This document shows positions 1 to 64,000 of a DNA stretch of 64,000 nt, piece after piece. How positions within the stretch are numbered: the first letter of the stretch is position 1; every line of letters starts with the position of its first letter. Position numbers and translations under genes: made by a program. The stretch lies in the NCBI RefSeq assembly GCF_000378605.1, contig NZ_KB905156.1, forward strand, positions 1 through 64,000. The letters run 5' to 3'. The notes beneath the pieces were generated by a model. That model saw only the letters and a program-made list of their open reading frames with translations. It had not been told where the DNA came from and searched no databases. Origin of the DNA: Thioalkalivibrio sp. ALJ21 (GTDB taxonomy: Bacteria > Pseudomonadota > Gammaproteobacteria > Ectothiorhodospirales > Ectothiorhodospiraceae).

Positions 1-498
1 CCGGTGACGGGCCTGCGCTTCTTTACCGTCTACGGCCCCTGGGGCCGGCCGGACATGGCGCTGTTCCTGTTCACCCGGAAGATCCTGGCGGGCGAGCCGA
101 TCGACGTCTTCAACTACGGACACCACCGCCGCGACTTCACCTACATCGACGACATCGTCGAGGGCGTGATCCGTACGCTGGATCGTCCGGCTCAGCCCAA
201 CCTCGACTGGACCGGCGCCGAGCCCGACTCGGCGACCAGTGCAGCCCCCTATCGGCTGTACAACATCGGGGCCCATCGTCCGGTGGAGTTGATGCACTAC
301 ATCGAGGTGCTGGAAGACTGCCTGGGCTGCAAGGCGGAGAAGAATCTCCTGCCGCTACAGCCGGGCGATGTGCCGGACACCTACGCCGACGTCGAGGCGC
401 TGCGCGCAGACACCGGCTACGAACCGACCACATCGGTCGAGGAGGGCGTCGCCCGCTTCGTCGAGTGGTATCTGGGGTATTACCGGGCAGCCGCCTGA
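1..498 (+). CDS. UDP-glucuronate 4-epimerase-like SDR protein, C-terminal part
   Basis: The gene is cut by the left edge; the frame is open from base 1 and 165 residues are visible. The segment [19 protein letters not shown] followed by [16 protein letters not shown] is typical of the substrate-binding half of CapI/LspL-type UDP-glucuronate 4-epimerases, which make UDP-galacturonate for capsules and O antigens. The Rossmann NAD site and the Tyr-x3-Lys pair lie upstream, outside the window, so activity cannot be judged. Its TGA overlaps the ATG of the next gene (TGATG), which indicates translational coupling. Other nucleotide-sugar epimerases or decarboxylases of the extended SDR family are possible, but the motifs favour a uronate epimerase. 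Confidence 0.85.
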
Positions 499-2333
499 TG
501 GGGGTCTACCGCAAAACGCTGCAGTTGCTCACCCCGGCGGAGAAGCGCCGGGGTGCGCTCGTGCTGGGGCTGATGATGATCATGGCGGTACTGGAGACCG
601 CCGGGGTCGCATCGATCATGCCGTTCCTGTCCGTGCTGGGTAACCCGGAGCTGGTCAACACCAACCCGGTACTGAACCAGCTCTACACGGGGCTCGGCTT
701 CAACTCGGTGGATCAGTTCATCTTTGCCCTGGGTGCGGCGGCCTTCGCGCTGATCCTGTTCTCGGCGGTATTTCGCACACTCACGCACTACGCGATGAAC
801 CGCTTCATCGAGATGCGCCGTCACAGCCTCGGCAAGCGCCTGCTGGAGACCTACCTGCGCCAGCCGTATGCGTTCTTCCTGAACCGTCATAGCGGCGACA
901 TGGCGAAGAGCATCCTGTCCGAGGTCGACCAGTTGGTGCTGAATGTCTTCCGTCCCGGGATCACGATGATCGCCTACCTGGTCGTAACCATCGCCATCGT
1001 GGCACTGCTGATCTTTGTCGATCCGTGGCTCGCGCTGGGGGTCGCGGTCGTAATTGGCGGGGTATATGGCACGATCTTCTTGTTCGTGCGCGGCCTGCTC
1101 GGGCGCATCGGCCGTGATCGCTCGCTCGCCAACAAGGAACGCTTCACGGCCGCCGGCGAGGCCCTCGGCGGCATCAAGGACATCAAGCTGCTGGGTCGCG
1201 AGCATGCGTACCTGTCGCGCTTCGATGCCCCCTCCAAGCGCCAGGCCCGGCACCAGGCGACCAACCAGACCATCTCTCAGGTACCCAAATTCCTGATCGA
1301 GGCGATCGGCTTCGGCGGCATCATCGGGCTCACCCTGATCCTGCTGCATACCCAGGGCGGCACCGGTACGGATGCGCTGGGCGAGATCCTGCCGATCCTC
1401 GGGCTGTACGCCTTTGCCGGCTACCGCCTGCTGCCCGCCGCGCAGCACATCTACGCGGGCCTTGCGAAGCTTCGCTTCGGCGCCGCCGCCGTGGAGAGCG
1501 TGACCGAGGACCTGCGCGAACGCGAGGCCCTGGCGGAGCTGCATCGCCAGGCCCCCCAGCCGCTGGTCCCGCAGAAGACCATCGCTCTCGAGGGCATCGA
1601 GTTCACCTATCCAGGCGGCCACCGCCCCGCGCTGCAGTCCATCAACCTGGAGATCCCGGTCGGCACATCGGTCGGGATCATCGGCACCACCGGCTCCGGC
1701 AAGACCACGCTGGTCGACGTCCTGCTGGGCCTGTTGCGCCCGACCGAGGGCGCCATCCTGGTGGATGGCCAGCCGGTCACGGATGCCAACCTGCGCGCCT
1801 GGCAGCAGTCCCTGGGCTACGTCCCCCAGGACATCTTCCTGACCGACTCGACCGTGGCCGAAAACATCGCGCTGGGGATTCCCGCCGCGCAGATCGACCA
1901 CGATCGCGTCGAGCGCTGCGCGCGCATGGCACAGGTGCATGACTTCATCGTTCAGGACATGCCGGAGCAGTACGCCACGATGGTAGGCGAGCGTGGCGTG
2001 CGCCTGTCCGGGGGCCAGCGCCAGCGCATCGGGATCGCCCGCGCCCTCTACCACGACCCCGACGTCCTGGTGTTCGACGAGGCCACCAGTGCCCTGGACA
2101 CCGCAACCGAACGCGCCGTGATGGAGGCGATCGAGTCCCTGTCACGCAGCAAGACCATCATCCTGATCGCGCACCGCCTGAGTACCGTGCGCGCCTGCGA
2201 TCAGGTCGCCCACCTGGAACGGGGATCGTTCGCCTCCGTTGGCCGCTTCGACGAGCTGGTCACTCACACCGAGGCAGATAACCCCCAGGTCCAGTCCGTC
2301 CCCGGCCCTGCGGCCTCCGGCACCCATGGCTGA
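498..2333 (+). CDS. ABC transporter with fused membrane and ATPase domains, flippase type
   Basis: 611 residues. The N-terminal half holds about six membrane helices. The C-terminal ATPase has a Walker A GTTGSGKTT near residue 396, an LSGGQ signature near 504, a Walker B LVFDEATSALD near 525 and an IAHRLSTV H-loop. The architecture matches homodimeric exporters such as PglK and MsbA, which flip lipid-linked sugars or lipid A across the inner membrane. In this polysaccharide locus a role in flipping the undecaprenyl-linked product is most likely. I chose the ATG at 498 because it overlaps the preceding stop codon; an in-frame upstream start at 465 would lie inside the epimerase. No msbA is seen next to lpxK further along, so a lipid A role cannot be excluded. 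Confidence 0.88.
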   Translation: MGVYRKTLQLLTPAEKRRGALVLGLMMIMAVLETAGVASIMPFLSVLGNPELVNTNPVLNQLYTGLGFNSVDQFIFALGAAAFALILFSAVFRTLTHYAMNRFIEMRRHSLGKRLLETYLRQPYAFFLNRHSGDMAKSILSEVDQLVLNVFRPGITMIAYLVVTIAIVALLIFVDPWLALGVAVVIGGVYGTIFLFVRGLLGRIGRDRSLANKERFTAAGEALGGIKDIKLLGREHAYLSRFDAPSKRQARHQATNQTISQVPKFLIEAIGFGGIIGLTLILLHTQGGTGTDALGEILPILGLYAFAGYRLLPAAQHIYAGLAKLRFGAAAVESVTEDLREREALAELHRQAPQPLVPQKTIALEGIEFTYPGGHRPALQSINLEIPVGTSVGIIGTTGSGKTTLVDVLLGLLRPTEGAILVDGQPVTDANLRAWQQSLGYVPQDIFLTDSTVAENIALGIPAAQIDHDRVERCARMAQVHDFIVQDMPEQYATMVGERGVRLSGGQRQRIGIARALYHDPDVLVFDEATSALDTATERAVMEAIESLSRSKTIILIAHRLSTVRACDQVAHLERGSFASVGRFDELVTHTEADNPQVQSVPGPAASGTHG

Positions 2334-2367
2334 ACCCGCCGTGTCGACACCACACGAGGAGTTGCCC

Positions 2368-3453
2368 GTGACGCACGTTCAATCCCAGCCGCTGCAGATC
2401 AAGAACAGCGGCCGCATCGCCCGCACCATTGCGCGCGCCGTCCATCTGCGCCACCTGCAAAAGTCGCGCAAGATCGCCATCCAGTGGCGCGAGAAGCTGA
2501 TCCGCGCCCACGGCGAGTCTGCGGTCACGCGCCCGGTCCTGCAGCGGATCAAGCGCTATGCGACCGACACCTACGGGAGCGAGTCCTGGTGGCCATGGCT
2601 GGCCGCCTACACCGAGGTGCGGCGCGAGTTCGTCGAGGGGTGGATCGGCGACGATTACTACACCGAACACCTGAACCCGCTCTGGAACCGGCAGGACATC
2701 CGCCGCCTGAGCGGACTCAAGACCATGGATTCGCGCCTGTTCCCGGACAGCGTCGTGCCCCCGGTCTTCGTGCGCGTGGGTGGCCAGTACCTGGATGCCC
2801 AGGGGACGCCAGAGCCGCTGGAAACCGCCCTCTCCCGGCTCGAGGCCGGCAAGACCTATGTGATCAAGCCCGACGAGGGACGCCAGGGCCTCGGCGTGAC
2901 CTTCACGACTACCGAGCAGGTGGCCGAAGAACTCGGCAAGGTCCCCGGAAACTGTATCGTGCAGCCCCTGATCGAGCAGCATCCCGATATCGCGCGGATC
3001 AACGCCAGCTCGGTCAATACGCTGCGGGTTCTGACCTTCCTCGATCCGGAATCCGGGGAACTGCGCATCCTGAACCATTTCCTCCGCCTGGGCCGCGAGG
3101 GGCAGCGCACCGACAACGTCTCCACCGGTGGCTACTTCGTCGGTGTCGATGGTGAGGGCTGGCTGGACGGCCACCTGCGCGACCCGGTCTGCGTCAGCAT
3201 CGGCTCGGTCCACCCCGACAGCGGCGTGGACGTAAAGGACTGCCGGATCCCCAACTTCGGCGCGGTACGCGAGCTGTGCCTGAATGCCCATCGCCGCATC
3301 CCCTATCTGCGCTTCATTGGCTGGGACGTCTGCATTCAGGCCAGCGGCGAGCCCGTAATCCTCGAGTGGAATGCGGAGCAGGTGGCCTGGTCGCGCAACG
3401 AGTCCTGCTTCGGACCCTTGCTGCCCTCGGTCCCGCGCGGCTATCCGCGCTGA
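2368..3453 (+). CDS. Sugar-transfer-associated ATP-grasp protein
   Basis: 361 residues. The stretch YVIKPDEGRQGLGVTF (about residues 163-178) looks like the ATP-grasp nucleotide-binding strand and loop. INASSVNTLRVLTFLD and the C-terminal VILEWNAEQVAWSRN look like the metal and substrate side of the fold. ATP-grasp enzymes join a carboxylate to an amine or thiol through an acyl phosphate, and this subgroup is usually found among glycosyltransferase genes. A GAGGAG Shine-Dalgarno sequence sits 7 bases before GTG 2368, so I prefer this start. An ATG at 2326, overlapping the ABC gene, is the alternative. The next gene is a QueC-like protein. The substrate is unknown. Confidence 0.8.
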   Translation: MTHVQSQPLQIKNSGRIARTIARAVHLRHLQKSRKIAIQWREKLIRAHGESAVTRPVLQRIKRYATDTYGSESWWPWLAAYTEVRREFVEGWIGDDYYTEHLNPLWNRQDIRRLSGLKTMDSRLFPDSVVPPVFVRVGGQYLDAQGTPEPLETALSRLEAGKTYVIKPDEGRQGLGVTFTTTEQVAEELGKVPGNCIVQPLIEQHPDIARINASSVNTLRVLTFLDPESGELRILNHFLRLGREGQRTDNVSTGGYFVGVDGEGWLDGHLRDPVCVSIGSVHPDSGVDVKDCRIPNFGAVRELCLNAHRRIPYLRFIGWDVCIQASGEPVILEWNAEQVAWSRNESCFGPLLPSVPRGYPR

Positions 3454-3479
3454 TACGCCACTGCCATCAGGAGAACGAC

Positions 3480-4199
3480 ATGAACACGATCAAACTGCTG
3501 TGGACCGGTGGCTGGGACTCCAGCTACCGCCTGCTGGACTTGGCGCTTTATCGCAACCGCAAGGTACAGCCGATCTACGTGCTGGACCCGCGCCGGAAAT
3601 CCTATGTGTACGAGTTGCGGGCCATGGCCAACATCCGTGCGGGCATCGAGGCGCGGGCGGAGGCCCGCGGGCGCGTGGCGCCGGTTCGTGTCTATCTGCG
3701 CAGCGACATCCTCGAGGACCCGAACATCACCGAGCTCTACCAGCGCCTGGCGAGCGAGGTGCATGTGGGTACCCAGTACGACTGGCTCGCCCGCCTGTGC
3801 GAACAGGAAGGCCTGCGCGACCTGGAACTGTCGCTCACCGGCCACGAGGCCGGCACCGAGTTGCAGGAACGTCTGTTCCGCAACCCGCAGTACGGCGATT
3901 TTCGCTTCCGCGAGGACGACTTCGCCTGGGAGCTGTTCCAGTACTACCGCTTCCCGTTGCTGTCGGTGACGAAGGAGGCGATGAAGTACGACGCCGAGGC
4001 CAAGGGCTTCCTGCCGCTGCTGGAGCAGTCGTGGTTCTGCCACTCGCCGATCCTCGGCCAGCCCTGCGGTCACTGTCAGCCCTGCCGCTTCTCGCGCGAG
4101 TCGCGGCGCACGATCCAGTATTCGCGTCTGGGTCCGTTCCTGGAGCTGGCCCGCCGGGCGCGGTCCAGCCTGCGCTCGACGCGCACCGCCAGCGCCTGA
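3480..4199 (+). CDS. QueC-like PP-loop ATPase of the polysaccharide locus
   Basis: 239 residues. TGGWDSS at residues 9-15 is the PP-loop, equivalent to SGGxDS of QueC. Cys187, Cys196, Cys199 and Cys202 form a C-x8-C-x2-C-x2-C cluster like the zinc site of QueC, which adenylates a carboxylate and converts it to amide and then nitrile. The protein is otherwise divergent, and the genome has a canonical queC at 59169, so this copy probably does not serve queuosine synthesis. CAGGAG precedes the ATG at 3480. It sits 26 bases after the ATP-grasp gene and 12 bases before a CapK-like gene. I infer an ATP-dependent amidation or similar change of a sugar acid; this is not demonstrated. Confidence 0.72.
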   Translation: MNTIKLLWTGGWDSSYRLLDLALYRNRKVQPIYVLDPRRKSYVYELRAMANIRAGIEARAEARGRVAPVRVYLRSDILEDPNITELYQRLASEVHVGTQYDWLARLCEQEGLRDLELSLTGHEAGTELQERLFRNPQYGDFRFREDDFAWELFQYYRFPLLSVTKEAMKYDAEAKGFLPLLEQSWFCHSPILGQPCGHCQPCRFSRESRRTIQYSRLGPFLELARRARSSLRSTRTASA

Positions 4200-4211
4200 G
4201 GCACAACCGTC

Positions 4212-5549
4212 ATGTCCCTGGCCTTTGGTGCCCTCCTCCCCTGGCTCTCCGGCCCACGCGAATATGCCGCGCTGCGCCGGGCGGAGCGGCTGCCCCTGCC
4301 CGCCCTGCAGCGCCTGCAGGCCGAGCGGCTCGCGCGCCTACTGGTACAGGCACGCGACGACGTGCCGTACTACCGGGAAATCCTGCCAGATGCGGACACC
4401 ATCGCCGCCGATCCGCTGGCCACCCTGCTGTCGCTGCCCATCCTCGACAAGGACACCATCCGTCGCGAGGGCGAGCGCCTGTGCGCACAGCGGCCCCGAC
4501 CCGGGCTGCGGCGCAACACCTCGGGGGGATCCACCGGCGAGCCGGCCACGTTCTACCAGGACACCGCCTATCGCCGCTGGGGCCGCGCCACCAAGGCCCT
4601 GTTCGACGGCTGGACCGGCTACCGCCCGGGGCAGCCCAAGGCCGTGCTGTGGGCGGCTTCACGCGACCTGACGGCACCCCGGGGCACCCGCCGCCTCGCC
4701 GAACGCCTGAAGAATCGCACCCTGCTGAACGCCTACCGCATGGACCCGGAGACGATGGATGCGCACCTCGAGCAGTTGCGCGCCGCGCCGCCCAGCCAGT
4801 TGCAGATCTACGCGGAGAGTGGCCACGAACTCGCCCGGCATGCCCTGCGCCGGGGAGTCCGTGTGCCGGGTATCGGCAGTGTGCTGAGTTCGGCCGGCAC
4901 CCTCTTTCCCGACATGCGCGAGACCATCGAGAAGGCCTTCGATGCCCCCGTGTTCAACCGCTACGGCTCGCGCGAGGTGGGTGACATCGCCTGCGAATGC
5001 GAGCGCCACCGCGGGCTGCACGTCAACCCGCTGACCCAGTACCTGGAGATCCTCGACGACGACGGCCGTCCGACGCCACCCGGCATCCCCGGACGGGTCG
5101 TGGTCACCTCGCTGACGAACTACAGCATGCCCCTGCTGCGCTATGCGATCGGCGACCTGGCCAGCTGGTCCGGCGAGGCCTGCGACTGCGGGCGGGAATG
5201 GCCGCTGCTGGAGGGGGTATGGGGACGCGTGACCGACCATATCCGCGGCACCAGCGGTGCCGTGGTATTCGGCGGGTGGCTGCGCCAGTTGCTGTACCCG
5301 GAAGACTGGATCGGACAGTACCAGTGGGTCCAGCACGCGGAAGATCATATCCGCCTGCGCCTGATCCCCATCGATCGTGCCCCGCAGGGCGAGCGAGAAC
5401 AGCGTCTGCAGGCGCGCCTGGAGCCCGAGATCCGCGAACAACTCGGCGCGGGCACACGCCTGGATATCGATCGCGTGGACGCGATCCCGCCGTCGCCCAG
5501 CGGCAAGCACCTGCATGTGATCAGCGAGTTGCAGGAGAACCGACGGTGA
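4212..5549 (+). CDS. CapK / phenylacetate-CoA ligase-like adenylate-forming protein
   Basis: 445 residues. The AMP-binding P-loop NTSGGSTGEPATFY lies near residue 102, and a second core motif NRYGSREVGDIACECE near residue 248, followed by a Cys-rich turn (CDCGREW). These fit the PaaK/CapK branch of the ANL superfamily. Members activate a carboxylic acid as acyl-AMP and pass it to a thiol or amine; in capsule clusters they are thought to attach acyl or amino-acid groups. It follows the ATP-grasp and QueC-like genes closely, and its TGA overlaps the GTG start of the next glycosyltransferase. No carrier protein gene is visible nearby. The acid activated is unknown. Confidence 0.8.
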   Translation: MSLAFGALLPWLSGPREYAALRRAERLPLPALQRLQAERLARLLVQARDDVPYYREILPDADTIAADPLATLLSLPILDKDTIRREGERLCAQRPRPGLRRNTSGGSTGEPATFYQDTAYRRWGRATKALFDGWTGYRPGQPKAVLWAASRDLTAPRGTRRLAERLKNRTLLNAYRMDPETMDAHLEQLRAAPPSQLQIYAESGHELARHALRRGVRVPGIGSVLSSAGTLFPDMRETIEKAFDAPVFNRYGSREVGDIACECERHRGLHVNPLTQYLEILDDDGRPTPPGIPGRVVVTSLTNYSMPLLRYAIGDLASWSGEACDCGREWPLLEGVWGRVTDHIRGTSGAVVFGGWLRQLLYPEDWIGQYQWVQHAEDHIRLRLIPIDRAPQGEREQRLQARLEPEIREQLGAGTRLDIDRVDAIPPSPSGKHLHVISELQENRR

Positions 5550-6682
5550 AGATCCTGCACGTGATCAACGGGCTCGGCCAGGGCGGCGCGGAGCGCCAGC
5601 TGGGCAACCTGCTGCGCGCGGCACCGGACGCCGGTGCCGTGTTCGCGCTCAAGGAACCCGGGGTGATGGCCGGCGACATCCGGGCGCAGGGTATCCCGGT
5701 CTATACCGGGCGACTGCGCAACCCGCTCTCCACGGGATGGATCGCCGCCCTGCGCCGCGCGCTGGCCGCCTATCAACCCGATGGCGTGATGGGCTGGATG
5801 TACCACGGCAACCTGGCGGCCTCGCTGACCCAACGCCTCGGGCATCAGGGCCCGGTGTTCTGGAACGTGCGCCACTCGTTGCATGACCTGGCGCACGAGA
5901 AACGCGGGACCCGCTGGGTGATCCGCACCGGCGCCTGGCTGTCGCGGTATCCGGCCCGCATCGTCTACAACAGCGCCACCGCCGCCGCGCAGCACGAGGC
6001 GCTGGGATTCTCCGCGGATCGTCGCGTGGTCCTGCCCAACGGCTTTGACCTGGCGCGTTTCCATCCGGCGCCGGACGCCGCCCCCGGGCTGCGCACCCAA
6101 CTGGGTATCGGGGCGGATACCTGGCTGCTGGGCATGGTCGGGCGCGCCCACGCAATGAAGAACCATGCCGGACTGGTGGCCGCCCTGGCGCACCTGGTCC
6201 GGGGTGGAGCCGACGTGCACTGTGTAATGGTGGGCACCGGGGTGTCCGCAGATGACAACCCGCTGGCCCAGGCCATCCGCGAACACGGGATGGACCGGCA
6301 TGTCACGCTGCTGCCGCCCACCCCCGAACCCGAGGCCCTCTACCCGGGCCTGGACCTGCTGGTGCTGCCCTCGCGCTGGGGCGAGGGCTTCCCCAATGTC
6401 GTGGGCGAGGCCATGGCCTGCGGCAGACCGGCCGTGGTCACGGATATCGGCGATGCCGCCCGCGTGGTCGGGTCCACCGGCTTTGTCGCCGCCAGCCCCG
6501 AGCCGCAGGATCTGGCGGACGCCATTGCCCGGGCCATCGGCCAGGGCCGTGAGCGCCTGCACGCGCTGGGTGGCGAGGCCCGTGCACGCATGGAATCGCA
6601 TTACGCCCTCGAGGCCGTGGCCGCGCGCTACCAGACCGTGTTCCGGGATGCGATGGCCGATACCGCGCCCGTCTCGCCATGA
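5546..6682 (+). CDS. Glycosyltransferase family 4
   Basis: 378 residues with a GT-B layout. It begins with KILHVINGLGQGGAERQLGN, the glycine-rich acceptor-side loop of GT4 enzymes. The donor-side E-x7-E motif lies in GEGFPNVVGEAMACGRPAV near residue 278. Such enzymes transfer a sugar from a nucleotide donor with retention at the cytoplasmic face of the membrane. The GTG start overlaps the previous stop (GTGA) and has CAGGAG upstream. It overlaps the next gene by ATGA. Donor and acceptor cannot be read from the sequence. Confidence 0.88.
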   Translation: MKILHVINGLGQGGAERQLGNLLRAAPDAGAVFALKEPGVMAGDIRAQGIPVYTGRLRNPLSTGWIAALRRALAAYQPDGVMGWMYHGNLAASLTQRLGHQGPVFWNVRHSLHDLAHEKRGTRWVIRTGAWLSRYPARIVYNSATAAAQHEALGFSADRRVVLPNGFDLARFHPAPDAAPGLRTQLGIGADTWLLGMVGRAHAMKNHAGLVAALAHLVRGGADVHCVMVGTGVSADDNPLAQAIREHGMDRHVTLLPPTPEPEALYPGLDLLVLPSRWGEGFPNVVGEAMACGRPAVVTDIGDAARVVGSTGFVAASPEPQDLADAIARAIGQGRERLHALGGEARARMESHYALEAVAARYQTVFRDAMADTAPVSP

Positions 6683-8025
6683 GCTATACATCGATCCCGT
6701 TTACGACGATGGAGCTGCTGCTGTCGGCCAGCTTCCTGATGGTGGTGCTGGTCGCCGTGCTGTGGACCGGGGCCAGGCGCGAGGGCTATCTGTGGCCCCT
6801 GCTGGCGGCCCTGCTGGCCCGCATCGGGGCGGCGCTGGTACAGCGCTTCCTGTTTCCCCTGCCTCAGGGTGGCGCCGATGCGATCAGCTTCGAGCGCCGG
6901 GCCTGGTTCTGGGCCCAGAACGGCTGCGGCAATCTCGGCGACCACTTCAGCATGGGCAGCTCGTACCTGCACAGCTGGCTGATCGCGAACGTCTACGCAT
7001 GTGCCGACCGCGCCCCCCTGGCCTTCCAGGCCGTGAACATCGCCCTGGGCATGCTGACGGTCTATCTGATTGCGCGCATCGCCGAGCAGCTCTGGGATCG
7101 CCAGGCCGCCGTGCGTGCAGCCTGGATCGCCGCATTGTTCCCGATCCTGATCGTGAACGCGGCCGTGCCACTGCGCGAGGTCTGGTTCACCGCCTTCTTC
7201 CTGCTGGGCGTGCTCTGGCTGGTGCGCTGGGTTCAGAGTCAGCGCACCGGTTTCCTGGTGGCCGCCGTCGGGGTCCTGCTGGGTGCGGCGGTCGTGCATG
7301 GCGCGGCGGTGTTTGCGATCGCGGGCATCGCGGTCGTGCTGGTCGGCTGGTCGATCAAGGAATTCCTGCGCGGCTCGGATCTGGGCCACCTGCGCCCCGG
7401 CCTGCTGCTCGGCGGCATGCTGCTCGGCACAGCCGGGGTCCTCGGATTCGTGGTGATGGACGAGATGCGCTTCTCGTCGATCGGGCAGCTGGGCGACGTG
7501 ATGGAACAGACCGAGACGCTGGACCAGCGGGCCGAGCGCAGCGCCCGCGGCGGGGCGGCCTACCCGTCCTTTTTGATCCCGTCCAATGACCTACAGGCAC
7601 TGCTCCTGACCCCGGTCCGGGTGGGCTATTTGCTGTTCGGCCCTCCGCTGTGGGAGGTGCGCTCGCCCGTCCATCTGATCGGCATGGCAGAGGGTCTGTT
7701 CTATCTGGCGCTGGTCCTGCTGCTGGCGGTGTATCGCCGGCACTGGTGGCATCGCTCGGACTTCCGCGTGCTGGTCGTGGTGTTCATCGTGCTGGCGATC
7801 ATCTTCGCCTGGGGCACCAGCAACTTCGGGACCGCTGCCCGCCATCGCGCCAAGTTCCTCGGGATCCTGATCGCCCTGGCGGCGGGCCTGGCCGGGCGCC
7901 GCCTGTGGCGCTGGGAACGACTGCGACGCCTTGGCGCCAGTCGCTCGTCAGGCCCGAACAGCACCACGGACCCACCGGAGACTTCCGGCGCGGAGTTGCC
8001 GCAACCGCGGCGTGCCGCGCCCTGA
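6679..8025 (+). CDS. Multi-pass membrane protein, GT39/GT-C-like
   Basis: 448 residues with roughly ten hydrophobic segments spread along the whole length and a charged, Pro/Ser-rich tail. The segment [14 protein letters not shown] before the last helix resembles the TAxRHR motif common in large polytopic proteins of exopolysaccharide clusters. Some of these are GT-C glycosyltransferases and others are polymerase-like proteins. The start overlaps the GT4 gene (ATGA), so the genes are coupled. It may be the polymerase or a lipid-linked glycosyltransferase of the locus; no classic Wzy signature was recognised, so the function is left open. Confidence 0.7.
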
Positions 8026-8099
8026 TCGGCCGCGCGCGACGCGCGCGCACCTGCCCCGTTCCCGGGGCCATTACCAACATTCACACAGGAGATTGGAAG

Positions 8100-9389
8100 A
8101 TGGCGGAATTTGCGGCACCGGACGCCCCGCGTCTGGCCATAATTGGTCTAGGTTATGTCGGCCTGCCCCTGGCAGCCGAGTTCGGACGGGTCCTGCCCAC
8201 GCTGGGCTTCGATATCGATACGGGCCGCGTCGAGGAACTGCGCGAGGGACACGACCGCACACGCGAGGTCTCCCGCGAGGAACTCGCCGCCGCCGAGCAT
8301 CTGGAACTGACCGCCGACCTGGAGCGACTGCAGGACTGCAACGTGTTCATCGTGACGGTGCCCACCCCGATCGATGCCCACCGGCGCCCGGACCTGGGCC
8401 CGCTGCTGGCGGCCAGCCGCACGGTGGGTCGCGCCCTTAAACCAGGGGACGTGGTGATCTACGAGTCCACCGTCTACCCCGGCGCGACCGAGGAAGACTG
8501 TGCCCCGGTGCTGGCCCGCGAATCCGGCCTGGAACTGAACCAGGATTTCTTCCTCGGCTACAGCCCGGAGCGGGTCAACCCCGGCGACAAGGAACATCGC
8601 ATCCCCGATATCGTCAAGGTCACCTCGGGCTCGACCCCCGAGGTCGCGACCTTCGTCAACGCGCTGTACGCCCGCATCATCCGTGCCGGCACCCATCCGG
8701 CCCCCAGCATTCGCGTGGCCGAAGCGGCCAAGGTGATCGAGAACACCCAGCGCGACGTGAATATCGCGCTGATCAACGAACTCGCGATGCTGTTCGAACG
8801 ACTCGATCTCGATACCGAGGCCGTGCTGGCCGCAGCCGGGACCAAGTGGAACTTCCTGCCGTTTCGACCCGGCCTGGTGGGCGGGCACTGCATCGGCGTC
8901 GACCCGTACTACCTGACGCACAAGGCACAGGCCGCCAACTACCACCCGGAGATGATCCTTGCCGGACGCCGCACCAACGACGGCATGGGCGGCTACATCG
9001 CGGACCGCACGATCAAGGCCATGATCCGCAAGGGATTCCCGGTCGTGGGATCGCGCGTCCTGGTGATGGGACTGGCGTTCAAGGAGAATTGCCCGGATCT
9101 GCGCAATACGCGCGTCGTGGACATCATCCATGACCTGCACGGCTACAACGCCGAAGTCGATGTCTGGGACCCCTGGGTGGATACCGCCGAGGCCCGTCAC
9201 GAGTATGGCCTGGACCTGCTGAGCGAGTCGCCGAAGCAGGGCGAGTACGACGCCATCATCCTTGCGGTCCCGCACCACGAGTTCGTCGAACTCGGGGCCC
9301 AGGGCCTGCAGAAGTTCGGGCGCGAGCGCGCGGTCATCTTCGACGTGAAATCCGTCCTCCCACCCGAGGCGAGTGACCTGCGTCTATAA
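8100..9389 (+). CDS. UDP-N-acetylhexosamine 6-dehydrogenase, TviB/WbpA type
   Basis: 429 residues. The N-terminal NAD fold has [15 protein letters not shown]. The catalytic cysteine is in [19 protein letters not shown] (about residue 263). The C-terminal UDP-binding domain has [18 protein letters not shown]. It oxidises the C6 hydroxyl of UDP-GlcNAc or UDP-GalNAc in two NAD-dependent steps to the uronic acid. The pattern resembles VipA/TviB and WbpA more than Ugd. GGAGATTGG precedes the ATG at 8100. With the epimerase at the left edge, it means the locus probably makes acidic sugars, possible substrates for the amide-forming enzymes nearby. Confidence 0.9.
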
Positions 9390-9419
9390 ACCGGCCATCC
9401 CCCTTGAGCCGGTCTGCCT

Positions 9420-9455
9420 TTTCGGGGTGTCTCGCACACTTTGAGCACCCCGAAA
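9420..9455 (+). terminator. Hairpin after the sugar dehydrogenase gene
   Basis: A perfect 10-bp inverted repeat, TTTCGGGGTG at 9420-9429 and CACCCCGAAA at 9446-9455, lies in the 183-base gap before the next glycosyltransferase. There is no long T-run after it, so it may be a weak terminator or an mRNA-stability structure. The rest of the gap (9456-9572) shows no clear signal apart from the GGAG ribosome site. Confidence 0.5.
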
Positions 9456-9572
9456 CATAGCGATAAATCATTGTCCTGTTTACCTTTTGTACCCATGCAC
9501 AAGGACTTCCGAGAGACCTCTCCAGCGTAGGCGGAGACCACCCGGCACCTCTTGGGAACAGGAGCAACAGAC

Positions 9573-10787
9573 ATGCAGAACACCGAGCACCGCAGGGTGG
9601 CCACCACCCTGCGCGGGGATGCCACCAGCACGGCACAGGCCGACCGGGAAAGCGAGTCGCGGGAACACAGCGGGATCGATCTCCTGATCGTGGCGGCCAA
9701 TGCCCGATCGCTGATCGCCAACCGCGGGGACCTGATCCGCGAGATCCGCCGCCGCGGCCAAACGGTGGCCGCCGCCGTCCCGCGCAAGGACTACCTGCCC
9801 GAGGTCGAGGAGCTGGGCATCCCGATCTACCCGTTCGACCTGGGCCGTACCGGTGTCAACCCGATTGAAGACCTGCGCACGACCTTCGCCCTGACCCAGC
9901 TGATGCGGCGCCTGCGACCGGAGGCCGTGTTCAGCTATACCGTGAAGCCCGTGGTGTACGGTTCTCTGGCCGCCCGCTGGGCCGGGGTCCCGCGGGTCTA
10001 CGCGATGATTACCGGTCTCGGGCATGCCTTTACCACCGAGTCCTGGCGCACGCGCATCCTGCGCACGATCAGTTCCGGCCTGTATCGCCAGGCGCTGGCC
10101 CGCTGCGATCGAGTGTTCTTCCAGAACCCGGATGACCTCCAGGATTTTCTCGATCGGGGTGTGCTGCCGGATACCGAGCGAGTCGTTCGCATTAACGGAT
10201 CCGGGGTGGACGTGGACCGCTTCGCCCAGCATCCCCTTCCCGAAGGCGACCCGCTGTTCCTGTTTGTCGGCCGTCTGCTCACCGAGAAAGGCATCCTCGA
10301 GTTCGTGGAGGCCGCGCGCCAGGTTCACGCGCAACACCCCAATGCCCGCTTCGTGGTGGTCGGCCCCCATAACCCGGACCTGCCGCACACGATCTCGGCG
10401 GAGCAGGTCGAGGCCTGGAAGCGCGAGGGCATTGTCGAGTTCGTCGGTGGTGTGGCCGATGTTCGACCCTGGCTTCAGAAGGCCTCCGTGTTCGTCCTGC
10501 CCTCCTACCGCGAAGGCACCCCGCGTTCGGTGCTGGAGGCGATGAGCGTGGGCCGCCCGATTATCACCACAGATGCCCCGGGCTGCCGCGAGACCGTCGT
10601 CGACGGCGAGAACGGCCTCCTCGTCCCGCCCCGGACCTCCGCGCCCCTGGCGGACGCCATGCAGCGGCTCCTCGACCATCCGGAACTGTTGCCCCGCATG
10701 GCCCGGGCCTCGCGCGAGCGGGTCGAGGCGAAGTACGAGGTGGGGCAGGTCAACCGCGTCATTCTTCGAACGATGGAGCTCGCATGA
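9573..10787 (+). CDS. Glycosyltransferase family 4
   Basis: 404 residues. About 32 low-complexity residues precede the GT-B fold. The donor-side motif is REGTPRSVLEAMSVGRPIIT near residue 313. The region FSYTVKPVVYGSLAARWAGV with AMITGLGHAFT is characteristic of the PglA/CapM-like branch, which adds the second sugar to an undecaprenyl-linked monosaccharide. The ATG at 9573 is preceded by GGAG at 9561. It overlaps the phosphoglycosyl transferase gene by four bases, the usual partner of such an enzyme. The exact sugar is unknown. Confidence 0.87.
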   Translation: MQNTEHRRVATTLRGDATSTAQADRESESREHSGIDLLIVAANARSLIANRGDLIREIRRRGQTVAAAVPRKDYLPEVEELGIPIYPFDLGRTGVNPIEDLRTTFALTQLMRRLRPEAVFSYTVKPVVYGSLAARWAGVPRVYAMITGLGHAFTTESWRTRILRTISSGLYRQALARCDRVFFQNPDDLQDFLDRGVLPDTERVVRINGSGVDVDRFAQHPLPEGDPLFLFVGRLLTEKGILEFVEAARQVHAQHPNARFVVVGPHNPDLPHTISAEQVEAWKREGIVEFVGGVADVRPWLQKASVFVLPSYREGTPRSVLEAMSVGRPIITTDAPGCRETVVDGENGLLVPPRTSAPLADAMQRLLDHPELLPRMARASRERVEAKYEVGQVNRVILRTMELA

Positions 10788-11434
10788 ACGCCACCCTCAA
10801 ACGCCTGTTCGACATCCTGTCCAGCATGGCGGCGCTGCTCGTGCTGGCCCCGTTGCTGCTGCTGATCGCCATTGCGATTCGCCTCGACAGCCCCGGGTCG
10901 ATCCTCTTCCGCCAGCGACGCATTGGCTTCAACGGCCAGCCGTTCCGGGTACTGAAGTTCCGCACCATGGTGGATCGCGACCCGGACGCGATCGACCAGC
11001 ACCAGGAACAGGTGGTCAGCACCGGGGTCGACCCGCGCATTACCCGCGTGGGTCGCTGGCTGCGTGCGACCAGTCTCGACGAGCTGCCGCAGCTGTGGAA
11101 CATCCTTCGCGGCGACATGAGCGTGGTCGGTCCCCGCCCGATCCTGCCGGAACAGGTAGAGGTCGTGCCCCCCTCCTACGCCTCCCGGTTTTCGGTGCGT
11201 CCCGGCCTGACCGGACTGGCCCAGGTCCGTGGTCGCCGCACGCTGGGCTGGATCCAGCAGCTCGAGGCCGACACCGAATATGCCGCGCAGCACAACCTGC
11301 TGTACGACCTGGGGCTGATTCTGAAGACGGTTTACGTCGTCCTGACCGGCCAGGGGGTCTACGGCGAGGCCGGGATCAACTGGCGTACCTATCGCGATTC
11401 GTTGCGTAACCGACAGCAAGGGGACATGGAATGA
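10784..11434 (+). CDS. Initiating sugar transferase, monotopic phosphoglycosyl transferase
   Basis: 216 residues, the size of small PglC/WcaJ-core enzymes. An N-terminal hydrophobic re-entrant helix (about residues 14-34) is followed by the Asp-Glu catalytic pair in SLDELPQLWNILRGDMSVVG near residue 97 and then GPRP. These enzymes move a phospho-sugar from UDP-sugar to undecaprenyl phosphate at the inner membrane and so start each repeat unit. It overlaps both neighbours by four bases. A polytopic WecA-type enzyme is encoded 2 kb downstream, so the locus carries two possible initiators with different folds. Confidence 0.93.
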   Translation: MNATLKRLFDILSSMAALLVLAPLLLLIAIAIRLDSPGSILFRQRRIGFNGQPFRVLKFRTMVDRDPDAIDQHQEQVVSTGVDPRITRVGRWLRATSLDELPQLWNILRGDMSVVGPRPILPEQVEVVPPSYASRFSVRPGLTGLAQVRGRRTLGWIQQLEADTEYAAQHNLLYDLGLILKTVYVVLTGQGVYGEAGINWRTYRDSLRNRQQGDME

Positions 11435-12282
11435 CTTCGACCCTGAAACACATGTTCATCACTCCCTCCGCCGATGTGGCCCGGCAGGCCGAGGCAGCGG
11501 GGATCGCACGGATCTTTGTCGACATGGAGACCCGCGGGAAGGCCGAACGCCAGGGCCATCTGGACACCCACAAGGCGCGTCACACGCTCGACGATGTCCG
11601 CCGCATCTCCAACGTGCTCACGAGCGCAGAGCTGATGGTGCGCATCAATCCGCCGGCTCCGCAAACGCCCTCCGAGGTCCGTCAGGCGATCGACGCCGGC
11701 GCCGACCGGCTGATGCTGCCGATGTTCACCCGCATCGACGAGGTGCAGCATTTTCTCGACGCCGTCGGCGGACAGGTGCCGGTGACCCTGCTGGTCGAGA
11801 CCCCGCAGGCCCTGATCCGACTGCCGTCCTACCTGCCCCTGCTCGGGCCAAAGGACCAGATTCATATCGGCCTGAATGATCTCAGCCTGGCGTCCGGGCT
11901 CGATTTCCTGTTCGAACCGCTGGCCGGCGGCATGCTGGAGGCGCCGGCCGCCCTCTGCCGCGAGGCGGGCGTCGCGTTCGGGTTCGGGGGCGTCGGCGCG
12001 GTGGGCAAGGGCGAGGTCCCGGCCGAATCCATACTGGGCGAGCATGTCCGCCTTGGGTCCGAATGGGTGATCCTTTCGCGCGCCTTCCGCGAGGTCGTCA
12101 GTCAGGAAGACCCGGCCACCGGGACGGCGCGCCTGCGCGGCGAGCTGGAGCGGCTGCAGGCCGCGGAACAGCAGTTTCGCGCTGCCCCCCCGGAAGCACT
12201 GCTGGAGAACCGCGACGAGGTCCGCACCCGCATCTTCCGGCTGGCGGCCCGCATGCACAACCGGAGCCGTGCATGCGCCTGA
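11431..12282 (+). CDS. HpcH/HpaI-type aldolase / citrate lyase family protein
   Basis: 283 residues. The fold markers are RIFVDMETRGKAERQ near the N-terminus, AGADRLMLPMFTRIDE, VTLLVETPQALIRL and IGLNDLSLASGL. Glu in VETPQA and Asp in LNDLSL are likely metal ligands. The family performs class II retro-aldol cleavage or condensation of 2-keto acids such as pyruvate. It overlaps the sugar transferase gene and the hydroxyacid dehydrogenase gene, so it belongs to the polysaccharide operon. It may make a small keto or hydroxy acid that decorates the glycan; that link is inference. Confidence 0.82.
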   Translation: MTSTLKHMFITPSADVARQAEAAGIARIFVDMETRGKAERQGHLDTHKARHTLDDVRRISNVLTSAELMVRINPPAPQTPSEVRQAIDAGADRLMLPMFTRIDEVQHFLDAVGGQVPVTLLVETPQALIRLPSYLPLLGPKDQIHIGLNDLSLASGLDFLFEPLAGGMLEAPAALCREAGVAFGFGGVGAVGKGEVPAESILGEHVRLGSEWVILSRAFREVVSQEDPATGTARLRGELERLQAAEQQFRAAPPEALLENRDEVRTRIFRLAARMHNRSRACA

Positions 12283-13241
12283 GCCACACCCTGTTCCTGC
12301 AGAAACCGGAGGTTCTGGAGAAGCAGCAGGACACGATCGAGGCCCACCTGCAGCAAGCATTGCCCGGCACCACGCTGACCTTCGCGGATCAGCCCGAGGC
12401 CATCCCCGAGGGGCTCGCGGTCGATGCGGTGATCGCCCCCACCCTGCCCTGGCTGCCCGACGCCCTGGACCGCCTGTCGCGGTATGACTGGGTGCACTTT
12501 CTGTCCGCCGGGGTCGAGAAGATCTGGGACATGCCATTCCCCAAGGATGGCCTGCTGATGACCAAGAGTAGTGGCGTCCACGGCGCCCCGATGAGCGAGT
12601 ATGCGATCGGGGCCATGCTCTATTTCGCCAAGCACTTCGACCGCTTCAACGCACAAAGCCGCGAGAAGCGCTGGGAGCGCTGCTGGCTCGGGGAGCTGAC
12701 CGGGCGCACCGCCATGGTGCTTGGCATGGGGCATATCGGTACCCAGGTGGCGCGCCGGGCCCGGGCGTTCGACATGCGCGTGATCGGTGTCCAGCGCAAC
12801 CCGCGCCCCCATGACTGCGCCGACGAGGTCATTGCCCTGGATAGCGTGGAGGACCGCCTGCCGGAGGTGGACGACCTGATCGTATGCCTGCCGCTCACCC
12901 GGGACACCCGGCACCGGATCGGCGAAGCCCAGTTCCAGCGGCTGCAGCCGGGGGCCGTGCTGGTGGACATCTCGCGCGGCGGGGTTGTGGATCAGCAGGC
13001 GCTGACCCGGGCGCTGGATGCCGGACGCCTGCGCGGCGCGGCGGTGGATGTCTTCGAGCAGCAGCCTCTTCCCGCCCAGTCGCCGCTGTGGAACCGGGAG
13101 AACGTCCTCGTCACACCCCATGTCTCGGGCACCTCGCCGCACTATATGGAACGTGCGCTGGAGATCTTCATCCGCAATGCCCGCGCGATGGCGCAGGGTG
13201 AGCCCCCGGTGACTCCGGTCGACCCGATCGCCGGTTACTAG
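12273..13241 (+). CDS. D-isomer-specific 2-hydroxyacid dehydrogenase
   Basis: 322 residues. The NAD-binding motif VLGMGHIGTQVARRARAF lies near residue 148. The three catalytic residues of the family are present: Arg in DISRGGVVD, Glu in VDVFEQQPL and His in VTPHVSGTS. The enzyme reduces a 2-keto acid to the D-2-hydroxy acid, or the reverse. The ATG at 12273 overlaps the aldolase gene by ten bases. The pair can be read as an aldolase that makes a 2-keto acid and a reductase that converts it. The actual substrate is unknown. Confidence 0.87.
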   Translation: MRLSHTLFLQKPEVLEKQQDTIEAHLQQALPGTTLTFADQPEAIPEGLAVDAVIAPTLPWLPDALDRLSRYDWVHFLSAGVEKIWDMPFPKDGLLMTKSSGVHGAPMSEYAIGAMLYFAKHFDRFNAQSREKRWERCWLGELTGRTAMVLGMGHIGTQVARRARAFDMRVIGVQRNPRPHDCADEVIALDSVEDRLPEVDDLIVCLPLTRDTRHRIGEAQFQRLQPGAVLVDISRGGVVDQQALTRALDAGRLRGAAVDVFEQQPLPAQSPLWNRENVLVTPHVSGTSPHYMERALEIFIRNARAMAQGEPPVTPVDPIAGY

Positions 13242-13394
13242 GTCGGCAAGTACCAGGTCGGCGGTTCCTGGCTCGACGGCTACCAGGCAAGCGCTGGAGT
13301 CCCACCTCTCCTTCCCCCACAATGCGCGGCATCCGGCCCGGGGCGGCATCAATCCGATTGCCTGTCCGGGGCCGCCAGCCGGGACCCATGGGGG

Positions 13395-14411
13395 ATGACT
13401 TACGTGATCGAGACCATCGGATTGCTGACCGCCTTCGTGCTGGTGGTGGTGATCACGGGCTGGATTCGCCGCTACGCCCTGACGCGGCAGCTGGTCGACA
13501 TCCCCGGCGAACGCAGCTCGCACCAGACCCCCACGCCACGCGGTGCCGGCCTGGCACTGGTGCTGGTTTTTCTGCTCGGAACCCTGCTCTCCGCCGGGAT
13601 CGGCTGGGTCGGCGTGCCGACCGCCGCCGCCCTGATCGGGGCGGCGGGCGCCGTCGCCTGGGTCGGCTGGCTGGATGACCACGGCCACCTGGCCGCACGC
13701 TGGCGACTGCTGGTGCATTTTCTTGCGGCCGTCTGGGGTCTGGCCTGGCTGGGGGGATTGCCACCCGTGGCGATTGTCGGCGTCCAGATCGATGCAGGAT
13801 GGATCGGCCATGTACTCGCGCTTTTCTACGTCGTCTGGCTGCTGAACCTCTACAACTTCATGGACGGCATCGACGGTCTGGCCGGCATTCAGGCAGTCAC
13901 GACCTGTCTGGCCATGGCCGGCCTGCTCTTTGGCTGGGGGGATGCGCACGCGTGGTGGCTGCCGGCGCTGCTGGCCGCGGCAAGCGCGGGGTTCCTCGTC
14001 TGGAACTTTCCGCGGGCGCGGATCTTCATGGGGGATGTCGGGAGTGGCACGCTCGGATTGCTGTTGGGTCTGCTGTCGATGCACGCAGCGGGGCTGGACA
14101 CGAACTTCCTGGCCGCCTGGCTGATCCTGCTGGGCGTGTTCATTGTCGACGCCACCACAACGCTGGCGGTACGCCTGTTTCGGGGAATGCGGGTCTATGA
14201 GGCCCATCGCAGCCATGCCTACCAGCATGCCGCCCACCGGTTCGGGTCGCATATCCCGGTGGCCCTGGGTGTCGCCGCGATCAACCTGCTCTGGTTACTC
14301 CCCATTGCAGTCCTGGTCGTTGCCAACCATCTACCGGGTGCCGCCGGTGTCGTGATGGGCTACCTGCCCCTGCTCCTGCTGGCCATCGCCCTGCGCGCCG
14401 GACGCGACTGA
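13395..14411 (+). CDS. Polyprenyl-phosphate sugar-1-phosphate transferase, WecA/WbpL family
   Basis: 338 residues with about ten membrane helices. Family motifs are present: GWLDDHGHL (paired Asp), LYNFMDGIDGLAG (the NxxNxxDGxDGL-type loop), FPRARIFMGDVGSGTLG and the His-rich loop YEAHRSHAYQHAAHR. The enzyme moves HexNAc-1-phosphate from a UDP donor to undecaprenyl phosphate. GGGGG precedes the ATG at 13395. The 153 bases before it contain only short AGGTCGGC repeats and no clear terminator, so it may be an end-of-operon gene or have its own promoter. Confidence 0.92.
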   Translation: MTYVIETIGLLTAFVLVVVITGWIRRYALTRQLVDIPGERSSHQTPTPRGAGLALVLVFLLGTLLSAGIGWVGVPTAAALIGAAGAVAWVGWLDDHGHLAARWRLLVHFLAAVWGLAWLGGLPPVAIVGVQIDAGWIGHVLALFYVVWLLNLYNFMDGIDGLAGIQAVTTCLAMAGLLFGWGDAHAWWLPALLAAASAGFLVWNFPRARIFMGDVGSGTLGLLLGLLSMHAAGLDTNFLAAWLILLGVFIVDATTTLAVRLFRGMRVYEAHRSHAYQHAAHRFGSHIPVALGVAAINLLWLLPIAVLVVANHLPGAAGVVMGYLPLLLLAIALRAGRD

Positions 14412-14439
14412 TCCGGGTCTCGCCGAGGAGACCCGGATC
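14410..14439. terminator. Strong hairpin between convergent genes
   Basis: A perfect 12-bp stem, GATCCGGGTCTC with its complement and a 6-base loop (14422-14427), fills the gap between the convergent WecA-like and WbpM-like genes. It starts within the stop codon of the plus-strand gene. There is no T-run, but position and strength fit a bidirectional terminator. Confidence 0.65.
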
Positions 14440-14470
14440 ATCCGACACCCCTCAGGGGGCTTCGTTGGTC

Positions 14471-16468
14471 CTAGCGTGGAACCGAATCGGCAATCCGTGC
14501 ATAGGCGACTGCCGCCGGACGCGCGGTCGGGGCAGGAGCCGGACGGGGCCGACCGACCGGTGCGGGGGCACTGTGCGTGGCCTCTTCGTCGCGGCCCGGC
14601 TCGTACCCATCGACGATCTCGCGGAGCACTTCGAACGCCACGTTGGCATTGCGCTCGCGGTCGGCCTTTTCCAGCGTGCGCAGGGCGCGGGCGAGAACCG
14701 CCGGCTCCGCACAGGTTTCGCGCGCACGCATGATCTTGCTGTGCGGGGTCTCCTCCACGTTATCCCCGATCAGCAGCTCCTCGTAGAGCTTCTCGCCGGG
14801 ACGCAGGCCGGTACAGGTGATGGCGATGCCCTCCCCTTCGGCCTCGTCCTCCCGGACCTGATGACCGTGCAGACGGATCATGCGTCGGGCCAGGTCGATG
14901 ATGCGCACGGGTTCGCCCATGTCGAGCACATAGACCTCGCCCCCCTGCGCCATCGCCCCGGCCTGAATCACCAGCTCGGCGGCCTCCGGGATCGACATGA
15001 AGTAGCGGGTAATCTCCGGGTGAGTCACCGTGACCGGCCCGCCTTCGCGAATCTGGCGATGGAACAGGGGCACGACGGACCCGGAAGAACCCAGGACGTT
15101 GCCAAAGCGCACCATGCTGAACACCGTTGTGTTCTGACGGCGTGCGCGGTCCTGCAGCACCATCTCGGCCAGGCGCTTGCTCGCGCCCATCACATTCGTG
15201 GGCCGCACAGCCTTGTCCGTGCTCACCAGGATAAAGCGCTCGACGCCGGCCGCGATCGCCGCATCGGCCACCACGGCGGTACCCAGGCTGTTGTTGCGCA
15301 GGCCTTCCAGCAGATTGCCCTCGACCAGCGGCACATGCTTGTAGGCCGCCGCGTGGTAGAGCGTCTGCACGCCATACTGGTGCAGGACCTCTTCGACGCG
15401 CGCCTGGTTGGCGACCGAGCCCAGCACCGCGTGCACCTCGACGCCCGACTGCATGGACGACCGGCGCTGCGTAATCTCCTGTTCGATCCGATAGAGCGCG
15501 AACTCGTTACGCTCGAACAGCACCAGGGCGGCCGGCTCCAGACTGAGGATGCGGCGGCAAAGCTCCGAACCGATAGACCCGCCGGCCCCGGTGACCATCA
15601 CCACGCGGCCCCGGATGCTGCGCGCCAGCAGGGCCTCGTTGGGCGGCACCGGATCGCGGCCCAGCAGGTCGGCGACATCCAGATCCTCCAGTTGATCCAG
15701 CGGGGCCCGGCCCGAGACGACTGCCTCCAGCGAGGGCACCGACTGCACATGCAGCGGATAGGGCTCCAGCCATTCGAGGATGCGCCGGCGGTCGGCACGG
15801 CTCGCCGACGGCACCGCCAGCAATACCCGGCGCACGCCACACTGCTCCACCAGGGTGCCCAGGGCCTCGCGGCCACAGACCGGGATGTCGTCAATCGAAC
15901 GCCCCTGGACCGCCGGATCCTCGTCGATGAAGGCCATCACCCGGAAGCGGCCGCTGGACTGCAGGCCGGAGGCCAGCTGAACCCCTGCCTCGCCGGCGCC
16001 AAAGATGACCACGCGCTCGCTGCCGGTACGCGCATCGGACACAGCCTGGTACCAACTGCGCACCACAAATCGTCCCGCCGCTACCAGGGCAAAGGCCAGC
16101 AGGGCGAAGTTCACCGCGACCGCCCCGAAGAAACCGGGCGTCTGTGTCAGTTCGGCCGAGGCCCAGATCATCAGCGCCAGCGCCGAGACCCCGACGATCA
16201 CCGCACGCACCGCGCGCGCCCCCATGAAACGCACGACGGTTCGATAAAGGCCAAGGCGCGCAAACACCAGTGCGCCGACCGTCGGGACCAGGGCAAACAG
16301 CCACCAGGCCTCTACCATCATGGGCGGCAACGGCTGCCCCGTGCGAATCACAAAGGCCAGCCACAGCGCCAGCGGCAGCATCACGATGTCCGCCAGCACC
16401 ATCAATCCCTGTTTTTTGCCGCGCGGCAGTCGCAGCAAGTTCTCCAGACTACGATCCAGTACCGCCAT
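14471..16468 (-). CDS. WbpM/CapD-type nucleotide-sugar 4,6-dehydratase, membrane form
   Basis: 665 residues. Four N-terminal membrane helices are followed by a Rossmann-like domain (VVIFGAGEAGVQLAS) and then an SDR domain with VMVTGAGGSIGSELCRRIL. The active-site segment STDKAVRPTNVMGASKRLAE has Met in place of the usual Tyr before Lys, the Ser-Met-Lys triad known for long WbpM-type enzymes. These convert UDP-GlcNAc to the 4-keto-6-deoxy sugar for bacillosamine or QuiNAc-type residues. I chose ATG 16468 because GGAGG lies 8 bases upstream; a longer form from 16537 would lack this. It is transcribed toward the rest of the locus. Confidence 0.92.
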   Translation of the reverse strand: MAVLDRSLENLLRLPRGKKQGLMVLADIVMLPLALWLAFVIRTGQPLPPMMVEAWWLFALVPTVGALVFARLGLYRTVVRFMGARAVRAVIVGVSALALMIWASAELTQTPGFFGAVAVNFALLAFALVAAGRFVVRSWYQAVSDARTGSERVVIFGAGEAGVQLASGLQSSGRFRVMAFIDEDPAVQGRSIDDIPVCGREALGTLVEQCGVRRVLLAVPSASRADRRRILEWLEPYPLHVQSVPSLEAVVSGRAPLDQLEDLDVADLLGRDPVPPNEALLARSIRGRVVMVTGAGGSIGSELCRRILSLEPAALVLFERNEFALYRIEQEITQRRSSMQSGVEVHAVLGSVANQARVEEVLHQYGVQTLYHAAAYKHVPLVEGNLLEGLRNNSLGTAVVADAAIAAGVERFILVSTDKAVRPTNVMGASKRLAEMVLQDRARRQNTTVFSMVRFGNVLGSSGSVVPLFHRQIREGGPVTVTHPEITRYFMSIPEAAELVIQAGAMAQGGEVYVLDMGEPVRIIDLARRMIRLHGHQVREDEAEGEGIAITCTGLRPGEKLYEELLIGDNVEETPHSKIMRARETCAEPAVLARALRTLEKADRERNANVAFEVLREIVDGYEPGRDEEATHSAPAPVGRPRPAPAPTARPAAVAYARIADSVPR

Positions 16469-16795
16469 GATTAGGGCCTCCAATGTGTCAGCAACCGGGC
16501 ACGGTGTGCTTGCCGAACCTGTCGGCTTGCCTTGCACCGCAAACGTGTGGGGAGGCTAGCACCTGAATGGCAGACTAATTGGGGGGGAAATCACGCTGTC
16601 AGACGAACGACTGAGGGCACCATCACGCTGTCGGTAGATCGCTGCGAGATCAGGAGTAAAAGGTTGACCGAATACCGCTCGATACACCCGACATTCGAGC
16701 ACAGGTCAGCACCGCCAGGCACAGCCAGACCGAACAGGCGAGGCCACTCGAAGGAAGCAAAATGCGGATCAGACGCGGAAGATCAGGCTTGGAGA
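16469..16795. other. Non-coding spacer before the tRNA cluster
   Basis: These 327 bases hold the upstream region of the wbpM-like gene and the downstream flank of the tRNA cluster. The only structure seen is an 11-base direct repeat ATCACGCTGTC at 16590-16600 and 16622-16632. No convincing gene was found. Confidence 0.5.
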
Positions 16796-16871
16796 TGGTG
16801 GGCCGTGTAGGAATCGAACCTACAACCAATGGATTAAGAGTCCACTGCTCTACCAATTGAGCTAACGGCCC
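16796..16871 (-). tRNA. tRNA-Lys (CTT)
   Basis: A full cloverleaf reads on the minus strand with acceptor GGGCCGT paired to ACGGCCC, an anticodon loop CTCTTAA (CTT, reading AAG) and an encoded CCA end. It is the last gene of a Pro-Arg-His-Lys cluster. Confidence 0.95.
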
Positions 16872-16886
16872 CCAAGAAAAAGGGGA

Positions 16887-16963
16887 TGGGGTGACCGATG
16901 GGACTCGAACCCACGACAACCGGAGTCACAATCCGGGACTCTACCAACTGAGCTACGGTCACC
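16887..16963 (-). tRNA. tRNA-His (GTG)
   Basis: Cloverleaf on the minus strand with acceptor GTGACCG, anticodon loop TTGTGAC (GTG) and encoded CCA. The discriminator is C, and a G can be placed at -1 (16963), both hallmarks of histidine tRNA. Confidence 0.95.
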
Positions 16964-17001
16964 ACCGTGTCACTGTCCAGGCAACTGCCACAGGGCGGCT
17001 C

Positions 17002-17078
17002 TGGCGCGCCCGGCAGGACTCGAACCTGCAACCGTCGGCTTAGAAGGCCGATGCTCTATCCGGTTGAGCTACGAGCGC
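17002..17078 (-). tRNA. tRNA-Arg (TCT)
   Basis: Cloverleaf on the minus strand with acceptor GCGCTCG paired to CGGGCGC, anticodon loop CTTCTAA (TCT, reading AGA) and encoded CCA. Confidence 0.95.
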
Positions 17079-17146
17079 GTTACCGCCGAACGTCGAGGTG
17101 CCACGCCTGATCTCGAGCCTGCCTGCAAACCATTGGCCGGGAGGGG

Positions 17147-17223
17147 TGGTCGGGGTAGAGGGATTCGAACCCCCGACATCCTGCTCCCAAAGCAGGCGCG
17201 CTACCAGACTGCGCTATACCCCG
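17147..17223 (-). tRNA. tRNA-Pro (TGG)
   Basis: Cloverleaf on the minus strand with acceptor CGGGGTA, anticodon loop TTTGGGA (TGG) and encoded CCA. It is the first gene of the cluster in the direction of transcription. Confidence 0.95.
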
Positions 17224-17385
17224 TCGAGCCGTCCCCGCAAAAGGGCCTACACAGCGAGCGCAGGATGGTAGCGCTACCACCGCCAGCGGTCAAGGTACAA
17301 GGGGTTAGAAACGTTGTTCTTTCATGCACGTTTCCGTGGTACGTTGCAGGTACGCAAATCGGGATTGCGTGCGGGGGACAGGGAG

Positions 17386-18261
17386 ATGCTCAACTGGATC
17401 GCCAACGGGGCCATCGTGCTGGGTGCAGCGGGCCTGATCTATGCCCAGTGGAATCTGGCCCGCCTGCTGCGCGAGCTGCCGGAGAGCCGCGTGCGCACCG
17501 GCTGGCTGCTGATGTTCCTCCTGATCCCGATTTTCACCTTGGGATATCTCGGCTTCATCCCGCTGAACTGGGGCCTGTACCACTCGATCCCCGATCTTCT
17601 GGTGCCGATCATCTTCCTGCTGGGCGGCTGTTTCGTCTGCACCGTTGTACGCCTGACCTACAGCTCGGTGGAGAGCATCCGCCGCATCACCCGGCTGGAA
17701 CACGAGTCAATCACCGATCCGCTGACCGGCCTGTTCAACCGTCGCCACATGAATCGCCGCCTGGACGAGGAGGCCGCCCGTGCACGCCGCTATGGGCAGG
17801 CGCTGTCGGTGGTCATGCTGGACATCGACCAGTTCAAGGGGATCAACGATCGCCTGGGACACCTGGCGGGTGACTATATCCTCGAATCGATCGCCCAGCG
17901 CCTGCGGCAGAATCTGCGCCGCGTGGACCTGGCGGCGCGTTTTGGTGGCGAGGAGTTCGTGGTTATCACCCCGCATACCGACCAGGATGCCGCCATGCAG
18001 CTGGCCGAAAAACTGCGCACCGAAATCGCCCAGACGCCCATTATCCTCAAGGGTCACGAGCACGTACCGCCCTGCGCGCCGGATGAACTCTACGTGACGG
18101 TATCGGTCGGCGTCGCCAGCCTCGACATCGAGCCCGACTCGCGCGACAACGCGGATTTCCTGATCCAGCGGGCGGATGACGCCCTCTATCGCGCCAAGGC
18201 CGGCGGCCGCAATCGCTGCGAGGCCGGACCCAGTCGCGCCAGCCTGGTCGCGGCGATCTGA
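17386..18261 (+). CDS. Membrane-anchored diguanylate cyclase (GGDEF)
   Basis: 291 residues. Three hydrophobic segments (about 4-21, 39-57 and 66-88) precede a GGDEF domain from about residue 105. The active site is GGEEF (187-191), which is compatible with activity. An RxxD inhibitory site (RRVD, 178-181) sits five residues before it, so feedback inhibition by c-di-GMP is likely. The enzyme makes c-di-GMP from two GTP and probably promotes attachment or polysaccharide production. I chose ATG 17386, with GGGAG just upstream, because an upstream start at 17314 would add a non-membrane leader. No known sensor domain was recognised in the membrane part. Confidence 0.9.
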   Translation: MLNWIANGAIVLGAAGLIYAQWNLARLLRELPESRVRTGWLLMFLLIPIFTLGYLGFIPLNWGLYHSIPDLLVPIIFLLGGCFVCTVVRLTYSSVESIRRITRLEHESITDPLTGLFNRRHMNRRLDEEAARARRYGQALSVVMLDIDQFKGINDRLGHLAGDYILESIAQRLRQNLRRVDLAARFGGEEFVVITPHTDQDAAMQLAEKLRTEIAQTPIILKGHEHVPPCAPDELYVTVSVGVASLDIEPDSRDNADFLIQRADDALYRAKAGGRNRCEAGPSRASLVAAI

Positions 18262-18340
18262 CACGCCCACGAGCATACTGGCTTGAGGCGCTCCCGCGCG
18301 CGTGGGATGATCGCGGCCAGTTTCCGAGACAGAGCCTCCC

Positions 18341-19204
18341 ATGACCGCCCAGCTCATCGACGGCCGCGCGATTGCCCAGACCCATCGCGCCCGCATCGCC
18401 ACCGAGATCGAATCCATGACCGCCCGCGACCTGCGTCCACCGGGTCTGGCGGTGGTGCTGGTCGGGTCCGACCCCGCCTCCCAGGTCTACGTGCGCAACA
18501 AACGCAAGGCCTGCGAACAGGTGGGGGTGGTCTCGCACTCATACGACCTGCCCTCGGGCACGCCGCAGACGGACCTGCTGGCCCTGATCGACCAGCTCAA
18601 TGCCGACCGCACCATCGACGGCATCCTGGTGCAGCTCCCCCTGCCCAGCCATATCGATCCGGAGACGGTGATCGAGCGCATCTCGCCCGCCAAGGACGTT
18701 GACGGGTTCCACCCCTACAACGTCGGCCGGCTCGTCGCCCGCATTCCGCGCCTGCGCCCCTGTACCCCCTGGGGCGTGATCCAGCTGCTGCGCCACCTGG
18801 ACGAACCGTTCAAGGGCCGCACCGCCTGCGTGATCGGCGCCTCCAACATCGTGGGCCGCCCGATGGCCCTGGAACTCCTGCTGGCCGGGGCCACCCCGAC
18901 CATCTGCCACCGCTTTACGCCGGATACCGCGGGTATCGCGCGCCAGTCCGACATCCTGATCGCGGCGGCCGGCAAGCCGGGCCTGGTCAAGGGCGACTGG
19001 GTCAAACCCGGCGCCACGGTGATCGACATCGGCATCAACCGCCGCGAAGACGGCACCCTGTGCGGTGATGTGGAGTTCGATGCGGCTGCGGAAAAGGCTG
19101 ACTGGATTACGCCGGTCCCCGGCGGGGTCGGCCCGATGACCGTGGCGATGCTGCTGGACAACACCCTGCGCGCCCGCGCCTTCGGCACCCACGAGGCGAG
19201 CTAG
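18341..19204 (+). CDS. folD: Methylene-tetrahydrofolate dehydrogenase / cyclohydrolase
   Basis: 287 residues, the normal length. Signatures: [19 protein letters not shown], with Lys in YVRNKRKAC as the catalytic residue of the family, [36 protein letters not shown] for NADP binding, and the C-terminal [12 protein letters not shown]. The cytosolic enzyme interconverts methylene-, methenyl- and formyl-tetrahydrofolate. It is convergent with yejF, 22 bases away, and no strong terminator separates them. Confidence 0.97.
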
Positions 19205-19226
19205 GCAACCGCCAGATGGACGAGCG

Positions 19227-20846
19227 TTACTGCACGTAGCGCGAGACCCGGGGCACCGCGTCCAGCAGGTGCCGGGTGTAGTCGGCACGCGGATTGGCCA
19301 GCACCTCGGCCGTGTTGCCGATCTCCTCCATACGGCCGTCGTGCATCACCAGCATGCGGTCGGAGAAATACTCGACCACGCCCATGTCGTGAGTGATGAA
19401 GATCAGCGCCAGGCGGCGCTCGACCCGCAGTCGGCCGAGGATCTGCAGGACCTCCGCCTGCACCGAGACATCCAGTGCACTGGTCACCTCGTCGCAGATG
19501 ATCACGTCCGGGTCCAGCACCAGGGCCCGGGCGATGCCGATGCGCTGACGCTGGCCGCCCGAGAACTCGTGCGGATAGCGCCACAGCGTATCCGGCGGCA
19601 GCGCGACCTGGTCCAGGGTCGCCCGGGCGCGTTCGATGCGATCTTCCTGATCCTCGCCGATCCCGTGGACGGCCATCGGTTCGGTCAGCAGGGTCATCAC
19701 GTTCAGGCGCGGGTTCAGCGACGAGGCCGGGTCCTGGAATACCACCTGCAGGTGACGGCGCAGACGCCGCAAAGGCTTGCGCGGCATCCCGGTCAGCGGC
19801 TGGTCGCGATAGCGGATCTCGCCGCCGGTGGGTTCGATCAGGCGCAGTATCGCGCGGCCCAGCGTCGTCTTGCCACAGCCGGACTCCCCCACGACCGCCA
19901 GCACCTCACCGTTTTCGAGTTGGAACGACACACCGTCCACTGCACGCACGACATCCACCTGGCGACGCATCAAGCCCTTCAGCACCGGGAAGTGGACCTG
20001 CAGGTCGCGCACGTCCAGCAGCGTCTCGCGCCCGGCCCCCGGCACGGAGGGCAAGGCCGGCAGGTTCTCCGGCAGGGCCCCGATCAGCTTGCGTGTGTAG
20101 GCATCCTGTGGATCGCGTAACAAGGGATGACACTCGCCCTGCTCCACCAGCCGGCCCTTGTGCATCACCGCCACGCGATCCGCCACCGAGGCGACCACCC
20201 CAAAATCATGCGTGATCAGCAGCACGGCCATCCCGTTCTTTTCGCGCAGCTGATCAATCAGCTTCAGGATCTCGGCCTGGATGGTCACATCCAGCGCGGT
20301 GGTCGGCTCGTCGGCAATCAGCAGATCCGGCTCCGCCACCAGCGCCATCGCGATCATCACGCGCTGACGTTGCCCCCCGGAAAGCTTGTGCGGATAGTCG
20401 TGACGCCGCTGTTCCGGGTTCGGCAGCTGGACCTCGCGCAGCACCTCGAGCACCCGCGCCTCGCGCTCGGCCGGGGTCATCTGCGGGCGATGCAGGCGCA
20501 GGACCTCGTCGATCTGGTCGCCCACAGTCAGCACCGGGTTCAGCGAGGTCATCGGTTCCTGGAAGATCATGCCCACTCGATCCCCGCGCACCTGCTGCAT
20601 CACGCGGTCCGGCAGGCCCAGCAGTTCCTGCCGGGTCCCGTGCCCGGCCAGCCAGACCTCACCCGTGGAGGGCTCGAAGCCCCCGTCCAGCAGCCGCATG
20701 ATCGCCAGCGCCGTGATCGACTTGCCGGACCCGGACTCGCCCACCAGCGCGAACAGCTCGCCTGCGCGGATCGAGAAGCTGATGTCCTCGACCAGCGGCG
20801 CCTCGCTGTCGCGATGGCGAATGCGGAGGTTGCGCACCTCGAGCAT
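19227..20846 (-). CDS. yejF: Peptide ABC transporter, double ATPase subunit
   Basis: 539 residues made of two ABC domains in tandem. Walker A motifs are GESGSGKS in the first and GESGCGKT in the second; signatures are [10 protein letters not shown] and [10 protein letters not shown]; Walker B motifs are [12 protein letters not shown] and [12 protein letters not shown]. The fused layout is that of YejF, which powers import of microcin C-like and other oligopeptides. It is the last gene of yejABEF, three bases after yejE. Confidence 0.93.
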
Positions 20847-20849
20847 GGC

Positions 20850-22103
20850 CTAGCGCACCCCCCCGCTGGTGGCACCCGAGGCGGCCGGGCGGGCCGGCGC
20901 GGCATGGCTGGCCGCCTTCGCGGCCGAGCGCGAGTGCGGGTCCACCGCATCGCGCAGGGCCTCGCCAATCAGGTTGTAGGCGAACACAGTCAGGAAGATC
21001 GCGCCCCCCGGGAAGGCCGCCATCCACCAATTGAAGGTGGAGCTCTGCACCGCCTGGTTCAGCATCTGCCCCCAGGAGGGCTCGTCCACCAGCCCCAGGC
21101 CCAGGAACGACAGCGTGGCCTCGGCGAGGATCGCGGAGGCCACGCCAAAGCTGGCCGCCACCAGGATCGGCGCGATCCCGTTGGGCAGCATATGGCGGAA
21201 CAGGATCGAGGGCAGCGACAGCCCGGAGGCGATCGCCCCCTGCACGAAGTCCTGCTGGCGCAGGCGCAGGAACTCGGCGCGCACATAACGCGCATAGCCG
21301 GACCACGACGTCAGGCCGATGATCAGCATCATCAGGTACAGCGAGCGCCCGAAGAAGGCGACGAAGGTCAGCAGCAGGAACAGCGTCGGGATGGCCTCGA
21401 AGATCTCTACCAGGCGCATACCGATGATGTCCACGATCCCCGAGAAATAGCCCATCAACCCGCCCAGTATCACCCCGATCCCAAGTGCGATCCCGGTGGC
21501 GATGAAGCCGATGGACAGGGCGATGCGCGAGGCATGGATCATGCGCGAGAGCGCGTCCGCGCCGTTGTCGTCGGTACCGAACCAGTGCACGCGATCGGGG
21601 GACTCGCGCGGGGCCTCGAGCCCGGTGTCCGCGTAATCCCGCAGGTAGTCGCGCGGCGAATACGGGATCGGCGCTCGGATCACGGTCTGGTATTCGCCCT
21701 GCGCCTCGGCCTCGCGGTACTGCTCGTAGATCACCAGCGAGGGGGCCGAGACCGTCTGCCAGGCGACCGCCCCCAGAATCGCGCTCAGCACTCCCCAGAG
21801 TACAAAGCGCCGCCAGGGCCGGCCGGGCAGCAGCCAGAACACGCCCGCCAGCACCAGCATCCCGAACAGCGTGACATCCGCCGCGGTCAGGTAGCGCAGA
21901 AACGGCATGGACCAGCCGTCCGCCGTCTGCACCAGCAGCGGGTGCGAGCTGGCCAGCACGGGCGCCAGGATCGCGACCAGCGTCAGCAGCGCGATCCAGC
22001 CGATCCCCAGCCGCGCGCCCCAGCGCAGCAGCACCTCTCCGACCACACGACGTGCCCAGGAGCGGCTGCGACGGCCCTCGACCTGCTGTACCGACTCAGT
22101 CAT
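20850..22103 (-). CDS. yejE: Peptide ABC transporter permease, enlarged N-terminal part
   Basis: 417 residues, longer than the E. coli protein (about 340). The permease core has the EAA loop [20 protein letters not shown] and ends with [17 protein letters not shown] and [13 protein letters not shown], all typical of DppC/YejE permeases. Two additional hydrophobic segments (about residues 76-92 and 100-118) lie between the first helix and the core. It overlaps yejB by 8 bases. The partner YejB also has an insertion, so the two may interact through the extra helices. Confidence 0.92.
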
Positions 22104-23475
22104 AGCTCACCCGCGGGTCGACAATGGCATAGGCCAGGTCCGCCAGTAGATAGCCAACCAGGGTCAGCACGCCGGAGATCAGGGTGATCGACAGCACCAG
22201 TTCACGGTCGCGGGTCTGCACCGCCTCCACCGCGAGCTTGCCCATCCCGTCGATCGAGAAGATCGCCTCCACGATCACCGACCCGGCCAGCAGCGACGGC
22301 AACAGCGTGGCCGAGACGGTAATCAGGGGCAGCAGGCTGTTCCGGAACACATGTCGCCACAGCACCTCGTGATCGGGCACGCCCTTGGCTCGCGCGGTGC
22401 GGGCATAGTCCGAGTTCAGGTTCTCCAGCACCGACGAACGCGAGAGTTTGGCCAGGAAGGCGAGTCCCCCATAGGACAGGCACAACACCGGCAGCACCAG
22501 GTGCCAGGCGCGATCGAGCAGGAAACCCGGGACCATGCTGCCCGGCGCCAAGCCCAGCGCTATCGCAAACCCCGCGGCCAAGCCCACCGTGCCCAGGTAA
22601 AAGCCACGCAGCACGCCCCAGTCGCTGTGCGCCATCAGCCAGCCCAGCACCAGACCGATCCCCATGGCAACCGTCGTGCTGATCCAGCCCGCAGGCGCCA
22701 GGTCACTGAACATCAGCCAACCGCAGAAGCCCCCAATGGCCGCACCGAGCCCGCCCCGGATCAGCGCGGGCAGGTAACGCGCCAGGTAAATGCCGAGTGC
22801 CGCCCCCAGAAACGGCAGCACCAGCAGCAGCGGTATGGCCCAGGCCACCTCCACCGTCGGCAGGAAAGTCATGTCCAGCGCCGCCCGCTGGCTCAAGCCC
22901 CCGGTCGGAAACCATTGCCAGAACTGATCGGAGGCAAAGAAACCGATCAGCAGCACGCCCGCCAGCATTGTGGGCACCGACCAAAGGGCCAGCAGCACCA
23001 CCCCGGACTGGGAATCGAAGGCCTGCCCCTGCTGGGTGGCTGCCCGCACCCCGACGGCCACCGCCACGATGTAGATCAGTGGTATGGACAGCACATTCAA
23101 CAGCAGGGTGATCGGCAGGCGTTCGGCAATCAGATCGGAAACCGGGCGGCCAAAGCGGAAACTGGTCCCGAGATTGGGGGCCTTCAGCTTCGGCCAGCCG
23201 GTCAGCGAGCCGTCCTCGTCCTGGGCAAAGCCCACCGGCGAGATGTTGTTCAACCAGCGCCCGTACTGCACCGGCGGCGGCTGGTCCAGGCCATAGAGGC
23301 GGTTGTAGTACTCCTCCATCGCCTTTTGCGCCTGCGGCTCCAGCCCCTGCCCCTCGATCAGGGTCAGTGCGCTGATGCCACCGGGCGCGGCCGCCATCAC
23401 GGCAAAGACCACGATCGTGATGCCGAACAGCGTCGGCACCATCAGCATCAGGCGGCGCAGGATGTAGGTCAGCAT
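22096..23475 (-). CDS. yejB: Peptide ABC transporter permease with membrane insertion
   Basis: 459 residues against about 364 in E. coli. The N-terminal helix (YILRRLMLMVPTLFGITIVV) and the C-terminal permease core with ARTARAKGVPDHEVLWRHVF are standard. Between about residues 200 and 320 lies an extra segment with about four hydrophobic stretches that E. coli YejB lacks. YejB and YejE form the inner-membrane channel for peptides. It lies 45 bases after yejA and overlaps yejE. Confidence 0.92.
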   Translation of the reverse strand: MLTYILRRLMLMVPTLFGITIVVFAVMAAAPGGISALTLIEGQGLEPQAQKAMEEYYNRLYGLDQPPPVQYGRWLNNISPVGFAQDEDGSLTGWPKLKAPNLGTSFRFGRPVSDLIAERLPITLLLNVLSIPLIYIVAVAVGVRAATQQGQAFDSQSGVVLLALWSVPTMLAGVLLIGFFASDQFWQWFPTGGLSQRAALDMTFLPTVEVAWAIPLLLVLPFLGAALGIYLARYLPALIRGGLGAAIGGFCGWLMFSDLAPAGWISTTVAMGIGLVLGWLMAHSDWGVLRGFYLGTVGLAAGFAIALGLAPGSMVPGFLLDRAWHLVLPVLCLSYGGLAFLAKLSRSSVLENLNSDYARTARAKGVPDHEVLWRHVFRNSLLPLITVSATLLPSLLAGSVIVEAIFSIDGMGKLAVEAVQTRDRELVLSITLISGVLTLVGYLLADLAYAIVDPRVSYD

Positions 23476-23520
23476 GGCGTGCGCGGGTTCTCTGGCACTC
23501 CGGCCCCGGTTGGCATGCGG

Positions 23521-25380
23521 CTACTGCCCGTACCGCTGCTGGTCAAACGGGACGTAGATCTCCACCGGCACGAACCCGAGGTTCAGGCCGAGTGCCGTCT
23601 GTTCCAGGTTCTGGATACGCCGGTCGATGAAGGCAAGGGTCTGGCGCCGCATCAGGAAGGTATACGGCTGATCCTCCACCAGGATCCGCTCGGCCTCGCG
23701 CCAGTGCTCCATGCGCTTGTCTTCGTCCACCTCGCCGCGCGCGGCCTCGATCACGGCATCCAGCTCGGGGTTTTCGTAGTTGATGAAATTGTCACCACCA
23801 GAGACCGTCTGGCTGGAGTGGAACATCTGGTAGATGTCCACCTCCACGCCGCTGGTCCAGCCCAGGGTAATGGCATCGAAGTCCTGGCGGCTGAGCTTCT
23901 CCAGCATCACCGACCACTCGGTTGGCTGCGGCCGCATATGAACCCCGGCGCGGGCATACAGATCGCGCAGGAACAAGGCGATACGGCGGGTGTCCTCGTT
24001 GTCCTGGAAGTACACCAGGTCGAACGAGAACGGCTCGCCGTCCTCATTGATCAGCACCCCGTCGCGGTTCTTCTCGGAGTAGCCGGCCTCGGCCAGCAGC
24101 TCCAGCGCGCGTTCGACATCAAAGGGGATGTGTTCGAGGTCGGGGTTGTGCTGGTCGCTGCGTGGGCTGAACGGGCTGATCGCGCGCTCGGCATAGCCCA
24201 GCATCACCTGCTCGATCAGGCGATCGACATCCGTCAGATAGCTCATCGCCCGGCGCACGCGGGGATCGGCAAAGCGGGTCGGCTCGCCATCGCGCTTCTG
24301 GTTCCAGCCGATATAGGAATAGCCCGCGGTCGGGCTCATGTATTCGTGGGTATCCGCGCGTTCACGCAGGGCCTCGTCATCGCGCAGCCGGGCGTATTCG
24401 CGCGGCCGGGCCCCGTAGACGTCGATGTCGCGGTTGCGGAAGGTCGTCAGGCGCGCGCTGTCATTCTGGATCACGCGCCAGACGAGCCGGTCAAACGAGG
24501 GCTCCACCGGCCCCCAGTAGCGCGGATTGCGCTCCAGTTCGATCCGCCCGGCATCCGGCGTCCAGCCGGTCGGGTCCTCGAGCCGGTAGGGGCCGGATCC
24601 CAGCAGAATCCCGCGCGACTCGTTGAACGTCTCGGGCTCGTCGAGGTAGCGCTCGTAGAAATGCTTTGGCAGGACGTTCAGCCCACCGGCGACCCGCAAG
24701 GCGTCAAAATACGGCTCCTCGAAGGTGAACACGACGGTACGCTCGTCCACCGCCTCCACCTTCTCGACCTTCTCCAGGAAGGCCCGCGCGCGCGGCACCG
24801 CGATCGCATCGGTCATCAGGAAGTTGAAGGTGAACTCCACGTCCTCCGCGGTCAGCGGCTCGCCGTCGGAGAACTGCAGGCCAGGACGCAGCTGGAAGGT
24901 CAGCTCCTGACCGGATTCATCGAAGTCCCAGGACGCGGCCAGCAAGCCCTGCCAGTCCAGGGTCTCCGGATGGCGCTGCACCAGCGATTCCAGCACGTAG
25001 TTCTGTACGTCAGCGGCATAGGCGTCGCTGGAGACATAGGGTGTGATCGTCGCCAGCCCCGTACCGAAGGCCTGCACCAGCCAGTCGCCCTCGGCATAAT
25101 CATCACGCCCCGCCGCCTCGGCCGCCCGCTCGAATGCCGAGGGGACCTCCGCGACCCGAGGTGCGCGCTCGCCGTCCCCAGTGGTGAAACGCCCCGAGGC
25201 CAGATCGGACTCGAGACTCTGCAGACTGCGGCGCAGTGCCCGCAGGTCGCGCGCCTGCTCGCTCATCATGTTCTGCATGGCGGCCATGCGCTGCCACTGG
25301 CGATCCACCTGCACCATGACCAGCAACAACAGGATGCCCAGCACGATCAGGGTGACAATCCAACCAAAATGACGACTCAC
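23521..25380 (-). CDS. yejA: Peptide ABC transporter substrate-binding protein with membrane anchor
   Basis: 619 residues of the SBP_bac_5 family, which binds oligopeptides for YejBEF. Recognisable segments are LTFQLRPGLQFSDGEPLTAE, VFTFEEPYFDAL, GSGPYRLEDP and YSYIGWNQKRDG. The N-terminus RHFGWIVTLIVLGILLLLVM has no clear signal-peptidase site and is followed by a likely coiled coil (about 28-60), so the protein may stay anchored. GTG 25380 follows a GGAGG four bases upstream; another in-frame GTG is at 25404. A TATAGT -10-like box lies at 25453-25458 on this strand. A palindromic element begins 109 bases upstream. Confidence 0.88.
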   Translation of the reverse strand: MSRHFGWIVTLIVLGILLLLVMVQVDRQWQRMAAMQNMMSEQARDLRALRRSLQSLESDLASGRFTTGDGERAPRVAEVPSAFERAAEAAGRDDYAEGDWLVQAFGTGLATITPYVSSDAYAADVQNYVLESLVQRHPETLDWQGLLAASWDFDESGQELTFQLRPGLQFSDGEPLTAEDVEFTFNFLMTDAIAVPRARAFLEKVEKVEAVDERTVVFTFEEPYFDALRVAGGLNVLPKHFYERYLDEPETFNESRGILLGSGPYRLEDPTGWTPDAGRIELERNPRYWGPVEPSFDRLVWRVIQNDSARLTTFRNRDIDVYGARPREYARLRDDEALRERADTHEYMSPTAGYSYIGWNQKRDGEPTRFADPRVRRAMSYLTDVDRLIEQVMLGYAERAISPFSPRSDQHNPDLEHIPFDVERALELLAEAGYSEKNRDGVLINEDGEPFSFDLVYFQDNEDTRRIALFLRDLYARAGVHMRPQPTEWSVMLEKLSRQDFDAITLGWTSGVEVDIYQMFHSSQTVSGGDNFINYENPELDAVIEAARGEVDEDKRMEHWREAERILVEDQPYTFLMRRQTLAFIDRRIQNLEQTALGLNLGFVPVEIYVPFDQQRYGQ

Positions 25381-25488
25381 AAGGCCTCCGCTCTTGAGTG
25401 GCACCGACGTCCGCGCTCCCCAGGGACAAACGATGCAGACCGCACTTCGCGCACTATAGCAATCCCGCCCGCCGCTCTCACCGGGTGC

Positions 25489-25619
25489 AGGGGAACACTG
25501 ACCAATGTACACACTCGCGTTGGCACCCCTGTGCAGAATGACTGCACGGCAGTCACCGCGCCTCGTTCACACACAAAGGCGACTCGAGCGCGAGCGTGTA
25601 CATTGGTCAGTGTTCCCCT
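25489..25619. repeat. Palindromic intergenic element, copy 1
   Basis: Two 31-base arms (25489-25519 and 25589-25619) are inverted repeats with one mismatch; the outer ends read AGGGGAACACTGACCAATGT. The 69-base centre holds smaller palindromes, GTGCAG/CTGCAC at 25531-25547 and an overlapping GACTGC/GCAGTC. It is followed by TAG-like bases (CCCCTAG). There is no coding capacity. It lies between yejA and fabI. A second copy with the same end motif is at 28713, so this is a repeat family, possibly a MITE. Confidence 0.85.
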
Positions 25620-25752
25620 AGCTGGCCCGACCCGCGGCACATCGGTATGATCCCGAGACAGTCGCGTCGGCACTGGGTTCCCGCCCGGTCCGGCCGCCAC
25701 GGGGCGGCCCCTTTCAAGGGCGCCGACACGAACCAGATTCAAGGAGATTCAC

Positions 25753-26559
25753 ATGGGTTTTCTGAAGGGCAAGCGCGCGCTGATTGTCGGCGTGGCCAGT
25801 AACCGCTCCATCGCCTACGGCATTGCCTCGGCCATGCATCGCGAGGGCGCCGAGCTCGCGTTCACCTATCAGAACGAACGGTTGCGCGACCGTGTGGAGA
25901 AGCTGGTCGCCGATTTCGACTCCGACATCCTCGTGCCCTGCAACGTCGAGGACGACCGCGAGATCGAGCAGGTCTTCGAGCGTCTGGACGATTACTGGGA
26001 CGGCGTCGATATCCTGGTGCACTCGGTCGCCTTCGCCCCGAAGGAGCAACTGGACGGCGATTTTCTCGACAACATGACCCGCGACGGCTTCCGCATCGCC
26101 CACGATGTCAGCTCCTACAGCCTGGCGGCCCTGGCCAAGGCCGGTCGCGGCATGATGAAGGACCGCGACGCCTCCATCCTGACCCTGAGCTACCTCGGCG
26201 CCGAACGCTCCATGCCGAACTACAACGTGATGGGTCTGGCCAAGGCCAGTCTCGAGGCCAATGTCCGCTATCTCGCCTACACCTTGGGCCCGGAAACCAC
26301 TCGCGTGAATGCGATCTCCGCCGGTCCGATCCGCACGCTGGCCGCCTCGGGCATCGGCGAGTTCAAGCGCATCCTCGACCACGTCGAGGCGAACGCGCCG
26401 CTGCGCCGCAACGTGACCACCGAACAGGTCGGCAATGCCGGGGCCTTCCTCTGCTCCGACCTGGCCTCCGGGATCACCGGCGAGGTGATGTACGTCGACT
26501 CGGGCTACAACACCGTCGGCCTGGGCGCCGCCGAGATCGGGCTCGACAAGGACAGTTAA
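25753..26559 (+). CDS. fabI: Enoyl-[acyl-carrier-protein] reductase (NADH)
   Basis: 268 residues. The N-terminus [21 protein letters not shown] is the divergent NAD loop of FabI. The catalytic Tyr-Lys pair is in [20 protein letters not shown], with the extra Tyr in [10 protein letters not shown]. The C-terminal [14 protein letters not shown] is also conserved. It catalyses the last reduction of each fatty-acid elongation cycle. AAGGAG precedes the ATG. A TATGAT box at 25646-25651 could be its -10, with no good -35. Confidence 0.96.
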
Positions 26560-26602
26560 GCGCCCGCCCCGGCCGTCCGGCTGGCAGGGTACGCGACCCA
26601 CG

Positions 26603-26640
26603 AAAAAGGCCCGGCCCGCTTTCGCGGACCGGGCCTTTTT
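26603..26640. terminator. Bidirectional intrinsic terminator between fabI and ppiD
   Basis: A GC-rich stem (GGCCCGG and CCGGGCC arms plus CCGC/GCGG, TTTC loop) is flanked by AAAAA and TTTTT, so it can end transcription from both convergent genes. Confidence 0.92.
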
Positions 26641-26678
26641 ATGTTCGGCGGTTTCGATGAACCGCCCGTTGGGTGCGA

Positions 26679-28580
26679 CTAGTCCAGATTCTCCGGATAA
26701 CGCTTGATATCCGCCTCGGATTCCAGCCAGGCCAGATAGGCACGGAACTCGGCGCTGGCATAGGCATTGCGCATCAGTTCGCGGGCCTGCTGACGCATCG
26801 CCTCGTCCGCCTCCTGCTCGTCGAGCCTGACTTCATGCAGGATCGCGACAGCGAAGTCGCCACTCCCCAGCCGAGTACCGCTGATCTCGACGGTGTCCTC
26901 GCCCGGGGCCGACAGGCGGAACAGGTGCTGCTGCAAGCCACCGGGCACGCTGTTATCGCCATCCACCGGCGAATCCCGGCGTACCTCGCGCTCCATCTGC
27001 CAGGCGTCGTCATCCTCGATGGCATCTGCCCAGTCGTCGGCGTCACGCAGCTGCGCGATCAACTCCTCACCCGCTTCGCGGGCGGCTTCGGCGGCAGCCT
27101 CGCGCCGCAGACGCTCGCGGATCTCGTCCTCGACCTCGGCCAGCGGACGGACCTCGGACGGCTCGTGCTCCTCGATTCGCAGCACGACAGTCGAGCCATC
27201 CTGCAGGTCGATCGCCTCGCTGTTGTGACCATCCTCCAGCACGCGTGGATCGAAGGCCGCATTGCGGATCGAACGGTGCTGGGCGATGCCGTCGCCGGAG
27301 CCGCGGGTAAACCAGTCGCTGGTCTGGATCTCCAGACGGGTCGCCTCGGAGGCCGGCTCCAGGCTGTCCGGGTATTCGGCGGCCTGCCCCATCAGGTCAT
27401 CCAGGGCGTCGATCTGCATCTGTTCGGCGCTGCGGTCGCGCAGATCGCGTTCAACCTCGTCCCGCACGTCCTCGAACGGTTGCGGGCGGGCCTCCTGGAT
27501 AGACGTCACCTCGAGGATGAACCAGCCCCGATCAGTACGCACCGGGCGGCTGATCAGCCCCTCCGGCAGCGTGAAGATGATGGTCTCGAGCGTGCGATCC
27601 AGGTCGCCGCGGGCGATCTCGCCGAGGCTGCCGCCACGGTCGGCACTGAGGCTGTCCTCGGAATAGGCTTCGGCCAGCTCGGCAAAGTCCTCGCCGTCGT
27701 CCAGGCGATCGCGCAGTTCGTTGATCTTCGCCTCGCCTTCCTCGCCGGTGTCCTGAATCCGGATCTGGCGCACTTCGCGCAGCTCCGGTTCTTCGTAGCG
27801 GCTGCGGTTCACCTCGTAGTGCTGGCGAATATCGTCCTCGGATACATCCACCGCGTCTTCCAGTGCCTCGGGGTCGAGCTGCAGGTAGGCGATACGCACC
27901 CGCTCTTCGGTGGTGAAATCGTCCTGATTGGCCTCGTAATAGGCCTCGATCGCCTCGTCGTCGACCACGTCCGGCTGGTCGAAATCATCGACCGGGAAGA
28001 TGCGCCAGCTGGCGACACGCGTCTGGTTGCGCAGGCGGCTGAAGTCATCCACCACTGCATCCGCCGGGAAGCCCGTGGCCTGGATGCCGCCCTGGAGCTG
28101 CGACAGGATGATCGACCGGCCGATGTCGCGCTCGAAGTCCGACGGGCTCAGACGCTGCGCATTGAGCAACTGCGCATAGCGCTCGCGACTGAACTGGCCA
28201 CCTTCCTGGAATACGGGCATCCCGCGGATCTCGCGCGAGATGCTGTCCCCTGCGGCCTTGAAGCCCGCCGAGTCGGCTGCCTGGCGCAGCAGTTCCTGGC
28301 GAATCAGGGTCTCCAGCGCCTGCATGCGAATGCCCTCCTCGTCGAGCAGGTCATCCGGGATCTGGCCACCAAACATGCGGGCCATCTGGTCCCGCTGTGC
28401 GCGCGCCTCGTTGTGCACGTCGCGCACCTGGATATCGGTCCCGTTGACCTCGGCCGCGACGAGCGGGCCGGAGCCACCGAAATATTCCCCGAGCCCCCAG
28501 ACAGCAAAGGGGATGGTAATCAGGCCGATAATCACATAGGCGAGCCAGCCGCTCGCCCGGTCGCGAATTGCTTGCAGCAT
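26679..28580 (-). CDS. ppiD: Periplasmic folding chaperone / PPIase, SurA_N and parvulin domains
   Basis: 633 residues, close to PpiD length. One N-terminal membrane helix (WLAYVIIGLITIPFAVWGLG, about 11-30) anchors it in the inner membrane. A SurA-like N-terminal domain follows, then a parvulin domain around residues 250-365 (DFAELAEAYSEDSLSADRGG, FTLPEGLISRPVRTDRGWFI). It assists folding of exported proteins. I chose the ATG at 28580 because it directly precedes the anchor helix. In some gammaproteobacteria ppiD follows hupB; here hupB lies 22 kb away. Confidence 0.92.
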   Translation of the reverse strand: MLQAIRDRASGWLAYVIIGLITIPFAVWGLGEYFGGSGPLVAAEVNGTDIQVRDVHNEARAQRDQMARMFGGQIPDDLLDEEGIRMQALETLIRQELLRQAADSAGFKAAGDSISREIRGMPVFQEGGQFSRERYAQLLNAQRLSPSDFERDIGRSIILSQLQGGIQATGFPADAVVDDFSRLRNQTRVASWRIFPVDDFDQPDVVDDEAIEAYYEANQDDFTTEERVRIAYLQLDPEALEDAVDVSEDDIRQHYEVNRSRYEEPELREVRQIRIQDTGEEGEAKINELRDRLDDGEDFAELAEAYSEDSLSADRGGSLGEIARGDLDRTLETIIFTLPEGLISRPVRTDRGWFILEVTSIQEARPQPFEDVRDEVERDLRDRSAEQMQIDALDDLMGQAAEYPDSLEPASEATRLEIQTSDWFTRGSGDGIAQHRSIRNAAFDPRVLEDGHNSEAIDLQDGSTVVLRIEEHEPSEVRPLAEVEDEIRERLRREAAAEAAREAGEELIAQLRDADDWADAIEDDDAWQMEREVRRDSPVDGDNSVPGGLQQHLFRLSAPGEDTVEISGTRLGSGDFAVAILHEVRLDEQEADEAMRQQARELMRNAYASAEFRAYLAWLESEADIKRYPENLD

Positions 28581-28683
28581 GGTGGTCTCTGCGTGCTCCG
28601 GGGTCGCCCCGGCGCTTGGTGCCGGGGGTTTCAGAATCAATCAGCGATGGTAGCAGGAGCGGCGCCCCGCGTCTGCGCCAGCC

Positions 28684-28699
28684 CCCGGCCGAAGCCGGG
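28684..28699 (-). terminator. UUCG-loop hairpin downstream of kdsB
   Basis: On the minus strand CCCGGC-TTCG-GCCGGG forms a six-pair stem with a stable tetraloop, between the palindromic element and ppiD. There is no T-run, so it is perhaps a transcript-end or processing structure. Confidence 0.45.
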
Positions 28700-28712
28700 A
28701 AATTCGCTCACC

Positions 28713-28783
28713 AGGGAGACACTGATCGAATCGCACGTTAGCGCGCAAGTCGCTTTTGCGCGCGATTCGATCAGTGGCTCCCT
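28713..28783. repeat. Palindromic intergenic element, copy 2
   Basis: Outer 22-base arms (28713-28734 and 28762-28783) are inverted with one mismatch; the left end reads AGGGAGACACTGATCGAATC. An inner hairpin pairs GCGCGCAA (28741-28748) with TTGCGCGC (28756-28763). The end motif AGGG-x2-ACACTGA-y-C matches copy 1 at 25489. The right end reads CCCTAG, and on the minus strand its TAG is the stop codon of kdsB. Confidence 0.85.
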
Positions 28784-29549
28784 AGACGCGGGTACGCCCC
28801 GACAGCAGGGCATCCACTCGGTCGAGGTCCTCCGGGGTATCGACACCCGGCGGATGCGCCTCGCCGCGACGGCCGACCTGGATCCAGGCACCCATGGCCA
28901 GGGCCCGCAGCTGCTCGAGCTGCTCCAGCTGTTCCAGGGCGGCGGGTGGCTCGGCACTCATGCGACGCAGAAAGCCGGCACGGTAGGCATAGACGCCAAG
29001 ATGCCGGGTCGCCTGATCCAGCGCCGGGGCACGGCCTTCCCGATGGGCCTCGCGATCCCAGGGGATCGGGGCACGCGAGAAATACAGGGCGCGCCCCGAC
29101 GCATCGGTGACCAGCTTCACCTGGTTCGGGTCGGCCAGGTCCTCTGGGCGGCGGATCGGGACGCCGAAGGTCGCCATGTCCGCTTCCGACGCGTCGGCCA
29201 GCAGGCGGGCCAGGTCATCCAGCAGCGGCCCCGGGGTCAGCGGCTCGTCACCCTGCAGATTGACCACGATGGACTCGTCGCCCCAGCCCTCGGCGGCAGC
29301 CACCGCCGCGATGCGGTCGGTACCGGAGGGCAGGTTGGGATCGGTGGCAAAGGCCTCGACCCCGCACTGGTGCGCGACATCGAGGATACGCTCGTCGTCC
29401 GCCGCGACGATCACGCGCGAGGCCCGGCTCTCCTTCGCCCGGGCGATCACATGCGCGATTAGCGGGCGCCCGGCGACAGCCGCCAGCGGCTTGCCCGGCA
29501 GCCGACTGGAAGCCATCCGGGCCGGGATCACGACATGGAAGGCGGCCAT
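28782..29549 (-). CDS. kdsB: 3-deoxy-manno-octulosonate cytidylyltransferase
   Basis: 255 residues. VVIPARMASSRLPGKPLAAV is the nucleotide-binding start, and VNLQGDEPLTP the metal and sugar site. The enzyme makes CMP-Kdo for the lipopolysaccharide inner core. It is the last gene of the exbB-exbD-kdtA-like-lpxK-ycaR-kdsB run. Its stop codon TAG falls in the right end of a palindromic repeat, so the final residue or two may have been set by that insertion. Confidence 0.96.
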   Translation of the reverse strand: MAAFHVVIPARMASSRLPGKPLAAVAGRPLIAHVIARAKESRASRVIVAADDERILDVAHQCGVEAFATDPNLPSGTDRIAAVAAAEGWGDESIVVNLQGDEPLTPGPLLDDLARLLADASEADMATFGVPIRRPEDLADPNQVKLVTDASGRALYFSRAPIPWDREAHREGRAPALDQATRHLGVYAYRAGFLRRMSAEPPAALEQLEQLEQLRALAMGAWIQVGRRGEAHPPGVDTPEDLDRVDALLSGRTRV

Positions 29550-29556
29550 GGAACGC

Positions 29557-29751
29557 TCAGGCGTCGCGCCAGCGCTCCTTTTCCTCGTCCGACAGGGCGC
29601 GGGCCTCGTCCTCCAGCATCACCGGGATTTCGTCGCGGATCGGATAGGCGAGACCGGCGGAGACGGAGATCAGTTCCTGGTTCTCGCGGTCGTACTTGAG
29701 CGGGCCCTTGGTCACCGGGCAGACGAGAATATCGAGCAGACGCTTGTCCAT
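29557..29751 (-). CDS. ycaR: Trm112-like small zinc-ribbon-type protein (UPF0434)
   Basis: 64 residues. The N-terminus [19 protein letters not shown] and the [21 protein letters not shown] segment are the conserved parts of YcaR. The single Cys-Pro pair replaces a full zinc knuckle. The gene is regularly found between lpxK and kdsB, as here, but its molecular role is not settled. It is 7 bases from kdsB. Confidence 0.93.
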
Positions 29752-29780
29752 TTAATACCCCAATAGTAGTTGCGACGCGG

Positions 29781-30806
29781 TCAGATCAGCGTCTTCTTGA
29801 TTCGGGCGACCGTCTCCAGACGGGCCAGCAAAGCCGACTCGAAGGCGGACGGCACGCGGGCCGCAATCGGCCAGTACCAGTGATTCTCCTGCGCGAACGC
29901 CCGGCATTTTACGGCATCCTTCTCGGTCATCAGAACCGGCAGCCCGTCACCGAAGCGGATCTGGTGCGGACGAAAGCGGTGATGATCCGGAAACGGGTGG
30001 CGGATGATGTCGATCTGGGCCGCCTCGAGCATGCGAAAGAAGCGCTCCGGGTCGGCGATGCCGGCGACCGCATGGGCATCGCGACGGGCAAAGCGATGCG
30101 GCTTGTAACCCTCGCCATGCCCATCCACGCGCTGCAGACGGCTGGACGGCACCAGCTCCATCGCGAACTCGCCGGGGCCGGGCTCGCCCCCGGTCACCAG
30201 CACGAAGTCCGCCCGCTCCCGCGCGGTCTTCGGCTCGCGCAACGGCCCGGACGGCAGACACAGGCCATTCCCCAGCCGGCGCTTGCCGTCGATCATCAGG
30301 ATGGTGATGTCACGCGGCAGGCGGTGATGCTGCATCCCGTCGTCGGCAATCACCACATCCACGCCCTGGTCCGTCAGCGCCCGCGCCCCGCGCACACGAT
30401 CGCGGTCGACCTGCACCGGGACCCCGGTGCGCTGTGCAATCAGCAGGGGTTCGTCCCCGACCACCACGGGGTCGGACAGCGGGGTCACTCGAATCCCCGC
30501 GACATCCCCACGCCCGCCGTAGCCCCGGCTGACGATACCCGGACGATACCCGGCATCCGCCAGGCGCTTCGCCAGCCAGATGGTCATCGGGGTCTTGCCG
30601 CTGCCACCCACCGTCAGGTTGCCGACCACGATCACCGCCTTGGCCGGGATCGTGATGCCCCGCCGGGCCTGCTCCAGACGATGGCGATTCCACTCCACCG
30701 CCCCGGCATAGGCCAGCGACAGCGGGTACATCGCCGCCGCGAACGGCCCGCGCTGACACCACTGATCCCAGATTCGGGCGCCCAGCCACGCCTTGAACCG
30801 GCCCAT
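29781..30806 (-). CDS. lpxK: Tetraacyldisaccharide 4'-kinase
   Basis: 341 residues. The P-loop VGNLTVGGSGKTPM lies near residue 55, and IADDGMQHHRLPRDI carries the DDGxQH segment of the family. It phosphorylates the lipid A disaccharide at the 4' position on the inner membrane. I chose ATG 30806 because the reading frame upstream lies inside the neighbouring gene. The gene before it is a Kdo-transferase-like protein, in the slot where msbA is often found. Confidence 0.95.
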   Translation of the reverse strand: MGRFKAWLGARIWDQWCQRGPFAAAMYPLSLAYAGAVEWNRHRLEQARRGITIPAKAVIVVGNLTVGGSGKTPMTIWLAKRLADAGYRPGIVSRGYGGRGDVAGIRVTPLSDPVVVGDEPLLIAQRTGVPVQVDRDRVRGARALTDQGVDVVIADDGMQHHRLPRDITILMIDGKRRLGNGLCLPSGPLREPKTARERADFVLVTGGEPGPGEFAMELVPSSRLQRVDGHGEGYKPHRFARRDAHAVAGIADPERFFRMLEAAQIDIIRHPFPDHHRFRPHQIRFGDGLPVLMTEKDAVKCRAFAQENHWYWPIAARVPSAFESALLARLETVARIKKTLI

Positions 30807-30808
30807 GG

Positions 30809-31969
30809 CTACCAGTCCCAGACCCGCCGCAGCACGGCATCGAAGTTGGCATCCACCTGCCGGCGCTCCTCCCAGAAGCGCCGCCGGGCCGCATCGCCCT
30901 GCTGGCGCCGGGTGGCGGGGTCGTCCCGCAGGCGCGCCCAGGCCTCCAGCACGGCGGCGGAGTCCTCCAGCACCGGGCATGGCACCTCGGTTGCCGGCGC
31001 CTCCCCCAGACTCACGGCCGCGCCCCCCGCCAGCCCCTGCCAGAGGGCCTGACGGTCGGGCGCGGCCAGGTGTACCGCATGCGCGGCGCTGGCGGCGGCC
31101 GCAAACCAGCGCCGGTCATCCAGATGCAGGATGGCCCCCGGCGCCAGCGCCGAGCGATCCCAGTCCGAGACCCGCAGCCCGGCCCCCGGGAGATCGCGCG
31201 CAGTCGCCGCCGCCCCGCCCCGGCGACTGGCCAGCAGGATATCGGTCGCCCCCATGCCGGAAGCCTCCCAGGCCGCACGCCACGCCGACCACTGGTCGTC
31301 ACGTCCATGCCACCACCACAGCCGCTGCACCTCCCCGCCCACCAGGGCGCGCAGGACCACGTCCGCCTGGGCCTCGACGAAGCGCGCCTGGGGATCGGCG
31401 ACCGGCAGTGTGTCGGCCACAGCATCCTTGGCCCAGCTCGTGGATGTGTTCAGGGGCCAATACTGGTCCACTGGCCGCGCGGGTTTCCACGTGGGGGTAC
31501 GGGTATTGACCACCACCACCGGGCATCGGGCCTGCGCCAGCAGGCTGCGCGGGGCATCGCCCCCGGCCAGGAGGATGCCGTGGGGCTGGAAGCGATCCAG
31601 GACACGGCGCACCACGCGCGGGCGATCACAGGGGCCATAGCCCACTCCGACCTTCCTGAACGGCTGCATATGGCGCTCGAACAGTTCGGGGTAGTCCTGC
31701 TCGAAGGTCAGCACGATGCGCACGTCCTGACGCTTGTCGCGCACGGCGCCCAGCAGCTCAATGCCCAGGCGTACATCCTCGGGGGTGCCGCCAGCCTTAA
31801 TCCAGACCAGACGCCCGCGCTCGGCGGGCGGGCTCAAAAAGCCGCGGCGCGCCCGCGCCCGTACCCCGTTGCCCTGGCGATAGTCGCGCCAGACGGCACG
31901 CCAGACCGGCAGCGGGCGATCACCGTAGCCCGCTGCCTCATCCCCCATGCGCAGCCCCGGAGGCGGCAT
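30809..31969 (-). CDS. Kdo-transferase (KdtA/WaaA)-like glycosyltransferase, divergent
   Basis: 386 residues against about 420 for KdtA. VWIKAGGTPEDVRLGIELL aligns with the KdtA segment W-x-HAxSVGE; the Glu can be aligned, but the Ser-x-Gly before it is replaced. FQPHGILLAGGDAPRSLLAQ resembles the P-x-x-x-x-x-E-x-E-x-W-P region but lacks the acidic pair. The N-terminal membrane anchor of KdtA is missing. It may be a Kdo or other sugar transferase with changed substrate, or non-catalytic. It lies between exbD and lpxK, within the lipid A operon. Confidence 0.65.
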   Translation of the reverse strand: MPPPGLRMGDEAAGYGDRPLPVWRAVWRDYRQGNGVRARARRGFLSPPAERGRLVWIKAGGTPEDVRLGIELLGAVRDKRQDVRIVLTFEQDYPELFERHMQPFRKVGVGYGPCDRPRVVRRVLDRFQPHGILLAGGDAPRSLLAQARCPVVVVNTRTPTWKPARPVDQYWPLNTSTSWAKDAVADTLPVADPQARFVEAQADVVLRALVGGEVQRLWWWHGRDDQWSAWRAAWEASGMGATDILLASRRGGAAATARDLPGAGLRVSDWDRSALAPGAILHLDDRRWFAAAASAAHAVHLAAPDRQALWQGLAGGAAVSLGEAPATEVPCPVLEDSAAVLEAWARLRDDPATRRQQGDAARRRFWEERRQVDANFDAVLRRVWDW

Positions 31970-31983
31970 GTTCGCGCGGGCCC

Positions 31984-32409
31984 TCAGTCATCGTCGCCGC
32001 GCTCGCCCAGGGTCGCGATCGAGACCGAGGTAATGCCCAGGCGGCCGACCACGTCCAGCGCGCGCACCACCGACTGATGCGACGCATTGGCGTCGGCGCG
32101 GATCAGCACGGGGTCATCCTCGCGGCCCTCACGCGCCTCGGACAACACGCGCTCCAGGGTCTCGGCGCGACGGTTGACCAACTCCTGGCCGTTGACGAAG
32201 TAGTTGCCGTCGGCATCCACCACGATATCCAGCCAGGCCCGCTCGACCGCTTCGGCCTCGCGGTCGGCCGAGGGCAGGGTCAGTTCGATGTCCGCATGCT
32301 GATCGAAGGTGGTCGAGACCATGAAGAAGATCAGCAGCAGAAACACCACATCAATCAGCGGCGTCAGGTTGACGCCCGGCTCGTCATGGTGCGGCCTGCG
32401 AAAGTTCAC
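31984..32409 (-). CDS. exbD: ExbD/TolR-family biopolymer transport protein
   Basis: 141 residues. One N-terminal membrane helix carries the essential Asp in VNLTPLIDVVFLLLIFFMVS, then a periplasmic domain. With ExbB it converts the proton gradient into mechanical work for outer-membrane transport. It overlaps the exbB gene by four bases. Its place before lpxK is common in gammaproteobacteria. The TolQ/TolR pair of the tol operon should lie beyond the right edge. Confidence 0.92.
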   Translation of the reverse strand: MNFRRPHHDEPGVNLTPLIDVVFLLLIFFMVSTTFDQHADIELTLPSADREAEAVERAWLDIVVDADGNYFVNGQELVNRRAETLERVLSEAREGREDDPVLIRADANASHQSVVRALDVVGRLGITSVSIATLGERGDDD

Positions 32410-33050
32410 GCGGTGACTCCGCCTTCCGGCGTGGCAGCGGTTGCGTCCCGCTCCCCGTGGATCACCTCGACCAGCTTGGTCGCCTCCTGCTCCATCTCCA
32501 GCACCAGTTCATCGATGCGGCCCCGGAAGTAGCGGTGGAAGGCCAGCGCCGGGATCGCCACACCGATGCCGGCGGCGGTGGTGATCAGGGCCTGGGAGAT
32601 ACCCCCGGCCAGATCGCGCGGACTGCCCACGCCGATCTCGGTGATCACGGTAAAAACCTCGATCATCCCGACCACGGTGCCGAGCAAACCCAGTAACGGG
32701 GTGATCATCGCGATGGTACCCAGCGTGTTCATGTAGCGCTCGAGTTCGTGAGCCACCCGACGGCCGGCCTCCTCGATGCTCTCCTGGGTAATCTGGCGCG
32801 CGCGGTCATGGGTGGCCAGGCCGGCGGCCAGCACAGCACCCAGCGGCGAACCGGCACGGATGCGCTGGATATCCTCCAGGGTCAGCCCCTGCATGCGCAT
32901 CTGTTCCCAGATCGTGCCGAGCAGGCGTGGCGGGACCACGCGCGAACGCCGCAGCGTCCACAGGCGTTCCAGCACAATCGCCACCGCGAGTACGGAACAC
33001 AGCAGGATCGGCAGCATCAGCCAGCCGCCTGCCTGTACGATCTCCAGCAT
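32406..33050 (-). CDS. exbB: ExbB/TolQ-family proton channel
   Basis: 214 residues with three membrane helices: near the N-terminus (MLPILLCSVLAVAIVLERLW), around 110-135 (TIAMITPLLGLLGTVVGMIE) and around 155-180. The segment LGTVVGMIEVF is the family signature. It forms the pentameric stator ring around ExbD in the inner membrane and heads the lipid A operon. Confidence 0.92.
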   Translation of the reverse strand: MLEIVQAGGWLMLPILLCSVLAVAIVLERLWTLRRSRVVPPRLLGTIWEQMRMQGLTLEDIQRIRAGSPLGAVLAAGLATHDRARQITQESIEEAGRRVAHELERYMNTLGTIAMITPLLGLLGTVVGMIEVFTVITEIGVGSPRDLAGGISQALITTAAGIGVAIPALAFHRYFRGRIDELVLEMEQEATKLVEVIHGERDATAATPEGGVTA

Positions 33051-33085
33051 TCGGTCTCTCCCTCTTGGCTCGTCGGGCCGGCGCG

Positions 33086-34414
33086 TCAGTCGCGCCGGAA
33101 CACGGCCATGGATTCCACATGGGCGGTATGCGGGAACATGTCCATGATCCCGGCCCGCTCCAAGCGATAGCCATGATGATGCACCAGGCGCTCGGCGTCA
33201 CGGGCGAGCGTGGCCGGGTTGCAGGAAACATAGACCATGCGCTCGATGCGCTGCGGCGCCAGTGCCTCGATCACCGCGGCCGCGCCGGTACGCGGCGGGT
33301 CCAGCAGTACGCGGTTGTAGCGTTCGGCCAGCCATGCGGCGTTCTTCAGGGCCTCGACGTCATCCAGATCGGCGCGTTCGTAGCGGGTGTTGGCGATGCC
33401 CTGGTCGCGGGCATTGGCGCGCGCCCGTGCCAGCATCGCGTCGTCCACCTCGACACCGACCACCTCGCCCTCGGGCACCGTGCGCGCCAGCGGCAGGGTG
33501 AAGTTGCCCAGCCCGCAGAACAGATCCAGCACCCGCTGGCCCGGCTGCAGGTCCAGCGCGGCCAGCGCCTGCGGGACCATCTTGCGGTTGATGCCGGCAT
33601 GCACCTGGATGAAGTCCGTGGGCATGAACGGGACCGACACGCCGTAGTCCGGGTGGCGATAGACCAGTGGCTCGATCGGCCCGGCCAGCGGTTCCACCGT
33701 CTCCGGGCCGCCAGGCTGCAGGTACACCTGAATGCCCTCGGCCTCCGCCCAGGCCGACAGGCGCGCGCTGTCCGCCTCGGACAGCGGATCGAGGTTGCGG
33801 AAGATCAGCGCCACGCGCTCGTCGTCATCCACCGCCACCTCGATCTGCGGCAGGCGGTCGCGCGCCTCGAGGCCGCCGATCAGCTCGCGCAGGGCCCGAA
33901 TGCGCTGCCCCACGGCCGGGTGCAGCACCTCGCAGTGGCCCATCTCGGCCAGATACGGGCTGCCGCGCTCGCGAAAGCCAACCAGCACCCCGCCCTTCTT
34001 CGGCACGTACTTCGCCCCCAGCCGCGCGGTGCGGCGGTAGCCGAGGGTGGTGTCGGTCAGCGGCTCGAAACGGGCCTCCGGGGTCACGTGGCCGATACGC
34101 TCCAGGGCATCGAACAGGGCCTGCTCCTTGATCGCACGCTGGTTCTCGATGGAGGCATGCTGCAGCTTGCAGCCGCCGCACAGGCCGAAAAACTCGCAGG
34201 GCGGTTCGACCCGGCCCGGGGCCGGCTCCAGCACCTCGACCACCTCGGCGCTGTCGAAGCGGCGCTTGCGCCCGGTCTGCTGGGCCATCACCCGCTCGCC
34301 CTTCAGCGCCCCGTGGATGAAGCAGGCCTTGCCATCGCGGCGGATCACGCCCTGGCCATCCAGCGTGACCTCCTCGATGGTGGCCTCGAAGGGGGTCTTG
34401 TCGATGCGTGCCAT
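33086..34414 (-). CDS. rlmD: 23S rRNA (uracil-1939-C5)-methyltransferase
   Basis: 442 residues. A TRAM domain comes first, then the iron-sulfur cysteines in CEFFGLCGGCKLQH and MGHCEVLHP. The SAM site is VLDLFCGLGNFTLPLAR and the catalytic cysteine is in YVSCNPATLARD. It methylates U1939 of 23S rRNA. Its start overlaps the stop of the exonuclease gene by one base. Confidence 0.95.
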   Translation of the reverse strand: MARIDKTPFEATIEEVTLDGQGVIRRDGKACFIHGALKGERVMAQQTGRKRRFDSAEVVEVLEPAPGRVEPPCEFFGLCGGCKLQHASIENQRAIKEQALFDALERIGHVTPEARFEPLTDTTLGYRRTARLGAKYVPKKGGVLVGFRERGSPYLAEMGHCEVLHPAVGQRIRALRELIGGLEARDRLPQIEVAVDDDERVALIFRNLDPLSEADSARLSAWAEAEGIQVYLQPGGPETVEPLAGPIEPLVYRHPDYGVSVPFMPTDFIQVHAGINRKMVPQALAALDLQPGQRVLDLFCGLGNFTLPLARTVPEGEVVGVEVDDAMLARARANARDQGIANTRYERADLDDVEALKNAAWLAERYNRVLLDPPRTGAAAVIEALAPQRIERMVYVSCNPATLARDAERLVHHHGYRLERAGIMDMFPHTAHVESMAVFRRD

Positions 34415-35220
34415 CAGTCCGCGCGTCCGGCCGGCTGCCAGGCGTCGAGGAATTCCCGGTGGTGGGCCGCGCCGCTGGCCTCCAGGTACTCGGCCAGCTG
34501 CTGCTGCCGGCTGGCCAGGGCCGCGTCGGTCAGATTGCCGCGCATGTACTCGAAGCGCAGCCAGACCAGATAGGTGTTCAGCACGTCGTGCTCCACGTAG
34601 TCGTGGATCTCGCGGGCGCGGCCGTCGCGCCAGGCCGGCCAGACCTGGGAGCCGTCCATGCCCAGCTTGCCGGGAAAGCCGAGCAGGCTCGCCATCATGT
34701 CGAGGCTGGTGACCGCGCGGCCCTGGAAGCCGGCCAGCACGTCCATCAGGTCCACATGGCGCCAGTGGAAGCGCGACAGGTAGTTGTTGTAGCGAAACTC
34801 GCGGTCGTCGTCGCCCTGCTCCCAGTAGCGCGGGGCCTGCACACCGTTGACCAGCGCGCGGTAGTGCAGCACCGGCAGGTCGAAGCCGCCGCCGTTCCAG
34901 CTGACCAGCTGCGGCGTGCGCTTGTCGATTACATCGAAGAACTGGCGCAGCAGCTCGGCCTCGGTCGGCGCCTGGCCGTCATCGCCCTCGCGCCCGAAGG
35001 CAGAGAGCTTCAGCGCGTCGCCGCCCTGGTAGAGCACGCCGATGGAGACGATGCGGTGCAGCGGGTGCTTCAGGAACTCCGTGCCGGCCTGCGCGCGGCG
35101 CAGGGCGAACAGCGCCTCGGCCACCTCGTGATCGTCGAGGCCCTCGAAGTCGTGCAGGCGCCGTGCGCCGTCGATGTCGGGGACGGTCTCGAGATCGAAG
35201 ACCAGGATCGGGGCACTCAT
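34414..35220 (-). CDS. DEDD 3'-5' exonuclease related to the PolB exonuclease domain
   Basis: 268 residues. ExoI is LVFDLETVPD, ExoII is LVSWNGGGFDLPVLHYRAL and ExoIII includes EHDVLNTYLVWLRF, giving the four acidic residues of the fold. The protein is a stand-alone proofreading-type nuclease without a polymerase domain; its cellular role is not established. It overlaps cysM by four bases and rlmD by one, so the three are probably translated from one message. Confidence 0.87.
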   Translation of the reverse strand: MSAPILVFDLETVPDIDGARRLHDFEGLDDHEVAEALFALRRAQAGTEFLKHPLHRIVSIGVLYQGGDALKLSAFGREGDDGQAPTEAELLRQFFDVIDKRTPQLVSWNGGGFDLPVLHYRALVNGVQAPRYWEQGDDDREFRYNNYLSRFHWRHVDLMDVLAGFQGRAVTSLDMMASLLGFPGKLGMDGSQVWPAWRDGRAREIHDYVEHDVLNTYLVWLRFEYMRGNLTDAALASRQQQLAEYLEASGAAHHREFLDAWQPAGRAD

Positions 35221-36128
35221 GCGGGAAACACGCCGGTGGAGATGTAGCGGTCGCCGCGGTCACAGATGATCGCAACGAAGGTGCCGCCCTCGGTCGTGGC
35301 CGCAAGCTTCAGGGCCGCGGCCACGGAACCGCCGGAGGAGACCCCGGCGAAGATGCCCTCCTCGGCAGCCAGCCGGCGCATGGTGTCCTCGGCCTCCTCT
35401 TGGGTCACGTCCACGGTCTGGTCCACGCGCGAGGCCTCGAAGATGGTCGGCAGGTACGCCTCCGGCCAGCGCCGGATACCGGGGATCGACGATCCCTCGG
35501 TGGGCTGCACGCCGACGATCTGCACGCTGGGGTCGCGCTCCTTCAGATAGCGCGACACACCCATGATGGTGCCGGTGGTCCCCATCGCCGAGACGAAGTG
35601 GGTCACCGTGCCCTCGGTGTCGCGCCAGATCTCCGGCCCGGTCCCGATGTAGTGGGCATCGGGGTTATCCGGGTTGCCGAACTGGTTCAGTACCCGGCCC
35701 TTGCCCTCGGCCTCCATGCGGTCGGCCAGGTCGCGCGCGCCCTCCATGCTCTCCTCGCGCGAGACCAGCACCAGCTCGGCGCCAAAGGCCTTCATCGACG
35801 CGCGGCGCTCGGCGGACATGTTGTCCGGCATCACCAGGATCATGCGATAGCCCTTCATCGCCGCGACCATCGCCAGCGCGATGCCGGTATTGCCGCTGGT
35901 GGCCTCGATCAGGGTATCGCCGGGCTGGATGTCCCCGCGGCGCTCGGCCGCCTGGATCATGTTCAGCGCGGGCCGATCCTTGACCGAACCGGCGGGATTG
36001 TTGCCCTCGAGCTTCACCAGCACGGTGGACGGCAGATCCGCCGCCATGCGCTGCAGGCGCACCAGCGGCGTGTTGCCGACAAAGTGCTCGAGGGTCGGGA
36101 AGGATTCGGGATGCAGGCGTTTCTTCAT
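35217..36128 (-). CDS. cysM: Cysteine synthase B (O-acetylserine sulfhydrylase)
   Basis: 303 residues. The PLP lysine is in LEGNNPAGSVKDRPALNM; phosphate contacts are in EATSGNTGIALA and in VSAMGTTGTIMGVSRYL. The absence of a long C-terminal extension and the sequence style fit CysM rather than CysK. It makes cysteine from O-acetylserine and sulfide or thiosulfate. The ATG at 36128 is used; the open frame upstream runs into a repeat element and is not coding. Confidence 0.93.
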   Translation of the reverse strand: MKKRLHPESFPTLEHFVGNTPLVRLQRMAADLPSTVLVKLEGNNPAGSVKDRPALNMIQAAERRGDIQPGDTLIEATSGNTGIALAMVAAMKGYRMILVMPDNMSAERRASMKAFGAELVLVSREESMEGARDLADRMEAEGKGRVLNQFGNPDNPDAHYIGTGPEIWRDTEGTVTHFVSAMGTTGTIMGVSRYLKERDPSVQIVGVQPTEGSSIPGIRRWPEAYLPTIFEASRVDQTVDVTQEEAEDTMRRLAAEEGIFAGVSSGGSVAAALKLAATTEGGTFVAIICDRGDRYISTGVFPA

Positions 36129-36200
36129 GCGCGCAGAGTATAACGACCGGGCCCCGTCCCTGCCCATGCACGCGACGGTCCGGCGTCGGGGCTTCCCATG

Positions 36201-36281
36201 GAGATTGCTTCGTCGCGTTGCTCCTCGCAATGACGCGAAGGGGGGCACCGTCATCGCGAGGCGCGAAGCGTCGTGGCGATC
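36201..36281. repeat. REP-like imperfect inverted repeat
   Basis: Arms 36201-36235 (with GATTGCTTCGTCGCGTTGCT and CTCGCAATGACG) and 36249-36281 (CGTCATCGCGAGGCGCGAAG onward) pair over about 33 positions with roughly nine mismatches. The sequence style, ATTGCTTCG with CGCAATGACG, is a widespread intergenic repeat of proteobacteria. It sits between the divergent cysM and marC genes. Confidence 0.75.
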
Positions 36282-36348
36282 GGTATGACCAGGCCACCTG
36301 CGCGAGCCTGCCTCGCAACCTTGCGGGTTCCGGCCTAAGCTCAAACTC

Positions 36349-37056
36349 ATGCTCGTGTTGCTGGAATACCTGGTCGTCACCTTCCTGGCGGTGTTCGTGA
36401 TCGTGAACCCGCTGACCACGGCGTTCATCTTCATGGCGATGCTGCCGCGCGCATCGGAGGAGAAGCGCCGGGCGATCGCGCTGCGCTCGGTGAAGGTCGC
36501 CACCTCCCTGCTGTTCGCCTTTGCCCTGCTGGGCGGGGTGATCTTCCAGCTGTTCGGGATCACCCTGGCGGCGTTTCGCATCGCCGGCGGGATCATCCTG
36601 TTCGGCATCGCGATCGGCATGATCCGGCAGAAGGGGGCGACCGAGAAGGAGACCGCCGAGGAGGTCAAGGCCGACAAGGGACAGGTGACCGAGGACATCT
36701 CGGTGATCCCGCTGGCGATCCCGTTCATGAGCGGCCCGGGCGCGATCGCCACGGTGATGATCCTGACCAGCGAGGCCCCGACCGTCTATCACACGGGACT
36801 CGTGTTCCTCGGCGTGCTGGCCTGCATGGTCGCCTGCTACTACGCGATGGTCTACTCGCGTTATATCGTCCAGTACCTGGGCGACACCGGGAAGGACATC
36901 CTGACCAAGGTCTTCGGCCTGATCCTCGCGGTGCTGGCCGTGCAGTTCGTGATCAACGGCATCAGCGACGCCGCGATCGGGTTCATGCTGGATACGCAGA
37001 TGCTGGACGAGAACGAGGTGGAGGACCCGCGCGTGCCGGCGCGCGATCACGATTAG
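36349..37056 (+). CDS. MarC family integral membrane protein
   Basis: 235 residues with about six membrane helices. VIVNPLTTAFIFMAML near the N-terminus and VIPLAIPFMSGPGAIATVMI in the middle are the two conserved half-repeats of the family. The function is unsettled; the early link to antibiotic resistance in E. coli was withdrawn. It is convergent with the MFS gene 22 bases away. Confidence 0.88.
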   Translation: MLVLLEYLVVTFLAVFVIVNPLTTAFIFMAMLPRASEEKRRAIALRSVKVATSLLFAFALLGGVIFQLFGITLAAFRIAGGIILFGIAIGMIRQKGATEKETAEEVKADKGQVTEDISVIPLAIPFMSGPGAIATVMILTSEAPTVYHTGLVFLGVLACMVACYYAMVYSRYIVQYLGDTGKDILTKVFGLILAVLAVQFVINGISDAAIGFMLDTQMLDENEVEDPRVPARDHD

Positions 37057-37078
37057 GGCACCGCAACGGCCCTCCGGG

Positions 37079-38413
37079 TCAGGCCGTATCGGGCTCGCGG
37101 TTGCGCCGAGCGAGATGCACCGGAATCGACGCCAGCAGGGCGGCCACGAACAGGAACAGGCAGAACAGGATGGCGTTGGCCAGGCCCAGCCAGGCCTGCA
37201 GCAGGCCAATCCCGACCAGGCCAAAGATCGCGGCCGCCCGCGCCGACAGCGCCCAGAAGCCAAACCAGCGCCCCGCCTCGCGGACCGGCACCATCATGCC
37301 CACCAGCGCGCGCCCGGCCGACTGCGCGGCCCCCAGACACAGCCCGGCAATGATCCCGACCCCGAGAAACACCATCTGCGCCTCAACGGGCTGGCCCAGC
37401 AACGCGCTCAGCCACTGTGCAATGGCCGAGGTACCGAAGATCGCCAGCACCGCCAGCGCCCACAGCGCCAGGGTGATGCGGTAGATACGCACCGGCCCGA
37501 CGCGGTCCATCAGGAAGCCAAACCCGATCGCCCCGATGATCGCCGTGACCTGGGTGATCACGAACATCGCGATGCGCACGGACTCCTCCCACTGGATCAC
37601 CTGCGAGCCGTAGATGAAGGTGAAGGAGATGATGATGTAGATCCCGGCCATCATGAAGAAGATGGACACATACAGCGCACGCAGCTCGCGGCGCTGAGCC
37701 AGGGTGACCAGCGCCTCGCGCACGCGGCGCCAGCCCAACCCCAGTTGCAACCGCCGACGCATCCGCCGGCGCGTGCCGCGCTCTTTCAGGAACAGGAAGG
37801 TCGGGATCGCGGAAATCAGGAAGAAGGCCGCGGCGAACGGCCCCACCCAGCGGATGCGCTCGAAGTTCTCCTCGCTGACATCGCCCAGCAGACCCAGGGC
37901 AAAGGCGGTGGCAATCAGCCCGCCGACATAGCCCATGCCCCAGCCGAGCCCGGAGATCCAGCCGAGCTTCTCCGGCGGCCCGAGGCTCGGCAGGAAGCTG
38001 GCGATAAAGGATTCGCCAATCGCATAGCCAAAGTTGGAGGCGATGATTAGCGCCATGCCGAAGACCACCAGCCCCGGCTCGACGAAGTAGAGCATCGCTG
38101 TGGCAACCACGGTCAGCATCCAGGAGGCCATCAGGAAGCGCTTGCGCGAGGCCGTGGCATCCATGATCGCACCGGCGAATGGGGCGGCGATCACCACCAT
38201 CCCGTAGCTGATCGCCAGGGCCAGGCTCCACAGCAGATTGCCCAGCCGGTAGTCCGGCCCGTCGCCGACGATGATGCGGGTGAACAGATCGCCGAAGATC
38301 ACCGTGATGATCAGCAGCGTGTAGGCCTGGTTGGCAAAATCGAACATCGCCCAGCCGAAGATCTCGCGGCGCGGGGCGGGGGCATCGACGGGGTGACGCC
38401 GGATCAGCGGCAT
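37079..38413 (-). CDS. MFS transporter, UMF1/Atg22-like
   Basis: 444 residues with about twelve membrane helices. FGWAMFDFANQAYTLLIITV at the start is the signature of this branch, followed by GAIMDATASRKRFL in the loop between helices 2 and 3. Members are thought to export small metabolites, but substrates are not established in bacteria. It has no obvious functional partner among its neighbours. Confidence 0.85.
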   Translation of the reverse strand: MPLIRRHPVDAPAPRREIFGWAMFDFANQAYTLLIITVIFGDLFTRIIVGDGPDYRLGNLLWSLALAISYGMVVIAAPFAGAIMDATASRKRFLMASWMLTVVATAMLYFVEPGLVVFGMALIIASNFGYAIGESFIASFLPSLGPPEKLGWISGLGWGMGYVGGLIATAFALGLLGDVSEENFERIRWVGPFAAAFFLISAIPTFLFLKERGTRRRMRRRLQLGLGWRRVREALVTLAQRRELRALYVSIFFMMAGIYIIISFTFIYGSQVIQWEESVRIAMFVITQVTAIIGAIGFGFLMDRVGPVRIYRITLALWALAVLAIFGTSAIAQWLSALLGQPVEAQMVFLGVGIIAGLCLGAAQSAGRALVGMMVPVREAGRWFGFWALSARAAAIFGLVGIGLLQAWLGLANAILFCLFLFVAALLASIPVHLARRNREPDTA

Positions 38414-38476
38414 AGGGAGATCAGCAGTGGTGGACTTGCGGCATCCTAACGCGAATCCGCCCGGCAGTTTTTGAGC

Positions 38477-39115
38477 TTACGGCCGGATGGTGTAGGCCCC
38501 GCCGTCGAACTCGACCTCGAAGGCATCCAGGAACGCCTGGCCCAGACGCGAGCGCGGCAGGTCCTCGTCCGTCAGGACAATCACCGGGACGTCATCGCGG
38601 GCCAGATGCCCCAGTTGCAGGCGGTCAACGCGCAACGAACGCCCCTCTACCCTTCCACGGGCGCGTTCGACACGGACCGACTCCCCGCGATCCGGATCGA
38701 GACCCGCGCGCCGGGCATCGCGTTCGCGCAGCAACACCCACTCGGCCTCGGGATCAACCACGAAGGTCACCGCGTGGCCGTTGACCCCGCCGGTGACCGC
38801 GTGCTCGCCCGCCGAATCCCGATGCACGGTAACCCCGGCGCCACGCCGGTCGGCCTGGGGGGCACCGGCGCCGCGGGGGCGTCTTTCCACCCGAAGTTCA
38901 CGACGCTCGCCGGCGCGCTCGACCACCGCGCCACTGCCGGAGATGCGCAGCACCCGCACCCCGCCCGGTCCGGTCTCGCCCTCGCCGACCAGCGCGCGCT
39001 CGCCGTCGACCGACAATACGACCTGATTGCCGAACACGGCATGCAGCTGCCAGTCCTCCGCCGCTACCGGCGCGGCGAACAGACAAAGCAGGATGATGAC
39101 GGCGGTGCGTGGCAT
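38477..39115 (-). CDS. Retropepsin-like aspartic protease homologue with altered active site
   Basis: 212 residues with an N-terminal signal peptide (TAVIILLCLFAAPVAAE). The second half has the layout of the TIGR02281-type aspartyl protease family: GVNGHAVTFVVD, then a Leu-rich strand, DARRAGL, VDRLQLGHL and a final FLDAFEVEFDGG. The active-site Asp-Thr-Gly of the family reads Asp121-Pro-Glu here, so proteolysis is doubtful. ATG 39115 is chosen because it precedes the signal peptide. It lies between the MFS gene and a divergent membrane protein gene. Confidence 0.7.
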   Translation of the reverse strand: MPRTAVIILLCLFAAPVAAEDWQLHAVFGNQVVLSVDGERALVGEGETGPGGVRVLRISGSGAVVERAGERRELRVERRPRGAGAPQADRRGAGVTVHRDSAGEHAVTGGVNGHAVTFVVDPEAEWVLLRERDARRAGLDPDRGESVRVERARGRVEGRSLRVDRLQLGHLARDDVPVIVLTDEDLPRSRLGQAFLDAFEVEFDGGAYTIRP

Positions 39116-39222
39116 GCCCCGGTTATACCCTGACCACCTGAACCGTACCAGAACGGCTTCTCCCTGCATCGCGCGACGCCTGCGCTTGCTACCATCGGGA
39201 GACATCCCTTGCGGAGTCATGC

Positions 39223-40053
39223 ATGTCCGCCACTGCCCTCGCCGCCGCGGTGCCCACCCGGGCGCCGGCCAACGCCGCCCGCCAGCTGTTCACGCTGGTG
39301 CTCCTGCTGATGGGGCTGTGGCTGCTCCACCTGAACCTGCGCGTGGCGCCCGAGGCGGTAATCCTGGCCCTGTGGATCGGGGCGACCCTGCTGATCGGCT
39401 ACGGCGGCTTTCGCCGCCACCGTCTGCGCCGGGCCGCCTTCCTGCGCGGCTACCTGGATGCGGAAAGCCCGTGGAGCGAACGCCTGCGCGGCGGCCCGCT
39501 GATGGCGTTGCGCCACCTGCTCGTGGGCGCCCTGCTGGGCGGGCTGCTGGTGCTGGCGCTGGCCCGCATCCAGACTCCGGCGGTGTGGGCGATCCTGGTC
39601 GCGGGCGCGCTGGCACTGGTCCTGCTGGAGGCCGCCTTTGCCCGTCTGATCGCCGGTCATGCGCACCCGCGGCTGGCCCCGGAGCTGGCCCGGCGCGGCG
39701 CCTTGTGGATCACCGGCGGCGGGCTGACGCTGGCGTTGCTGGTTCTGGCCCTGCGTGGCTGGTATCCGGACCTTTCGGGCGCCTCGCTGGAACAGGTGAT
39801 CTGGTTCATGGTGGAGCACGAAGGGGCCCGCAGCGCGGTGCTGGAGATCGGGCTGCAACTGGCCGCGGCCCAGGACGGGCTACGCCTGTGGCTTGGCCAG
39901 CAGTGGCTGCCGCCTGGGGCCCAGCCTCTGCCGGTGCTGGTGGCCTGGTCGCTGCTGCTGATCGAACAGGCATTCCTGGCCGCCGGCTTCCTGCTGCTGG
40001 CCAACGGGCTGTTCCCGCCGCGTGATCCCGGCGATGACCCCGCGCAACCGTAG
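39223..40053 (+). CDS. Hypothetical inner-membrane protein
   Basis: 276 residues, not recognised. There are about seven hydrophobic stretches: LFTLVLLLMGLWLLHLNL, VILALWIGATLLIGYGG, LLVGALLGGLLVLALARI, WAILVAGALALVLLEAAF, ITGGGLTLALLVLALRGW and two near the C-terminus. The lack of charged residues in these suggests a structural or channel-like role, but nothing points to a function. It overlaps the next gene by 20 bases, so the two are probably coupled. The divergent gene starts 107 bases away. Confidence 0.7.
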   Translation: MSATALAAAVPTRAPANAARQLFTLVLLLMGLWLLHLNLRVAPEAVILALWIGATLLIGYGGFRRHRLRRAAFLRGYLDAESPWSERLRGGPLMALRHLLVGALLGGLLVLALARIQTPAVWAILVAGALALVLLEAAFARLIAGHAHPRLAPELARRGALWITGGGLTLALLVLALRGWYPDLSGASLEQVIWFMVEHEGARSAVLEIGLQLAAAQDGLRLWLGQQWLPPGAQPLPVLVAWSLLLIEQAFLAAGFLLLANGLFPPRDPGDDPAQP

Positions 40054-41128
40054 ACTCCTGCGGACCTTGGTCTGGTTCGCGCTGACCGCCCTTGCGGCGG
40101 CCGCGTTCCTGGCCCAGGTCGATCGCCACGAGCCGCGTCAGTGGGACGACCAGGCGCATGTCGAGCTGGAGTTCGAGGGCGAGCGCTATCGGCTCGACGG
40201 CGACCGGCTGAGCCGCCTGGAGCGCTTCTCGCTGGAGTGGCTGGAGGCCGGTGACGAACAGGTCCGAGCCCAGTGGCAAACCCGTATTGATCACAAGCTG
40301 GACCAGCATTTCCAGATCCTGCACGACCGCGTGCCCGAGGTCGCGGACTGGTACTTCTCGCTGGGTGCGGAATATCAGCGCCTGTTGCTCCGCGGCGCCC
40401 AGTGGCTGGGCACGGCCGAAGACGACGCGGCCACGCGGGCCCTGCGCGACCGGCTCCTGCCGGCAGACCTCTGGGACGGCCCCCTGCAGACGCTGGCCGA
40501 ACGGGCGCAATGGGGTCTGGACGAGGATCAGCGCAAGGTCCGCGATGCCTGGCGCATCGCCCTGACACGCGAGATGGCCGACGCCCGTGTACCCGCCACG
40601 CCGGCGGCCCTGCAGTCGCCGATCGAACAGCACGCGCGCATCGAGCGGGCCCAGCAACTTGCCAGCGCAATGGACGCGGATCTCGCCCGGCTGGAACAGC
40701 GCGCGGGCCTGGCGGCCACTGCCGCCGCCGGAACGGGACTGGCCACCCCGCTGATCGCCCGTGCGGTCCAGGCCCGGCTGGCGGCCCAGGTGGCGCGCAG
40801 TGGCGGTGCGGCACTGACCCGGGCCGGGCGCGCGGGGGCCCTGGGCGCAGGCGTCTGCGCCTGGAGCGGTCCGGTCTCGCTCGGCTGCGGAATCGTGGCC
40901 GCCGGCGCGGCCTGGGTCGGGACCGACTGGGTGCTGCTGCGCATCGACGAGGCGCGCCACCGCGAGGATCTCGAGGCCGCCCTGCACGAGGCCCTGGACG
41001 CCCTGCATACCGAGACCCGCCTGACCTGGCAGCAGGCCATTGCCGAGCATGTCGAGGCACGCCACTCGGCCAGCCGTGAGGCGATCGACCGGACCTTTCA
41101 GCCGTGGAAGGCGGCCCTGAATCCGTGA
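40034..41128 (+). CDS. Hypothetical anchored protein with glycine-zipper-like hydrophobic region
   Basis: 364 residues, not recognised. One helix (about 9-27) anchors it, then an acidic, Arg-rich, probably helical domain to about 220. A Gly/Ala-rich hydrophobic region (about 225-300) with repeated GxxxG-type spacing follows, ending DWVLLRIDEA and a helical tail. Such segments occur in proteins that insert into or bridge membranes. The ATG at 40034 is preferred over a GTG at 40022. It overlaps the membrane gene upstream and ends 112 bases before ispG. Confidence 0.65.
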   Translation: MTPRNRRLLRTLVWFALTALAAAAFLAQVDRHEPRQWDDQAHVELEFEGERYRLDGDRLSRLERFSLEWLEAGDEQVRAQWQTRIDHKLDQHFQILHDRVPEVADWYFSLGAEYQRLLLRGAQWLGTAEDDAATRALRDRLLPADLWDGPLQTLAERAQWGLDEDQRKVRDAWRIALTREMADARVPATPAALQSPIEQHARIERAQQLASAMDADLARLEQRAGLAATAAAGTGLATPLIARAVQARLAAQVARSGGAALTRAGRAGALGAGVCAWSGPVSLGCGIVAAGAAWVGTDWVLLRIDEARHREDLEAALHEALDALHTETRLTWQQAIAEHVEARHSASREAIDRTFQPWKAALNP

Positions 41129-41240
41129 ACCGCGGCACCCGTTGCAGCCCCGGCAACCCCTGCGCGCCTGCGGCGTCTCGGCAGCGAGCGGGGCCTGCGT
41201 TACACTCCGCGCACCGAATTGACGCGCCCGCTGCCTCGAC

Positions 41241-42467
<1,227 letters not shown>

Positions 42468-42595
42468 CGCGGCACCCCCGACTGAAGCGAAGCGAAGTGC
42501 CGGGATCCCCGGCGTTCGGCCTCTGCTGCAGGATCCCGGACCACCACCGCGCGGCGTCCGGGATGGCGCCGTAAGCCCAAGCTCCTACACGAGCG

Positions 42596-43252
42596 TCAAA
42601 AGTGGACGCTGTAGCCTCCGACCAGCAGGTGTTGCGCGCCGCTCTCGTCGCGAGAGGCGTAGGTCAGCGAGAAGGTGCCGAAGTCGGTCGCGTGTGCCGC
42701 ACCCAGCTCCCAGAACTTCGCGCCGTTGTCATCGGCCGGATCGTCATAACCCAGCCCGCCGAAGAGCTCCGTGCGCGGAGCCACCTCGTGCCCGGCCCCG
42801 ACAAACCAGACGCGACTGCCCTCGGCATCGCGATCGTCGGCGTGCGCGACATACGCCACCTCGGCAAACAGCGGCCCCCAGTCGGCGCCCAGGAACAATT
42901 CACCCTCGTCTTCGTCGTCCAGGCTGGAGTAGTGGAAGTATTCGTAGCCGAATTCGATGCCGATGGGGCCGGCGTCGAAGCCATAGCCGACGAACGGCAC
43001 GATCTCGGTGCCACGGCCACTGCCAAGGCTGGAGGCCTGCACACCGGTGAACACGCCGGTGGGGAAGCCCAGCTCGAAGCCGCCCTGCACCACCGGGTCG
43101 TTGTCCGACTTGGTCGCGCCGTCGTCGATGTAGTCGGTGAACACGCCAATGTTGAATTCGGCTTCGGCGGCCTGGATGGCCGGCACGCCGAAGGCGAAGA
43201 CCCCGGCCACGGTGGCGGCCAGCACGCCGCGATGGAAGCTGCGATGGTTCAT
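42596..43252 (-). CDS. TorF/TIGR02001-like putative outer-membrane beta-barrel protein
   Basis: 218 residues. The signal peptide (GVLAATVAGVFAFGVPAIQAA) ends near residue 28. AEFNIGVFTDYIDDGATKSD followed by DPVVQGGFELGF resembles the start of TorF-type porins (SdYrfRGisqsdndPavqG). Alternating aromatic and polar strands continue to a C-terminal Phe, as in outer-membrane barrels. A role in diffusion of small solutes is likely but unproven. AGAGGA precedes ATG 43252. It lies 83 bases downstream of mgtE. Confidence 0.75.
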   Translation of the reverse strand: MNHRSFHRGVLAATVAGVFAFGVPAIQAAEAEFNIGVFTDYIDDGATKSDNDPVVQGGFELGFPTGVFTGVQASSLGSGRGTEIVPFVGYGFDAGPIGIEFGYEYFHYSSLDDEDEGELFLGADWGPLFAEVAYVAHADDRDAEGSRVWFVGAGHEVAPRTELFGGLGYDDPADDNGAKFWELGAAHATDFGTFSLTYASRDESGAQHLLVGGYSVHF

Positions 43253-43335
43253 GTCGATTCCTCTTTGCTCGATCGTTCTTTGCAGGCGTGTTGCCGGATT
43301 CTGTATCCGGCAACACAGTTCGGGTTCCCCGGCAT

Positions 43336-44721
43336 TCACGCCGGCATGTGCGCACTCAGCAGCCAGGCGGCCATGCCGAAGTACACGGCCAGACCGGTGA
43401 AGTCCTTGATGGTGGTGATGAACGGATCCGCGCCTGGCGCATGGTCCACACCGATTTTCAGCAGTACCCACGGCAGCAGGAAGCCCAGGATCGACGCGGT
43501 AAACACCGAGACAAACAGCGCCACGCCAACCACGATGCCCAGCTCCGGAATGCCGTTCGGCGCACCCTGCCAGAAGTGTGCGATGGTACCGGCGATGACG
43601 GCCATCACAACCCCCATGGCCAGGCCTACGCCCCCCTCGCGGACCAGGTGCGCGCGGAAGAATCGGCCCAGGTTGATATGCCCCAGGGCAAGCCCGCGGG
43701 CGAAGATCGTGGTCGACTGCGTGCCAACGTTGCCGCCCATGTCCATCACCAGCGGGATGAAGATGGCCAGCGCAACCACCGCCGCCAGGGTGTCCTCGAA
43801 GAAGTCGATCACCCCGCCTACGGCCAGACCACCGGCCAGCGTCACCATCAGGAAGGCCATGCGCACCTTGACCGCATAGCCGATCCCGCCGGAGGTCAGC
43901 TTCTCCGAGCGCACGACATCCTTCTGGTGCAGCAGGTCGCCGATCCCGGCCTTCTTGTAGAAGTCCTCCGAGGTGTCTTCCTCGAGCACGTCCATCGCGT
44001 CGTCGATGCGCAGCACCCCCACCAGCACGCCATCGGCATCCACCACCGGCAGATACGGCAGATCCGTGCGCTGCAGCAGGCGGGCGGCCTCGACCTTGTC
44101 ACCGTCGGGCGTGGTGTAGAAGTCCTCCAGTTCGATCAGATCCCCAACCGTCTGGCCGGACTCCGCGCGGAACATCCGGCCCAGGCGCACCAGCCCCTTG
44201 TAGTGGTGGTCGCGATCCGTGATCAGCAGTGCGGCCCCGATATCGTCCGGCATATTGCGATCGTCGCGCAGGCGGGAGGTGACCTCGCTGACGGTCTCTT
44301 CCGGAGTCACCCAGAACACCGGGCGACGCATCACACGAGCCACGGTGTCCTCGTCCTGACGCCACAGGGCGCGTACCTTGTCGCGCTTGGCCCCGGGGAG
44401 GGCATCCAGCAGGTCATCCGCCAGGGACTTGCCCACCAGCGCCAGAGACCGCGCCAGGGTGTAGGCCGGCAGGGCCTGCACCAGCTCGCGGGCCTCCGGC
44501 TCGGGCATATGCTCGAACAGGATCGCCTGTTCTTCGTCGTCCATTGCCAGGAAGATGGCGCGACGCTCATTGGTGTCCACACCCGCGAGGATTACCAAGC
44601 GGGAACGCGGGTCCAGTTCCGACAGGCGGTTGGCGGTGATGGCCGGGACCGGATGGATCACCTCGTCGCGGGCAGCACCCACGTCACCGGCATGAATCAT
44701 TTCCAGAATCTTGTCGTTCAT
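43336..44721 (-). CDS. mgtE: Magnesium transporter MgtE
   Basis: 461 residues with the full layout: an N-terminal helical MgtE_N domain (to about 130), two CBS domains (about 135-255), a connecting helix and five membrane helices (about 285-455). AIFIPLVMDMGGNVGTQS and the final SILGFLLPWVLLKIGVDHAP are pore motifs. MgtE is a Mg2+-gated Mg2+ channel of the inner membrane. AAGGAG lies before the ATG. The gene has an unusually long leader to 45278 with a peptide ORF and structured segments, described separately. Confidence 0.95.
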   Translation of the reverse strand: MNDKILEMIHAGDVGAARDEVIHPVPAITANRLSELDPRSRLVILAGVDTNERRAIFLAMDDEEQAILFEHMPEPEARELVQALPAYTLARSLALVGKSLADDLLDALPGAKRDKVRALWRQDEDTVARVMRRPVFWVTPEETVSEVTSRLRDDRNMPDDIGAALLITDRDHHYKGLVRLGRMFRAESGQTVGDLIELEDFYTTPDGDKVEAARLLQRTDLPYLPVVDADGVLVGVLRIDDAMDVLEEDTSEDFYKKAGIGDLLHQKDVVRSEKLTSGGIGYAVKVRMAFLMVTLAGGLAVGGVIDFFEDTLAAVVALAIFIPLVMDMGGNVGTQSTTIFARGLALGHINLGRFFRAHLVREGGVGLAMGVVMAVIAGTIAHFWQGAPNGIPELGIVVGVALFVSVFTASILGFLLPWVLLKIGVDHAPGADPFITTIKDFTGLAVYFGMAAWLLSAHMPA

Positions 44722-44740
44722 TGCAATGCTCCTTGTGCTT

Positions 44741-44808
44741 AAAAAAATAAAAAACGCACACGGGGCATTACAAAAGACAAAAGAATCCCGTGACCGCTGG
44801 TGGCGGTC
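44741..44808 (-). terminator. Possible attenuator in the mgtE leader
   Basis: On the minus strand, a hairpin GACCGC-CACCA-GCGGTC (44792-44808) directly follows the leader-peptide stop. It is followed by a second pairing, CACGGG with CCCGTG (44787-44792 and 44759-44764), then a T6-A-T7 tract at 44741-44754, just before the mgtE ribosome site. The stems are short, so conditional rather than strong termination is suggested. Confidence 0.45.
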
Positions 44809-44810
44809 TT

Positions 44811-44915
44811 TTACAAAACCCCCATCAGCGAGACGAACACCTTTTTCCTTTGCTCACTGCCCCGCAGTGATATTCCGGATCTAGACCCGGGGTCGTCGTT
44901 TTCAGGCGCTGGCAT
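44811..44915 (-). CDS. Leader peptide upstream of mgtE (34 codons)
   Basis: A short frame of 34 residues starts at ATG 44915 with a perfect AGGAGG (44921-44926) five bases before it and ends at TAA 44811. It begins Met-Pro-Ala-Pro-Glu-Asn-Asp-Asp-Pro, an acidic and proline-rich N-terminus, and ends with a basic stretch (EQRKKVFVSLMGVL). It lies inside the mgtE transcript leader. Peptides such as MgtL (MEPDPTPLP at its start) use this type of N-terminus to destabilise ribosomes at low magnesium. A similar role here is inference. An upstream in-frame ATG at 44939 is possible but has no ribosome site. Confidence 0.6.
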   Translation of the reverse strand: MPAPENDDPGSRSGISLRGSEQRKKVFVSLMGVL

Positions 44916-44941
44916 GGCGACCTCCTGCTGGTTGTTCATAG

Positions 44942-45284
44942 GTACAGTCCACTCCGCTGCGCGCACAGCAACGCACGCACCGGCCCGGAATCCGAGCAGA
45001 GGCGGAATATCATCGAATGGCATGGGGCAGCGCGCCACGCGCAAGGGCGGGCGCAGAACGGGCTTGGGGGCTGGAGAAACGCCCGCGAGGGACGCTAGGG
45101 GGAAGGCGTTCTGTCACCCCCCCGGAGTCACGCATATCGCTGACACCGGAGGGCACCACCGTTCTACCGGGTGGCGGGACCCCGCTGGCAACGATATGCA
45201 CGCTCGTACCGGCCACCGGCCCGACGCTCATGCATCCATCGACAACAGTCCATTGACAGACCTCTGCTACTCAAGATGGGCGCG
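44942..45284 (-). promoter_or_regulatory. Structured 5' leader segment of mgtE
   Basis: This is a non-coding part of the mgtE leader. An 11-pair stem joins 45132-45142 and 45189-45199 (GCATATCG-type arms) and encloses GCGGGGTCCCGC and a CCACC/GGTGG hairpin, giving a multi-branch domain. Downstream, 45107-45113 can pair with 45054-45060 (CAGAACG/CGTTCTG), or 45105-45110 with 45078-45083 (AACGCC/GGCGTT); the two pairings exclude each other. No known riboswitch signature was recognised, including the M-box. Confidence 0.5.
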
Positions 45285-45313
45285 ATTGTAGTGACGACCA
45301 TTCACTTTCGCAA
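45285..45313 (-). promoter_or_regulatory. Sigma-70-type promoter for the mgtE leader
   Basis: On the minus strand, TTGCGA (45308-45313) and TACAAT (45285-45290) are separated by 17 bases. Transcription would begin near 45278, giving a leader of about 555 bases before mgtE. Confidence 0.65.
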
Positions 45314-45330
45314 CCCCGTAAATAAAATCT

Positions 45331-46902
45331 CTACACGGACTTTTGTTCAAAACGCTGGATCAGCGCCTTGAGTTCGGCGGCCTCGGCCAGCATGCGCGCG
45401 CTGGCATCGCGTGCATGCACCGAGACCGAACCGGTTTCGCTGGCGACATCACGAATGGAGGTCACGTTGCGGTTGATCTCCTCGGAGACCGCGCTTTGTT
45501 CCTCGACCGCCGTGGCGATCTGGGTGTTCATCTCGGTGATCTGGGCGACGGCCTCGCGGATCGTGGTCAGCGAGTCGCCCGCCGCCTGGGCCTTTTCCAC
45601 CCCGTCGGCCGCCTGCTCCTGACTGGCGCGCATCGCAGACATCGCCTCGCGCGCACCGTTTTGCAGGGTCTCGATCATGTTGCGGATGGTCACCGTGGAC
45701 TCGTCAGTACGCTGCGACAGCGAGCGCACCTCGTCGGCCACCACCGCAAAGCCGCGCCCGTGCTCGCCCGCACGCGCGGCCTCGATCGCGGCGTTCAGCG
45801 CCAGCAGGTTGGTCTGTTCGGCAATCTCGCGGATCACACCCAGGATCTTGTCGATCTCCTCGGTGCTCGCCTCCAGCTTGCCCAGCTTCTCCGCGGTGGA
45901 TTCCACCTCGGCTGCCATACGATTGATCACGGCAACCGTGTCGTTCACGACCTCCTGCCCGGCCCCGGTCTCCTTCTCGGCGTGGTTCGCGGCCTCGGCC
46001 GCGCGCGCGGAATTGCCGGCCATCTCCTGGATGGTCGAGCTCATCTCGTTCATCGCGGTGGCAACCTGGTCGATCTCGTTCTGCTGGCGCTCCACCCCCG
46101 AGGCCGTCTGATCGACGCTGCTGGCCATCGCCTGGGCATCCCCGGCCACGGCATCGGCCTTGTCCTCGATGCGGCCCAGCACCGTGCGCAGCTTCGCCTC
46201 GTTGAAGTGCTGGATCAGCTCCAGCGACGCGCTGTCGTCGCGACGCCCGGTATAGATCGCCTCCATCACGGGGTTGTCGAACTGCTCGCGGGCGCGGTTA
46301 ACGGCCTGCCGGATACCCGTGGTCAACGCCAGCGACACCCCGCCACCGGCGACGAAGATCAACGCCAGCAGGCCGGCCAGGGCCAGCGGCGAAGGCGCCA
46401 GAAAGACGGCGGCCAGCGCCAGCAGGAAGCCCGCGAGCCAGGTTCCCGCAAGACGCCAGATGAGGCTGTGATACCAGCGCCGCGCAAAGCTCCGGCCCCG
46501 GTTGAGCGCGGCATAGACCTGCTCCGCGCGAGCAACATGCTCGCGCTCCGGGATGGCCCGCACCGACTCGTAACCGGTCTTGCGGCCGTGCTCGTAGGCG
46601 GGCGTTACAAAGGCATCCACCCAGTAGTGGTCACCGTTCTTGCGCCGGTTCTTGACGATGCCCATCCACGGGTGATCCGCCTTCAGGGTCTCCCACATGT
46701 TCGCGTAGGCGGCCTCCGGCATGTCCGGGTGGCGCACGATGTTGTGGGCCGATCCTTCCAGCTCCTCGCAGTCGAAACCGCTGACCGTAACGAAGTCGTC
46801 ATTGGCGTAACGGATGCGGCCCTTCTCGTCGGTGGCCGAGATCAGGTCTCCGTGGGCCTCCAGGGAATACTCGGCCTGAGTAACGGGAAGGTTCTTGCGC
46901 AT
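45331..46902 (-). CDS. PAS-domain methyl-accepting chemotaxis protein, Aer-like
   Basis: 523 residues. A PAS domain (about 10-110, with [21 protein letters not shown] and [17 protein letters not shown]) precedes two close membrane helices (about 150-195). The cytoplasmic signalling hairpin has the invariant tip [20 protein letters not shown]. The layout is that of Aer-type redox or aerotaxis receptors, in which PAS binds FAD. HAMP is not obvious. ATG 46902 is used. It lies beside an HDOD gene and motAB, so the region serves motility. Confidence 0.9.
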
Positions 46903-47058
46903 AAGGGACGAGGTCCTGTTGTTCCAGTGTCGGGGTGGAGCCGAAGCGGCAGACACATGGCCTCGCCTTCATGCGCGACCATATATGCACCACCCGATAT
47001 AACGGCCAGGGCCATCGTAGCTTGAGGCACGGGCCAGCCGATCGTGTACGAGAAAAGA

Positions 47059-48432
47059 CTAACCGGTGCTCGAGGCTGCCTGCACAACGTGGCAGAAACC
47101 CTTGAACGCTCGGTCGTCGAGGGCATGCTGGCGACTGCGGCGATCGGCATACACCAGACCGATCACCTGCCCCTGGTCCCGCACCGGCGCATAAAAGGCA
47201 TCGACCCCTCCTGTCAGGGCCTGGATCGCCTCCGGCAGTGCCACGCCCGGGTAGTGGCGCCCCCACCAGGTCGGCGTGTCATCCTCCAGCACGGCCTCGA
47301 GCGGCCCCAGGGCAGAGCGCTCGATCACGAAGTGGCTGAACTCCGGTTCGTGCAGTGTGCCGACCATATGTTCGGCCCGCAGTGATTCGCCGTCGCGCGC
47401 AAGCCGCGCGAATACCACCCGGTTCAGTCCCAGCCCGAACTGCATCACGCGCAGCATGCGCCGCAGCCGCGACACGCGGTTGGTGTCCTCCTGCAGTCGC
47501 GCCAGCCCCTCCTCCAGCACATCGGCACGCGGGCAAAGCGCGAGCCGCGTGCGGTGGCGCGCGCCGAGCCAGACCGACCCGGGTGTCGCGGGATTCAGGG
47601 GCTCGATGTGATACACGTCGGCATCTTCATTGAAGCGCTCGATGATCTCCGACAGCCGGTCTGCGACCACCTTCTCGTTGACTCCCGTCAGGCCGGCCAG
47701 CAGGCGCAGGTCGCGATCGCCCCGCACTGTGTCCATCCCGCGCATGATCTGCCAGGCCACCGCACTGGCGACCATGACCTCGAAGGCACGCGGATGTACA
47801 GCGTTGACCGCACGCTGAGTCCCCACGACCAGTTCGGGCAACTCCATCGCCTCGGTCATCGCGCGCGACAGGTCGTCGGTCGCGTAGCCCAGCGCGGTAT
47901 AGCTGGCCTCGTCTGGCAAGGCATTGAGCTCCAGCATGGCAAGCAGACGGCCCAGGCGTGGCTCGCCGGCCACCAGGAGACCGAGCAGGCCCAGCTGATT
48001 CAGCAGGGCGGCCAGACCGACTTCCTCCGGCTCGGAGTCGCGTCGACGCTGGGCGACGTCGGCCGCGATCATCGCCGCCAGCCGCGACTGGGCCGCCACC
48101 TGCCGATATCGCTGCGGTTCAAGTACAACCTCGCCAACCGGCGGGGCCATGCGGACTTCATCGCAGACGTTCTGCAGACCGAGCATGGCGATGGCATCAG
48201 GCACTGAATGCACCTCCTGGCGCATACCGCGGCGCGAGCCGTTCGCACGCAGGACCAGACGCAGTGCAAGACCGGGGTCGCGCTCCGCCCACTGGCCCAA
48301 CTCTCGCAAGGAGCGCTGCACCAGCGCGTCGGGCTGGGAAAAGGCGACTGCACTGGCTTCCAGAATCGGCCAGTCGAGTCCAGCCAGGCGATGTGCCTGG
48401 TCGCTGTAGGGCGCGCCCTCATCCTGGGCCAT
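47059..48432 (-). CDS. HDOD-domain signalling protein with C-terminal GAF-like domain
   Basis: 457 residues. The HDOD domain (about 15-205) contains LRELGQWAERDPGLALRLVL and VHSVPDAIAMLGLQNV, the usual start of this HD-related, non-catalytic fold. The C-terminal part (about 300-457) with DAFYAPVRDQGQVIGLVYAD and DRAFKGFCHVVQ looks like a GAF domain. HDOD proteins regulate motility, type IV pili or c-di-GMP signalling by protein contact. It is divergent from motA, 110 bases away. Confidence 0.78.
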   Translation of the reverse strand: MAQDEGAPYSDQAHRLAGLDWPILEASAVAFSQPDALVQRSLRELGQWAERDPGLALRLVLRANGSRRGMRQEVHSVPDAIAMLGLQNVCDEVRMAPPVGEVVLEPQRYRQVAAQSRLAAMIAADVAQRRRDSEPEEVGLAALLNQLGLLGLLVAGEPRLGRLLAMLELNALPDEASYTALGYATDDLSRAMTEAMELPELVVGTQRAVNAVHPRAFEVMVASAVAWQIMRGMDTVRGDRDLRLLAGLTGVNEKVVADRLSEIIERFNEDADVYHIEPLNPATPGSVWLGARHRTRLALCPRADVLEEGLARLQEDTNRVSRLRRMLRVMQFGLGLNRVVFARLARDGESLRAEHMVGTLHEPEFSHFVIERSALGPLEAVLEDDTPTWWGRHYPGVALPEAIQALTGGVDAFYAPVRDQGQVIGLVYADRRSRQHALDDRAFKGFCHVVQAASSTG

Positions 48433-48542
48433 GCTGTACCTCGCGCGGGGGAGTCGTTATCGTTATGGCCGTCACTATATCAACAGCGAACGCGTGACCG
48501 GCGTCACCTTCGCCCCATCGACCAGCTCGGGGTTCCCGTTTC

Positions 48543-49394
48543 GTGAAGTACTTTCTAGGCATCGTCGTCGTATTCTCGTCGGTCTTCGGGGGATACTACT
48601 TTCATGGCGGCGACCTTCGGGTCATGTGGCAGCCGTACGAATACTGGATCATCGGGGGTGCAGCGCTGGGCGCATTCCTGATTGCCAACCCGCCTCGAGT
48701 CGTCATCACCGTCTTCAAGTCCATCCCCAGCCTGATGAAGGGCAGCAAGTACAAGTCGGACGACTACCTCGACCTGCTCGCACTGATGTACAAGCTCTTC
48801 ACCAAGGCCCGCAAGGAAGGGCTGATGGGAGTGGAGAATGACATCGAGGAGCCGGAGAACAGCGAGATCTTTCAGGCCCACCCGCGGATCCTGCAGGATC
48901 ACCACGCGATGGAGTTCATCACCGATTACATGCGCCTGATCATCTCCGGCAGCATGAACCCGCATGAACTCGATGCCCTGATGGATCTGGACCTCGAGAC
49001 CCATCACGAGGAATCGCACAAGCCCGCCCACGCCGTGCACCGCGTTGCGGAGGCCCTGCCCGGCTTCGGGATCGTCGCCGCGGTGCTGGGGATCGTAATG
49101 ACCATGGGCAGGCTCGACGGCTCGATCGAGGAGATCGGCTCGAGCGTGGCGGCCGCGCTGGTCGGCTCATTCCTCGGGATCCTGCTGGCTTACGGCTTTG
49201 CCGGACCGACCTCGACGGCGCTCGAGACCCGCGCCCAGGAAGAAGCCAAGTTCCTGCAGTGCATCAAGGCCTGCATCCTGGCCAATGTCCAGGGCTACAG
49301 CCCGCAGGTCGCCGTCGAGTTTGGCCGCAAGACCATGGAAGGCGCCATGCGCCCGAGCTTTACCGAGCTCGAGGAGCACGTGAAGGGGGCCTGA
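48543..49394 (+). CDS. motA: Flagellar motor stator protein MotA
   Basis: 283 residues with four membrane helices. The two N-terminal helices include YWIIGGAALGAFLIANPP; the pair near 180-220 includes ALPGFGIVAAVLGIVMTMGR and the conserved Pro. The cytoplasmic loop (about 60-165) is charged. It forms the proton channel with MotB. The start is GTG 48543, and its ribosome site is weak. No other flagellar genes are in the window. Confidence 0.93.
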   Translation: MKYFLGIVVVFSSVFGGYYFHGGDLRVMWQPYEYWIIGGAALGAFLIANPPRVVITVFKSIPSLMKGSKYKSDDYLDLLALMYKLFTKARKEGLMGVENDIEEPENSEIFQAHPRILQDHHAMEFITDYMRLIISGSMNPHELDALMDLDLETHHEESHKPAHAVHRVAEALPGFGIVAAVLGIVMTMGRLDGSIEEIGSSVAAALVGSFLGILLAYGFAGPTSTALETRAQEEAKFLQCIKACILANVQGYSPQVAVEFGRKTMEGAMRPSFTELEEHVKGA

Positions 49395-49413
49395 CCGCCT
49401 CCGGATCAGCCAC

Positions 49414-50391
49414 ATGGGCGTCGAGGACAAGACCCAGCCGATCATCGTCAAGAAGAAGGTGGTCAAGGGCGGCCACCACGGTGGCGCGTGGAAGATCGCG
49501 TTTGCCGACTTCACCCTCGCGATGATGGGTTTCTTCCTGGTGTTATGGCTGCTCGTGGCGCTGGACGACGAACAACGCGCCGGCATATCCGAGTACTTCC
49601 AGAACCCTTCCGCATTCGTCGGCGAGGCCGCCGCGCCCGGCCAGGCACCGGGCGATGGGACCGGGGTCGATCCCTCGCTGATCGACTTCGAGGGCATGCC
49701 CGAGCTGATCCAGGACCCCGAGGCCATGGAGGCACCCATGGGGCTGGATGGAGAGGCGTTGGACGAGCTGGCCGAAGCCCGCGACCGCGAGGCCCTGGAG
49801 GCACTTCAGGAAGCCTTGGAGGAAGCCCTGAGCCAGAGCCAGGCCCTGGAGCCCTACAAGGACCAGTTGCTGCTGGATATCACTCCCGAGGGACTGCGCA
49901 TCCAGATCATCGACCGCGAGAATCGGCCGATGTTCGACACGGCAAGCTCCACCCCCCTTCCGCACGCGGACGCGATCCTGCGTGAGCTCGCAAGCCTGAT
50001 CAACCAGGTGCCGAATCGCATCTCGATCACCGGCCACACCGATGCCCGCCCCTTGCTGCGTCCGGACTATTCCAACTGGGAGCTTTCGACCGACCGCGCC
50101 AATGCCGCACGCCGTGCGCTGATTGCGGGTGGTACCGAATCGGGACAGGTCGCACGGGTTGTGGGCCTGGCCGACAGTGTGCCGTTTACCCGCGACGACC
50201 CGGAGGCGGCCATCAACCGGCGCATCTCGATCATCGTGCTCAATCAGGAGGCCGAAGAGGCGATGCGCAAGAGCCTCGAGGGCGAGACCTACGCACCGGA
50301 ATCCGAGCCCTTCCCTGAGAGCGAGAACGGCCCGGGCACACTGATCGAACCCCAAACGCCCATCGACGAAACCGCCCCAAGCGACACCTAA
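49414..50391 (+). CDS. motB: Flagellar motor protein MotB
   Basis: 325 residues. The single helix with the proton-accepting Asp is in KIAFADFTLAMMGFFLVLWL (about residues 28-48). An acidic linker (about 60-150) follows, then the OmpA-like peptidoglycan-binding domain with ISITGHTDARPL and DRANAARRAL. The acidic linker is rich in Glu and Ala, more so than in E. coli MotB. It anchors the stator to the wall. It is 19 bases after motA. Confidence 0.94.
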   Translation: MGVEDKTQPIIVKKKVVKGGHHGGAWKIAFADFTLAMMGFFLVLWLLVALDDEQRAGISEYFQNPSAFVGEAAAPGQAPGDGTGVDPSLIDFEGMPELIQDPEAMEAPMGLDGEALDELAEARDREALEALQEALEEALSQSQALEPYKDQLLLDITPEGLRIQIIDRENRPMFDTASSTPLPHADAILRELASLINQVPNRISITGHTDARPLLRPDYSNWELSTDRANAARRALIAGGTESGQVARVVGLADSVPFTRDDPEAAINRRISIIVLNQEAEEAMRKSLEGETYAPESEPFPESENGPGTLIEPQTPIDETAPSDT

Positions 50392-50563
50392 GCGCTACGG
50401 CCGCCTCTCGCGCACGCCTCGGCGTGCGCTCGCAGCAACAGTGCCGACCGCATGCCGGGCTCAAGCCGGGCCGCACGGGCCCGCCCCTCTTTCCCGTACA
50501 CCTAGAGGCCGCTTCCCGGGCGTGGGCCTGTCCTGGGCGAGGCATGGCCTGTACGACAGGCAA

Positions 50564-50591
50564 AGAAAAAGGCGCCCGAGGGCGCCTTTCT
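50564..50591 (-). terminator. Intrinsic terminator of the tRNA-Val/tRNA-Asp transcript
   Basis: AAAGGCGCCC and GGGCGCCTTT pair around a GA loop (50568-50589). On the minus strand the stem is followed by TTTTTCTTTG, so it ends the hupB/tRNA transcription unit. The stretch 50392-50563 between motB and this site holds no gene I can support. Confidence 0.8.
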
Positions 50592-50597
50592 CAGATA

Positions 50598-50674
50598 TGG
50601 CGGAGCGGACGGGACTCGAACCCGCGACCCCCGGCGTGACAGGCCGGTATTCTAACCAACTGAACTACCGCTCC
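50598..50674 (-). tRNA. tRNA-Asp (GTC)
   Basis: Cloverleaf on the minus strand with acceptor GGAGCGG, anticodon loop CTGTCAC (GTC) and encoded CCA. Confidence 0.95.
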
Positions 50675-50706
50675 AAATTTTCTTCATGCAGCCAGATCAG
50701 GCTGCA

Positions 50707-50782
50707 TGGTGGGTGCTGACGGGTTCGAACCGCCGACATTCGCCTTGTAAGGGCGACGCTCTACCAACTGAGCTAAGCACCC
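50707..50782 (-). tRNA. tRNA-Val (TAC)
   Basis: Cloverleaf on the minus strand with acceptor GGGTGCT, anticodon loop CTTACAA (TAC) and encoded CCA. It lies 11 bases downstream of hupB with no terminator between them. Confidence 0.95.
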
Positions 50783-50793
50783 GATAAAGCGCG

Positions 50794-51066
50794 CTAGTTT
50801 ACGCGATCCTTGAGCGCTTTACCAGCCTTGAAAGAAGGCGTTTTGGAGGCGGCGATCTGGATGGACTGGCCGGTACGCGGGTTACGGCCGGTGCGGGCTT
50901 CGCGCTCGCGGACGAGGAAGGTGCCAAAGCCCACCAGGGAGACCTGGTCGCCCTTGGCCAGAGTATCGCCCACCACGGTCACCATGGCGTCCAGCATACG
51001 GCCGGCCTGGGCCTTCGGGACATCGGCTTCTGCGGCGATCGCGTCGATCAGTTCGGATTTATTCAT
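50794..51066 (-). CDS. hupB: DNA-binding protein HU-beta
   Basis: 90 residues, the standard length. It starts [20 protein letters not shown]. The DNA-binding arm contains [20 protein letters not shown] and the end is [12 protein letters not shown]. It bends and compacts DNA as a dimer. A sigma-70-type promoter lies 131 bases upstream. It follows lon on the same strand, as in many proteobacteria, but two tRNA genes come next instead of ppiD. Confidence 0.97.
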
Positions 51067-51196
51067 GAAGCGCTTCCTTATCTCAGTGGTGACTCAGGCT
51101 TGTGGCCCGATGAAGGCCAAGCTTACACCAGCGCGGGGAGGGTTCTCCATCCTGTCGCAGGCTTGCCCAGCCGGGAATCAAATAATGCGATTGGGG

Positions 51197-51226
51197 TTAT
51201 ATCAAGGGGCTCGAAAAAGTGTCAAA
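51197..51226 (-). promoter_or_regulatory. Sigma-70-type promoter of hupB
   Basis: Minus-strand TTGACA (51221-51226) and TATAAC (51197-51202) are spaced by 18 bases. Transcription would start near 51190, leaving a leader of about 125 bases. Confidence 0.7.
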
Positions 51227-51270
51227 CAAGCGTTACACACCCGCCCGCGGATCGCTGTGCGCCAGGGCGC

Positions 51271-51297
51271 AAAAAAACCGCGGCCGAAGCCGCGGTT
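51271..51297 (-). terminator. Intrinsic terminator of lon
   Basis: On the minus strand AACCGCGGC-TTCG-GCCGCGGTT is followed by a run of T, 20 bases after the lon stop codon. The UUCG tetraloop adds stability. Confidence 0.93.
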
Positions 51298-51316
51298 CTG
51301 ATTGCAAATCCGTTGC

Positions 51317-53782
51317 TTAGTGGTGTCGGACCCTGCGCCGACCCGATTCCTTGGCCGGTTTCACGGCCTCCTCGACTTTGGCCGGTGTGTCGCCGCCCTT
51401 GGCCTCCGGAAGGTGCGTAAGCGCCACCTCGAACACCTCGTCGATCCAGCGCACCGGACGGATATCGAGCTTGTTCTTGATGTTCTTCGGGATGTCCACC
51501 AGGTCCTTTTCGTTCTCCTCGGGGATCAGCACCGTGCGGATCCCGCCACGATGGGCCGCCAGCAGCTTCTCCTTGAGCCCGCCGATCGGCAGCACCTGAC
51601 CCCGCAGGGTGATCTCGCCGGTCATCGCCACATCGGCGCGCACCGGGATGCCGGTCAGCGCCGAGACGATGGCCGTGCACATCGCGATACCGGCCGAGGG
51701 GCCGTCCTTGGGCGTGGCGCCCTCGGGGACGTGGATGTGCAGGTCCTTCTTCTCGTGGAAGTTCTCCTCGACCCCCAGGGACTCGGCACGCGAGCGCACG
51801 ACGGTCAGCGCGGCATGGATCGACTCCTGCATCACGTCGCCGAGTTTGCCGGTCTGCTGGGTCTTGCCCTTGCCCGGGACGACCGTCGCCTCGATGGTCA
51901 GCAGTTCGCCACCCACCTCGGTCCACGCCAGGCCGGTGACCTGGCCGATCTGATCGTTCTCCTCGGCCAGGCCGAAGCGGAAACGCCGCACACCCAGGTA
52001 CTTGTCCAGGGTCTTCGGGGTGACCGACGTGGTGCGGTCACGCTCCTTGCCCTTGGCCAGAAGCCGCTGCTTGACCACCTTGCGGCAGATCTTGGCGATC
52101 TCGCGCTCCAGGGCACGCACACCCGCCTCGCGGGTGTAGTAGCGCACGATGTCGCGCACAGCAGCGTCCGAGATATTGATCTCTTCGGGTTTCAGGCCGT
52201 TGGTCTTGATCTGCTTCGGCACCAGATAGGTATGGGCAATATTGACCTTCTCGTCCTCGGTGTAGCCGGACAGACGGATGACCTCCATACGATCCAGCAG
52301 CGGCCCGGGGATGTTCATCGAATTGGCCGTGGCCACGAACATCACATCGGACAGGTCGTAATCGACCTCCAGATAGTGGTCGCTGAAGGTATGGTTCTGC
52401 TCCGGGTCCAGGACCTCGAGCATCGCCGAGGCCGGATCGCCGCGGAAATCCATCGCCATCTTGTCGATCTCGTCGAGCAAAAACAGCGGGTTGCGCACCC
52501 CGACCTTGGACAGGTTCTGGACAATCTTGCCCGGGAGGGAGCCGATATAGGTCCGGCGGTGACCACGGATCTCCGCCTCGTCACGTACACCGCCAAGGGC
52601 CATGCGCGAGAACTTGCGGTTGGTGGCACGCGCGATGGACTGCCCCAGCGAGGTCTTGCCGACCCCAGGGGGACCGACCAGGCACAGGATCGGGCCCTTC
52701 AGCTTGCGCACACGCGACTGCACGGCGAGGTATTCAAGGATGCGTTCCTTGACCTCTTCCAGGCCGTAGTGGTCCTCGTTGAGGATCTTCTCGGCGCGCG
52801 CCAGGTCCTTGCTGACCCGGGTCTTCTTCTTCCACGGGACGTTGACCAGCCAGTCGATGTAGCTGCGCACGACGGTGGCCTCGGCCGACATCGGCGACAT
52901 CATCTTAAGCTTGTTCAGCTCGGCGGTGGCCTTCTTCTTGGCCTCCGCCGGCATGCCGGCCTGCTCGATCTTCTCGGCCAGGTCCTCCTGTTCGTTCGGG
53001 GCATCCTCGAGATCGCCCAGCTCCTTCTGAATGGCCTTCATCTGCTCATTCAGGTAGTACTCGCGCTGAGACTTCTCCATCTGCTGCTTCACGCGACCGC
53101 GGATCTTCTTCTCGATCTGCAGCACGTCCATCTCGCCCTCGATCTTGGCGACCAGGTGTTCCAGACGCGCGCGCACGTTGGCGATCTCGAGGACCTGCTG
53201 CTTCTCCTCGAGCTTCAGCGACATGTGCGCGGCAATGGTGTCGGCCAGACGCGAGGTGTCGTCGATCCCGGCCAGCGAGGTCAGGATCTCCGGCGGGACC
53301 TTCTTGTTCAGCTTGATGTACTGCTCGAACTGATTGAGCGCGGAACGACCGAGGACCTCGAGTTCCTTCTCCTCGGTGTCGTATTCCTCCTCGATCATGC
53401 GGATATCGGCAGTGAAGTAGTCCTCTTCCTTCTCCGCATCGCCGGTCGTGGAGACGTCCATCACACGCGCGCGCTGGGCGCCCTCGACCAGCACCTTGAT
53501 GGTGCCGTCGGGCAGGCGCAGCAATTGCAGGATATTGCCGAGGGTCCCGATCTCGTGCAGATCCCCGGCCTCGGGCTCGTCCACCTCGGCGCTCTTCTGC
53601 GCAACCAGCAGGACCTGCTTGTTCTGGGCCATGGCCGAGTCCAGCGCGCGGATCGACTTCTCGCGACCCACGAACAGCGGGATGACCATGTGCGGATACA
53701 CCACGACATCGCGCAGCGGCAGGACCGCGACACGCTTCACGGGGGAGTCCACCTCGTTCTGGGAGGAGTGTTGGTCGGTCAT
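51317..53782 (-). CDS. lon: ATP-dependent protease La
   Basis: 821 residues. The N-terminal substrate domain begins [20 protein letters not shown]. The AAA+ module has Walker [14 protein letters not shown]. The protease domain carries the Ser of [14 protein letters not shown] and the Lys of [15 protein letters not shown]. It degrades misfolded and regulatory proteins in the cytosol. A heat-shock type promoter lies just upstream. It follows clpX on the same strand. Confidence 0.98.
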
Positions 53783-53816
53783 GTGGCCCCCTCAGGGCTA
53801 AACGAATGTACGGGAG

Positions 53817-53845
53817 AGATGGGGGCGCCCTGACCGTTTTTCAAG
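53817..53845 (-). promoter_or_regulatory. Sigma-32-type heat-shock promoter of lon
   Basis: On the minus strand CTTGAAA (53839-53845) and CCCCATCT (53817-53824) are separated by 14 bases, a close match to the RpoH consensus. The start would be about 25-30 bases before lon. Confidence 0.8.
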
Positions 53846-53890
53846 CCGGGGCCAGCCCCTGCTCGCCCCCCTGCGTAAGACCGCGCGGCT

Positions 53891-55168
53891 TCAGGAATCC
53901 GCGGCGGCCTGCTTGGAGAACGATGCGTTCTCGTAGATGAGGTAGGGCTCGGCGTCGCCGCGGATCACGGCCTCGTCGATCACCACCTTGCTGACGCCCT
54001 CCATCGAGGGCAGCTCGTACATCGTGTCGAGCAGGATATTCTCCATGATGGTGCGCAGCCCCCGGGCGCCGGTCTTGCGCTCCATCGCCTTGTGGGCGAT
54101 CGCGGCCAGGGCATCGTCCCGGAACTCGAGTTCCACGCCTTCCATCTCGAACAGACGGGCGTACTGCTTGACCAGCGCGTTCTTCGGCTGCGTCAGAATG
54201 GTGATCAGCGCGTCCTCGTCCAGTTCGTCCAGCGTCGCCTGCACCGGCAGACGGCCAACGAACTCGGGGATCAGGCCATAGCGCACCAGGTCATCGGCCT
54301 CCAGCTGTTTCAGCCACTGGCCGCCGCTCTTGCTCTCGTCCTTGGAACTGACCTCGGCAGAGAAACCGATACCGCCCTTTTCCGCACGCTGCTGGATGAT
54401 CTTTTCCAGGCCCGAGAAGGCGCCACCGCAGATGAACAGGATGTTGCGGGTGTCCACCTGCAGGAACTCCTGCTGCGGATGCTTGCGCCCGCCCTGCGGC
54501 GGCACGGAGGCCGTGGTGCCCTCGATCAGCTTCAGCAGGGCCTGCTGCACACCCTCGCCCGATACATCGCGGGTGATCGAGGGGTTGTCCGATTTGCGCG
54601 AGACCTTGTCGATCTCGTCGATGTAGACGATGCCGTTTTCGGCCTTCTCCACATCGTAGTCGCACTTCTGCAGCAGTTTCTGGATGATGTTCTCGACGTC
54701 CTCGCCTACGTAACCGGCCTCGGTCAGCGTGGTCGCGTCGGCGATGGTGAACGGGACGTTGAGCACCCGCGCCAGCGTCTCGGCCAGCAGCGTCTTGCCG
54801 GAACCGGTCGGGCCGATCAGCATGATGTTGGACTTAGACAACTCGACGTCGTCCTTGCCGGCCCGGGCCTCGAGCCGCTTGTAGTGGTTGTACACCGCGA
54901 CCGAGAGGATCTTCTTCGCGGAGTTCTGCCCGATCACGTAGTCGTCGAGGATCTCGCGGATCTCGCGCGGCTTCGGCAGCGAATCGCGCTCGGTATGCCC
55001 CGCCTCCTGCATCTCCTCGCGAATGATGTCGTTACAAAGCTCGACACACTCGTCGCAGATAAACACGGAGGGACCCGCGATCAGCTTGCGCACTTCGTGC
55101 TGACTCTTCCCGCAGAAAGAGCAGTACAGAAGCTTGCCGTCGGCGGAGGGGGTCTTGTCGTCGCTCAT
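53891..55168 (-). CDS. clpX: ATP-dependent Clp protease ATP-binding subunit ClpX
   Basis: 425 residues. The zinc domain is [14 protein letters not shown] with [10 protein letters not shown]. Walker A is [16 protein letters not shown], followed by the pore-loop [10 protein letters not shown]. The tripeptide Ile-Gly-Phe that docks on ClpP is in [10 protein letters not shown]. It unfolds tagged proteins and feeds them to ClpP. A strong hairpin lies in the 115-base gap after clpP. Confidence 0.98.
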
Positions 55169-55211
55169 CCGTATGCCTCGGTTGCGCTGTCAGGGTTTCT
55201 CAGAACATGCC

Positions 55212-55236
55212 CCGTTTGCAGCCACGTTGCAAACGG
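55212..55236 (-). other. Hairpin between clpP and clpX
   Basis: CCGTTTGCA (55212-55220) and TGCAAACGG (55228-55236) form a perfect nine-pair stem with a seven-base loop. No T-run follows, so it may be a processing or stability element that sets the ratio of ClpP to ClpX. Confidence 0.55.
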
Positions 55237-55283
55237 ACCGGGCGCGAGTCCGGTATATCCCGCGCGCCCCGGCCGTGCTTCGA

Positions 55284-55958
55284 TCAGGACTTGTCCTTCT
55301 TGCCGGCTTCCTTGTCGCCGGCGGCCGGCGCGCCGCGACTGGAGAGGACGTTGTCCACCAGACCGTAGTCCTTGGCCTCCACTGCGGTCATGAAGCGGTC
55401 ACGATCGGTGTCCTGCTCCACCTGCTCCACGGTCTGCCCGGTGTGGTGGGCCAGCACACGGTTGAGCTCCTCGCGGATTTTCAGGATCTCGCGGGCGTGG
55501 ATGTCGATATCCGACGCCTGCCCCTGGAAGCCTCCCAGCGGCTGGTGGATCATGACCCGCGAGTGCGGCAGGCAATAACGCTTGCCCGGCGCTCCACCGG
55601 CCAGCAGCACCGCACCCATGCTCGCGGCCTGGCCGACACACAGGGTACTCACCTCGGGCTTGATGAACTGCATGGTGTCGTAGATCGCCATACCCGCCGT
55701 CACGGCCCCGCCCGGGGAGTTGATGTACAGGCTGATCTCCTTGTCCGGGTTCTCCGACTCGAGGAACAGCAGCTGGGCCACGATCACGTTGGCCATGTAG
55801 TCCTCGACCGGACCCACACAGAAGATGACCCGGTCCTTCAGCAACCGGGAGTAGATGTCATAGGCGCGCTCGCCACGGGCGGTCTGTTCGACCACCATCG
55901 GGACCAGATTCAGCCCCTGGGCGTGCTGCGCACCCTGACCGGCCATGTCGTGGCTCAT
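55284..55958 (-). CDS. clpP: ATP-dependent Clp protease proteolytic subunit
   Basis: 224 residues. The catalytic Ser is in [16 protein letters not shown] and the His in [14 protein letters not shown]; the Asp follows in the DTDRDRFM segment. [17 protein letters not shown] is also conserved. It forms the double-ring peptidase used with ClpX. It overlaps tig by four bases, so the two are translationally coupled. Confidence 0.98.
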
Positions 55959-57262
55959 TCAGTCGACTCCTTGTTCGGATTCATGACGTCCTGGAAGCTG
56001 GTTTTCTTCTCGGTGACCTTGGCCTGATCGACGATCCAGTCGACCACCTGGTCCTCGAGCACCAGCGACTCCAGGTTGCTCTTCGCCTGCGGGTTGGAGC
56101 GGTAGTACTGCTTGACCTCTTCCGGGTCCTCGTACGTGGCCGCCATATCTTCCAGGTCACGCTCGACCCGCTCCGCGTCCACCTCGAACCCCTTCTGGTC
56201 GATGATGGCCCGCAGGGCCAGACCCAGGCGCACGCGGCGCTTGGCTTCTTCCTCGAACAGGCTGTCGGGGAGCGGCTGGGTCTGCTGGGCACCACCGAAG
56301 CGCTTCTCAGCCTCCTCGCGCAGGCGATTGATCTCGGACTTCACCAGGGCATCCGGCAGGTCGAAGCCATGGCGCTCGATAATCAGCTCCATGACCTGAC
56401 TCTTGACCTTGCCCTTCAGCGCCTGGTTCAGCTCGCGCTCCATATTGGACCGCACGTCGGCGCGAAGTTTCTCGACGGAGCCGTCCTCGATGCCGAATTT
56501 CTTCGCAAACTCTTCGTCCACCTCGGGCAGCTTGGGCCCCTCGACCTTCTTGATGGTCAGGGCGAACTGCGCCGTCTTGCCCTTCAGGTTCTCGGCCGGG
56601 TAGTCATCGGGGAAGGTGACGTCGATGGTCGGCTCTTCGCCGGTCTTCACGCCCTTGAGCTGCTTCTCGAAGTCCTCGATCAGACGGCCGGCACCCACTT
56701 CGACCTGGAAGTCTTCGGCCTTGCCACCCTCGAACTCCTCGCCATCAATGCTGCCCACAAAGTCCAGCGTGATGCGATCGCCCTTCTTCGCCTTGCGTTT
56801 GACCTCGGCCCACTCCTTGTTCTGCTCGCGCAGGGAGTCGATCACGCGATCGATGTCCTCGTCGCCAATCTCGGCCACCGGGCGCTCGATCTTGGCATCG
56901 GAGAAATCGGCCACCTCGACCTCGGGAAAGACCTGAAAGCTCGCAACGAACTCGATCGGCTGCCCGCTTTCCACACTCTGCGGCTCGATACTCGGGTTCC
57001 CCGCGGGCTCCAGACCTTCTTGCTGCACGGCCTCGCGATAGCTCTCCTGCAGGACCTCGCTCAGCACCTCCTGATAGACCCCGGCGCCGTAACGCTGGCG
57101 CACGACCTTCAGCGGGACCTTGCCCGGGCGAAAGCCGTCGAGCCGGACGCGCTTGGCCAGCGATTTCAGACGGTTGTCGACTTCGGTCTCGACGCGCTCG
57201 GGGGGGACCTGGATGGTCATCTTGCGTTCCAGGTTGCCGGTGGCTTCAACGGAAACTTGCAT
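55955..57262 (-). CDS. tig: Trigger factor
   Basis: 435 residues. The ribosome-binding loop is [19 protein letters not shown]. The middle PPIase domain contains [20 protein letters not shown], and a long helical C-terminal arm completes the chaperone. It binds nascent chains at the ribosome exit. It starts the tig-clpP-clpX run, 85 bases after a tRNA-Leu gene on the same strand. Confidence 0.97.
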
Positions 57263-57347
57263 GAAGGGCCTCGCAATAGTTCAAAAATCGGTCATCCCTG
57301 CCGACCGCAGCACTCGCCGGCTGCCTGCCTGGGCGTTCACGGGACAT

Positions 57348-57434
57348 TGGTGCGAAAGGAGAGACTCGAACTCTCACGGGTTTTACCCCACTGGGACCTA
57401 AACCCAGCGCGTCTACCAGTTCCGCCACTTTCGC
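57348..57434 (-). tRNA. tRNA-Leu (TAG)
   Basis: A minus-strand class II tRNA with a long variable arm, acceptor GCGAAAG, anticodon loop TTTAGGT (TAG) and encoded CCA. Confidence 0.95.
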
Positions 57435-57494
57435 GTGTGTATTCAATGGTTCGATAAAGGCGCGCATTCTAGCCTGTTCGCGCCCCATAAACAC

Positions 57495-57518
57495 AAAAAG
57501 CCCGCGTAGGCGGGCCCT
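57495..57518 (-). terminator. Intrinsic terminator after tRNA-Lys (TTT)
   Basis: GCCCGC (57500-57505) and GCGGGC (57510-57515) pair; on the minus strand the stem is followed by TTTTTG. It separates the tRNA-Lys and tRNA-Leu genes. Confidence 0.8.
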
Positions 57519-57552
57519 TGTGCCGGCCACGCTCGCACGCGGCCGGGAATAA

Positions 57553-57628
57553 TGGTGGGTCGTGTAGGATTCGAACCTACGACCAATTGGTTAAAAGCCA
57601 ACTGCTCTACCAACTGAGCTAACGACCC
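57553..57628 (-). tRNA. tRNA-Lys (TTT)
   Basis: Minus-strand cloverleaf with acceptor GGGTCGT, anticodon loop CTTTTAA (TTT) and encoded CCA. It is the second lysine isoacceptor in the window; the CTT form is at 16796. Confidence 0.95.
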
Positions 57629-57759
57629 ATGTCTGCGGCCCGCATGGCACCCCCGCAGGGGCCCGCCGACCTTGTCATTACGCGGCAGCACCTGGATCAC
57701 CGCGCCGCGTAGTTTACGGCCCGCCGGGGAAAACGCAAGGCTCCCCCGGCGGCCGACGA

Positions 57760-59031
57760 TCAGATGGCCTCGAGCTTGCGCATGCCACCCGGCAGCAGCT
57801 TCATGTCCACCAGCGAGGTAACCAGAGCCTTGCCGAAGGTCGCCTCGTCTTCATAGACCATCTTGTAGTACTGGATCTTCATGGTCAGCGCGGAGCCGAA
57901 CACGATGAACGCGAAGGTGAAGAAGCCACCCAGCGCCAGCGTGGAAATCCCGGTGACCGCCTGACCGATGGTGCAGCCCAGCGCCAGGATGCCGCCGACA
58001 CCCATCAGGATGCCGCCGATAAAGTGGTTGACGAAGTCACGGAAGGACGAGAACCACTCGATGCGGAAGCTGCGCGAGATGAGGGCCCAGAAGAACGAAC
58101 CCAGGATCACGCCGGCCAGCGCCATCACACCGAAGTACAGCATGGTGCGGTCAAAACCACTGGACACGTAGCCCACGCTCTGCCCCATCGGGTTGATGAA
58201 GGTGAACGACTGGTTCGCCCAGGGGCCGGACAGCGCCGGACGCTCGCCATCGTCGTCATCGGCGACGAAATCCCATTCCTGGATGTATTCCTGGGCGCTG
58301 TACACGCCGCCCATGCCGTCGTCGATCTGGATGTTGCTAGTCAGCCACCAGGCCCCGATCACGACCAGGCCGATCACCAGACCACCCAGGATGTTGTCGA
58401 AGCTCTTGCGGAAGTCCGCGGCCTTGAAGATCAGGGCGAGCAGCAGCACGCCGATCACCAGACCCATCACCAGGCGGGCGCCCAGGGCGTTCTCGCCGGC
58501 GATGATGGAGCCAAGATCCTGGCCGCCTTCCATCTGGATGGAGACGGCATCCATCCAGCCAAACAGCAGCTGGAACAGCGTCTGGCCGGTGCCGAAGACA
58601 GTGGCGCGACTGGTCAGCCAGAAGGCGATCACGCCGATGATGATCATCACCATCACCGACTTGATGTTGCCGCCACCCACGCGCACCAGCGTCTTGTTAC
58701 CGCAGCCGGACGCATAGGTCATGCCGATGCCGAACAGGAAGCCACCCAGCACGTGCCCGAGCCAGTTGAAATTCTCGCCGCGGTAGGGAGGGAAGGAACC
58801 CTCGGCGCTCAGCACCCCGAAGAACTCGAGTGCCGCCACACCCAGCATGGCCACGGCGATGGCTAGCAGCCAGGAGCGCATGCGCCCGGTGTCACCCATG
58901 TTCACCCAGTCGGAGACGGCTCCCATGGTGCAGAAGTTGGTCTTGTTCGCGACCGCACCCATGATGAAGGCGAGGACGAACGTGCCGCCCAGGAACATCA
59001 TTGCGGCGGTTGAAAAGCTGGAGAATTCCAT
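57760..59031 (-). CDS. YeeE/YedE-family sulfur-compound transporter
   Basis: 423 residues with about ten membrane helices in two halves. The conserved cysteines of the family are present: ANKTNFCTMGAVSDW, YASGCGNKTLVRVGGG and LALGCTIGQAVTGISTL. Related proteins (TsuA) move thiosulfate through a pathway lined by such cysteines. A substrate of thiosulfate or another sulfur compound fits a sulfur-oxidising lifestyle, but no oxidation genes are in the window. AGAGGA precedes the ATG at 59031. It has no partner small subunit next to it. Confidence 0.88.
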   Translation of the reverse strand: MEFSSFSTAAMMFLGGTFVLAFIMGAVANKTNFCTMGAVSDWVNMGDTGRMRSWLLAIAVAMLGVAALEFFGVLSAEGSFPPYRGENFNWLGHVLGGFLFGIGMTYASGCGNKTLVRVGGGNIKSVMVMIIIGVIAFWLTSRATVFGTGQTLFQLLFGWMDAVSIQMEGGQDLGSIIAGENALGARLVMGLVIGVLLLALIFKAADFRKSFDNILGGLVIGLVVIGAWWLTSNIQIDDGMGGVYSAQEYIQEWDFVADDDDGERPALSGPWANQSFTFINPMGQSVGYVSSGFDRTMLYFGVMALAGVILGSFFWALISRSFRIEWFSSFRDFVNHFIGGILMGVGGILALGCTIGQAVTGISTLALGGFFTFAFIVFGSALTMKIQYYKMVYEDEATFGKALVTSLVDMKLLPGGMRKLEAI

Positions 59032-59168
59032 CAACGTATCCTCTCACTGATCGGTTGTCGGGCACGCCTGCACCCATGGGGTGCGCAGCATACATCGGAC
59101 GCAAGACGAGATCGACCCCCATTTCATTCCGGATCCGGAGCCGCCTGACGAGGGTGAACCGTCCGCCG

Positions 59169-59852
59169 TCAGCCTGCCCGGTAGAGAGTCGGGTCGGGGA
59201 CACCAGCGGCCGCAAAACCTTCGCGACGGATACGGCAGCTGTCGCAGCGCCCACAGGCCCGCCCGTCCGGATCGGCCTGATAGCAACTCACCGTCTGGGC
59301 GTAATCGACCCCCAGGGACGCCCCGGCACGGATGATCTCGGCCTTGCTCATGTGCATCAACGGTGCACGCACCTCCCAGCGTACGCCCTCCACCCCCGCA
59401 CGGGTAGCAACCTGCGCAAGATCGCGGAAGGCATCGATGAAGGCCGGACGACAATCCGGGTACCCAGAGTAGTCGACCGCATTCGCACCGACATAGAGCA
59501 ACCGGGCATCAAGTGTCTCGGCCAGACCCAGCGCCAGGGAAAGAAACACCGTGTTGCGCGCCGGCACATAGGTAACCGGGATGCCTTCGCTCGCCTCGGT
59601 GGGCACTGCGATTGCGTCATCGGTGAGCGCGGAGCCGCCGATCGCGGTCAGATCGACCCGGACCACGCGGTGGTCCTGCACGCCCTGGGAGGCGGCCACG
59701 CGCCGCGCCGCGTCCAGCTCGGTGCGGTGGCGCTGGCCGTAGTCGATCGACAGGGCATGACAGTCGAGCCCGTCGGCCCGCGCCATTGCCAGGCAGGTCG
59801 CCGAGTCCAGCCCGCCCGAAAGCAGGACCACTGCCTTTTCCCGTTGCGACAT
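59169..59852 (-). CDS. queC: 7-cyano-7-deazaguanine synthase
   Basis: 227 residues. PP-loop [12 protein letters not shown] (SGGLDS at 12-17) and zinc ligands Cys190, Cys200, Cys203 and Cys206 are all present. It makes preQ0 from 7-carboxy-7-deazaguanine with ATP and ammonia in queuosine synthesis. It lies 3 bases after queE and ends the tol-pal-cpoB-que run. It serves as the in-window reference for the divergent QueC-like protein at 3480. Confidence 0.96.
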
Positions 59853-59855
59853 TAC

Positions 59856-60554
59856 CTAACGCCCCGGCTGGTCGCCCCACAGGAGCTTGTGGAGCTGAAG
59901 CTGAAACCGCACGGCAAGTCGTTCGGCGACGATCCAGTCGGCCAGCTCGCGCGGGGCGAGCTCACCGAATACCGGCGAGAACAGGACCTCGACCCCGGGC
60001 GCGAGATCCAGGCGGCCGAGTTCGGCGCATGCCCAGTCGAAATCGGCCCGGTTGGCGAGTACGAACTTCAACTGATCGCCGGCCGCCAGGTGGGCGATAT
60101 TGGCTTCCAGGTTGCGGTCCTGCTCGCCGGAACCCGGCGCCTTCCAGTCCATCACGACCGTGACGCGCGAATCGAGCCCGCCAATGTCGAGAGCGCCGCT
60201 GGTTTCCAGCGACACCCGATAACCTGCATCACACAGCCGCGCCAGCAGCTCGCGACAACCGGGCTGGGCCAGTGGCTCCCCACCCGTGACACAGACATGG
60301 CGCACACCCGTCTGGCCGACCCATGCGAGAATCGAGTCCAGCTCGCGCACCTCGCCACCCTCGAAGGCGTAAGCACTGTCGCACCAGCGGCAACGCAGCG
60401 GGCACCCGGTCAGCCGCACAAACGCGGTCGGCCAGCCGGAATCCGCCGCCTCGCCCTGCAGCGAAACGAACATCTCGGTGATGCGGACTTGGGTCGCCCC
60501 CCCCGAATCGCCCCTGGTCGGTGCGCGCGTTGCGCGCACGGGGATCTCGGTCAT
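59856..60554 (-). CDS. queE: 7-carboxy-7-deazaguanine synthase
   Basis: 232 residues. The radical SAM cysteines are in LTGCPLRCRWCDSAYAF, and the SAM-binding glycine segment is CVTGGEPLAQPGC. It makes 7-carboxy-7-deazaguanine from carboxy-tetrahydropterin. The first 20 or so residues before RITEMFVSLQGEA are extra and unstructured. It overlaps cpoB by four bases (ATGA). Confidence 0.95.
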   Translation of the reverse strand: MTEIPVRATRAPTRGDSGGATQVRITEMFVSLQGEAADSGWPTAFVRLTGCPLRCRWCDSAYAFEGGEVRELDSILAWVGQTGVRHVCVTGGEPLAQPGCRELLARLCDAGYRVSLETSGALDIGGLDSRVTVVMDWKAPGSGEQDRNLEANIAHLAAGDQLKFVLANRADFDWACAELGRLDLAPGVEVLFSPVFGELAPRELADWIVAERLAVRFQLQLHKLLWGDQPGR

Positions 60555-61381
60555 TGCCCGTCGAGCCGCCGCAACCGCTCGCGCGCAAGGCGGTCGAGGG
60601 TCGTGCCGCCGAAATCGGCGCGCACCGCCTCCAGCGCCTCGCGGGCCTCGTCTTCGTTGCCCAACTCGTAATGCGCATAGCCGATCTTGAGCAGGGCATC
60701 CCCGGACTTGTCGCTCTCCGGGTACTGCTCGCGCAAATGCTCGAAATCCTCCAGGGCCGCCTCGAAGTCGCCACTGGCATACTTGGCCTCGGCCAGCCAG
60801 TACCAGGCATTGGCGGAATAGTCACTGTCTGGATAGGTCTCGATGAAGCGCTCAAGACCGCTCATCGCGGCGTTGTAGTCACCCGCCATCAACTGCTCGA
60901 AGGCCTCCTGGTAGGCCGCCTGCTCGTCCGCCTCGGGCAGGTCGAACTCGATAACCTCGTCCGCCGGGGCAGCGGTATCGGCGGGCGCGGCCGCGCCGGT
61001 CTCGAACGTGGCTACACGTTCGTCCAGGTTACGGAACTGATCGCGCTGCCGGGCGTTCAGACGCTCCAGCTCGTGGCGCAGCGTCTCCACTTCGCCCCGC
61101 AGCTCGCGCATCTCCCGGTTCATGGTTTCCGCACCCCGCAGGAGTTCCTGCATGGCACTGGAGTCCAGCGTCCGCTCGATGCGGTCGAGTCGCCGCGAGA
61201 GATCCCGGATCTGCGACTGGGTGGCGAACACCTCGTCCTGGGCGACGGCTTCGCTGGCAAGCGGGCCCCACGAGCCCATCGCCAGGACCAACAGCCCGGC
61301 GGCAGCCGCCACACCCACCTGCGGAAAGAGAAATGCCCCCGGGGGGGCATTTCGGTTACTGCTACCTGCCAAACGCCCCAT
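60551..61381 (-). CDS. cpoB: Cell-division coordinator CpoB (YbgF)
   Basis: 276 residues. After a hydrophobic signal segment (VAAAAGLLVLAMGSWG), a coiled coil (about 50-115) drives trimerisation. Three TPR repeats follow (AYQEAFEQLMAGDYNAAMSG, YWLAEAKYASGDFEAA, KIGYAHYELGNEDEA). It links the Tol machine with PBP1B during division. ATG 61381 has GGGAGG four bases upstream; an ATG at 61396 is less favoured. Confidence 0.94.
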   Translation of the reverse strand: MGRLAGSSNRNAPPGAFLFPQVGVAAAAGLLVLAMGSWGPLASEAVAQDEVFATQSQIRDLSRRLDRIERTLDSSAMQELLRGAETMNREMRELRGEVETLRHELERLNARQRDQFRNLDERVATFETGAAAPADTAAPADEVIEFDLPEADEQAAYQEAFEQLMAGDYNAAMSGLERFIETYPDSDYSANAWYWLAEAKYASGDFEAALEDFEHLREQYPESDKSGDALLKIGYAHYELGNEDEAREALEAVRADFGGTTLDRLARERLRRLDGQ

Positions 61382-61396
61382 GGCGCCTCCCGTCAT

Positions 61397-61963
61397 CTAG
61401 CGCCGGGATTCGTAGACCAGCTCGACCCGGCGATTCTTGGCCCAGGCCTCCTCGTTCTGTTCAAAGGCGACCGGCATTTCTTCACCATAACTGATGACCT
61501 CGATCTGGTCATCCGAGGCCCCGTTCAGGGTCAGGATACGGCGCACCGACTGTGCGCGGCGCTCGCCCAGCCCCAGGTTGTACTCGCGAGTACCTCGCTC
61601 GTCGGTATGGCCCTCCAGCCGCAGGCGGGCCCCGGAGTTCTGCGACAGATAGGCCGCATGCGCCTCGAGCATATCCATGTACTGCGACTGCACCTCGTCA
61701 CGGTCGAACTCGAAATAGACCAGGCGCTCGGCCAGCGGGCTATCCGGATCATCCAGCGCATCGGCATCGAACTGCCGATCGCGGCCCAGCGCGCGGGCCT
61801 CGGCCTCGCGGGCCTCGGCTTCGGCGCGTTCGCGCTCCGCTTGCTCGGCCGCGGCCCGCTCGGCCTCGCGTTCGGCATCCTCGGCATCACGCGTCGGCGT
61901 CGCACACGCCGACAGCGCCCCAATCACCATGGCCACAAAAAACCAGCGAAAGATCGTGCTCAT
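61397..61963 (-). CDS. pal: Peptidoglycan-associated lipoprotein
   Basis: 188 residues. The lipobox is in VIGALSACATPT, with Cys as the lipidated residue. A long Glu/Ala/Arg-rich helical linker (about 25-60) precedes the OmpA-like domain with RLEGHTDERGTREYNLGLGE and the final RRVELVYE. It ties the outer membrane to the wall and is the target of TolB. The linker is longer than in E. coli. The start at ATG 61963 is preferred; GTG 61966 adjoins it. Confidence 0.96.
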   Translation of the reverse strand: MSTIFRWFFVAMVIGALSACATPTRDAEDAEREAERAAAEQAERERAEAEAREAEARALGRDRQFDADALDDPDSPLAERLVYFEFDRDEVQSQYMDMLEAHAAYLSQNSGARLRLEGHTDERGTREYNLGLGERRAQSVRRILTLNGASDDQIEVISYGEEMPVAFEQNEEAWAKNRRVELVYESRR

Positions 61964-62002
61964 CACGTCATTATCCTCGAAAAGCGGTTGTTATTAGGAA
62001 GA

Positions 62003-63289
62003 TCAATTCAAGGGTGACCAGGCCGGTTCACGGACCTCGCCCTCCCTGGCAGCGAGACGCTGATGGACCTGTCCATCCTGACTCACCGAGCCCAGCACGC
62101 CACGCCCGCCGTCCGTCATCGCATAGATAATCATGCTGCCATTCGGGGCAAAGCTTGGCGATTCCGCGTCCCGCCCTTCCGTGAGGCGGGTCACACGGCG
62201 GTCGTTCAAATCGAGACGGGCCAATTGGAATCCGCCATCGCCACCGTGCACGTAGACCAGATAGCGCCCATCCGGAGAAACCGTCGCGGCGGCCGCATAG
62301 CCGCTCTCGAAGGTCAGACGCCGGGGGCTACCCCCCTCTCGCGGCAGCGCATAGATCTGCGGCGCACCAGCGCGGTCGGAGGTAAAATAAAGGGTCTCGC
62401 CATCGGGCGACCAGACCGGCTCGGTTTCGATCGAGCTGGTCTGGGTCATCTGGCGCATCTCGCCTGTCTCCAGTTCCATCAGGTAGATGTTCGGCGCACC
62501 GTCGCGTGACAGGCTCAGTGCAAGATGACGGCCATCGGGCGACCAGGCAGGCGCACTGTTAATGCCGGTAAAGCTGGCCACCCGTTCGCGGCTGCCGGTC
62601 TCGACATTCTGGCGATAGACCTCGGAACGGCGATTCTCGAACGAGACGTACACCAGTTCGCGCCCATCCGGCGACCAGTCCGGTGACATGATCGGCTTCG
62701 CGGAACGAAACAGGGTGCGTGGATTGGCCCCGTCGGAATCGGCGACCTCAAGGGCAAAGCGCCGCTCCTCGCCGTTACGCTCCACACTCACGAACGCGAT
62801 ACGCGCACTGAATGCCCCCGGGTCACCCGTGATCTGTTCGTAGATGATATCCGAGATGCGATGCGCACCGCGCCGGAGCATGTCGCCGGGCACCGGAATG
62901 CGCCAGCCACCCAGACGTTCCTCGGACAGCACGTCAAATACGTGAAACTCCACCAGCACGTCATCGCCATCGCGGCGCTGATTGCCGACGACCAGGTACT
63001 CGACCCCGGTGTCGGCCCAGGGCTCGGCAAGAAAGTCGGCCGGCCCGGACGGGGCCGCGGGCAGATCGTCCTGTTCGACATTGAAGAGCCCGCTACGGGC
63101 CAGATTGGCCGCGACGATCTGGGAGATGTCCTCGTCGAGCTCCCCCTCGCCCTCGTAGGTAAACGGCGCAACGGCTACCGGTATCGCCCCGGTAACCCCC
63201 TCGGTGACCGTGACTTCCAGTACGGCCTGTGCCTGCGCCGCCCACAGCAGCAGCATGGCCGGCAGCATCCAGTGAATCAGTCGTCGCAT
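62003..63289 (-). CDS. tolB: Tol-Pal system periplasmic protein TolB
   Basis: 428 residues. A signal peptide (HWMLPAMLLLWAAQAQA) is followed by the N-terminal TolB domain and then a six-bladed propeller with repeated SPDWSPDGRELVYVS-type motifs. The propeller binds Pal; the mature N-terminus contacts TolA. It is 32 bases after tolA. Confidence 0.97.
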   Translation of the reverse strand: MRRLIHWMLPAMLLLWAAQAQAVLEVTVTEGVTGAIPVAVAPFTYEGEGELDEDISQIVAANLARSGLFNVEQDDLPAAPSGPADFLAEPWADTGVEYLVVGNQRRDGDDVLVEFHVFDVLSEERLGGWRIPVPGDMLRRGAHRISDIIYEQITGDPGAFSARIAFVSVERNGEERRFALEVADSDGANPRTLFRSAKPIMSPDWSPDGRELVYVSFENRRSEVYRQNVETGSRERVASFTGINSAPAWSPDGRHLALSLSRDGAPNIYLMELETGEMRQMTQTSSIETEPVWSPDGETLYFTSDRAGAPQIYALPREGGSPRRLTFESGYAAAATVSPDGRYLVYVHGGDGGFQLARLDLNDRRVTRLTEGRDAESPSFAPNGSMIIYAMTDGGRGVLGSVSQDGQVHQRLAAREGEVREPAWSPLN

Positions 63290-63321
63290 GAGCTCCTCGT
63301 CAGGCGGGCATGGCCCGCGAA

Positions 63322-64000
63322 TCAGTCCGGTTCAAATCGGATCCGCACCCCGCCCCGCACCGCACTCGCATCCGGCGGGCGTGGCAGCGAACTCAGACGG
63401 TCCATGGTCTGGCGCACGGAGTCGCAGAACCGGCTGTCGCCGGAACAGCTTTCGATATCGAAGTCGATGATACGCCCGGTCTCGTTTACACGCACGAGAA
63501 CAATGGCACGGTCCGAGGAGTCGATATCCGACGGCTGACGCCAGCGACGCTGGACCACTGACTGCACCTGGGCACGCCACTCATCCACTTCGCGATCCAT
63601 CTGCGCCTGACGCTCGGCGGCCTCACGCCGTTCGCGCGCCTCCGCCAGGCGCTCCTGCTCGCGCTCCATCGCCTCGCGGCGGCGCTGCTCCTCCAGCTCG
63701 CGCTCCTGCTCGGCCCGACGCTCGGCCTCTTCCTGTGCGCGACGCTCGGCCTCTTCCTGCTCGCGGCGCTCCTGCTCCTCGCGGGCCTGGCGCTCGGCCT
63801 CTTCACGCTCGCGTCGCTCCGCCTCTTCGCGCTCGCGGGCCTCCTCGGCCTCCTGTCGCTCACGCTCCGCCGCCTCGCGCTCGGCACGGATGCGTTCACG
63901 CTCGGCCTCGGCTTCTTCCTGTGCGCGCTGGCGTTCCTCTTCGGCCTCGCGGCGGGCCTGCTCGGCTTCCTCGATCGCCTGCTGGCGCGCCCGTTCTTCC
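63322..64000 (-). CDS. tolA: Tol-Pal system protein TolA, C-terminal part
   Basis: At least 226 residues; the gene runs off the right edge and lacks its N-terminus. The visible part begins with a long helix of Glu-Arg-Ala-Gln-rich repeats (EAEREEQ-like units, at least 110 residues). A C-terminal domain follows, with VQRRWRQPSDIDSSDRAIVL and FDIESCSGDSRFCDSVRQTM, including the disulfide pair. TolA spans the periplasm and pulls on TolB/Pal using TolQR energy. No stop codon interrupts the frame up to base 64000. Confidence 0.94.
   Translation of the reverse strand, partial: EERARQQAIEEAEQARREAEEERQRAQEEAEAERERIRAEREAAERERQEAEEAREREEAERREREEAERQAREEQERREQEEAERRAQEEAERRAEQERELEEQRRREAMEREQERLAEARERREAAERQAQMDREVDEWRAQVQSVVQRRWRQPSDIDSSDRAIVLVRVNETGRIIDFDIESCSGDSRFCDSVRQTMDRLSSLPRPPDASAVRGGVRIRFEPD

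Follow-up and report, generated by a model that had tools for sequence, protein, structure and literature searches.

In the soda-lake bacterium Thioalkalivibrio sp. ALJ21 the Mg2+ transporter gene mgtE lies behind a conserved leader in which a short upstream open reading frame with an acidic and proline-rich start (uORF2) precedes a hairpin that hides the mgtE ribosome site. The leader appears to be composite. The best-supported explanation for it, with about an even chance of being correct, is that it senses Mg2+ through ribosome drop-off, as the leader peptides MgtL and MgtQ do. SD-led acidic uORFs of this kind are found before mgtE genes of the same subfamily more often than in control sequences, and two alternative pairings of the RNA before mgtE are possible in all nine orthologs. 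The window (the whole stretch that was analysed, positions 1 to 64,000 of contig NZ_KB905156.1) carries mgtE and its leader on the minus strand (Table 1).

Table 1. Features of mgtE and its leader in the 64,000-nt window
Feature	Positions	Strand	Description	Basis
Promoter	45285..45313	-	sigma-70-like, TTGCGA (45313-45308), 17 nt, TACAAT (45290-45285)	consensus scan
5′ element	45106..45286	-	helices A, P2 and C and competing helix B; one strong copy per genome	
uORF1	45164..45253	-	MDCCRWMHERRAGGRYERAYRCQRGPATR; 29 codons; GAGGT 6 nt 5′ of ATG; inside the 5′ element	
Helix A	45177..45251	-	25 pairs and an inner 4-pair hairpin	ends computed from alignment columns
Helix B	45132..45199	-	11 pairs, 45199-45189 with 45142-45132	
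Helix C	45117..45153	-	CCCUCCGGUGUCA / UGACUCCGGGGGG; 12 pairs	
C-rich, G-poor stretch	44979..45131	-	C 40-50%, G 23-29%	78-nt windows
uORF2	44811..44915	-	MPAPENDDPGSRSGISLRGSEQRKKVFVSLMGVL; 34 codons; SD AGGAGG at 44926-44921	
Segment X	44858..44866	-	UGCGGGGCA; in uORF2, about codons 17-20; can pair with strand 3	
uORF2-end hairpin	44792..44830	-	end of uORF2 with post-stop sequence, CGCUGAUGG / CCACCAGCG	folding
SD-hiding hairpin	44721..44773	-	strand 3 (44773-44756) with strand 4 (44738-44721)	folding, ortholog pairing
mgtE	43336..44721	-	461 aa; MgtE_N, CBS and MgtE domains	

All seven named relatives with 83-97% identity to the MgtE of the window come from Thioalkalivibrio. The promoter proposed in the initial annotation is borne out, as it is the sole sigma-70-like site on the minus strand of positions 44600-45420 in a consensus scan and its -10 box reads TACAAT in seven of nine orthologs and TAAACT or TAAAAT in the remaining two. 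The leader of about 555 nt that would start there, also foreseen in that annotation, folds more stably than any of 100 dinucleotide shuffles (z -3.3). It is a real and conserved leader, since its 5′ element occurs before mgtE in nine of 30 Thioalkalivibrio genomes, in one strong copy each. Between this element and uORF2 lies a C-rich, G-poor stretch for which a rut/Rho role may be suggested purely by analogy with mgtA and corA.

The 34-codon frame with its AGGAGG is present as the initial annotation had it. The start of the peptide, with its Pro, Asp and Glu residues, is kept in the nine orthologs and outside the clade; the remainder is frameshifted in two of the nine. The start reads MPAPENDDPGS in the window, MPAPEDDDPGS in genomes G020, G041, G022, G042 and G024, MPAPDDDDPGS in G004, MPAPVDDDPGS in G003 and MPQDDDDPGS in G012; residue 6 is N in the window and D in the other 34-codon orthologs. 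A 1-base deletion in G022 (locus L035) and G003 (L036) leaves the acidic start in place and alters the peptide after residue 11, giving frames of 29 codons with the new stop at most 15 nt from the old one. Outside the clade the start takes the form MPDDPEPE in E. magna and E. shaposhnikovii, from a TTG located 8 nt after AGGAGG, MPDEPEPE, also from TTG, in Halorhodospira abdelmalekii, MPDDPGPE in T. sulfidiphilus strain ALJ17 and G011, and MPDDPGPA in T. denitrificans. Of the 13 named loci that match best (L061-L073), 12, all except L071, have a uORF beginning MP..DDP or MPDEP, and so do G000, G041 and G011; where its distance is listed, it lies 145-201 nt before the chosen mgtE start. The uORF2-type start is kept in L008, L068-L070, L072 and L073, loci in which the model of the 5′ element gives no credible match (best match at E 1.8 or weaker, or none). 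With its short ORF, strong SD, position upstream of a Mg2+ transporter gene and conserved early acidic and proline residues, uORF2 has the traits of IRD leader peptides of the MgtL/MgtQ type.

A stand-alone small MgtE_N-domain protein is encoded directly before uORF2 and mgtE in L069 (1359-1751) and L008 (801-1232), and a similar frame is seen in L070. The domain match has E 3.7e-07 in L069 and 24.0 bits in L008, just under the cut-off of 25.9. In L069 and L008 uORF2 thus lies between two genes, as mgtQ does.

The coding signal of uORF2 is weak within the genus. The silent-change test, which cannot separate coding from blockwise conservation, finds no excess in four Thioalkalivibrio pairs (p 0.67-0.92) and gives p 0.026 and 0.021 in two pairs with G012. 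For six uORF2 pairs outside the clade, pairwise codon tests give p 0.003-0.20. Among the six core codons in six non-clade sequences, five of six third positions vary, versus one of 12 other positions (Fisher p 0.004), a comparison that is biased because the codons were picked for their conserved peptide. The weak signal in the genus and the dominance of the SD hairpin in the computed folds of six of nine orthologs would suit a conserved RNA with a constitutive hairpin and no Mg2+ response, in which uORF2 is idle and is kept by the overlapping structure. Such an idle frame is very improbable, given that in the six non-clade sequences the start of the peptide is preserved and the changes fall mostly on third positions, and that SD-led acidic uORFs are enriched over generic mgtE loci.

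This enrichment was counted with a rule fixed after inspection of subfamily and generic loci: a frame of 8-60 codons at most 600 nt upstream, with an SD of at least 5 bases and with residues 2-8 that include two or more D/E but neither K nor R. By this rule SD-led acidic uORFs occur in 15 of 68 non-redundant subfamily loci, compared with one on the antisense strand and a mean of 1.87 (maximum 7) in 60 shuffles. The 68 loci are the 76 usable ones of 80 (four have no start or lack 400 nt upstream) minus eight near-duplicates. Generic mgtE loci of the same class, at about 30% identity and with the seven same-genus paralogs L194-L200 excluded, yield one in 53 (antisense 2, shuffle mean 1.47). The notion that all mgtE genes are alike in this respect was rejected, as SD-led acidic uORFs are no more frequent in the generic loci than expected by chance. 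Discrimination depends on the strong SD, because a looser rule without a strong SD also finds an ORF with two early D/E in 22 of 60 generic mgtE and same-genus paralog loci. Eight of the 15 positive loci come from the Ectothiorhodospiraceae group. The remaining seven are L071, L083, the Chloroflexi-like L102-L104 and the cyanobacterial L133 and L136, and chance may account for some of them. The rule misses L078, which has an early R, as well as a second type of uORF starting M[ED]DPSSR, which has no strong SD. In the leaders of the Chloroflexi-like loci L102, L103, L104 and L114 the uORFs are rich in serine and acidic residues (MEDVSSPSS..., MEETSGHSS..., MNTDSMDTDS... and MDAESSSPSS...), and DASSPSALTGRR is common to the leaders of L102 and L103.

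The MgtL-like control put forward in the initial annotation gains support in one part, as acidic starts recur beyond shuffles, antisense strands and generic loci and persist without the 5′ element; its terminator part is not supported. A stem followed by T6-A-T7 had been read as an attenuator. The T run (44754-44741) lies in the loop of the hairpin that hides the mgtE SD and is broken up in three of nine orthologs, and a consensus scan of 44600-45420 detects no terminator-like site on the minus strand, so that the run was rejected as a terminator or attenuator tail. The 3′ arm of the hairpin, strand 4, comprises the mgtE SD and start region, with AAGGAG at 44734-44729. In nine orthologs 97.8% of its cells are paired, with zero double changes. 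Segment X can pair with strand 3 instead: 81 of 81 cells are paired, with one double change from G-C to A-U in G042 and G024 that is probably a single event.

Both pairings are thus possible in the nine orthologs, and the computed energies favour the OFF state in six of them. When the RNA ends before strand 4 and carries no ribosome, the computed probability of X pairing with strand 3 is at least 0.96 in nine of nine; the loss of this pairing from the same RNA under a mid-ORF mask is true by construction. In the whole RNA from uORF2 to mgtE the SD hairpin wins in six of nine, among them the window, whichever of the modelled positions the ribosome occupied. The X pairing wins in three of nine, where a ribosome in the middle of uORF2 flips the balance and one at the stop codon does so only partly or not at all. 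Since the SD hairpin wins the whole RNA in six of nine, the X pairing would need to take effect while the RNA is being transcribed in most strains, that of the window among them. The computation of SD access with ribosome masking gave no clear switch. For the hairpin at the end of uORF2, an alternative GACCGC/GCGGUC pairing has a probability of 0.00.

Under ribosome drop-off, translation of mgtE would be repressed by its ribosome site being hidden in the hairpin of strands 3 and 4. At high Mg2+ ribosomes would traverse uORF2 and cover segment X, so that strand 3 remains available to sequester the mgtE ribosome site (OFF). At low Mg2+ they would drop off at the acidic and proline-rich start (MPxPEDDDP, codons 2-9) before reaching X, which could then pair with strand 3 during RNA synthesis and leave the mgtE ribosome site open (ON). 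The 5′ element and uORF1 would constitute a second, upstream switch with exclusive helices (A and C, or B), perhaps acting via Rho on the C-rich stretch that follows the element.

Helices A, P2 and C of the 5′ element were predicted by RNAalifold. Over nine sequences 97.7% of their cells are paired and seven pairs show double changes, which none of 500 shuffles matches; all seven rest on G012, the most diverged sequence, and one also on G024. Helix A has about 97% of cells paired and three pairs with a double change, all in G012, and helix C has 100% of cells paired and two such pairs, in G012 and, for one pair, in G024. The stem that the initial annotation placed at 45132-45199 as enclosing a multi-branch fold does exist, as helix B, with 99 of 99 cells paired in nine orthologs, ten invariant pairs and zero double changes. 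It competes with helices A and C, with which it shares bases, so that the folds are exclusive. As helix B always pairs but hardly varies, it is possible, not proven.

Matches to the 5′ element at E 1.1e-20 or better, one strong match each, were obtained by BLAST in the nine genomes, and in the remaining 21 Thioalkalivibrio genomes the matches were at E 0.013 or weaker. A covariance model finds the element in eight clade sources among 40 searched, at E 7.6e-41 or better; run with stricter filters against 143 class genomes, it found its own genome alone.

An RNA of this description has been published. The mgtE motif, SRC-65-1 (Narunsky et al. 2024, NAR, PMC11109978), has 32 representatives, from Thioalkalivibrio only, and is described as a strong riboswitch candidate with SD and AUG at the base of P4. 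The leader in the window belongs to the same genus, lies directly upstream of mgtE, is similarly narrow in distribution and places the SD and AUG of mgtE at the foot of a large, imperfect stem. That the two are the same RNA is inferred from the agreement in genus, gene and anatomy. The window leader differs from the published description in carrying two frames and in that the start of one peptide can be traced to orthologs without the 5′ element; the paragraph on the mgtE motif does not mention any, although uORFs form one of the classes in the paper. According to the published proposal, the 5′ element, the mgtE-proximal fold or both would bind Mg2+ or a different ligand as an aptamer and thereby expose or mask the SD, with the uORFs incidental or merely coupling translation. 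The double changes beyond all shuffles, the two exclusive folds and the M-boxes found before six relatives of this mgtE are in keeping with an aptamer. We nevertheless consider it unlikely, because the double changes all trace to G012 and the 5′ element does not extend beyond the clade in the sequences searched, whereas orthologs lacking the element retain the acidic start and comparable starts are found in other phyla. In addition, an Rfam scan of 44500-45500 returns zero known RNA families at the gathering score and no riboswitch at E up to 10, the only matches being microRNA families far below their cut-offs, and the M-box covariance model (RF00380) has no match in the leader.

A second frame, uORF1, beyond the one named in the initial annotation, lies within the 5′ element. 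Against G012, 11 of its 25 codons are the same, two differ silently and 12 change the amino acid. With 12 changing and two silent codons, RNA constraint explains the pattern in the clade as well as coding does, and it is uncertain whether uORF1 is coding in the clade of the window. Its start holds one acidic residue. By eye it is perhaps akin to the starts MDSSCCR (E. shaposhnikovii, L073) and MDSDSSCCR (a gammaproteobacterial MAG, L071) found before mgtE, and perhaps, by a looser resemblance, to the 26-residue M[ED]DPSSR peptides. The latter are encoded 316-527 nt before the matched mgtE start in L074, L076, L077, L088, L091, L113 and L129, and in L074, L088 and L091 (Ectothiorhodospiraceae MAGs, Alkalilimnicola) they stand in place of a uORF2-type start. 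Pairwise codon tests for twelve uORF1-type pairs give p 0.003-1.0. The M[ED]D...SSR start is rare: its DNA pattern is found in none of 369 class genomes, in three of the seven genomes behind the named loci and in three of 121 genomes of the family of G399. In all seven loci the AGTAGTCGA stretch of this uORF is identical, although the codons preceding it differ in their third positions; this suggests a constraint on the RNA or on codon speed.

Two uORFs in one leader raise the prospect of tandem control, in which the upstream element and uORF1 would set transcription through Rho and uORF2 would set mgtE translation, with the tandem attenuators of Salmonella mgtCBR as a model (PMC3641672). The exclusive helices that overlap uORF1, the C-rich stretch downstream and the M[ED]DPSSR uORFs of seven loci would accord with such a division. 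It is quite unlikely, given the excess of amino-acid-changing codons in uORF1, its single early acidic residue and a kinship with the M[ED]DPSSR peptides that was judged by eye.

A link to Mg2+ comes from relatives of the transporter. Scanning 60 of the 80 subfamily loci with Rfam identifies an M-box in six (L078, L083, L110, L115, L116 and L137), so that relatives of this transporter carry Mg2+ riboswitches, which fits Mg2+ control of this subfamily. In L078, a MAG named Nitriliruptoraceae, the M-box (1372-1559) is followed by an acidic-start uORF near 1711 with a GTG start; in L083, a MAG named Ilumatobacter, the M-box (1546-1726) is followed by one near 1836. L071, the gammaproteobacterial MAG, has a match to the Mn2+ (yybP-ykoY) riboswitch 3′ of mgtE (4585-4753; 63.0 bits, cut-off 45).

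The closest precedent for the leader and its putative mechanism is mgtQ before Salmonella mgtB (PMC8092293). It too is a short ORF led by AGGAGG with early acidic codons, and a stem 3:4 that hides the ribosome site alternates with an opening stem 2:3. It differs in that mgtQ has eight codons and lies between two operon genes, whereas uORF2 has 34 codons in a promoter-led leader and precedes a transporter of another family. The mgtL-mgtA (PMC11282234) and corL-corA (PMC11552253) leaders likewise combine a short leader ORF, two exclusive RNA states and a Mg2+ transporter downstream. Ribosomes drop off on EPDP in MgtL, whose start is acidic and proline-containing as in uORF2 (PMC11282234). The mgtL and corL leaders act via Rho-dependent termination, whereas the last step in the mgtE leader looks translational. 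In the pe20 operon of M. tuberculosis (PMC12810186) a Mg2+-linked leader similarly has a conserved uORF and a translational platform. The pe20 leader contains an M-box and that of the window none, although both features, M-box and acidic-start uORF, occur together in L078 and L083.

The initial annotation knew of no such arrangement described for mgtE. That view is only partly upheld: the RNA had already been published as a riboswitch candidate (PMC11109978), and no acidic leader for mgtE was found in the literature searched, which was covered mostly by title and the beginning of the abstract, with subscription papers outside its scope. The RNA itself is therefore not new, and its rereading in terms of a peptide and the spread of such peptides over a subfamily appear to be. 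Tentatively, and with some doubt, acidic and proline-rich leader peptides may be viewed as a Mg2+ sensor that is widespread, has arisen repeatedly in one MgtE subfamily and replaces or joins the M-box, with the Thioalkalivibrio candidate as its RNA arm, not an aptamer, serving two tandem uORFs.

An orphan riboswitch candidate thereby gains a testable rereading in which sensing falls to the ribosome as it makes a short acidic peptide, and for that reason a ligand may never be found. If the rereading is true, Mg2+ sensing by ribosome drop-off, as for mgtA, mgtB and possibly enterobacterial corA, would extend to the MgtE family and reach the Ectothiorhodospiraceae, perhaps also the Chloroflexi and others. 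It could then explain how members of the subfamily without an M-box sense Mg2+.
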